Origin: Candidatus Uhrbacteria bacterium | GTDB lineage: Bacteria; Patescibacteriota; Patescibacteriia; JACPHY01 | Direction of reading: 5' to 3' | Length of the DNA: 39,103 bases | Assembly: GCA_016188355.1 (NCBI GenBank) | Contig: JACPHY010000006.1 | Span: 1-39,103, forward strand | Shown here: positions 1-39,103 of the stretch, piece by piece | How the letters are laid out: every line of letters begins with the position of its first letter | How positions within the stretch are numbered: the stretch's first letter is position 1 | Notes under the pieces: model-generated | Told to the model about the DNA's origin: nothing | Databases searched by the model: none | What the model saw: the letters and a program-made list of their open reading frames with translations, nothing else | Program-made: the position numbers and the translations under genes

Positions 1-2085
1 CGCGCACTGCCACGTCACCTGATCGATATAGGGGCGGTGACCATCAAGTTCACCGCGATCGTTCACGAGCGCGCCGACGAACGGGAACTCGTGTGGATCA
101 TCGAATCCGGGATATGGCATCGCCGAAATGCCCGCGCGCGTACGACCGGACATCGCCCACTGCAGCAAATAGAGCGGGTCGCCATGCGTACAAATGAGGA
201 TCGTCTCGCCTTCGTACTGCGCATCAATGTCGCGCAAGGCGAGCATCATGCGACGCGCGAGCTCGTCCCAGGTCTCGTTGGTACCGATTTTCTTTGTGAA
301 CTTCTCGAGTGGCGATGCGAATTGCCGCTCAAACTCCGCGTACGGCCTCCCATCAAAATCTGGAAGGTCAATTTCCCGCAGACGATCATCGTACTGCACG
401 GGCGCTCCCGTGAACTGCGCCACCTGTTCCGCCGTTTCGCGCATGCGGGCGTACGGGGAAGCGATAATCTTCGTAATCCCTTCCTTCGCCACCTGTTCCG
501 CCGCATGATTCACCCGCACCATGCCTGATGCCGTGAGCGGGTACTGATCGCTCGTTGCGAGCTGTGTGTTATTGATCCCTCGCGCATTCGATTCCGCCTC
601 TCCGTGTCGCATGAGGAGGAAGCGATTGCGCTTCTGCGTTTTTGCGAGCAGAGTCGCAAACGATCCCACGAGCTCATCGTGGCCACAGCCATCACACCGC
701 CACAGGGGAAGCGGCGTCCCCCAGTAGCGTTCGCGGGTGATCGCCCAATCCTTGAGCTCGCGCAACCATTCCCCAAAGCGCCCATCGCGAAGGTGGTCCG
801 GATGCCACTGGATCGTTTGGTTTTTCCGTTGAATCTCCTCACGCAGGCGCGACATCTGGATGTACCACGATGCCCGCGCGAAATAGAGGAGCGGTGTCTT
901 GCAGCGCCAACAGAAGGGGTACGTGTGTCGAGTGGTGGTATCCCGGAAGAGCAGGCCACGCGCGCGGAGATCCGCGCGTACGTCTTCATCTGCCTGTTTT
1001 GCAAATTTCCCCGCGCCGGGAAGTCCTTCCGCCATGATGCCCTTCTCATCGACCGAATAGGTCACGGGAATACCACGCTGCTTCAATGTAAAATCCTCCT
1101 CCCCATATGCGGGCGCAATGTGGACGATGCCGGTCCCATCACCCATCGACACGAACGCCGCATCGAGCACCTGATATGCATTCGGATACGGCGTGGTATC
1201 AATGCGTGCATAGAGTGGCACGTATCGCAATCCCACAAGTGCGTGCCCCGATACGACGCGTTCCACCGTCGCCGCATCGCCGAGCACGCGCTCCACCAAG
1301 GGACGCGCCATCACGAATCGCTCCCCACCACACACCGCGACCGCATATTCCACGTCCGGATGTACCACCAACGCGCCGTTCCCCGGCAACGTCCATGGGG
1401 TCGTGGTCCACACGAGAAATGCAGTGCCCTCGGGAACGCCGAGCTTCGTAGCGCTCTCCTGGGCGAGCACAAATTTCACGAACACCGACGGATCCTCGAC
1501 ATCATCCTCGTATCCCTGCGCCACCTCATGCGACGAGAGCGGCGTCTCGCATCGCGGGCACCACGGCACAATCTTGTGATCGCGGACAAGCAGTCCTTTC
1601 TTCCATGCCTGTTCCAGGAACCACCAAATACTCTCGACGTACGACATCTGGTACGTCACATACGGATCATCGAGGTCCACCCAGTACCCCACCTTGCGGG
1701 TGAGATCCTCCCACTTCTCCTTGAATTCCCACACGCTATCGCGGCATGCCGCATTGAACGCAGCAACACCGTACCGCTCGATATCGCGCTTCGTTTTGAG
1801 TCCGAGCTTCTTCTCGATCTGGAGTTCCACCGGGAGCCCGTGCGTATCCCACCCCGCCTTCCGCCGCACGCGGTATCCACGCATGGTCTTGTACCGCGGA
1901 ATCACATCCTTATACGTACGTGACTCTACATGATGGATCCCCGGCGGCGCATTCGCCGTCGGTGGACCTTCGAAAAAGACGAACTCTCCCTGGGCGGCAT
2001 CGCGTTCGAGCGTGCGCTCGAAGATGCGACGCTCCCCCCAGAACGCAAGAATTTCCTGCTCAAGATCAAATTGGCGATTCGACAT
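1..2085 (-). CDS. ileS: Isoleucyl-tRNA synthetase, C-terminus outside window, with an embedded histidine phosphatase domain
   Basis: Minus frame open from ATG at 2085 to base 1 (695 codons; absent from the ORF track because no stop lies in the window). Reads MSNRQFDLEQEILAFW..FFEGPPTANAPPGIHH..KAGWDTHGLPVE..WAITRERYWGTPLPLWRCDGCGH..HRPYIDQVTWQCA, all class I IleRS landmarks. Confidence 0.96.
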   Translation of the reverse strand, partial: MSNRQFDLEQEILAFWGERRIFERTLERDAAQGEFVFFEGPPTANAPPGIHHVESRTYKDVIPRYKTMRGYRVRRKAGWDTHGLPVELQIEKKLGLKTKRDIERYGVAAFNAACRDSVWEFKEKWEDLTRKVGYWVDLDDPYVTYQMSYVESIWWFLEQAWKKGLLVRDHKIVPWCPRCETPLSSHEVAQGYEDDVEDPSVFVKFVLAQESATKLGVPEGTAFLVWTTTPWTLPGNGALVVHPDVEYAVAVCGGERFVMARPLVERVLGDAATVERVVSGHALVGLRYVPLYARIDTTPYPNAYQVLDAAFVSMGDGTGIVHIAPAYGEEDFTLKQRGIPVTYSVDEKGIMAEGLPGAGKFAKQADEDVRADLRARGLLFRDTTTRHTYPFCWRCKTPLLYFARASWYIQMSRLREEIQRKNQTIQWHPDHLRDGRFGEWLRELKDWAITRERYWGTPLPLWRCDGCGHDELVGSFATLLAKTQKRNRFLLMRHGEAESNARGINNTQLATSDQYPLTASGMVRVNHAAEQVAKEGITKIIASPYARMRETAEQVAQFTGAPVQYDDRLREIDLPDFDGRPYAEFERQFASPLEKFTKKIGTNETWDELARRMMLALRDIDAQYEGETILICTHGDPLYLLQWAMSGRTRAGISAMPYPGFDDPHEFPFVGALVNDRGELDGHRPYIDQVTWQCA

Positions 2086-2164
2086 AAATGCGTATGCAGG
2101 CCCTATCGTACCGCGGATGCGCGCAATTGAAAACGCCGCCGACCGGAGGGTCGACGGCGTCCGT

Positions 2165-2542
2165 TCATTCGCGCGTTACTGGCGCACCGTACTGCGCGAG
2201 CAGCTCTCGAGTGTTCCTGATCCTGCTACCCAGGATCGAAATCGTGGGGAGCGCGAACACCACTGCCAGTGCGAGCGCGGCCATGACGAGAATCACCCAC
2301 ACCGGCGTCGTCCGTGCGGTCTCATCTCGGTATAGCCAAGCAAGCGAGAACATCACCAGCCACCCGACCACCTCAAGCGCGATCGCGACGCGCCGTCGCG
2401 CAGTCGCATGCGCCAGCCGACGCTGCCACTGGCCGGTCATGGTATTCGGATCCGAGTATTGTATTTCGCGTTGTGCCACGTGATGCTCCTCCCATCGATA
2501 ACGAACTGACATGAACATACTGCCGATTGCTCCCCAAGTCAA
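2165..2542 (-). CDS. Small membrane protein, unknown function
   Basis: ORF with two hydrophobic segments (VAIALEVVGWLVMFSLAWLY; VWVILVMAALALAVVFAL). Confidence 0.6.
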   Translation of the reverse strand: MTWGAIGSMFMSVRYRWEEHHVAQREIQYSDPNTMTGQWQRRLAHATARRRVAIALEVVGWLVMFSLAWLYRDETARTTPVWVILVMAALALAVVFALPTISILGSRIRNTRELLAQYGAPVTRE

Positions 2543-2593
2543 GAGAACGCCGCCCGCGCATGACGCGAGCGGCTACAGGCCCCCAGACCTCGT

Positions 2594-3229
2594 TCAATCC
2601 TGCAGGGTGAGGCGGCGCGCCGAAGATTGTCCGAACGCACGCAGATCACGCAACGCGCGCTGTGCGATGTGTATCTGACCTGCACGGATCGACGCCTCCC
2701 CCGCTGCGGCGACCATCCCCACGACCGATGCAATGGCCGCAATGACTGCCCACCCGGGTATCCGATGCACCGGCACGTTGCCGAACAGGGCCAGGAACGC
2801 GAGCAAGGACGCCAATCCCCCGATCAAGGCTGCGGTCGCCACCCAAAACCACCGCTGCGCCCGTTGATGCTGCTGGAGCCAGTGCGCAATCGCATCGATC
2901 GATGCAGACGAATAGTGCTGCACCGCGGCACGCAGAACCGCGAATCGTTCCTCGCGTACGTGGCGCATGCGTCGGTATCGGGCCACCGCACAACGCAGGA
3001 CCAGCAGCACCGCATTCGCCGCGGCAGCGGAGAAAAGCATCGCGCCACCCACGAAGCAGGTGACCATGAGCAGGAGTGGCGCATGCGTGATAGGAGTCGC
3101 AAAGTATCCCCACGCCGCACTGCCGATGACGACCGCCCCCGCTATCAGGATCATCACCTGGAACTCGCGCTTGCGCTGAACCAAGCGCTCCGCCGCGATG
3201 CTGCGCACACGTTGCACCGAATGTCTCAT
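2594..3229 (-). CDS. Membrane protein, unknown function
   Basis: ATG at 3229 preceded by GGAGGG; about four hydrophobic segments; layout resembles the 3769 and 7283 ORFs. Confidence 0.7.
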   Translation of the reverse strand: MRHSVQRVRSIAAERLVQRKREFQVMILIAGAVVIGSAAWGYFATPITHAPLLLMVTCFVGGAMLFSAAAANAVLLVLRCAVARYRRMRHVREERFAVLRAAVQHYSSASIDAIAHWLQQHQRAQRWFWVATAALIGGLASLLAFLALFGNVPVHRIPGWAVIAAIASVVGMVAAAGEASIRAGQIHIAQRALRDLRAFGQSSARRLTLQD

Positions 3230-3372
3230 GCAGATCCCTCCTCTGTTGAGAAACAACTGTGCGCAGTATATCGCGTTTTGTGCTCGCGATCCAGGGGGAT
3301 GTCCACAGAACTACCGCCGGCCCGAAGGTCGGCGGCAAGACGATGCACTCAGGATGCCCGACGCGGCATGCG

Positions 3373-3672
3373 TTAATACGCAAATCGCGCAATCGCACGT
3401 TCGAGGAGCATGCTCCCAAAAAGGCACGCACCCAATATAGTCGCCGCCGCCATACATCCCAACACGAACAAAAGTGCCATTCTTCCATCAAGACCTGTTG
3501 GTGGGGCGAGCACGAACTGGAACGCGAGCGCGCACACCACGAGCAGCGCTGCGGGCGCGGCGGCCATCCACCCCACGCGGTGTAATCGATTGGCGAAATC
3601 CTTAGACTCGACGTACGTCGCCTGCCGCTTGACCATCTCATCCAATACGGAGTTCAATTTTGCCTCGCTCAT
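3373..3672 (-). CDS. Small membrane protein
   Basis: MSEAKLNSVLDEMVKRQ..; start overlaps the stop of the 35-aa ORF (ATGA); two hydrophobic segments. Confidence 0.6.
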   Translation of the reverse strand: MSEAKLNSVLDEMVKRQATYVESKDFANRLHRVGWMAAAPAALLVVCALAFQFVLAPPTGLDGRMALLFVLGCMAAATILGACLFGSMLLERAIARFAY

Positions 3673-3776
3673 CGTGACTTCCATTCTTCTTTTGCGAACT
3701 CACGGAATCGCTCCTGTCGCTCCTCATCATCCGCCGTCGCGAGCACCGAATCCGCATACTGGCGCGCGCTACGCAT
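3669..3776 (-). CDS. 35-aa ORF, N-terminal-like paralog of the 6898-7290 product
   Basis: MRSARQYADSVLATADDEERQERFREFAKEEWKSR*; start overlaps the upstream gene's stop in ATGCGTAG, as at 7283-7290. Confidence 0.5.
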   Translation of the reverse strand: MRSARQYADSVLATADDEERQERFREFAKEEWKSR

Positions 3777-4407
3777 GACCGTTCGGCTCTTCAGTATCCG
3801 CACGATGCGGCGATGGTCCACAGACCGGATCTAATTCGAATGGCGAATGCTGCGCGAGCACCGCATCGAGCTGGACGAGATCGTCCATAAACTGATCATG
3901 CTGCGCGATGCGCCGATTGAGGAAACGCACCGCGGCGCGCCACAGCAGTACGAACGATATTCCGGTGATGACGCCAATGACCCCTGTCGGCGGACGCATC
4001 TCCGGAGATAGCGCATGGCGGATTCCCCCAGAAGTTACACCTCCGAGCAAGGATAGGCCCAGGAGCATCCAGTACGAATCCACACGTTGCCGCCATTGCA
4101 CAAGACACGCGCGCCGCGCATCGAGAGTTTCCCTGCTCCAGTGCCACCGTCGCGCAGCGATGTCCGCTGCCACCACCAGAACAAACAACCACACCGCGAT
4201 CAGCGCTATGTATCCGATCATGAACATCGCGATATAATCCAGCATCTGCCAGCTCACAACATCCATGCCTCGACAGATACTCGCGACCAACAACAGCAGG
4301 AATCCGACCATGCCGCCCATCAACCAAAGCTCCACGAGGCTACGCCGAACCCCACCTGCGACGGAGTGACGGATGCACCGCTCCATGTCCTTGATCATCT
4401 TCCTCAT
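3769..4407 (-). CDS. Membrane protein, paralog of 7283-7972
   Basis: Start MRKMIKDMERC after GGAGGGCTGTTTCTC; C-terminus ..EEPNGHA*. Confidence 0.7.
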   Translation of the reverse strand: MRKMIKDMERCIRHSVAGGVRRSLVELWLMGGMVGFLLLLVASICRGMDVVSWQMLDYIAMFMIGYIALIAVWLFVLVVAADIAARRWHWSRETLDARRACLVQWRQRVDSYWMLLGLSLLGGVTSGGIRHALSPEMRPPTGVIGVITGISFVLLWRAAVRFLNRRIAQHDQFMDDLVQLDAVLAQHSPFELDPVCGPSPHRADTEEPNGHA

Positions 4408-4515
4408 GAGAAACAGCCCTCCATTTCCAGAATGCTTGGACCATAGCAGCACATGAGCCGATGGTCAATCCCGCGCACCAAAAATGCCCGCTCCTCAGTG
4501 AGGAGCGGGCGGATG

Positions 4516-6060
4516 TTATGCGGCGAGTCGATGGGCGGGTGCGCGCGGGGGAAGCGGGATGAGGGTCACGTGCCAACCCGGACGTGCGAGCACATAGGCG
4601 TGATACTCCGGCGGCAGCGAACGTGTATGCATGAATGCGACAGGCGCATCGATGCCATGCGCGGTGCACAGCAATTCCCATTCGCGCACATCCACGTGAA
4701 TCGGGTCCCCATGCGTACCGCCCGCCTCCCAGAGCACGAGCGCCTCATCGCCGCGGACGAGCGATGGAAAGGGATCATCACGGGGATCGAAGAATCCAGC
4801 CGCGGCCATGGCGTCGGTACCGAGTGGGCCGTGACGTCCGGCCGTATCGCTCGAATATGCGAGCGCATAGGTCCGTCCACGATGGAGGAGCGTGACACGG
4901 AATCCCAGCGTCGGCACCGGGTGTACGGTCCAGGCGAACTGCCACCGCGCACCACAGAATTCATAGGTCACGCCCGGCCGTACCCGATGCACCCCACCCC
5001 GAAATTCCCGTGCGAGGAGATCCGCGGCCGCCGCTTCCGTGAGGTCGAGGAGCGCCGCGAGCCGGGCGACACACACCCGGTACACGGGCTCGGATGCGAC
5101 GTACGCGATCGCGGTCTTTGCCGTCCACCCCTCCAGTAAAAACGCGAGCGCGCTCCCCATGTGGTCCTCATGTCCATGGGTTTCCATGATTACATGGACC
5201 TCCGCGGGATCCATACCGTGCCGCGCGAGGAGCTCCGGAGCGCCGATCGGCGTATCCACGAGCGCCCATGCACCGTGGAGCGCAATCGCGAATCCCGTCG
5301 TGGGATGCTCCGGTTCGAAACCAGCATCAGCGCCCAGGCAGTGCACACCGAACATTTCCGCGGTGCGCGGCTCCGCTTGGGGCGGCAATGCAATGAGTGC
5401 GGCCAGCTGATCGGTGGCATCACGGAGATCAATGGGCCACAGCGCATCGTCCTGACACACCGTGAACTGATCGTCACCGTGACGCGTGATCATCACGCCT
5501 TCCGCAAGGAGCGCGCGTTGCTCCGCATCGTACGTGCGCCACTCCACCACATCATCCAGCGCGTACATCGCCGACTCATTGCACGCACAACGATGCATCG
5601 CGTCACCGTCCCCATGCACCATGGCGCGCTTCGGCGCGAACCATGCACGGTAACTCCGCAGCATCGCAATTGCTCCCGGGGTCATCGCGGGCCGTCCCGA
5701 CGCGTCAGTCCACGCCGCCATCTCTTCGATCGATGGTCCCGCTAGTGCATGCGTCAGGAGCGTCCGTGCGCGTGCGAGTTGCGCGGAGGTCCCCACGACC
5801 ACGAGACGCGCATCCGCAGCCAACTTCCCGAAAGCCTTTCCCTGGACGAAAAGGAAATGGTAGAAGAAAAACTCGAGCGCAACCTGCGGAATGCCGCGCC
5901 GCACATACGTATCCGGCAACACGAAGGTCGTTGGCGGCGTCATCCCCTGTCGCAAGAACTGCTTCACGCATGGCGGAATACCCACGAGCGCACGCGACGC
6001 AGGGGATCCTCCATCGAGATACATGGCACCAGGAACCAACAAATGCACCTGCATCGTCAT
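4516..6060 (-). CDS. Metallo-beta-lactamase-fold hydrolase with a long N-terminal extension
   Basis: METHGHEDHMGS matches HxHxDH; later AYSSDTAGRHG is compatible with an MBL metal-ligand Asp. About 250 N-terminal residues are unassigned. Confidence 0.7.
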   Translation of the reverse strand: MTMQVHLLVPGAMYLDGGSPASRALVGIPPCVKQFLRQGMTPPTTFVLPDTYVRRGIPQVALEFFFYHFLFVQGKAFGKLAADARLVVVGTSAQLARARTLLTHALAGPSIEEMAAWTDASGRPAMTPGAIAMLRSYRAWFAPKRAMVHGDGDAMHRCACNESAMYALDDVVEWRTYDAEQRALLAEGVMITRHGDDQFTVCQDDALWPIDLRDATDQLAALIALPPQAEPRTAEMFGVHCLGADAGFEPEHPTTGFAIALHGAWALVDTPIGAPELLARHGMDPAEVHVIMETHGHEDHMGSALAFLLEGWTAKTAIAYVASEPVYRVCVARLAALLDLTEAAAADLLAREFRGGVHRVRPGVTYEFCGARWQFAWTVHPVPTLGFRVTLLHRGRTYALAYSSDTAGRHGPLGTDAMAAAGFFDPRDDPFPSLVRGDEALVLWEAGGTHGDPIHVDVREWELLCTAHGIDAPVAFMHTRSLPPEYHAYVLARPGWHVTLIPLPPRAPAHRLAA

Positions 6061-6264
6061 GGAATCCTCGCACTCGCAACGCACCTCTTTCCGTGCGCGC
6101 AGATCAATGGTGAAGGAACATGTGGCGGTTCTCGCCGCTCACCTCCAAACCATATCCAAGCACCTCGCCACCCCCCAGAGGATCCGTCCAAATCCCAGAC
6201 AACAAATTCCCGGTCCGCATGATGCGGACCGGGCCAGCGCAGGACACCGTTTCCAACGACCGAA

Positions 6265-6732
6265 CTACTTCTCCCGTCCTGCGTGCGGATGGGACGACGC
6301 TGCAGGGACGGGACATCGTGCGACCAGTGCAAGGTCCTCTGCATGTCCCTCGGCCACAAGCACAGGATCTGCCGTCGCCCACCGCAGCAGGACCGGCAAC
6401 ACGTCACGACGCTTGGCGCGAAGATAGTGCGCCTCACTGTTCCGATCTTCCCGTTGCATGGCAGTGAGTCCATGAAAGGTGCGGATGCGGTCTGACGCAA
6501 AAATACAGAACACCTCGTTCGGTTCCCACCAACCACATGCGCGCGCTCCTTCTGGCCCCTCGCACCGCACTATCGTATGCAACCGAACACCATACCAACC
6601 CACCGGATACTCCGCATCCACGAACCCACCCAATCGGCCCCACGCGTACATGCAGAATGGCAGCAGGAACACCAAGAGCACCGCCGCACCGCAGCCACTC
6701 CAAAACAAGAGATGCCGGAGACGTTTCGGCAT
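6265..6732 (-). CDS. Membrane-anchored protein, unknown function
   Basis: Start MPKRLRHLLFWSGCGAAVLLVFLLPFCMYAW preceded by GGAGGAG. Confidence 0.65.
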   Translation of the reverse strand: MPKRLRHLLFWSGCGAAVLLVFLLPFCMYAWGRLGGFVDAEYPVGWYGVRLHTIVRCEGPEGARACGWWEPNEVFCIFASDRIRTFHGLTAMQREDRNSEAHYLRAKRRDVLPVLLRWATADPVLVAEGHAEDLALVARCPVPAASSHPHAGREK

Positions 6733-6897
6733 GGTATCTCCTCCACCTGGCAACCGTATTGCCAATGAACCCATCGGTAACGCAGGTGCAGTATAGAGTA
6801 TCCCGCAGGACATTTCCAGACGAAGCGACGCCTCGACGTCGCCTATCGTCACGATAGGAAAAGCCGCCGACCCGAAGGCCGGCGGCAGGAGCCATAG

Positions 6898-7290
6898 TCA
6901 CGATGGCGGAGCGTCCTTGACGCGATCCATACTCCGGAATACGCGATTGAGCGTGCGCAGCGAGCGGATCTCATCACGACGTCCTTCCACGCAATCCCTC
7001 GCGCGATGGAACTCGCGCGTCGTCACGCGGTACCACCAGCGCCATCCGAGGAGGAGCAATCCAAGAAGCAAGAGCGAAACGTAATTCTCAGGAACCGCGA
7101 CCGCTTCCGGCGCCGCACGAAAGATCATGAGCTGGACCACCTCGAGTGCGATACCCACGACGACCACCGTGATCATGGCGGTGCGCCGCCGCCCACCAAT
7201 CGCGTTCGCGCATGCCACGTACCGCTGCGCGCGTTCTTTTTCGCTGGTCGCCTGCACGACGTCATCCGCGAGTGCTCTGATGCTACGCAT
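6898..7290 (-). CDS. Small membrane protein, overlaps and follows 7283-7972
   Basis: MRSIRALADDVVQATSEKERAQRY..; two hydrophobic segments; 8-nt overlap with the upstream stop. Confidence 0.65.
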   Translation of the reverse strand: MRSIRALADDVVQATSEKERAQRYVACANAIGGRRRTAMITVVVVGIALEVVQLMIFRAAPEAVAVPENYVSLLLLGLLLLGWRWWYRVTTREFHRARDCVEGRRDEIRSLRTLNRVFRSMDRVKDAPPS

Positions 7291-7972
7291 GGCCGGTGGG
7301 GTCCTCGGGATCGGGCATGACCGGGGGATGCGGCACCAGCCCGTGCATGATGGATGGATCTAGCGGGAACTCCTCACCCAGTGACAGTGGATGCTTCCTC
7401 GCGCGTTTCCGGAGCCGGACGAGAAATTCGGTGCCATAATCATGCGTCGCGATGCGGCGATCGAGCACCCGCACCAGCCACCGTCGCACACCGTAACCTG
7501 CAGTGCCGCCCAGCAGCGCGCCGAGGAGTCCGCATGCGACACCGCGAAACGCATCGTGCCCCATCTCCCATGAGAGGGACGCGATCAGCGCCCCGAACAC
7601 TCCACCGAGAAGAGCACTGGGAATCAAGGCACTCCGCGAACTCGCCAACCACCCACGCCACCGTACCAGCCGCGCACGACGCGCATCGCGGGACTCGCGC
7701 CGCCAATACCGGTGCCACGCCTCGATGCCGTCACGCAGCATCAAGGGGACGACGCATCCTACCAGCAGCGCACAGGTGATCGCCGCAAACACCATGCCCG
7801 CGTGCAGCAGCACCGCGGGATGAACCAAGCCCTGCGCTCCGTAGATACAGATCGCCAGGATATGTGCTCCCATCACGAGCATCAACACCATCAGCGTGCC
7901 CAACGCCTTCTTCTGCACGAACGTCGTGTACGCCTGCAACGCGCGCTCGGCGCACTCCCACAATCTTCGCAT
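7283..7972 (-). CDS. Membrane protein, paralog of 3769-4407
   Basis: Start MRRLWECAERA after GGAGGGCTGTTTCAC; C-terminus ..EDPTGHA*. Confidence 0.7.
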   Translation of the reverse strand: MRRLWECAERALQAYTTFVQKKALGTLMVLMLVMGAHILAICIYGAQGLVHPAVLLHAGMVFAAITCALLVGCVVPLMLRDGIEAWHRYWRRESRDARRARLVRWRGWLASSRSALIPSALLGGVFGALIASLSWEMGHDAFRGVACGLLGALLGGTAGYGVRRWLVRVLDRRIATHDYGTEFLVRLRKRARKHPLSLGEEFPLDPSIMHGLVPHPPVMPDPEDPTGHA

Positions 7973-8218
7973 GTGAAACAGCCCTCCTTTTCGCAGTTGC
8001 TCGTACGATAGCGGAAAACGTGAATTCTGTCCAGTGCATGTACACCTGAATAAGGGAAACTCAGACATTCCAATCTCCGGCATCACCTCGACGAATCCGC
8101 GGGAAGCAATCTCCCCTCATGCAACCGGTGTATCGCATGCGATTTCTCGCTCGCGCTCGAAATGACAACGCAGCACTGGGGCGCGGCGCCCGCAGACACG
8201 ATATGCTATTGGTACTGT

Positions 8219-10195
8219 ATGCCGCTCACCCTCGCCGCAAATTTCGAGCCAACCGGTGACCAACCTCGCGCCATCAAACAACTCACCGACTGGGTGGGCG
8301 CGGGGTATCCGCATGCCACGTTGCTCGGGGTCACGGGGAGCGGCAAAACATTCACCATGGCAGGCGTCATTGCAACCACCCAAAAACCCACCCTCGTCAT
8401 CTCCCCAAACAAAACCCTCGCCGCGCAGCTCTATAGCGAATTCAAGGCGTTCTTCCCCACTGCGGCCGTCCACTACTTTGTCTCCTACTACGACTACTAC
8501 CAGCCGGAGGCGTACGTGCCGCAGACCGACACGTACATTGAAAAGGAAGCAATGATCAATGAGGAAATTGATCGTCTCCGCCACGCCTCGACGCAATCCA
8601 TTCTCTCGCGACGTGATGTGATCATCGTGGCGTCCGTCTCCTGTATCTACGGCCTCGGCTCACCGGAAGAATATGGGGCGGTCCGCATCACCCTCCGTCG
8701 CGGCGACCCCATGGATCGTGCGACGCTCCTCCGAAAACTCGTGGATCTCCAGTTCCAACGGAACGATGTCGACCTCGCGCGCGGCACATTTCGCGTGAAG
8801 GGAGATACGGTAGAAATATTTCCCAAAGCATCGGACAAGGAGTGGATCCGTGTGGAGTGTTTCGGCAACGTCATTGATCGCATCACGGCACGCGACATCA
8901 GCGGAACCACTGGGGCGCTCGAGGAAATTGCTATCTTTCCGGCGACGCACTACGTGGCACCTGCGGCACAAACAAAAGCCACCATTGGCACCATTCGCGC
9001 CGAACTCGAAACACGCCTCACCGAACTCCGAGCGGCAGGAAAAATTCTCGAAGCCGCACGCCTCGAACAGCGCACCACGTACGACCTCCAGATGCTTGAG
9101 GAAACGGGCTATGTGCACGGCATCGAAAACTACTCCCGCTACTTCGACGGCCGCCAACCCGGCGAACCGCCGTTTACGCTCGTGGATTTCTTTCAATACG
9201 CGTACGGAGGGGAACATGCAGGATGGCTCTGCTTCATCGATGAATCCCACATCACCATCCCCCAAATCCGCGGCATGTATGCAGGCGATCAGAGTCGAAA
9301 ACAGACACTCATTGCATTCGGATTCCGACTCCCCTCCTGTAAGGACAACCGACCACTCCAATTCCGCGAATTCACCGCGCGCACACCGCAGACGATTTAC
9401 GTCTCCGCGACGCCGGAGGAATATGAGATGACGATGAGCGTAAAGCAAGATGCAGCTTCCTTGCGCTCATCGTCATCCCGAGGAGCAGCCGCGACGAGGG
9501 ATCTCACCCCGGACACGGACGCGGCGGGTACGATTGATAAAAATGATCGTGGAGCGGAATCCCTCATCGCCGAGCAGCTCATTCGTCCCACGGGCCTCCT
9601 CGATCCGGTGGTCGAGGTGCGTCCATCGGAAGGACAAATCCAAAATCTCATTTCGGAAATCACGACGCGCGTCGGAAAGGGAGAGCGCACCCTCGTCACC
9701 GTGCTCACAAAACGCATGGCAGAGGATCTCGCCGAATTCCTCCGTGATCGTGACGTCAACGCATTTTATATCCATGCGGACGTGGAGACGTTCGATCGCA
9801 TCGAAATCCTCGACGATCTCCGCCGCGGAACATACGATGTGGTCGTCGGCATCAACCTCCTCCGCGAGGGTCTCGACCTCCCCGAAGTTTCACTGGTCGC
9901 CATTCTCGATGCCGATAAAGAAGGCTATCTCCGCTCTGCGACGGCACTCATTCAGACGATCGGTCGCGCAGCACGGCATATCCACGGCACCGCCATCCTC
10001 TACGCCGATCGCACCACAGAGGCCATGCGCATCGCGATGAGCGAAACCCACCGTCGGCGGGTAGCGCAAGAAGAGTACAATCGCACCCATGGCATCACCC
10101 CAAAAACCATAGCCAAAGAAATTCGCGGGCCATTAGTTACCCGTGCATCACGCACCACAGACAAAAAACGCACACCACGGCGGCAACGGAAATAG
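8219..10195 (+). CDS. uvrB: UvrABC system protein B
   Basis: FEPTGDQPRAIKQL, GVTGSGKTFTMA, VSYYDYYQPEAYVP, YVSATP, IIRPTG-like LIRPTGLLDP, GINLLREGLDLPEVSLVAILDADKEG, QTIGRAARH. Confidence 0.97.
   Translation: MPLTLAANFEPTGDQPRAIKQLTDWVGAGYPHATLLGVTGSGKTFTMAGVIATTQKPTLVISPNKTLAAQLYSEFKAFFPTAAVHYFVSYYDYYQPEAYVPQTDTYIEKEAMINEEIDRLRHASTQSILSRRDVIIVASVSCIYGLGSPEEYGAVRITLRRGDPMDRATLLRKLVDLQFQRNDVDLARGTFRVKGDTVEIFPKASDKEWIRVECFGNVIDRITARDISGTTGALEEIAIFPATHYVAPAAQTKATIGTIRAELETRLTELRAAGKILEAARLEQRTTYDLQMLEETGYVHGIENYSRYFDGRQPGEPPFTLVDFFQYAYGGEHAGWLCFIDESHITIPQIRGMYAGDQSRKQTLIAFGFRLPSCKDNRPLQFREFTARTPQTIYVSATPEEYEMTMSVKQDAASLRSSSSRGAAATRDLTPDTDAAGTIDKNDRGAESLIAEQLIRPTGLLDPVVEVRPSEGQIQNLISEITTRVGKGERTLVTVLTKRMAEDLAEFLRDRDVNAFYIHADVETFDRIEILDDLRRGTYDVVVGINLLREGLDLPEVSLVAILDADKEGYLRSATALIQTIGRAARHIHGTAILYADRTTEAMRIAMSETHRRRVAQEEYNRTHGITPKTIAKEIRGPLVTRASRTTDKKRTPRRQRK
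9427..9520 (+). repeat. Palindromic repeat-like insertion inside uvrB
   Basis: GATGACGATGAGCG (9427-9440) and CGCTCATCGTCATC (9464-9477) form a 14-bp perfect inverted repeat, followed by CCGAGGAGCAGCCGCGACGAGGGATCTCACCCC. Right boundary approximate. Confidence 0.7.
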
Positions 10196-10199
10196 AAAT

Positions 10200-10228
10200 G
10201 CCCCGGTCCGACATCGTCGGACCGGGGC
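10200..10228. terminator. Convergent hairpin between uvrB and the 10234 gene
   Basis: GCCCCGGTCCGAC-ATC-GTCGGACCGGGGC. Confidence 0.75.
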
Positions 10229-10233
10229 TCGTA

Positions 10234-11472
10234 CTACTTTCCCTTGAACGCAGCTTCGACCAGTCGCCCCGCGTCGGCCGCGGTGAACTTCCGTTCGATC
10301 TCCGGAGTCGCCTGCGGCAGCGGCTCGATCTTCCCACTGCCTTTCTTCGGGAGAGCGGCGATCCACTCCGCATGACGCTGCCGCCACAAATCGCCGCGGA
10401 GCTCATCCCACGCGTACTGCCGTTCCTCGGCCTTCTCCAGCCAGAGACCCTCCGTCTTCCCCGCCGCACGGAGCTTCACGTTCTCCGCCTTCGCTTCCTC
10501 GTCCGTGAGAGTCATCGCCTTCGCGATGATGTACAGGTGCCGGAGCACCGCCCGCGCCCACGGCGTGGTGCCGTTCGGCGCCATGCTGATCGGCGCGGCC
10601 TTCAGCGGCAACACGCGCTCGATGCTGCCGATCGCTCCGGTGATACCGATGTACGTCTTCCCGTCCTGCGGAAAGAAGACGAGGCCGACCAGGCCGTTGT
10701 ACTGGAACATCTTCTGGGACTTCGGGTCACGGACCCCGCAGTCGACCAGCACTGCGCCGACGTACAGCGCCCTCTTGAGCGGCCTCTCCCCACTGAGAAC
10801 GCCGAGCAGCTTCTCGGCCCCCTCCTTGCCCGGCGGAATTTCTCCGGACAGGAGGAGCTGATAGTGCCGCGGCCGATCCGATTTCGCGCGCTCCAGCGCG
10901 ACCTTCCGAAGATCGAGCGCCCTCCAGGTGAGTGTCCGCACGAGCCGATCATGCTCGAAGTCCTTGGGGAAGACCTGAATGTCCCGCCCCGCCGAGAAAA
11001 TCATGAAGCCGCGGCCACGCGCCCGCTCCTTGGCAGCACGCCCGGCGTCGATCGCCTCGAAGAACCCCTCCGCCTGCGCCCGACCCAGGAGCTGCCGCAG
11101 GTGACCGAAGTGTTCTCCGGTCTCGGCGATCGCTGCGACGCGATCGAACGCGTCGAAACGCTGCATCGACCGCTCACCCAGGCGCTCCGCGATCTTCTGC
11201 TTGCGAAGCTCGATCTGGGAAACGATCGCCTTTCGCGCATCGTTCCGCTTTGATCCGTCGAGCACCTCCGCGAACTGCTTACGGATTTCCCGAAGCTCGT
11301 CGAGCGCCGCATACCCCTCCTCCCGCTCCGCACGGAAACGGTCCGCGTGCTCCCTCGCGGCACGATTGATCTCGTCCTGCGCCGCGATGAGATCATCCAA
11401 CGGGACAATCTCCGTCTTCATCCGCTCCAGAATTCCCGGACGCACACTGAGCACCGCTGCTGGCTGATTCAT
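10234..11472 (-). CDS. Orphan protein of 412 aa, unknown function
   Basis: Long ORF with basic helical N-terminal half; own promoter TTGACA-N17-TACGGT upstream. Confidence 0.8.
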   Translation of the reverse strand: MNQPAAVLSVRPGILERMKTEIVPLDDLIAAQDEINRAAREHADRFRAEREEGYAALDELREIRKQFAEVLDGSKRNDARKAIVSQIELRKQKIAERLGERSMQRFDAFDRVAAIAETGEHFGHLRQLLGRAQAEGFFEAIDAGRAAKERARGRGFMIFSAGRDIQVFPKDFEHDRLVRTLTWRALDLRKVALERAKSDRPRHYQLLLSGEIPPGKEGAEKLLGVLSGERPLKRALYVGAVLVDCGVRDPKSQKMFQYNGLVGLVFFPQDGKTYIGITGAIGSIERVLPLKAAPISMAPNGTTPWARAVLRHLYIIAKAMTLTDEEAKAENVKLRAAGKTEGLWLEKAEERQYAWDELRGDLWRQRHAEWIAALPKKGSGKIEPLPQATPEIERKFTAADAGRLVEAAFKGK

Positions 11473-11575
11473 GATCCCTCCTCATCCGCTACGTCACCCA
11501 CGACGCAGCGTCACTGGTTTTGTTGTGAAAAGTCGTTCGCAAATATGGCTGCATATGGCCATTCGCGATACCCGC

Positions 11576-11604
11576 ACCGTACCGAAAAACCCTGTTCATG
11601 TCAA
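11576..11604 (-). promoter_or_regulatory. Sigma70-type promoter for the 10234-11472 gene
   Basis: Minus strand TTGACA-N17-TACGGT. Confidence 0.65.
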
Positions 11605-11630
11605 GTATCATTGACAATGTCAATCCCCTG

Positions 11631-12866
11631 TCACTGCAGCATACGCTTTGTTCTGCGTTTTCGGTGATACCCGATGGCGAATCGATGCGCCTCGTCCCGA
11701 ATGCGTTGGAGGAGATGGAGTGCCGGCGCATGCCGAGAGAGCCGCAACGGCCCCGAAGCTCCCGGAAGATAAATCTCCTCCTCACGCTTCGCCAGCGACA
11801 CCACGGGAATCACCAATCCCGATCGCCGTACCACCCGCAGCGCTGCGTTCCGTTGCGCCTTGCCCCCATCAATCAAGAGGAGATCGGGCATCGGCCACTC
11901 CTCACGCTCCGCCTCATCTTCTCCCTGCTGCTTTTTTGTCGCGCTATGCGCCAATCGTCGGGTGAGTACTTCGGTGAGCATGCCAATATCATTCGACTTC
12001 CCCTCGAGCGATCGGATCTTGAATTTTCGATATTCCGACAGCGCAGGCTCGCCATCAATCGCTACCACCATGGAGCCCACCGCTTCGATGCCCTGCGTAT
12101 TCGAAATGTCGTATCCCTCGATGCGATGCGGCGGTCGCGGCAGTCCCAACACGCGCTGGAGTTCATGCACGTCATTCGCATACTTCTCCGTCACCGAGAG
12201 TACGCGTGTGTGCGCGAGCACCTCGTCGAGCAGTGCACGGTGCGTCGGATCAAGCGCACGGCGCGCCGACGTCGTCTTGCCCTCGAGGAGCCGAATGAGC
12301 GGCGTGATCACTCGCCGACGATACTGCTCCGGGGTGATGCGCCCTGCACAGGTGCCCGCACAGAGCCCCATATGAAAATAGAGGCAGGGTCTCGCCTGCG
12401 GCTTGTGGCTCTCCGCGATCGGCATTCTCGCGCACCGATACGGAAACACTTTCCGCAGGGCACGCAGCGTCTGGCGAACGACGTACGCGGAGACAAATGG
12501 ACCAATATAGGTACCTGATGCGGCAAAAATGCGCGTCGGGAGCACCTGCGGATACTCCTCATCGGTGATGCCGATGTAGAGAAGGCTCTTCTGATCACGA
12601 TCCACGATGTTGTACTTTGGCCGATACACCTTGATCCAATTCACCTCAAGGAGCAATGCTTCGAGCTCGGAGTCCGTCGTGTGCACGCGGAACCCGTCCG
12701 CCTCCTGGAGCATGTCCGTTTTCCAGGAATTTCCTGGCGCATATGCGGCCAGTCGACCTCGCAAATCCGCCGCCTTCCCCACATACAATGGCACCCCCTG
12801 GCGCGTGAACACGTACACGCCAGGCTGATGCGGAACTGGAGCGAGTAGTGCAGGGGTGACCTCCAT
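11631..12866 (-). CDS. uvrC: UvrABC system protein C, short form
   Basis: GIY-YIG domain (QPGVYVFTRQGVPLYVGKAADLRGRL), YIGPF, CLYFHMGLCAGTC, RIEGYDISNTQG, LLLIDGGKAQ, IRDEAHRFAIGYHRKRR. Confidence 0.93.
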   Translation of the reverse strand: MEVTPALLAPVPHQPGVYVFTRQGVPLYVGKAADLRGRLAAYAPGNSWKTDMLQEADGFRVHTTDSELEALLLEVNWIKVYRPKYNIVDRDQKSLLYIGITDEEYPQVLPTRIFAASGTYIGPFVSAYVVRQTLRALRKVFPYRCARMPIAESHKPQARPCLYFHMGLCAGTCAGRITPEQYRRRVITPLIRLLEGKTTSARRALDPTHRALLDEVLAHTRVLSVTEKYANDVHELQRVLGLPRPPHRIEGYDISNTQGIEAVGSMVVAIDGEPALSEYRKFKIRSLEGKSNDIGMLTEVLTRRLAHSATKKQQGEDEAEREEWPMPDLLLIDGGKAQRNAALRVVRRSGLVIPVVSLAKREEEIYLPGASGPLRLSRHAPALHLLQRIRDEAHRFAIGYHRKRRTKRMLQ

Positions 12867-12936
12867 ATATCATTCGTAGCCTAGCAGAATACACGAACAG
12901 CGTGGCGCTCGGTTGCAGCACTTTTCCGTGCTGATG

Positions 12937-12965
12937 TTGACAAATGGATAAAAAACAGGTACATT
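12937..12965 (+). promoter_or_regulatory. Promoter for the 13011 gene
   Basis: TTGACA-N17-TACATT. Confidence 0.7.
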
Positions 12966-13010
12966 AACTCGTTCTTTTCTCAACCCACCCACCACAAGAG
13001 GAGGGCGCGC

Positions 13011-13613
13011 ATGCTCACCGCACATCTGCTCCGGAAGAAGAAGAACGAGGATCCATACGACTTCGGCGGACCGAAGCAGTGGTCCTTGGTCGGGACGATG
13101 GAGTTCGTGCTCCGCATGCTCACGTACCGCGGCAAAATCATGGTGTTCGACACGCGGGAAATCCAACTCCAAACACCAATCGAATGCCTCGACATGCACA
13201 CCGGTGTCGATGAGGACCGCTTCGAGGGCGATGCGCAGGACATCCGCATGATCGCACAGGCGATCGTGCGCTGGTACGAAATACGCCGCCGTACCGGTGA
13301 TGTCCACGAACACAATGCGCACCTCGCACTCGCGCGCTGTCCGGTCGCCGCATGGAATATCCATGACCCGGAACTCAAGGCCTGGCTGACGTCACTCGCC
13401 CAGCCGAATGGCATCGATACATGGACTGCAACTCGCATCGCGATCATGCTCGCGTGCGGCGTGCGATCCGTCGAGGTACTCCAGAGCGGCCTCGCCATTC
13501 CCCACGAGCGCATGGACGACCACGGCACGTTTCTTGCGGCGTTCGAACTCTGGCTCGATGCGCGTGACCCCCGCATGCTCCTCACTGACATCGTCGCCGC
13601 GACCGCGGCGTAG
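13011..13613 (+). CDS. Orphan protein, tandem paralog A
   Basis: ORF preceded by GAGGAGG; aligns by eye with the 13816 product. Confidence 0.75.
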   Translation: MLTAHLLRKKKNEDPYDFGGPKQWSLVGTMEFVLRMLTYRGKIMVFDTREIQLQTPIECLDMHTGVDEDRFEGDAQDIRMIAQAIVRWYEIRRRTGDVHEHNAHLALARCPVAAWNIHDPELKAWLTSLAQPNGIDTWTATRIAIMLACGVRSVEVLQSGLAIPHERMDDHGTFLAAFELWLDARDPRMLLTDIVAATAA

Positions 13614-13663
13614 GGCGAAGCAGCCAGCAGCTTCTCGCAGGTCGCCATCATAATATTCACCAG

Positions 13664-13690
13664 GCCGGCCCACACGCGTTGTGGGCCGGC
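13664..13690 (+). terminator. Terminator of paralog A
   Basis: GCCGGCCCACA-CGCGT-TGTGGGCCGGC. Confidence 0.75.
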
Positions 13691-13749
13691 ATTCCCTATG
13701 TTTGGGTCCCGACCCTGGCAGCACACCATCCCAGCGCCTTCTACAGCTA

Positions 13750-13778
13750 TTGACAAATTGCTCAATACGAGGCACATT
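13750..13778 (+). promoter_or_regulatory. Promoter for the 13816 gene
   Basis: TTGACA-N17-CACATT. Confidence 0.6.
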
Positions 13779-13815
13779 GCATCGTGCTCCGCACGAGCAC
13801 CATGAGGAGGACGCG

Positions 13816-14433
13816 ATGATCGACGTACATTCCTACACATCCCCCAACGGGCGCCCCCACCAGTATCACGATCCCAGGCCACTATCCGTTGCACGAGCGG
13901 GACGATGCATCCAACAGCGTCGCGGTTATTATGTGGTCATTGCGCACGCTTCGTGCATCGCGATGGAATGCGTGCATGGCATCGAACGGCGAAACGATGC
14001 ATTCTTTGGAAGCCCCGAGGCGATCAATGTCCTTGCCCGCGTCATCGCATTTCGATGGCAATTCTCCATAATGGAACGGGGGAAGCCCGACCGTCTCCCG
14101 GACGCCATGGAACGCGCGATTGCCGCCCAAACCTATCACATCCCCGAGCTCGCCGCGGTACGCCCTGATCTGGTCGGTTGGGTTCGGCATCATCGCCCCA
14201 GTCTGTACCACGACGACCTTCGGGCGATGCTCGCGCTCGCGATCGATCCGGAACTTCGTATCGAAGATCTCCATGCGGTACTCTCGCTGCCGCGGAGCGA
14301 TGAACAGCATCCGATCGAATCCAATGACGACTACGTCGTCGCTGCGCTGGAGCTCTACACGGCACCATCAAATATCGGGGAGCATCGCGCAACGCTCCGC
14401 GAAATCGTATACGGAACCAATCTCTCGCAATGA
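13816..14433 (+). CDS. Orphan protein, tandem paralog B
   Basis: ATG preceded by GAGGAGG; IAMECVHGIERRNDAFFGSPEAINVLARVIAF parallels PIECLDMHTGVDEDRFEGDAQDIRMIAQAIVRW of paralog A. Confidence 0.75.
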   Translation: MIDVHSYTSPNGRPHQYHDPRPLSVARAGRCIQQRRGYYVVIAHASCIAMECVHGIERRNDAFFGSPEAINVLARVIAFRWQFSIMERGKPDRLPDAMERAIAAQTYHIPELAAVRPDLVGWVRHHRPSLYHDDLRAMLALAIDPELRIEDLHAVLSLPRSDEQHPIESNDDYVVAALELYTAPSNIGEHRATLREIVYGTNLSQ

Positions 14434-14466
14434 GCAATGTGTAGTCAAGACGCGAAACAGACATCA

Positions 14467-14493
14467 GCCGGCCCACATACGTTGTGGGCCGGC
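14467..14493 (+). terminator. Terminator of paralog B
   Basis: GCCGGCCCACA-TACGT-TGTGGGCCGGC followed by TTTTC. Confidence 0.8.
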
Positions 14494-14599
14494 TTTTCGT
14501 TCCTCCGTATACGCCTCGGCTTGTCGGCGCATGCACGGCACGCTACGATTTTCGACGATGTAGCAGGATCGCTCTTCCCATGCACCGCGCCAAACCCTT

Positions 14600-14671
14600 G
14601 GGCCGTTAGCTCAGTGGTAGAGCACCGCATTTGCAATGCGGGGGTCGGGGGTTCAAATCCCCCACGGTCCA
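14600..14671 (+). tRNA. tRNA-Ala (anticodon TGC)
   Basis: Cloverleaf: GGGCCGT TA GCTC AGTGGTA GAGC A CCGCA TTTGCAA TGCGG GGGTC GGGGG TTCAAAT CCCCC ACGGTCC A; CCA not encoded. Confidence 0.96.
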
Positions 14672-14879
14672 AAGGTTTGGCGCCGGCGCTCAGTGGTATC
14701 GCAACGATACCGAGACTCCTCGGTTGATCACTTCGTTCGGAAAAGAAGGAACTGCACACATCACACTGATATCAATGCTGTGATTCATACGCATCGAATA
14801 AAAACCTGGTCCAGCTTCGTTCGCTCGTCTTGTATTTGTCTGCCCTAGCGGGCAGGTTTTGATGCGAAGGGAAGTAACC

Positions 14880-15497
14880 ATGGAATATCGGGCCGCCGGA
14901 AGCCGCTGCGCCGTTATCCTCGACGCTCTGCATTTGCCGATCTCACGTGAGACAGCTTTAGCCATCCTTACTGGCAACGGTTTTGTACTCGTGGAAGTGG
15001 ATATCGTTGCACTCGCTCGGCAATGTACTCGCACGTCGCAGTATCGCCGTGGCGCACGACTCAGTGAAGCTCCCGCAAACGTCGACTGCTCTAGCTTTGT
15101 GAAGTGGCTGTATGCGCAACGCGGTATCTGGTTGCCGCGACGATCCATTCAACAGCTCGCGCTTGGCCAGCAAATCAGTCCCAACGAACTGGTCGCCGGT
15201 GATGTTGTTTTTGTTTCCGGTTGGATCGATTACTACCATGACGACCCCGCTCACGGCGTTGGCCATGTCGGTATCGCCACCGGTAACGAGACGATCGTGC
15301 ACGCCGCGGGCAGCACTGTTGGTGTAGTGGAAACTCCACTCGACCAATTCATCGGCAAAACGAAGTTTCGCGGCGCGAGACGCTACATTCCAATAGACGT
15401 GGAAGTACTCACCCTCGAAACCCCGCCGCAGAGAGAGGTTGAAATTTCGGATGACATCAGATGGATCGTTCTCCAGTCACTTCCCGAGGGAGCATGA
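14880..15497 (+). CDS. NlpC/P60-family protein
   Basis: VDCSSFVKWLYAQRGIWLPR (Cys motif) and GHVGIATGNETIVHAAG (His motif). Confidence 0.85.
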   Translation: MEYRAAGSRCAVILDALHLPISRETALAILTGNGFVLVEVDIVALARQCTRTSQYRRGARLSEAPANVDCSSFVKWLYAQRGIWLPRRSIQQLALGQQISPNELVAGDVVFVSGWIDYYHDDPAHGVGHVGIATGNETIVHAAGSTVGVVETPLDQFIGKTKFRGARRYIPIDVEVLTLETPPQREVEISDDIRWIVLQSLPEGA

Positions 15498-15601
15498 GTC
15501 GGGCACCAGCAAGCCTGCGTGCAACCATAGCGCGACCGCTGCATATTCCTGGCGATTCTTCCTGTGCTATTCTCCCGGGTAGGAGGTACGTAATACCGCA
15601 T

Positions 15602-16063
15602 ATGGATCCCCATACGCTCACCCGGCCCACGCTCCGGAAAGGGATCGATCATGTCGGAGTTACGGTGGTGTTCTTTTGCCACGATGGCGCTGGACGCTTC
15701 ATCATGGCGAAGCGCAATGCTAATGCACGAGATGAGCATGGACGATGGGATATTGGTGGTGGCGCACTGGAGCATGGTGCAACGGTCGAGGAGACGCTCC
15801 GCAGGGAGATCCGTGAGGAATACTGTGCCGAAGCACTGGAGATCACCTTTCTCGGGTATCGCGATGTCCATCGTACCCACGAGGGGCAACGCACGCACTG
15901 GATCGGACTCGATTTCCTGGTCCACATTGACCCGCGCACCGTTGCCAATGGCGAGCCACACAAGTTCGATGCCGTGGAGTGGTTCACGCTCGACACCATT
16001 CCGGAACCACATCATTCCCAATTCCCAGAATTCCTCCGATTATATCGCGACCGGCTACGATAG
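15602..16063 (+). CDS. NUDIX hydrolase
   Basis: Nudix box GGALEHGATVEETLRREIREEYCAE. Confidence 0.9.
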   Translation: MDPHTLTRPTLRKGIDHVGVTVVFFCHDGAGRFIMAKRNANARDEHGRWDIGGGALEHGATVEETLRREIREEYCAEALEITFLGYRDVHRTHEGQRTHWIGLDFLVHIDPRTVANGEPHKFDAVEWFTLDTIPEPHHSQFPEFLRLYRDRLR

Positions 16064-16090
16064 ACGGCGCGGAAGCGGAGAGGAGATGCT

Positions 16091-16777
16091 ATGCCCTCGC
16101 AACCGCTCGTGGTCATCATCAATGGATACGGCGTTCCGGAAGACATCAAAACGGATCGCAGCTACCATGCGTACCTCATCCAAATTCTGAACTGGCTCTG
16201 GGAGCGACACCGCACGCATGCGCTCACGATCGTGCCCTGCGGCGGACGTACCGATTGCACATGGCCGTATCGACGGACCGAAGCAGGCGAGATGGCGAAA
16301 TGGCTCCGACCGCGCATCGCCACGCTCCGCTGCACGAGTCGCTGGCATCTGCGGCCGCTCGCGACCGAACTCTCTGCGCTCGAGAACATGCTCGCCTGCG
16401 CGAAACGGTATCCATCAGGCAGGATGATCTACTTCTGTGAGCAGACGCGCGTTCCCAAAATGCGCGTGCTCGCTCCGCGGATATTTGGGAATCGCGTGCA
16501 GGTGCGCGGCATCGAATTCGATGGCTCGCCGCCACGGTATGATCGTTCCGGCCGTCTGGCGCACGAACGCGAGGATCTCGCCTTCAGCCTCACCGCACTC
16601 GAAGACCCGCAGTGGCGTCGCGAACTCCGCGCTGCAGCGCGCAGGAAAATCCAGGTCCTCCGCACCACATCCCCCGAAGTGCGCGCCACCGAAATCGACC
16701 GCATCGCGCGCCGCATCCGCACCGAATTTCACGAACGGTACGTCCGCAGCCAAACAAAAAGAACCTCCGCACCTTGA
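16091..16777 (+). CDS. YdcF/SanA-like (DUF218-type) protein, tentative
   Basis: N-terminal VVIINGYGVP and Rossmann-like layout; family assignment weak. Start preceded by GGAGAGGAG. Confidence 0.5.
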   Translation: MPSQPLVVIINGYGVPEDIKTDRSYHAYLIQILNWLWERHRTHALTIVPCGGRTDCTWPYRRTEAGEMAKWLRPRIATLRCTSRWHLRPLATELSALENMLACAKRYPSGRMIYFCEQTRVPKMRVLAPRIFGNRVQVRGIEFDGSPPRYDRSGRLAHEREDLAFSLTALEDPQWRRELRAAARRKIQVLRTTSPEVRATEIDRIARRIRTEFHERYVRSQTKRTSAP

Positions 16778-16854
16778 CGCGACCGCCATGAGCAGCTACA
16801 GTACGAGCAGGATAACCGCACCGCGGCATCGCGAGGCGGTTTTCATTTACGGCT

Positions 16855-18684
16855 ATGGACATTCGGAACGTCGCCATTATCGCGCACGTGGACCACGGAA
16901 AGACGACCCTCGTCGATGCACTCCTCAAGCAATCGGCGGACTTTACGTTGCGCAAGGATCAGGCAGATGCGCTCATCATGGACTCCAATGAACTGGAGCG
17001 AGAACGCGGGATCACCATCTTCTCGAAGAACGCGGCGGTGCGATACCAAGACACAAAAATCAATATCGTGGATACGCCAGGACACGCCGACTTCGGCGGC
17101 GAAGTCGAACGTATCATGCGCATGGTGGATGGATGTCTGCTCGTCATCGACGCGCAGGAAGGACCCATGCCGCAAACGCGCTTCGTCCTTAAGCATGCGA
17201 TTCGCGCGGGGCATCGCATCATTGTCGTCATCAATAAGATCGACAAGCCCGCTGCGCGGCCAGATTGGGCGCTCAATCAAACCTTCGACCTGTTCGTCGA
17301 GCTGGGTGCATCGGATGCGCAAGCGGATTTCCCGGTAGTGTACGCATCCGGCGTACAGGGGAAAGCAGGATACGCGTCCGACATTTCCGCAATGACCTCT
17401 ATCGAGCCCGTCTTCATGACGATCGTCAAGGAAATTCCTGCTCCGGTGGCGGACGCATCGGCGCCAGCGCAATTTCTCACCGTGAACGTCGCGCGAGACA
17501 ATTTTAAGGGCAAATTGGCGATCGGACGATTGTACCGCGGCGTGCTCCGCTCGGGCATGTCGGTCGTGCATATCGCACGTGATGGCTCCCCGCGCACCAC
17601 GCGCATTACTGCAGTCATGGCATTTGATGGATTGCAGCGCGTCGAGACGGAATCCGCCGTCGCCGGTGACATTGTCGCGGTCGCAGGCATTCCGGAGATA
17701 TCCATCGGAGATACCATCGCTGATCCTGCGGATCCCACACCACTTCCTACGATTGCCATCGAGGAACCAACCGTGGAAATGACGTTCGGTGTGAACACGT
17801 CGCCATTCTCGGGACGCGAGGGCCCATACGCGACCTCGCGTAATCTCGAGGAGCGACTCGCCAAAGAACTCGAAACGGACGTGGCGCTCCGCGTGACACC
17901 GCTCGGCGAGGGCACGTGGACGGTCGCAGGTCGCGGAGAGCTCCATCTCGCCATTCTCATTGAGAAAATGCGTCGTGAAGGATACGAACTGCAAGTTTCA
18001 CGACCAAAGGTCATCTGCAAGCGTGATGGCGACACGCTCCTCGAACCCATCGAACATGTGACCATCGAATCGCCCGATGCGTACGCAGGTGCGGTGATTG
18101 AGGAATTGGGAAAGCGCCGCGGCGAGATGCTTGATATGCGGAGCGAACACGGCACCGCTACCCTCGAATTCCGCATTCCGACGCGGGGACTCATTGGCTT
18201 CCGGAACACCTTCCTCACCAAAACGAAGGGGCTGGGTATCATGCACAGCATCCTCGAGGGATATGGTCCGCATCGTGGAGAATTCAACGCCAGTGCACAT
18301 GGCTCCCTCATTGCATTTGAGGCGGGCATCACGAGCGGCTACGGACTCGCCAATGCGCAAGAACGTGGGCAACTCTTCGTGGGATCTGGCGTGACCATCT
18401 ACGAGGGCATGGTGGTCGGAGAAAATGCAAAACCAGAAGACATCGAGGTGAACGTCTGCAAAGAAAAGAAGCTCTCGAACATGCGCTCGAAGGGCGAAGG
18501 CGAGGCGATTCGATTGGATGTCGCGCACACCATGGATCTTGAGGATGCGATCGAATACATCGGCGACGATGAGCTTGTCGAAGTGACCCCGCAATCCGTC
18601 CGCATTCGGAAAGCGATGCTCTCCTCGATTGCGCGCAAGCGGAACGATCGTCGCGAGCGCAGTGCGATGGAGCACGTGCAATGA
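16855..18684 (+). CDS. typA: Translational GTPase TypA/BipA
   Basis: [86 protein letters not shown]-like [10 protein letters not shown]. Confidence 0.97.
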
Positions 18685-18701
18685 TCGCGCGCCTTTGCCT
18701 C

Positions 18702-18730
18702 TTGACAACATTTCGACGACACATTCGTAT
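18702..18730 (+). promoter_or_regulatory. Candidate promoter upstream of the Lys-rich micro-ORF
   Basis: TTGACA-N17-TCGTAT; the -10 overlaps the left arm of the 18-bp inverted repeat. An extended -10 (TGGTATACT, 18760-18768) lies in the right arm. Confidence 0.4.
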
Positions 18731-18767
18731 ACCACGCACGCGCACACTTTGCGCGTGCGTGGTATAC
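18727..18767. repeat. Perfect 18-bp inverted repeat
   Basis: GTATACCACGCACGCGCA-CACTT-TGCGCGTGCGTGGTATAC. Confidence 0.85.
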
Positions 18768-18874
18768 TCTGCGCGGTGACCGCTGTAACATGCGCGCACC
18801 ATGATCACTATCATGCGCGCGACGATGCATGCACGTGCAGCATCGCACACGCGAACAGAAAGGAGGTGAGCATC

Positions 18875-18952
18875 ATGGCAGCGAAGAAAAAGGTCGCGAA
18901 GAAGAAGGCGGTGAAGAAGGCGGTGAAGAAGGGTGGCAAGAAGCGAAAGTGA
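18875..18952 (+). CDS. 25-aa Lys/Ala-rich basic micro-protein
   Basis: AAAGGAGGTGAGCATCATG gives a near-ideal Shine-Dalgarno; MAAKKKVAKKKAVKKAVKKGGKKRK*. Confidence 0.75.
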   Translation: MAAKKKVAKKKAVKKAVKKGGKKRK

Positions 18953-18991
18953 TCACCCTCATACGCACGCAGCAGCTGCATGCGTATGTCG

Positions 18992-19032
18992 AAAAGAAAA
19001 CGCGCTCGGAGTTCCCGAGCGCGTTTTCTTTT
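18992..19032. terminator. Bidirectional intrinsic terminator
   Basis: AAAAGAAAACGCGCTCGG-AGTTC-CCGAGCGCGTTTTCTTTT, 18-bp perfect stem. Confidence 0.85.
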
Positions 19033-19075
19033 GCGCGCACACGACCTAGACCGATGCAGGCAAATTTGTCTCTAT

Positions 19076-20374
19076 TTAACCAAAAAGTACCCGTTGTGTC
19101 GCAATGGGGCGCGGGCGCTCTTCCGTAAAAATTCGCACGGTGCCAAATTCGCCATCGTATCCCGGAAGCACCTCCAGTTCGCTCGCGCGCACACGACGAA
19201 TTGCCTCCACCACCTCCACTGGCGCAACGCGCGCGATCCCATCGATCGGCGCATCGAGGAGCACATGAAACTCGCTCCCCAACGCATCCAACAGCTGATC
19301 GCGCTGCGCGCGCACGCGCGGCGTGAGCGATCGCACATCAAATGCCGCGGCAATTATTTCATCGAGCGGCACGATCCGGCGAAACGCGGGTGCGCGCGGA
19401 TGCGCGTCGAATTCGGAACGATCGGCGAGCTTATCCACACGATGCATGACGCCGACGGTCATCGGTTTCGCGCATTTCGGACATACCCCATGATGCCGTT
19501 GCGTCTCCGCGGGTGTGCATCGCACTTCGCATGCACGATGCCCATCGTAATGATATTTCCCTTCTTCCGGAAAAAACTCGATCGTCTCGATGATGCGATT
19601 TGGCGCATGCGGATCATACGTCGCCGGCGCCGATACCCGTAGTGCATCCGTCAGTGCGGCGAACGTGCATTCCGTGAGTTCGAGTACCGTCGCCTCCCGA
19701 GCGAGCTTCTCCAGAGAATGCGCGTCAGAACTGGAGACGAGCGCCACGCGATCGAGCCACGAAATTCGCCAATTCATGGATGGATCCGAAGAAAGGCCGG
19801 TCTCAATTGCCAGAATGTGTGGCGCGAGGGATCCGAAACATGCCTCCAGGGTGTCATACCCCGACTCCGATCCAAACACTGCAAACCACGGTGTCCACGC
19901 ATGTGCCGGAATCACCAAGATACACGGATCGATCATCAGGCAGCGCTCCAAGAGCTCCGCGGACGAAACGCCGAGGATCGGACGACCATCGGATCGCAAG
20001 TTACATCCCTTTTCCGTGAGCTGGGCGATCAGCTGGTCCAGTGCGTGCAACGACGGGAACAGCACGAGATGATGCACCCGTCGCACCTTGCCGTCGTGCT
20101 TATAGATGCAGGAAAGCTCCGTACCGATGAGAAACCGGGTCTGCTGCGCCGCGGCAGTCGGCGCGTGCGGTGATTGCAATCGAAAGACACCCGGCGCATC
20201 CTCCGTGAGCAATGTACCGATCTCCTGTCGCCACTGTGGATGCGTGCAGTCGCCCGTGGTCACGAGATCAATTCCCTTGCGGGCACAGGCGGCCGCAATA
20301 TTCGGCAACGTCAGCGTTTTGGCGCATGCCCGAGAAAATCGAGAATGCAAATGAAAATCCGCGATGAGTCGCAT
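19076..20374 (-). CDS. PHP-domain protein, Endonuclease Q-like
   Basis: MRLIADFHLHSRFSRACAKTLTLPNIAAACARKGIDLVTTGDCTHP, HAWTPWFAVFGS, SSSDAHSLEKL, CEVRCTPAETQRHHGVCPKCAKPMTVGVMHRVDKLADR. Confidence 0.85.
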   Translation of the reverse strand: MRLIADFHLHSRFSRACAKTLTLPNIAAACARKGIDLVTTGDCTHPQWRQEIGTLLTEDAPGVFRLQSPHAPTAAAQQTRFLIGTELSCIYKHDGKVRRVHHLVLFPSLHALDQLIAQLTEKGCNLRSDGRPILGVSSAELLERCLMIDPCILVIPAHAWTPWFAVFGSESGYDTLEACFGSLAPHILAIETGLSSDPSMNWRISWLDRVALVSSSDAHSLEKLAREATVLELTECTFAALTDALRVSAPATYDPHAPNRIIETIEFFPEEGKYHYDGHRACEVRCTPAETQRHHGVCPKCAKPMTVGVMHRVDKLADRSEFDAHPRAPAFRRIVPLDEIIAAAFDVRSLTPRVRAQRDQLLDALGSEFHVLLDAPIDGIARVAPVEVVEAIRRVRASELEVLPGYDGEFGTVRIFTEERPRPIATQRVLFG

Positions 20375-20420
20375 AGAACAAAAAACGTACTCGCCCGTGC
20401 GCACACTGTAGCAAAGGAAA

Positions 20421-20443
20421 GCGCCCACCACGATGGTGGGCGC
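20421..20443. terminator. Hairpin between EndoQ-like and YvcK-like genes
   Basis: GCGCCCACCA-CGA-TGGTGGGCGC. Confidence 0.6.
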
Positions 20444-20457
20444 TGGATTCGGTCCCG

Positions 20458-21450
20458 TCATGGTATCAACGCCCGTACGACGTGCGCGAGTTTGATGGGA
20501 TCGTGTCGGGCGAACGAGCCCTCCGCAAGCAGCGGAAAGGAAACGCATCGCGTATTTCCCCATCGACCGCGTGCATCGGGCGCGGATGCATCCCATGGTG
20601 ACGGCATCACGGGGCGAGCGCCTTCCTGAATGTACCGCTCGGAGAGCGTGTGGGTCGGGAGCTGCGAGTTACACAGGATCACATCGACCCGACGATTCGC
20701 ATACTGCTCGAATGTCGCCACAAAATCCGAGCAGGAGAATCCATCCGTCTCACCGCGCTTCGTCATGATGTTCACCACAAAGATCACCGGCGCAAGCGTC
20801 GCCGCCATTGCCTCCGCCATGCCCCGCACCAGGACGTTGGGGATGATGCTCGTGAACAAGTCGCCCGGCCCCACCACCACTGCGTCGGCATGCTGGATCG
20901 CATCGATTGCCGCATGCAGCGCCTGCACCTCGGGGTCTAGCCACACCTTGGTAATGCGCGCGCGATCCACCCGATCGGGCCGATCAATATGATGCTCTCC
21001 CCGAAGCTCGGCCCCATCACTCAAACGCGCACAGAGCGTGGTGCGTTCCGTAGTCACCGGGAAAACGCACCCGTGCGGCCGCAGAATCGTTGAAAGCACT
21101 TGGATGCCGCGCAAAAAATCACCGTCAAGCGCTTCCGATGCAGCAGTGAGCGCGAGATTGCCGATGGTGTGCCCATCCAACGCGCTCGCTCCGTAGGATT
21201 CCAATTGCCGCTGCGCAAAACGATGCTCGAAGAGTCGGACTACGTCCTCCTCTGCCGTTGCCAGTGCAAGGAGGCACCGGAACACATCTCCGGGCGGCAG
21301 CGCGCCACGTTCAGTGCGGAGGACGCCAGAGGATCCACCGGAATCCGCCATCGTCACAATGGCGGAAACCTCGAGATCGGAAATAGTCTTCAATCCGGAC
21401 AGCAGCGTGTACTGCCCCGTCCCCCCGCCAATCGTCACGATTCGCTTCAT
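20458..21450 (-). CDS. yvcK: YvcK/GlmR-like (UPF0052, gluconeogenesis factor family)
   Basis: MKRIVTIGGGTGQYTLLSGLK, IVTMADSGGSSGVLRTE, PPGDVFRCLLAL, HTIGNLALTA, VVVGPGDLFTSIIPNVLVRGM, VVNIMTKRGETDGFSCSDF. Confidence 0.9.
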   Translation of the reverse strand: MKRIVTIGGGTGQYTLLSGLKTISDLEVSAIVTMADSGGSSGVLRTERGALPPGDVFRCLLALATAEEDVVRLFEHRFAQRQLESYGASALDGHTIGNLALTAASEALDGDFLRGIQVLSTILRPHGCVFPVTTERTTLCARLSDGAELRGEHHIDRPDRVDRARITKVWLDPEVQALHAAIDAIQHADAVVVGPGDLFTSIIPNVLVRGMAEAMAATLAPVIFVVNIMTKRGETDGFSCSDFVATFEQYANRRVDVILCNSQLPTHTLSERYIQEGARPVMPSPWDASAPDARGRWGNTRCVSFPLLAEGSFARHDPIKLAHVVRALIP

Positions 21451-21604
21451 GGTGGTCACCTCCTCGACTCCAGCAACGAAAGAACGGATCCCAACCGCAC
21501 CCACCGTACCCCGAGCATCCTGCACTCGCAATGGACCACCATGCATCCCTTGACCGCGCGTCATGATTCGATATAGTGGTCCCGGATCATTCCAAGGAGG
21601 CAAC

Positions 21605-22738
21605 ATGGCCATCACCGCCAATACGGAAGCGGCACGCGACCGATTTCACAAAAAAACTGCGGAGCAAATCGCCGCGCTCGTCCTCGGAGACGATTACGCA
21701 CGACATCGGGACATCGACCAAGCAAAGAGGTGCTACGCCATGGCTGGGGTACCCGTCACCCCCGAGCAATACCTCACCTGGGCGGAACAGGCGGAGCAAC
21801 TCGGGTGGGAGGGCAGCGCGCACACGCTCTACCAAATGGCACGAGATGCGGGGGACACCACCGTGGCAGCGCGAGCCCAGGGAGAGCTCCGCCGCCTCTG
21901 CGTCCAAGGAGGCGACCTCTTCCGACTCGAAAACGAATTCCACAATCCCACCAGCGAGGAGTTCCGCACGATTGCAGCACATCACCTGAGCAAGCGCGTG
22001 GCGTTCACCGATTCGGATGAACGATTCCGGATCCTCGAACGCATCGCGACTCTGCTGCGCGATCGAAAGCTCCTCTGGGCGACGTTTCGACTCGCCATGC
22101 GCGAGGGACATTGGATCGCATTCGAAACGATGGCAGGACGCCTCACGCGCGTTCCGACGCGGAGGGAACGCCTTACGCTCGCGCGTGTCATGATTCGTCA
22201 AGGATGGTCAAACGACAACCGGCGGCGGGTGATCACCTACCTCAAAACACATCGCCTCCGCGAACTCTACGGAGAGGCGCTGATCGATTCCTGCACGTTC
22301 CTTGGGTGGAATCAAATCCGGAAGTGGGCGAAATGGCTCCACTATTCGCTCACGGAGCAGGATCTCATTCGGATTCGCGACGAGTACCGCGCGAAACACT
22401 ACCACACCTTTCCCATCCTGGCCGAACTCGCCCGTCGATTCCCCAAACGCTGGCGATCGGAGTACCACACCGAGCTCCGCGATGCACGAGCACGCGCACT
22501 GAAGAACGGTGATGCCCATGGCGCCGAGTACGTCGCGCGCGCCGCACATCGGCCGCTCACCCTCGAGGAGTGTCGGCAGCTCCTCAGCCATCACCTGCCG
22601 ACCCATAGCGGCTCGCCCGAGCGCGAGTCTCGCGAAATCGCCGAACGGCTCGTCCGGGAGGCTGCCGAACGGCTCGCGAAACAACTTGGCACCACACATG
22701 CGACGCAGCACCGCCTCGTGATCGCTCACGCAGGATAA
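21605..22738 (+). CDS. Helical repeat-like protein, unknown function
   Basis: MAITANTEAARDRFHKK.. preceded by AAGGAGG; helix-rich, TPR-like spacing. Confidence 0.65.
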   Translation: MAITANTEAARDRFHKKTAEQIAALVLGDDYARHRDIDQAKRCYAMAGVPVTPEQYLTWAEQAEQLGWEGSAHTLYQMARDAGDTTVAARAQGELRRLCVQGGDLFRLENEFHNPTSEEFRTIAAHHLSKRVAFTDSDERFRILERIATLLRDRKLLWATFRLAMREGHWIAFETMAGRLTRVPTRRERLTLARVMIRQGWSNDNRRRVITYLKTHRLRELYGEALIDSCTFLGWNQIRKWAKWLHYSLTEQDLIRIRDEYRAKHYHTFPILAELARRFPKRWRSEYHTELRDARARALKNGDAHGAEYVARAAHRPLTLEECRQLLSHHLPTHSGSPERESREIAERLVREAAERLAKQLGTTHATQHRLVIAHAG

Positions 22739-22743
22739 CTCAA

Positions 22744-22768
22744 CGCGCCACCGCTCTCCGGTGGCGCG
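22744..22768. terminator. Hairpin after the 21605 gene
   Basis: CGCGCCACCG-CTCTC-CGGTGGCGCG. Confidence 0.6.
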
Positions 22769-22789
22769 CTTCGATGCACGCAAAAGAAA

Positions 22790-22816
22790 GCCCCGGCACC
22801 AGAAAGGTGCCGGGGC
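22790..22816 (-). terminator. Hairpin after the VWA gene
   Basis: GCCCCGGCACC-AGAAA-GGTGCCGGGGC; minus-strand side ends in TTTCTTTTG. Confidence 0.7.
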
Positions 22817-22850
22817 GTTTGCTCATGGAGTCGTCGGAATCAACCGTGCA

Positions 22851-24962
22851 TCACGAGCACTCGAAGGTCTCGGTCCACGTGGTCCGCTTGAGCTGCGCAC
22901 CGCAGTACACCGCGGGCTGCTCCGTCTTGCCGTACCCCGTCACCTTCGGCTCTCCCCACGGGATGAGCTTCGAGCCCGTGGCCTCGGCCGCCATCACCAT
23001 GAGGCGCCCGATCGTCCGCACGGTGAGGAGTCGCGCACGGACTTCCTTGACGCGTAGGATCGCAGCACCGATCCCGAGCTTCGCGACCGCATCCGTGTAG
23101 TCCCGAGCCTTGTACCTCATGATCGCGTACTTCACGCAGCGTTCTTCGTACGTCTCGACCGGGATGCCCTTCACCTCCACCTCGCTCGGCTGATAAATGT
23201 CGCTCGGGTCCTGCTGCTCGGGGGGCACCACCGCCTTGAGATCCTTGATGCGCGCATTGAGCGCCTTCTGTTCCGCCTTGAGCTCCTGCTCTTCTCGGAG
23301 CAGCGGCACGAGCTGGAGGAGCGTGGTTGCCTGGCCCCAGCTCTTCGAGAAATCGGGCAGGCCGCGGAAATCGCAGTCGTACGTGGCACCCGGACGGTAC
23401 TCCGGCGCAACGCCGTTCTCGCCCTTGATGACCCCCGCGGCCACGAACTCCTCGAAGAGCGCCGGCGACATGGACGCACGGAGATCCTGAATGACGCGGT
23501 TGCCGCCGCGGACGACGTTGTACCACCGCCAGATCTGCTTCTGCTCCGGTCGACCGTTCGGATCGATCTTGCCATCCGCGTCCAGCGGGAGGACTCTCAC
23601 GTCCTTGAGTGCGAGCACGTTGATGTTGCGCCGCTCCTCATGGCTGCCCATTTTGACCACCTGGAGCACGCGTCCATTCGGATTGTCGATGACCCGGGGA
23701 TCGCGCGTGAGCTTGCCGCCGCGCTTGTACGCCTTGGACGGAAGGTACACGACCGCCTGCGGATCCTCGAGCAGCGCGCGGAGCGCATTCGCGAGACAGC
23801 GATTCGGCCCCTTCGGCTTCAGACCCGCACCGATGAACCGCCGGTCGCGGAATGCCTTGCGGAACAAGTCCGCGGTTTCCCGCTGCTCGCGATCGGTGTA
23901 CGCCGTTGCGGCGCGCTCCGCGAGGCCATCCTCGCCCGCCTCCTCGAGGAGCGCGGCCGCGGTGTCGCGATCGCCCACGAGGAACGCGTGCGCGCCGAGC
24001 GCGCGGAGGTAGTCGGCAGTGCGCTCGCTCGTGAGCTCCGTCATCGACGCCGTGCATTCGATCGGCACGCCGTCGATCGTCCCCTGGCAGAGGATGCTCG
24101 TCGCCAACCCGGTCAGCTCGACGAAGCACGCCAGTTTCCCCTCGTAGAGGCCATGCACCTCGATCGTGCCGTCGGTACCGATCTGGAGCACCTCCGGCGT
24201 CGTGCGGAACACGCGCTGCGCGCTGCCCTTGTCCGGACGGAACTGCAGTGCGAGATCCGCGAACGTCGTCTGCTCGGTGACCTCACGGATGTTCTGGATC
24301 GTTGCCTCGAATCCCTCGATCTCCGCGATGTGCTGGAACGTGCCGAGGTTGCCGCTCTCGGCGACGAGTCGGCGCAGGAAGTCGGGGTTGTAGTACACGT
24401 TGTACCCGACCGCAGAGAGCACCGCACCGTGCTCGCGCAACTGTCGCGCGAGCGCGAGCGCACGCCGCTCCTCTTCCTCGAGCGCCCACAGCGATGGCAC
24501 CGCGCACCCATCCGTGAACAGGATCACGTTGTGTACGGTGTCCTCGCCGTCGATGCGATCGATGACCTCGAGCGCCACCTGGAGCGCCTCGGAGAACACG
24601 GTGTTGCTCCGGACGTGCACCTCCTTCGCGATCGCGCGCTCGAGGAGCTTCTTCCCCTCGTCGTCGCACCGCGTCGGACCACCGATGCATCTCGCTTCGC
24701 CGTGACCGGAGAACACGGTGACCGAGACGTGCTCGTCCTTGCCGAGCGTCCTCACGTACTCGATCGCATCCTGCCGCACGTCCTCGATGACGCCGGACAT
24801 CGAACCCGACGTATCGAGCTCGAGATTCGTGTGCCGCGTGCCAGGCTTCCTGCCCTGCGCTGCGACCTCGACGTACGCGAAGTGACGATCACCGACACGA
24901 CCGAATGCAGCCGTTGCCTGCACGTTGCTGGCCGCGATGGCCGGGCCTTTTTTCTTTGCCAA
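22851..24962 (-). CDS. von Willebrand factor A-domain protein
   Basis: LELDTSGSMSGVIEDVRQDAIEYV (MIDAS DxSxS), NVILFTDGCAVPS. TTG start at 24962 fits AGGGAG upstream better than the ORF-track ATG. Confidence 0.8.
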   Translation of the reverse strand: MAKKKGPAIAASNVQATAAFGRVGDRHFAYVEVAAQGRKPGTRHTNLELDTSGSMSGVIEDVRQDAIEYVRTLGKDEHVSVTVFSGHGEARCIGGPTRCDDEGKKLLERAIAKEVHVRSNTVFSEALQVALEVIDRIDGEDTVHNVILFTDGCAVPSLWALEEEERRALALARQLREHGAVLSAVGYNVYYNPDFLRRLVAESGNLGTFQHIAEIEGFEATIQNIREVTEQTTFADLALQFRPDKGSAQRVFRTTPEVLQIGTDGTIEVHGLYEGKLACFVELTGLATSILCQGTIDGVPIECTASMTELTSERTADYLRALGAHAFLVGDRDTAAALLEEAGEDGLAERAATAYTDREQRETADLFRKAFRDRRFIGAGLKPKGPNRCLANALRALLEDPQAVVYLPSKAYKRGGKLTRDPRVIDNPNGRVLQVVKMGSHEERRNINVLALKDVRVLPLDADGKIDPNGRPEQKQIWRWYNVVRGGNRVIQDLRASMSPALFEEFVAAGVIKGENGVAPEYRPGATYDCDFRGLPDFSKSWGQATTLLQLVPLLREEQELKAEQKALNARIKDLKAVVPPEQQDPSDIYQPSEVEVKGIPVETYEERCVKYAIMRYKARDYTDAVAKLGIGAAILRVKEVRARLLTVRTIGRLMVMAAEATGSKLIPWGEPKVTGYGKTEQPAVYCGAQLKRTTWTETFECS

Positions 24963-25042
24963 GGTACGACTCCCTTTTTGACTGCACGCTCCGAAGAGCG
25001 GGCAGGAAAATCCCACGAAGCTCCGCCTCGCAGGATAGGCCC

Positions 25043-25071
25043 ACCATGGCACACGGCGCGACTCATGTCAA
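25043..25071 (-). promoter_or_regulatory. Promoter for the VWA gene
   Basis: Minus strand TTGACA-N17-CATGGT. Confidence 0.6.
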
Positions 25072-25143
25072 GCCGCTGAAAAATGCTCAAAGAAAGAGCC
25101 CCACCCGTTTCCGGATGGGGCCAGATGACCACACTACCCCGAA

Positions 25144-25689
25144 CTACTCCTCATCCCGTGGCGCGCGGCGCACCCGATAGGGAATCGTGTACTCGATGAG
25201 ATCCACTACCCCTTGATGAAACCGCACCGCGCACGGTTCCTCGAGCACCGGCGCATCGCCAAGATCAGCGAGCTCCACGGAACCTTGATCGAGCACCTCG
25301 AGGTGCGCTTGGTTCTCCACGCACAACTCGAAGTTGATGGGCACCCAGCCATTCGATTGATTCGCCGCCGTCAGGAACAAACGCACGCGATCACCCGGTA
25401 CAAGGACCAGTTCCTCTCCGGTGACCGCATCCATGGCACCATCCAGGTGATAGATTTCCGCACGTTCCATGTCCACATCCAACCCGCGACTCTCCGTACC
25501 GCGTCCCGCAGGGACGATCGGTTCCGGGTCACCCGCATCCATTGCGGGCGCGGGAGGAGATCCCCCATCAGCATGGCATGCCACTTCCTCCACTGAGGAA
25601 AGCGGCCGCAGAGACTCCGTACCTGCACGAACGCTGCACGCAGCAGCAGTCATCGCCGACGCAACGCACCAGAGCGTTGAGCATCGCAT
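25144..25689 (-). CDS. Putative lipoprotein, unknown function
   Basis: Short hydrophobic N-terminus ending SAMTAAACS, lipobox-like. Confidence 0.6.
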   Translation of the reverse strand: MRCSTLWCVASAMTAAACSVRAGTESLRPLSSVEEVACHADGGSPPAPAMDAGDPEPIVPAGRGTESRGLDVDMERAEIYHLDGAMDAVTGEELVLVPGDRVRLFLTAANQSNGWVPINFELCVENQAHLEVLDQGSVELADLGDAPVLEEPCAVRFHQGVVDLIEYTIPYRVRRAPRDEE

Positions 25690-25922
25690 TTGCAGTTACT
25701 GTCCTTTCACGCAGCAAGTGCGTGGGTAGGAAGGAACGTTCCGGATGCCGCCGAAGCGACCCGACCAGTATACGGCGAATCATGCCATACGTCAGGAGAG
25801 AGATATCCACAGAAGACCATCACCCGCAGCGGTGACCAAAATTCTACAGAACTCGTGGTCGTCGATGGACCCCACATCATGTAATCCGTATCCCGTCGTA
25901 CCGGAAATACATTCCGATACGC

Positions 25923-25958
25923 AAAAACAAAGTGACGCCCGATAAGGGCGTCACTTTG
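25923..25958 (-). terminator. Terminator of the 23S-5S unit
   Basis: Minus strand CAAAGTGACGCCC-TTATC-GGGCGTCACTTTG-TTTTT. Confidence 0.9.
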
Positions 25959-25963
25959 CTAAA

Positions 25964-26080
25964 CCGGGCACCGGCCTACTCTCCCGGGGGTTAGTTTACC
26001 CCAAGTACCATCGGCGCTGGAGGTTTTCACGACTCTGTTCGGGATGGGAAGAGGTGGGACCCCTCCGCTCAAGGCACCCA
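25964..26080 (-). rRNA. rrf: 5S rRNA (ends approximate)
   Basis: Minus strand GGGTGCC..GCGGAGGGGTCCCACCTCTTCCCATCCCGAACAGAGTCG..CGCCGATGGTACTTGGGG..GGGAGAGTAGGCCGGTGCCC; terminal helix pairs. Confidence 0.92.
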
Positions 26081-26422
26081 GATGACGCCGCACGAGCCTT
26101 GCGGCTCGCGGGGCGGGCATCTGATTGCCAAAGAGTGCTGCACGCACTCCGTCGGGACTTCGCCCGATCCGTACGGCTCGGCTAAAGCGGTTACCCGCCG
26201 TACACCTGCCGCCGGTCAACCCGGTCATCTCCCGGGGGGCTCAACGAGGCCTTATCTTGAGGGCGGCTTCACGCTTAGATGCTTTCAGCGTTTATCCGCA
26301 TTCGACGATAGCTACCCAGCAGTGCTCTTGGCAGAACAACTGGTACACCAGAGGTCGATTGTTCCCGGTCCTCTCGTACTAGGGAACAGTCCTCTCAAGC
26401 CTCAAACGCCCGTGGTGGATAG

Positions 26423-26534
<112 letters not shown>

Positions 26535-27358
26535 CTAGTACATACAAACAAACTTGTTTGTATTGTGGACTATACCTTCACCCTCACCCAGGAGGGGTTG
26601 GCGTGTTATGCGTGCATAATATTCCAGAACAACCGCACGCATCTCGTTGATGTATTCCCCATCAACTCAGTCTCTACGGGGTCACCACGCCAGTTTATAG
26701 GAAAATATGGGTAGTACGTATGACCGGAGGAGCGAACGCATCCTCCGCGCGCTGGGAACGCGTATCCATAACCGCAGGTACTGCTTATCACGATGGATCG
26801 ATGTGTCAATGTTCCATTGATGCAGCAACGATCGTCGAAGCCACTCCTGCGATACGCGATCAAATTGCTGCGTATTGAGGTAGAGGCCATTCCGACTCTT
26901 CGCGCCATCATCCATGAACCACACTGCGATCGCCTGCAGATCGAGAGGCATCGTCCCTCGAATCTGCTTTCCATGATCACCGAAATAGAACCGCTCGTGC
27001 CATTGCGTCAGCACGGGTAGGCTCCGCGTTGTGAATCGGTACGCACGTCGCACGCCATTCGTCGAACGTTCCATCGGAGGAGTCCGAACCAGAGTGCGGA
27101 ACACCTCAAATTTCCAATCGACGTATGCGCGATACTTCGCCGCATGATTCACTTCGAGCAACGCATTTCGGCCAACGGTTTGTCGCCGAAGCGCTCCGTC
27201 GCCGAGAATACTTCCGATGAGTACCTGCTCCTGTAACTGTGTGAGACTTCCCACGGTATTGTCCATGCGCCGATATGATACCACTGGGCGCCATGGAGAT
27301 CCACCGTTATGAGCCAATTTTTTGTGCAGCATCACTGCTGCAGCACCCCGATGTGTTG
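26535..27358 (-). other. Group I intron at E. coli-equivalent 23S U2500, with homing endonuclease ORF
   Basis: Exons GGCACCT and CGATGTCGGC are split. P1 GCACCU/GGGUGC with terminal U.G; intron ends in G; core-like GUAGAGACUGA and GAAGGUAUAGUCC. Confidence 0.92.
26682..27266 (-). CDS. LAGLIDADG homing endonuclease (intron-encoded)
   Basis: LIGSILGDGAL and AIAVWFMDDGAKS motifs; ORF could extend to 27335. Confidence 0.9.
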   Translation of the reverse strand: MDNTVGSLTQLQEQVLIGSILGDGALRRQTVGRNALLEVNHAAKYRAYVDWKFEVFRTLVRTPPMERSTNGVRRAYRFTTRSLPVLTQWHERFYFGDHGKQIRGTMPLDLQAIAVWFMDDGAKSRNGLYLNTQQFDRVSQEWLRRSLLHQWNIDTSIHRDKQYLRLWIRVPSARRMRSLLRSYVLPIFSYKLAW

Positions 27359-27916
27359 AGGTGCCAAACCTCGCCGTCGCTGTGGACGCTCGGGCGAGAT
27401 CAGCCTGTTATCCCCGGAGTAGCTTTTATCCGATGAGCTTCCGCCGTCCTACATCGAACGGTCGGATCACTAGCTCCCGCTTTCGCGACTGCTCGGCGTG
27501 TCGGCCTTGCAGTAAAGCCGGCTTTTCCGCTTGCAGGTCCAGCGCGATTTCCATCCGCGCTAAGCCGACCTTTGTGAACGCCTCCGTTACCTTTTGGGAG
27601 GCAACCGCCCCAGTCAAACTGCCTACCAGCTCCTGTCTCCCCAGCAGGATAACTGCCAGAAATTAGGATACACACAGCGCAAGGGTGGTGTCTCATTGTT
27701 GGACCGCCTTGCGGCGGCCCTCCCACCTACGCTGAACATACGAAGCATGTACCCAAGAGCAAGCTACAGTAAAGCTTCACGGGGTCTTTTCGTCCAGCCA
27801 CGGGTAAGAGCGCATCTTCACGCCCCTTGCAATTTCGCCGGGTCCCTCGTGGAGACAGTCGTCAAGTCGTTATGCCATTCGTGCGGGCCGGAACTCACCC
27901 GGCAGGGGATTACGCT

Positions 27917-28218
27917 CACATTGTTGCTGCACCTACTTGCGTAGGTACGGTGCGAACATTTCTGTCGCACTCTGCAGGTCGCCCTGCAGGTCGGACTCTA
28001 TCTTTCTCGATGCTGCCACCGAGATCCGGCGTGGAGTCTCTGAGGGGTCCCCATGGACTTCCCTGCTGATTGTCCGCATCGGTCACCGATTCTCACCTCC
28101 GAGGAGGTACGATGACATGCGCGGATGTTCCAGCATATAGCCAGATTTTCTTCCTACCTCTCCGCGGCATACGGAGTTCGGAGGGGGTCTTCCACCCCAC
28201 TAAGGCAACGAGTATTCC
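27917..28218 (-). other. ORF-less group I intron at E. coli-equivalent 23S U1931
   Basis: CCTAAGGT and AGCGTAATCC are split by 302 bp. P1 CUAAGGU/GCCUUAG with U.G; P10 CGUU/AGCG; R/S-like CUCAGAGACU and AAGAUAGAGUCC. Confidence 0.92.
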
Positions 28219-29031
28219 ACCTTAGGACGATTATGGTTATCGCCGGCGTTCATCAGCGCTTCAGTTCAAGGCTACATGTAACCTTGCGGTCACGTTTCAC
28301 CTCTCTCTTTAACGTTCTGACACTGGCCAGGCATCAGCCCCTATACTTCGCCTTTCGGCTTTGCAGGGACCTGTGTTTTTGGTAAACAGTCGCTTGACGT
28401 CGCTTGCTGCGGCCCGTATTGCTACGGGCAGGCCTTATCCCGAAGTTACGGCCATTGTATTGCCGAGTTCCTTCACGAGGGTTCTCCCGTACACCTTGGC
28501 ACACTCGTGCCCACCCACCTGTGTCGGTTTCCGGTACGGTTCCCAACCGCTCATAACCGTCGCCTTTTCTGGGCAGCTCACTCGCTCTCATCGGCTTGGC
28601 CTTGCGGCCGCACCTGCGTCCTGACCGGAGGTCAAGACAGACGTATAGCCAAAACGCCCGAGAACTATCGAACTGCGTCAGCGACGGGAGCACGATCGGG
28701 AGGACAGGAATATTCACCTGTATTCCATCGGCTACCCCCCACGCTATGCGCGAGGACTCACCTTAGGACCGCCTAACCCTGGGTCGATTTGCGTTGCCCA
28801 GGAAACCTTGGGTTTACGGTGGGAAAGGTTCTCACTTTCCGTTTTGCTACTTATGCCAGCATTCTCACTTCCCTGCGCTCCACCGGCCCTCACGGGTCCG
28901 GCTTCACCGCAGCAGGGAACGCTCCCCTACCACGCATGCCGTAAACGGCATACATCCTCAGCTTCGGCACTCAACTTAAGCCCCGTTACATTTTCGGCGC
29001 AAGGCAGCTTGACCAGTGAGCTGTTACGCTT

Positions 29032-29072
<41 letters not shown>

Positions 29073-29725
29073 CTGCGCCGCCTCACCACCTTTCCCACTG
29101 AGTTGAGATTTCAGGGCCTTAGCTGGAGGTCTGGGCTGTTTCCCTTTTGTTCCGTGGAGCTTCGCCCCCACGTACTGACTACGCTGATATAACTTGCCTG
29201 GTATTCGGAGTTTGGTTGGGGAACGTAGGATCGCTCCACCGGTCCCCATTCAGTGCTCTACCCCCAGGGGTCATCAACGCGCTAGCCCACAAGCTATTTC
29301 GGGGAGAACCAGCTATCACCGAGTTCGATTGGAATTTCTCCTCTAGCCACAGGTCATCCCAAAGCGTTGCACGACTCACGGGTTCGGGCCTCCGTTCGCT
29401 GTTACGCGAACTTCACCCTGCCCATGGCTAGCTCACCCGGTTTCGGGTCTTGTTGCTGCTGCGTTCGATCAGGTGAATGACGATCTCCAGGAATGCCGAT
29501 TGCTCGGCACTCCCATTGAACGTCAAACACCTGAACGATATGCCCTTATCAGACTCGGTTTCCCTGTGCCTTGGGCCCGTAGGCCTTCGACAGGCAACAG
29601 CAATAAACTCACTGGCTCATTCTTCAATAGGCACGCCGTCACTCATCCCGGCTTGCGCCGGGACCGAGCTCCGACTTCTTGTAAGAGTAGGGTTTCAGGA
29701 GCTTTTCGCCGCCCTCACCGGGCTG

Positions 29726-29765
<40 letters not shown>

Positions 29766-30893
29766 GCCAGATGTATTTAGCCTTGGAGCGTAGTCGCCCC
29801 GATTTCCGACGGGATTTCACGTGTCCCGTCGTACTTCCGCAATGATCGCATTGGAGTCTGACCCCTTTCGCCTACAGGGCTGTCACCTGCTCTGGCTCCC
29901 CTTTCCAGGGGGATTCGACTAGGGATGTCATCACCCTCACGGGTTACTCTCCAATCTGCGCTACTGGACGAGCGCAACCGACCATGCGTTTGACTCCATA
30001 CTGGATATGCCCGTCCCGGCTGAGATGCACTACTCGTCGCTGCGTACCTTGCGGCACGAACGAACTTCGCGCTTCTCCTCCAATATGGTTTCGGCTGTTC
30101 CCCGTTCGCTCGCCACTACTAGGGGAATGAGCACATACTCCGTTCGCGCAATGCCAAATGTTGAATGCGCGCAGGGGCAAGCCCCCGCCCACATTCTCCA
30201 TTCAACATTACGCGGTGACGAAGTATGCACCTTGTTTTCTTTTCCTCCGGCTACTGAGATGGTTCACTTCGCCGGGTGCCCTCCCGCTCCACGCGAGGTG
30301 GAGTGGGTGATATCGCTTCACAATATCGAGTTTCCTCATTCGGAAATCCCCGGATCAAAGCATGCTTGGCTGCTCCCCGAGGCGTATCGCCGCCTGCTGC
30401 GTCCTTCATCGGCATCTGGTGCCTAGGCATCCACCCTACTCCCTTATTGTCCCGACGGAGTGCGTGACGCACTCCGATCCTCGCGAGAACCTTTCGGTTA
30501 TCCCGCGGACCCTCCCATGCTCGCGGACTCAATGAAGAGCCGCACGTGCTGGGGGGATATTTTCGCACGTGCACCGCTGCACGCACTCGAACCTTCCACC
30601 CAATTGCAAAGTTTGTACGAAAGATGCGCTTACCACTTCGATTGTGAACGTTCTCTCGTCACAACCGAAGGTTGATGGTCGAACTCACGCTCCCCCACCA
30701 ACCTTCGATTGTTCACGCGCCACCTTCCATCGCTCCTCGTGGAAACAAAATCGCCGCTGGGCCCCAGCGACGTGGCTCCGCATGCAAGCGGAGTATCCAA
30801 TCGCTAGGGGTTCCTCTGCACGGATCCGAGGAGTTTGTCCATACTGCGGGGCGATGTGGATAGCATGGTGATATCGATTCCAAACCTATACCC

Positions 30894-30922
30894 AGGGTAC
30901 GCACCTCCAGAAACCATGTCAA
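30894..30922 (-). promoter_or_regulatory. Promoter of the 23S-5S unit
   Basis: Minus strand TTGACA-N17-TACCCT. Confidence 0.75.
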
Positions 30923-30960
30923 GCTCCAAAGAAAAAAGACAAATTTTCGCTCAACAGAAA

Positions 30961-30984
30961 TACCGAGCCATTGCTGGCTCGGTA
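30961..30984 (-). terminator. Hairpin, possible terminator of the 31160 gene
   Basis: TACCGAGCCA-TTGC-TGGCTCGGTA; minus side followed by TTTCTGTT. Confidence 0.5.
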
Positions 30985-30995
30985 CTGAGGATCAA

Positions 30996-31158
30996 GGACC
31001 TATTGCCGAATGCGCTTCCGTCGCGAGAACGGCGAGATTCGAGACGGAATCGCCGAATCCGGATTGCCGGCGTACTGAGAAGGTACGCCAAGATCCGGTG
31101 AGGTGATTCCGGCCGAATATCGCCGTTCGCAGCAGGAATGACATTCGGCAATAGGTCC
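30996..31158. repeat. 163-bp near-perfect palindrome
   Basis: Outer 17-bp perfect arms GGACCTATTGCCGAATG / CATTCGGCAATAGGTCC, inner GGCGTAC/GTACGCC with a 7-nt loop, imperfect complementarity between. Confidence 0.85.
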
Positions 31159-31159
31159 G

Positions 31160-31657
31160 CTAACCCGAACCGGAGGATTTGGTGCCGTCTCCTTCCGGAG
31201 ACGCTGTTCCGACGCCCGAAGCGCCCGCTGGCTGCTTCCGCATCCGTCGTGCACGGTGGCCGCCCGTCTCCTGCGCGATCGCCCCCGCAATCTGCTGCGT
31301 CGTATATCCCTTTTTTCGAAATTCTCGCTGAATCTCCTTCCGCGGAACGCCGTTCCGCACCTGCTCCCGAATGGCATCGCCATCGGCGCGCTCCATGCGC
31401 TGCTTCCCGCGGAATCGTTGTGATCCGGACAGCGATGCCGAACGCACGCGCGCGAATGCATCTTCGAGATGCTGAATCTGCTCCAAAGCCCCCACCAGTT
31501 GTCGATCAAGCTCCGCGACACGCTGCTCCAACGAAGCGCCGGATGCAGCGGACTTCGCGGCAAGCGCCGCCACCCGATCATCCACGAAGCGCTGCAGGGA
31601 CTCCAGCAGCACCACTGCGCCCGCCACGGAATCCGTCTTTTCCTTCTTTGTGCTCAT
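31160..31657 (-). CDS. Small coiled-coil plus basic protein, unknown function
   Basis: MSTKKEKTDSVAGAVVLLESLQRFV..; start preceded by GAGGAG. Confidence 0.65.
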   Translation of the reverse strand: MSTKKEKTDSVAGAVVLLESLQRFVDDRVAALAAKSAASGASLEQRVAELDRQLVGALEQIQHLEDAFARVRSASLSGSQRFRGKQRMERADGDAIREQVRNGVPRKEIQREFRKKGYTTQQIAGAIAQETGGHRARRMRKQPAGASGVGTASPEGDGTKSSGSG

Positions 31658-31667
31658 GTTGTACTCC

Positions 31668-32714
31668 TCATGCAGCGATCTGCGCAGCGCAGAGTGCGCA
31701 CGTCACCGGAATAGGCAAATGCCCCTGGAGATCGAAGATGTGCAGCGGCGTCATGAGAAAATCGCGCAATGCCGCCCGCACCACTTCCCCGAGTGGACGC
31801 GCGAGCGATTCGGCGGATGCACGCTGCACCTGCATGGCGAGCGTCTGCATGCGAACGCTCGGCGGCGAAGTGAACGCGCATCGAAACCATGCCTCCGGCC
31901 ATCGCGGGAGCGCACACCGCGCTACCGCCGCATGAAACGCAGGAACCTCGGGAATGGGCGGGAACGGAAGGCGCTGGTGATATGCACGAAGCGGCTGATC
32001 CTTCAGCGCACGCCACATCGCTACCACTGCATCATTCCAGGCAGCCGCACACGCCGCCGCGCCGCTCGTCGATGCAGACCGCACGAGCCCCTCCACGTAC
32101 AACGTGAAGAGCGAAAGCTCGCGCAGCGCCCGATGCATGCGCTCGATATCGGATTCTCCCACGGGAATCCGCCGCAACTCCGCGACGATCACATCGTGCG
32201 CCCGAAGCGCTTCCTCCTTACCGATCAGCTGACTCAACATCCCGTACCCGAGTGATGCGGCACGCACGAGGGGGAGCTGATCGCGACTGAAATGATACGT
32301 CGTGGAAAACGTCGCACAATGCGTCGACGGCGCAGCAAGCAGCCGATAACATCCGACGATGTCATTCGCGAATCGGTAAAATCCTCCATCGAAATCGAGC
32401 AGAATGAAATCGAATGGCGCATCTGATGCATGGCGGAGCACGTAGTCCTCCAGGGAGCATGCGTGCAGCATGAACGGATATCCCTTTTCCCGAATGTACG
32501 ATGCATGCATCGACAGCCATTCCACGCCCGTGAGCTGCTGTCCCGCGATGCCGACCGCCGCGAGATGCGGCAGCTCCAGCGCTTCTGGACCCGGCATGAA
32601 GAAGCCGCGCATCGCTCCACGCCTGGCGAACGGAATGCCGCAAGTGATCAAATCGGCCAGATGCGCCCGCACACGATCGTGTGCGGGAGACTGATATGTC
32701 CGAATGCGTGCCAC
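31668..32714 (-). CDS. Unknown protein, possibly Rossmann/methyltransferase-like
   Basis: GTG start at 32714 after GGAGGGATC; PFDFILLDFDGGFYRFANDIVGCYRLL resembles a Rossmann strand-turn region; weak. Confidence 0.6.
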   Translation of the reverse strand: MARIRTYQSPAHDRVRAHLADLITCGIPFARRGAMRGFFMPGPEALELPHLAAVGIAGQQLTGVEWLSMHASYIREKGYPFMLHACSLEDYVLRHASDAPFDFILLDFDGGFYRFANDIVGCYRLLAAPSTHCATFSTTYHFSRDQLPLVRAASLGYGMLSQLIGKEEALRAHDVIVAELRRIPVGESDIERMHRALRELSLFTLYVEGLVRSASTSGAAACAAAWNDAVVAMWRALKDQPLRAYHQRLPFPPIPEVPAFHAAVARCALPRWPEAWFRCAFTSPPSVRMQTLAMQVQRASAESLARPLGEVVRAALRDFLMTPLHIFDLQGHLPIPVTCALCAAQIAA

Positions 32715-32791
32715 GATCCCTCCTTTGTGTATCGCACTTCCCGGTCGCGCGATGTGTGGAATAGAGGTAAAAGAACCGGAAATCCATCCGC

Positions 32792-32855
32792 ACCGTATCA
32801 AACTCCCCTCCCCACGTCAACCATACTTGACGAATCGAGGTGCATTCGATACCGT
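32792..32855. promoter_or_regulatory. Divergent promoter pair
   Basis: Minus TTGACG-N17-TACGGT (32820-32792) and plus TTGACG-N17-TACCGT (32827-32855); -35 boxes 6 bp apart. Confidence 0.7.
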
Positions 32856-32945
32856 GGAGCTGCCATTACGCTCATTACACACTTTTCACCTCGTACTGCC
32901 GAGCCGCGAAACGGCGTCGGTGCACGGAAAGGAGGGAACAGGCCC

Positions 32946-34691
32946 ATGGATGGCTCCGACGAAAACGCGCCCACTCCAGAACACCATCCCCCAACGACGG
33001 AGGAGCCCGCATTCCAACGTCTCCGCACGTTGCTCACCGGCACGATCGAAGATTGCGTCGCGATCATCGAAAGTGCCCAGGAGCTCAATCGACGCGTCTC
33101 CGAAACGGAAGACGAGCGCATCGCGGGCACACTCCCGCTCGCCCACGAACGAGCGGAACTCGAGCGGTACGTGCTCCGCGGACGAACCAGCGAGTCGCTG
33201 GTCGATCGCGTCCGTATGGTCGATTGCCGTCTCATTCCTTTCGAATTCAAGGAGGATCACGAACTCCGCACGGAGGAACTCATCGCACTACGCGCACACG
33301 GCGCAGATGCGCAGGAGGTCCTTGCGGATCTCGACTTCGCCCAGCAGGCGCTTGCGGATGTACGCCGGCTCGCACAGCAACTCTCCGAAGAACACGGGGC
33401 ACTGCTCACCACATACACCGCGAACGCACGCACCATGGGACATTGCGAGCGTTTCTGCGCAACGATCGGACCCAACATTCTCGATGTCGCCGATACCGCC
33501 ACGCTCCTCGTTGCACTCGGCACCACATCGGATGATCTCGTGCGCCTCCGAAACAATGCGAAGACGTACCTCGATCAAACGCTCCACGACCACGGGCAGG
33601 AGATGCGACGCCTCGATCAGATAGCTGTGCAACTCACCCGCGCAGAGGAACTCGCCACTCGCTGTCGCGCGTTCATCCAGAAACGGACGGCGATACTCGA
33701 CTTCACGCACCATACATCCTATTCCGCGGACGATGTTGCACTGGAGCGTCGCATGGTCGCGCTCCTCGCCGCACCGCCACCGCAGGAAGGAAAACGCCAG
33801 TACGAACGCGGAGCGCCCGCGATTGCCGCCGCGCTCACCGCGAGCGCCCTCCTACCACCCAATACCACGGTTGCTCCCGACATCATCGCCCAGCAGTCGC
33901 GATTGCTCGAGGGACGACCAGTGTTCGGCGGCAAGGGGCGCGTCTATCGTCTGAGTCCCCTGGGACTCCAGCTCGGTCCGCGTTGGCTCCAGGAGCTCCA
34001 GCACACGCATGCGGATGCCGTCGCGTCTGCACTCGCGCGCCTCCAGCAAAAGACGCGGGGGACCCCGAGCGCTCCTCCCGAACGGTCTTCCGAGCCCGCA
34101 CGAGAGCTTCCCCTTATTACCGATGACCCCGTCGGCGTGGCACTTGCCCAGTTGAAGCCAGTGGAACTGGGAATCCTCATCACTATTGCGGAGCGCGGAT
34201 TCTGCCACTCACATTCGGGCCTCGATGCCGCAGTTGCTGCATGTCTCGCGCACTGCATCGATCGCACCGGCCTCGTCGCCTGTCCACGCGCATTCGCGCA
34301 ACTCGAGAAATGGTCGCTCGTGAAACGACGAGCATTCGGATCGTTCCGACCAGAAGTTCCCGTCTGGAACGAAACCTGGCATCCCACGGATCTCGGCTGG
34401 GAAGTCGCGAGACGGATCCGACCGTCCTTCTTTCCTCCACCGCCGGATGTAGAAAAAAAGATGATCGAACAGTGGGGAAAATTGGCAAAGGAGGCACAGA
34501 AGGAAGCGCTGGCAGAATTGCATCGGAAAAAAATGGCACTGAAGCTCCATGAGCAGTTCCGTGAGAAACGCAGTCGACGTGATCGTGAGGCAACGCGTCT
34601 CATCGATGCGCTCTACGAACGCGCACTGAAAGCGTTCCAGGAGCACCAGAGACGTTCCGCATCTGTCGACGCGGAGCAACCCGCCGGATAG
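32946..34691 (+). CDS. Orphan coiled-coil-rich protein of about 581 aa
   Basis: ATG at 32946 after AAAGGAGGG; helix-rich. Confidence 0.75.
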   Translation: MDGSDENAPTPEHHPPTTEEPAFQRLRTLLTGTIEDCVAIIESAQELNRRVSETEDERIAGTLPLAHERAELERYVLRGRTSESLVDRVRMVDCRLIPFEFKEDHELRTEELIALRAHGADAQEVLADLDFAQQALADVRRLAQQLSEEHGALLTTYTANARTMGHCERFCATIGPNILDVADTATLLVALGTTSDDLVRLRNNAKTYLDQTLHDHGQEMRRLDQIAVQLTRAEELATRCRAFIQKRTAILDFTHHTSYSADDVALERRMVALLAAPPPQEGKRQYERGAPAIAAALTASALLPPNTTVAPDIIAQQSRLLEGRPVFGGKGRVYRLSPLGLQLGPRWLQELQHTHADAVASALARLQQKTRGTPSAPPERSSEPARELPLITDDPVGVALAQLKPVELGILITIAERGFCHSHSGLDAAVAACLAHCIDRTGLVACPRAFAQLEKWSLVKRRAFGSFRPEVPVWNETWHPTDLGWEVARRIRPSFFPPPPDVEKKMIEQWGKLAKEAQKEALAELHRKKMALKLHEQFREKRSRRDREATRLIDALYERALKAFQEHQRRSASVDAEQPAG

Positions 34692-34695
34692 AAGG

Positions 34696-34723
34696 ATGCC
34701 CCCGACCACGTGGTCGGGGGCAT
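34696..34723. terminator. Convergent palindromic hairpin
   Basis: ATGCCCCCGACCACGTGGTCGGGGGCAT, 28-bp perfect palindrome. Confidence 0.65.
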
Positions 34724-34745
34724 TTATCGTATGAACGGTCTCGAA

Positions 34746-36998
34746 TTACAGCTGATCGCTGTCCGTCAACTGCGCAAGGATGCGGTCGAAGAGCTCGAAG
34801 GACTGCGCCGGCGTGAGATCCGGATTCGTCTCCGCCTCATCCGCCACATACGCCTGCACAACGAGCCGCAGGAGCTCTCGCAGGAATGCGTGCGGCCGCT
34901 TTGCGGTGCGGAGCGGGTGGTGCTCCATATCCGCCTCAAGGATGCAGTGCCCCGTTCCCATCTGCGGCCGACGATGCATCGCCATCACGCCGCCCGCTCG
35001 CGTGGTCCGCAAAATGTACGTACGCTCCACGCCTCCCTTCGGTTGCAGATGGATCTGGATATCGTTCGGCGAATTATGCGTGCCCACGCCGCCGGTATCC
35101 CCCGTATCCGACGCTCCCCCGGGGGGATCAGCGGCCGGCGGATTGCGCACCTCGTAATTCCCGCGGAACTGAATCCCCGAATTCCCACGATCCCGCGCGA
35201 CCACCGATCCGGTACCCAGTGCCACAGCGGTGATCAACGCCGTGGTGCCCGCACTCCCGACCCTCGTCACCGTGATCACGTTCGGATCACTCTCCAGCCA
35301 ATCGAACACGAAACCATCCGCGAGTTTTCCGGTCGAACGATCGCGAATGCGTACGTAGCATTGGTCCCCGGGCGACAGCCATCGGCGCGAAGGAACGAGC
35401 CGGAGCTGCGGGTGCTCCGCAGTCCCCCTCGTGATGGGCAGACGCAGGGTGACCGCTGATGCCCACACATCGCCGTCACGACCCACCAATGCCGCACGCA
35501 CCTCGTAGGACCCGGCGCGATCGCCGCTCTCGAACGTCGCATGACGCACGCCGCGGCTTCGCTCATCATCGGTCACCGGATCAGGATGAATCGTGCCACC
35601 GCCCGTTACCCCCCAGGTCACCACTCCATCATGCGGCACGTTCTCGAGCGTGAAGAGCTGCTGATCACCTCCGGTCTCCATCTCCACCGACGCCGGAACC
35701 AGGCGGATGGGAACCACCGGAGGATGCTCCGATCCTGTGGGAGGGTCCCCTGACCCATCTGGCGTATCCCCGCCTGGCGCAACACCAGGACGATAGCCGC
35801 ATCGCGCGTTGATGGCTCCGGCGAGCAACTCGATGAGCTTGCGCTCATCCCCCTCCACCTTACTCGTCTCTGCTTGCGTGAGATGCGGAGCGACCTGCTG
35901 CCCGAGATCCGCCAATCCCTCGCCGATCACCTGTGCGAGATCACGCGAGGAGAAGACGCCCTCCTGAAACTGCGCCTGGCCGCCCGTCTTGAATCTCCAG
36001 TGGAGGTCCTGCGCCTCGATGACCCCAACCACTCGCGGATCGAGCAGCTCCTGCGGAAACCGACGCGATGCCCGACGGTCCTCCGGAATCCGCGAACGCC
36101 GTTCAAACCGCACGAGCTGCGTATAGAACTCGGCGAGCGACATCGGCCCGAAGGTGAGCCGCAAGCCAGACTCCGGCTTCTTGAGCACCCAGATCGCCGA
36201 CCGAACGGTACCCGCACCCGTCGATACCGTGCGTTCGATGCACACGCCGTCGAGCTTGCGCGGCGTGCAGACGACCCCATCCACCCGGATCTTCGATGCG
36301 ACGAGCGGGTGCTCCTGACTGATGAGCTCGCGCAGCTCTTCGCTAGCAGGAATCCGTGGACCCTCTCCGCCTTCGAAGACCGGATTATTCGGCTCTTCGA
36401 ATCCGGAGAGCACGAACACGGTGCCGGTGCCCGTTCGGTAGGGAAACTGCGCCTCCTCGCGCGTTCGGTACTCCGGATCACGCTCGTCCCCATCCTGCGC
36501 TGGCGGCGAAATGAACTCCCGCAACGAAAAATCGAGACAAAGGACCGAGTCCGGCGTTTCATCGGAAACCGTGCGCACCGCGATCCGCGTGCAACCGGTA
36601 CCGCCGAACGCACCGTACCGAAACCCGCGCCCCGTTCGTCCCGCCACGTTGCGCCGTTCGGGCTCATCGGGACGTCCGATGCCGAGGAATCGGCTCGCGC
36701 GATCACACGTCATCCCGACGCCGTTCTCGACTACCGTAATGGCAGTGACCTTTCGCTTATCGCGCGTGATGTTGATCCGTATCTCCTGGGCACCGTAATC
36801 AATGAGCGAGTTGTCAATCAGCTCCTTCAGCCACTTCTCGAACGTATAGTTCCGCATGTCGAAGATGATGGCGGTCGAATGCCACTGCCGTCGCAACTTG
36901 CGTTGCACCGGTTGGGAGGCTCCCGTACTCGGAGGCGCGCTCGCGTCCGCCACCGGACGCAACGCGGGCGGACTGCCCCTCGGGGATCGAGTATTCAT
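34746..36998 (-). CDS. GHKL-type ATPase domain fused to Ig-like (Big-type) domains
   Basis: LKELIDNSLIDYGA (N box), VVENGVGM (G1-like), GRTGRGFRYGAFG (G2-like); C-terminal VTWGVTGGGTIHPDPV.. and DWLESDPNVITVTRVGSAGTTALITAVALGTGSVVARD. Confidence 0.8.
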   Translation of the reverse strand: MNTRSPRGSPPALRPVADASAPPSTGASQPVQRKLRRQWHSTAIIFDMRNYTFEKWLKELIDNSLIDYGAQEIRINITRDKRKVTAITVVENGVGMTCDRASRFLGIGRPDEPERRNVAGRTGRGFRYGAFGGTGCTRIAVRTVSDETPDSVLCLDFSLREFISPPAQDGDERDPEYRTREEAQFPYRTGTGTVFVLSGFEEPNNPVFEGGEGPRIPASEELRELISQEHPLVASKIRVDGVVCTPRKLDGVCIERTVSTGAGTVRSAIWVLKKPESGLRLTFGPMSLAEFYTQLVRFERRSRIPEDRRASRRFPQELLDPRVVGVIEAQDLHWRFKTGGQAQFQEGVFSSRDLAQVIGEGLADLGQQVAPHLTQAETSKVEGDERKLIELLAGAINARCGYRPGVAPGGDTPDGSGDPPTGSEHPPVVPIRLVPASVEMETGGDQQLFTLENVPHDGVVTWGVTGGGTIHPDPVTDDERSRGVRHATFESGDRAGSYEVRAALVGRDGDVWASAVTLRLPITRGTAEHPQLRLVPSRRWLSPGDQCYVRIRDRSTGKLADGFVFDWLESDPNVITVTRVGSAGTTALITAVALGTGSVVARDRGNSGIQFRGNYEVRNPPAADPPGGASDTGDTGGVGTHNSPNDIQIHLQPKGGVERTYILRTTRAGGVMAMHRRPQMGTGHCILEADMEHHPLRTAKRPHAFLRELLRLVVQAYVADEAETNPDLTPAQSFELFDRILAQLTDSDQL

Positions 36999-37000
36999 TT

Positions 37001-38410
37001 CTATTTCCTTCCTCCGGGCAATCCGACCGCCGTGCGGCCCCCGGGCAGATGGTGCGGCGCAGACGGAGCACCGAGTCGTCGCCCCTGTTCGATGGCACGC
37101 TCCAACTCAAACTGCGCGAAGACGTCACTCGGATGCTTCGAATCCCATGCGCGGAACAGACGATTCAGCTCCGCGAGATCCACGAGATACTCCGGCGCAC
37201 GACGCAAGCGTTCCTCCTCGGGAAGTTCGAGAAACCGAAGCAGAAATTCGCGGCACGCCACAATTCTCCTCTTCCCTTCCGCGAAATCCTCATCGCTCCA
37301 TCGCGTTCCGGAGGGAAGCGATTGGAACGTATCTTTGCTGAGGATATGGGGCAGCGCACCATTCCGATGCGCAGTGCTCGCCGGAATCACCGTCGCCGTG
37401 CGGGATACATCGGCATCACGGGCAAGCAGCTGGAGCACCACCTGCTCGAGTACTGCGATCCGCCGCTCCTGATCCTCGGCCTGCGACGCAGAAGGCATGG
37501 CCGGATCCAACGCCGGCACCGCGGGCGACGGCGACGCGATCCGCTCCGATGTGGAGGCCACGACCGCCGCATGCGGTGCAGCGAGCACATGCACCGACGA
37601 ATCTTCTGTCCTCCCTCCGTCTCCGGATGATGCACTCGGAATCTCAGCATTCGCATCCGGAGCAGGAGCCTCCTCCCGCTCCTCCGCGTCCAGGAGCGAA
37701 GCTCCCAGAAACTCTGCGATCGCACGACGCGTGGCGGGCTTCACGATCTCCACGGACTCCGGCGATTCTTCCCAGGAAGTAATTCTCCGGGGATCCGTGA
37801 TGCGGAGACGATTCGCGAGGTCGGTCCGCGAGAGACTCAGCTCCAACCTCCGCAGCTTCATGCGCTCGAACAGGATAGACAACGGCGAAATCTCATGCAG
37901 CTTCTTTCCTTCCACAAAGTCGTTCAGCTGTGGGAGGTGTGCCACAATGCGGCCCATGGACCCCCGATTGATGTAGTCGCGCTTCTCGTTCGGTTTCCGT
38001 AGTGCCACGAAGGAACGGAGCGTGCCCTCATGTACCCCCATGAACCGTGCGAGTAACGCGAAGGGGATCTGTTTCGTGATTGGCTCCAAGAGCTCTTGCA
38101 GATCTGTCCACGTTTGAATGAGATCGAGATACCCCAATGCGCGCCGATCGCCGTTCCATGTGGGGACACTCCACTCACGCCGCATTTCCTGAACGTACTG
38201 CTCGACATTCCACTGCGCGAAATCATACCCGCACAGCTCCTTGATCGCTGGGTACAAATTGAAGCTCGGCGGAGAACCCTTCAGCCACAGCTCGACTGTT
38301 TCCGGGAAGACATGCAACTCTTCACCCACATCGCCCGCAGTACGCCCCGCTCGTGCTAACCAATCGGTGAGGTGGCGAGCGAAGGGGGGGTACGGTGTAT
38401 GCTCGGTCAT
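37001..38410 (-). CDS. Multi-HTH DNA-binding-like protein
   Basis: Xre-like helical segments: FARHLTDWLARAGRTAGDVGEELHVFPETVELWLKG; FALLARFMGVHEGTLRSFVALRKP; FERMKLRRLELSLSRTDLANRLRITDPRRITSWEES. Confidence 0.7.
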   Translation of the reverse strand: MTEHTPYPPFARHLTDWLARAGRTAGDVGEELHVFPETVELWLKGSPPSFNLYPAIKELCGYDFAQWNVEQYVQEMRREWSVPTWNGDRRALGYLDLIQTWTDLQELLEPITKQIPFALLARFMGVHEGTLRSFVALRKPNEKRDYINRGSMGRIVAHLPQLNDFVEGKKLHEISPLSILFERMKLRRLELSLSRTDLANRLRITDPRRITSWEESPESVEIVKPATRRAIAEFLGASLLDAEEREEAPAPDANAEIPSASSGDGGRTEDSSVHVLAAPHAAVVASTSERIASPSPAVPALDPAMPSASQAEDQERRIAVLEQVVLQLLARDADVSRTATVIPASTAHRNGALPHILSKDTFQSLPSGTRWSDEDFAEGKRRIVACREFLLRFLELPEEERLRRAPEYLVDLAELNRLFRAWDSKHPSDVFAQFELERAIEQGRRLGAPSAPHHLPGGRTAVGLPGGRK

Positions 38411-38496
38411 TTCTTCCTCCTGCTCCTGTAGCGCCGATCGAAACCTCGGGATGGATATGCAACCAAAATGTGCTCTATTCAGTTGAAAAAGGCCAC

Positions 38497-38551
38497 GGTT
38501 GACGGAAAGTCAACGCGGTTGAACCGTATCATGCACCATGTGGTACGTCAA
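38497..38551 (-). promoter_or_regulatory. Promoter plus operator-like repeats for the HTH-GHKL operon
   Basis: Minus TTGACG-N17-TACGGT (38551-38523); GTTGAC-GGAAA-GTCAAC (38498-38514) and GGTT-G-AACC (38517-38525). Confidence 0.6.
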
Positions 38552-38686
38552 GATCATCTCCAAAGTGCGTGCCACTTGACGCGGGGTCGCCTTTTTTGAT
38601 ACAACCAGTGCGGAATGATGTTGCGTTTTCGGTCTTTACCAACCCAATTTGCTCTCCGATGATTCCGGAGCCGGAGGAATTCCTCA

Positions 38687-39103
38687 ATGGACGCCACAGC
38701 GAATCCAACGTTGCGGGAGCAGTGCCGCACTGCGATCATCCACGTACTCGACGTACAGCAGGAGCCCTTCCACGGGACCTCGCATGAACTCGCCGCCCTC
38801 GTACAGCGGCACATCCAGACGCAGGAAACGGATACGCCCAATCGAGCCATGATCGTGGAGGAAATCAGTGCGATGCGCAGTGAGGGCATCGTGCGGATTG
38901 ATCCCGCGCTGGGCAACGGTACCGGCCAGAAGATTTCACACATCACAGCGGAGCCACTCGCAACAGCCCCCGCAGACGCCCCGCATCGACCGCCACATGG
39001 CCTGCTCTCCAGCGAAGAACTGGAGATCTACTGGCACTACCTGAAGAATTTCCTCGGCCGCCAGCCGGAACGCACGTGGAAAGAACCCGCGCAGGCACTC
39101 CAC
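38687..39103 (+). CDS. Unknown protein, runs off the window
   Basis: ATG after CCGGAGGAAT; 139 open codons: MDATANPTLREQCRTAIIHVLDVQQEPFHGTSHELAALV... Confidence 0.65.
   Translation, partial: MDATANPTLREQCRTAIIHVLDVQQEPFHGTSHELAALVQRHIQTQETDTPNRAMIVEEISAMRSEGIVRIDPALGNGTGQKISHITAEPLATAPADAPHRPPHGLLSSEELEIYWHYLKNFLGRQPERTWKEPAQALH

Follow-up and report, generated by a model that had tools for sequence, protein, structure and literature searches.

Does the gene at the beginning of this contig encode an isoleucyl-tRNA synthetase (IleRS) with a phosphatase built into its chain, and what would such a phosphatase do there? The window, by which we mean the whole 39,103-nucleotide stretch of Candidatus Uhrbacteria DNA analyzed here, was read in an initial annotation as part of a CPR-type genome carrying a complete RHG histidine phosphatase domain within IleRS. 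The domain was said to lie in one open frame between the CxxCG knuckle and HRPYID, which only a short linker connects in ordinary IleRS, and to retain all of its catalytic residues, making a working phosphatase plausible. Each of these claims held. One correction was needed: the contig ends before the gene does. Elsewhere, positions 25963-30457 of the window (minus strand) contain a 23S rRNA gene of about 4.3 kb, interrupted by a group I intron at 27972-28203, together with a 5S gene.

The ileS gene occupies window positions 1-2085 on the minus strand. It begins with ATG and runs for 695 codons without a stop before leaving the contig, so that only the N-terminal part of an IleRS2-type synthetase is present. 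The class I synthetase core was detected at aa 12-468 (Pfam tRNA-synt_1, E 2.8e-69). The IleRS model TIGR00392 matched only aa 7-485, and its score (542 bits) remained below the 621-bit cut-off because the gene is truncated. The C-terminal part of the gene starts exactly at the end of another contig of the same genome (C15, base 66,074). About 115 codons, including KMSKS, fall in the gap between the two, and the N-terminal motifs are inside the window. The break is an assembly gap and not a mutation.

The RHG domain (His_Phos_1, histidine phosphatase branch 1) spans aa 490-650 (window 136-618, minus strand). It matched PF00300 with an E-value of 5.1e-32 and 111.6 bits, against a curated cut-off of 21.7, and with an E-value of 4.8e-33 when submitted alone. 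Comparison with insert-free IleRS places the entire insert at approximately aa 485-682 (40-633, minus strand), including a C-terminal tail ending in FVGALVNDRGELDG. Immediately ahead of it is the IleRS segment RERYWGTPLPLWRCDGCG (682-735, minus strand), which holds the CxxC half of a zinc knuckle and is conserved in relatives. After it, the synthetase resumes with HRPYIDQVTWQCA (1-39, minus strand) and the second half of the knuckle, HRPYID starting at aa 683 (window 39). The order is thus RERYWGTPLPLWRCDGCG...GSFATLLAKTQKRN, the RHG domain, and then ...GELDG-HRPYIDQVTWQC. The insert is located in connective peptide 2 (CP2), between the CxxC half-knuckle and HRPYID; we take this region to be CP2 and the second zinc knuckle from the assignment in Thermus thermophilus IleRS. 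The equivalent linker in non-Patescibacterial IleRS is about 25-45 residues long.

Two genomes of the same family (G394 and G424) encode the same arrangement in intact frames of 1287 and 1194 codons, with 60% and 54% identity to the window over this segment. KMSKS, the zinc cysteines, and the editing motifs are conserved in relatives, and an AlphaFold2 model of a full-length relative (pLDDT 90.2) had IleRS2 from Priestia megaterium (8c8v) as its best PDB match. The catalytic, editing, and anticodon parts align with this structure and with Thermus IleRS (1ile), the best matches of the full model; unlike the window-type IleRS, neither has a 190-residue RHG insert in CP2. Because the synthetase is intact in the relatives, we interpret the insert as an added function.

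We profiled Patescibacteria (CPR) for the same insertion, and it is recurrent. Roughly 57 of 380 genomes of the phylum have IleRS-type inserts, counted as RHG matches in long frames after subtraction of the ValRS cases. Among the 240 genomes of the window's own class, the insert was found in about 45 IleRS and about 20 valyl-tRNA synthetases (ValRS). These counts are approximate, since the two enzymes were sorted partly by frame length and match extent. Most IleRS of this class have no insert, so it is dispensable for the synthetase. In a GTDB scan by IleRS motif that was not exhaustive, 50 of 80 loci also matched the insert. All carriers with a named lineage were Patescibacteria (Colwell-, Lipton-, Yanofsky-, Jorgensen-, Zambryski-, Nomura-, Azam-, Taylor-, Giovannoni-, and Sungbacteria), and others were unnamed CPR bins. 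Insert-free loci, with linkers again of about 25-45 residues, came from Chloroflexota, Bacillota, Planctomycetota, Euryarchaeota, other groups, and some CPR; a few loci were too short to judge. Absence outside Patescibacteria is supported but not proven, as it rests on this single, non-exhaustive scan.

Is the embedded domain an active enzyme? We compared 157 RHG domains from the fetched synthetases (135 in IleRS and 22 in ValRS). The RHG motif (R493-H494-G495, window 601-609, minus strand) keeps its Arg and His in 157/157 domains, as does the SPYAR arginine (R547, 445-447, minus strand). The proton-donor acid (E571, 373-375, minus strand) is Glu or Asp in 156/157, and the second catalytic histidine (H634 in CTHGD, 184-186, minus strand) is kept in 156/157. 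The possibility that homologs lack the catalytic Arg/His residues, raised by the initial annotation as a test of its own claim, is therefore not borne out. Mean pairwise identity across the set is only 31%, and just nine columns are conserved at 97% or more, including the active-site R, H, R, and H. No degenerate insert of about 200 residues was found among the GTDB loci, which were collected by the IleRS motif and not by RHG. This argues strongly, though not conclusively, that the active site is under selection for catalysis, an inference from sequence.

The AlphaFold2 model of the domain (pLDDT 90.9) has the alpha/beta RHG fold, with PhoE (1h2e) as the best Foldseek match (2.2e-13, TM 0.73-0.77). 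By both sequence and fold, the closest solved relatives are PhoE (1h2e/1ebb), PspA (4ij5), and CobC (6nru), which share the fold and the catalytic R-H, R, E, and H with the insert. These PDB entries are stand-alone enzymes, whereas the RHG domain here is inside a tRNA synthetase. We consider it very likely that the insert is an active phosphatase; this is strongly inferred, without an assay and with the substrate unknown.

The insert did not reach the equivalog cut-offs for the 2,3-BPG-dependent phosphoglycerate mutase dPGM (dPGM_arch, 81.8 vs 225 bits; GpmB, 57.9 vs 261), the CobC alpha-ribazole phosphatase (TIGR03162, 72.5 vs 162.9 bits), the phosphohistidine phosphatase SixA (TIGR00249, 26.4 vs 74.5 bits), or PspA, and the substrate therefore cannot be named. 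Five positions past the second His, many IleRS inserts have an aromatic residue, as in HGDPLW (65 of 106 have W, Y, or F); R or K is more frequent at this site in stand-alone CPR RHG proteins. This aromatic residue may be a specificity or interface feature. The residues past the second His are variable, which does not fit a single strict substrate. The PADLOC anti-phage defense models gave no match, and a defense-system reading was dropped.

Our survey went beyond the initial annotation: the domain is also found in ValRS, occupies several different sites, can be present in tandem copies, and in two genomes is encoded by its own gene close to ileS. In ValRS, it is found at the CP2 position (for example L034-L038, L040, L041, L106-L108, L110, and L111) and after ...TLGWP (L049 and L050). 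In IleRS, further copies follow the knuckle (a second copy, family f79, L054-L064) or SVHYPF (L045), or stand where the anticodon domain begins (L045, L046, and L058). One IleRS (G243) contains three RHG domains. One ValRS (L103 of G046) has two RHG domains in CP2 (aa 483-825), different from each other and arranged in tandem.

Among PF00300 matches in frames longer than 850 aa from 45 CPR genomes, those checked (nearly all) were IleRS or ValRS, and none was LeuRS, MetRS, or CysRS. These genomes were chosen for holding such frames, so the comparison tests which proteins carry RHG and not how often. Unfused genes also occur near ileS. One genome (G349) has the order argS, stand-alone RHG, ileS, with the RHG gene 14 bases ahead of an ileS that lacks the insert. 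In a second (G332), argS is followed by an RHG gene, and ileS, again without the insert, begins two small genes further downstream. Few as they are, these two cases hint at an association of RHG with IleRS that does not depend on fusion. A gene for a small HD-domain protein (HD_4, MESH1-like; L023, 2602-3108) is present just upstream of ileS in the second genome, near the stand-alone RHG gene.

Other fusions were seen in passing. In CPR genomes, a pyruvate kinase (L104, G366:C2:90000-93500) and an MFS-type transporter (L042, G329:C16) each carry a fused RHG domain. One IleRS (L105 of G482) carries a NUDIX domain in its CP1 region (aa ~236-380; PF00293, 3.7e-20) plus RHG in CP2, and a second embedded NUDIX was found at G534:C147:231-563. 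NUDIX within IleRS was dropped as a wider pattern, because it was embedded in only two genomes of one genus. Another IleRS (L046 of G046) has a GNAT-like insert at aa ~630-750, upstream of FIAEGLDQTRGWFY, as well as RHG near the anticodon domain.

How did this distribution arise? In a tree of RHG domains, the f79 second copies clustered in a separate clade near the stand-alone proteins, away from the common IleRS insert. The ValRS copies fell in at least three places, several of them also apart from the common IleRS insert. This was a quick tree with many deep forks unresolved, and it suggests several independent RHG recruitments. On a tree of the IleRS core, the insert state must change 11 times, and well-supported branches force at least 10 of these changes. 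The insert is already present in early CPR branches, and rows without it are nested among those that have it. The simpler reading is thus that CPR gained the insert long ago and lost it many times, although repeated gain cannot be ruled out. Distances between IleRS cores and between inserts were correlated (Mantel r 0.40-0.51, 0/2000 permutations), consistent with mainly joint inheritance. Our best, still provisional, reading is an insert ancient in CPR, with losses and independent re-insertions. Insert-free CPR IleRS can contain LPxNxxGELDLHRP-like linkers (e.g., L179, L171, and L222), which might be scars of a lost insert but could equally be the pre-insertion linker. The insert-free linker of an Azambacteria IleRS (L179), HNWPYNNEGELDLHRPYVD, located ahead of HRPYVD, resembles the C-terminal tail of RHG inserts.

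Proteins that combine a synthetase with an additional enzymatic domain are already known. The nearest named model is NCBIfam ileS_w_GNAT (NF040702), which also describes IleRS with an added small enzyme domain; that domain is an acetyltransferase, not a phosphatase. The window protein did not reach its cut-off (197 vs 1999 bits) and contains no GNAT. Mycobacterial MutT1 (Nudix plus RHG) likewise has RHG on the same chain as a nucleotide-handling enzyme. There, RHG is the terminal domain of a Nudix protein and not a synthetase insert, and the RHG motif is dispensable for the measured activity (PMC11784022). We found no description of an RHG-bearing IleRS or ValRS in the literature searched, which did not cover most subscription journals or any preprints. 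Such architectures are likely to be visible in public domain databases.

We propose that the protein is probably bifunctional, an IleRS2-type synthetase with a catalytically competent RHG phosphomonoesterase (PhoE/CobC/PspA-like) in CP2, its activity being inferred and not shown. The insert would fold independently as a module within the CP2 loop, a phospho-histidine would form on H494, and a phosphate monoester would be hydrolyzed; phosphate transfer was not assayed. In the least certain step, the tethered phosphatase would act in cis as a house-cleaning enzyme and dephosphorylate a small phosphorylated metabolite or nucleotide that arises at, or interferes with, the branched-chain synthetases. 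The synthetase would thereby be kept working, or be coupled to that metabolite. We favor a role tied to the branched-chain synthetases because recruitment recurs in IleRS and ValRS, yet whether the function is truly tied to them and is not mere co-expression could go either way. The specific house-cleaning mechanism is no more than a possibility. The same caution applies to a bolder reading, in which a cis-acting phosphatase serves or protects IleRS/ValRS by destroying a phosphorylated compound there, be it an inhibitor, a by-product, or a signal nucleotide.

The closest rival is that two unrelated enzymes share one chain, one of them an ordinary metabolic or scavenging phosphatase whose gene once lay close to ileS in the same operon and was then inserted at a surface loop that tolerates it. 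The phosphatase would then be independent of aminoacylation, and the fusion would merely secure its expression. The insert is the sole RHG domain of this genome and of many carrier genomes and could serve as a general phosphatase; separate RHG genes near ileS offer an easy fusion route; aminoacyl-tRNA synthetases have been noted as preferred hosts of inserted domains generally (PMC13114784); and RHG is also fused to the kinase and the transporter noted above. However, random fusion would not pick IleRS and ValRS so consistently, repeatedly, and at different positions, and in some genomes separate RHG genes coexist with an embedded one. We rate this rival slightly behind a role tied to the synthetases.

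A structural or regulatory role, in which the RHG fold stabilizes CP2 or acts as a sensor of a phosphorylated ligand with negligible turnover, is unlikely. In its favor, the insert sits between the two halves of the zinc knuckle, and the MutT1 RHG domain is a precedent for a structural helper: its own activity is unknown, it is not the source of the measured phosphatase activity, and it gives structural support to the Nudix domain (PMC11784022). This precedent shows that retention of the catalytic His need not mean that the expected activity is present. Against it, near-complete retention of R-H-R-E-H at 31% mean identity is unexpected for a scaffold, and insert-free IleRS is common and intact in the same class. 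Among the roles offered by the initial annotation, structure only is thus disfavored, and regulation cannot be separated from chemistry on sequence evidence.

An RNA-directed activity, in which a phosphate is removed, close to the acceptor end, from tRNA or a product related to aminoacyl-tRNA, is very unlikely. CP2 is part of the catalytic half of class I synthetases, which would suit such a role. However, RHG branch-1 enzymes act mostly on small molecules or phospho-proteins, and no RNA-binding feature was identified.

It is also very unlikely, and largely refuted, that the insert is the phosphoglycerate mutase of the cell or another glycolytic enzyme. The dPGM-type models were among the best-scoring NCBIfam matches, but the scores are far under every dPGM cut-off and the closest solved relatives are the phosphatases PhoE, PspA, and CobC. 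GpmI was found in this genome, which argues against a glycolytic mutase role here, and in 20 of 24 genomes tested, and two genomes (G103 and G240) keep the insert with no enolase detected. Separately, many CPR genomes (G062, G264, G486, G400, and others) have two or three GpmI-type mutase genes in tandem, often beside enolase.

An assembly error, sequencing error, or frameshift is excluded: the gene does run off the contig end, but G394, G424, and over 100 other independent genomes encode the same arrangement in frame. The frameshift that the initial annotation named as its other possible refutation is likewise not borne out.

Across much of the CPR, a phosphatase with conserved catalytic residues is embedded within IleRS and, separately, within ValRS, an arrangement that appears to be undescribed in the literature searched. 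Plain IleRS or ValRS annotation overlooks what is, in some genomes, their only RHG phosphatase. The finding points to an unrecognized reaction coupled to branched-chain aminoacylation in mostly uncultured, metabolically minimal organisms. If the bolder, cis-acting reading is true, CPR would have repeatedly recruited such enzymes (RHG at several sites and sometimes as a neighboring gene, with occasional NUDIX and GNAT inserts), and there may be an unknown chemical threat to, or control point on, the charging of isoleucine and valine tRNAs.
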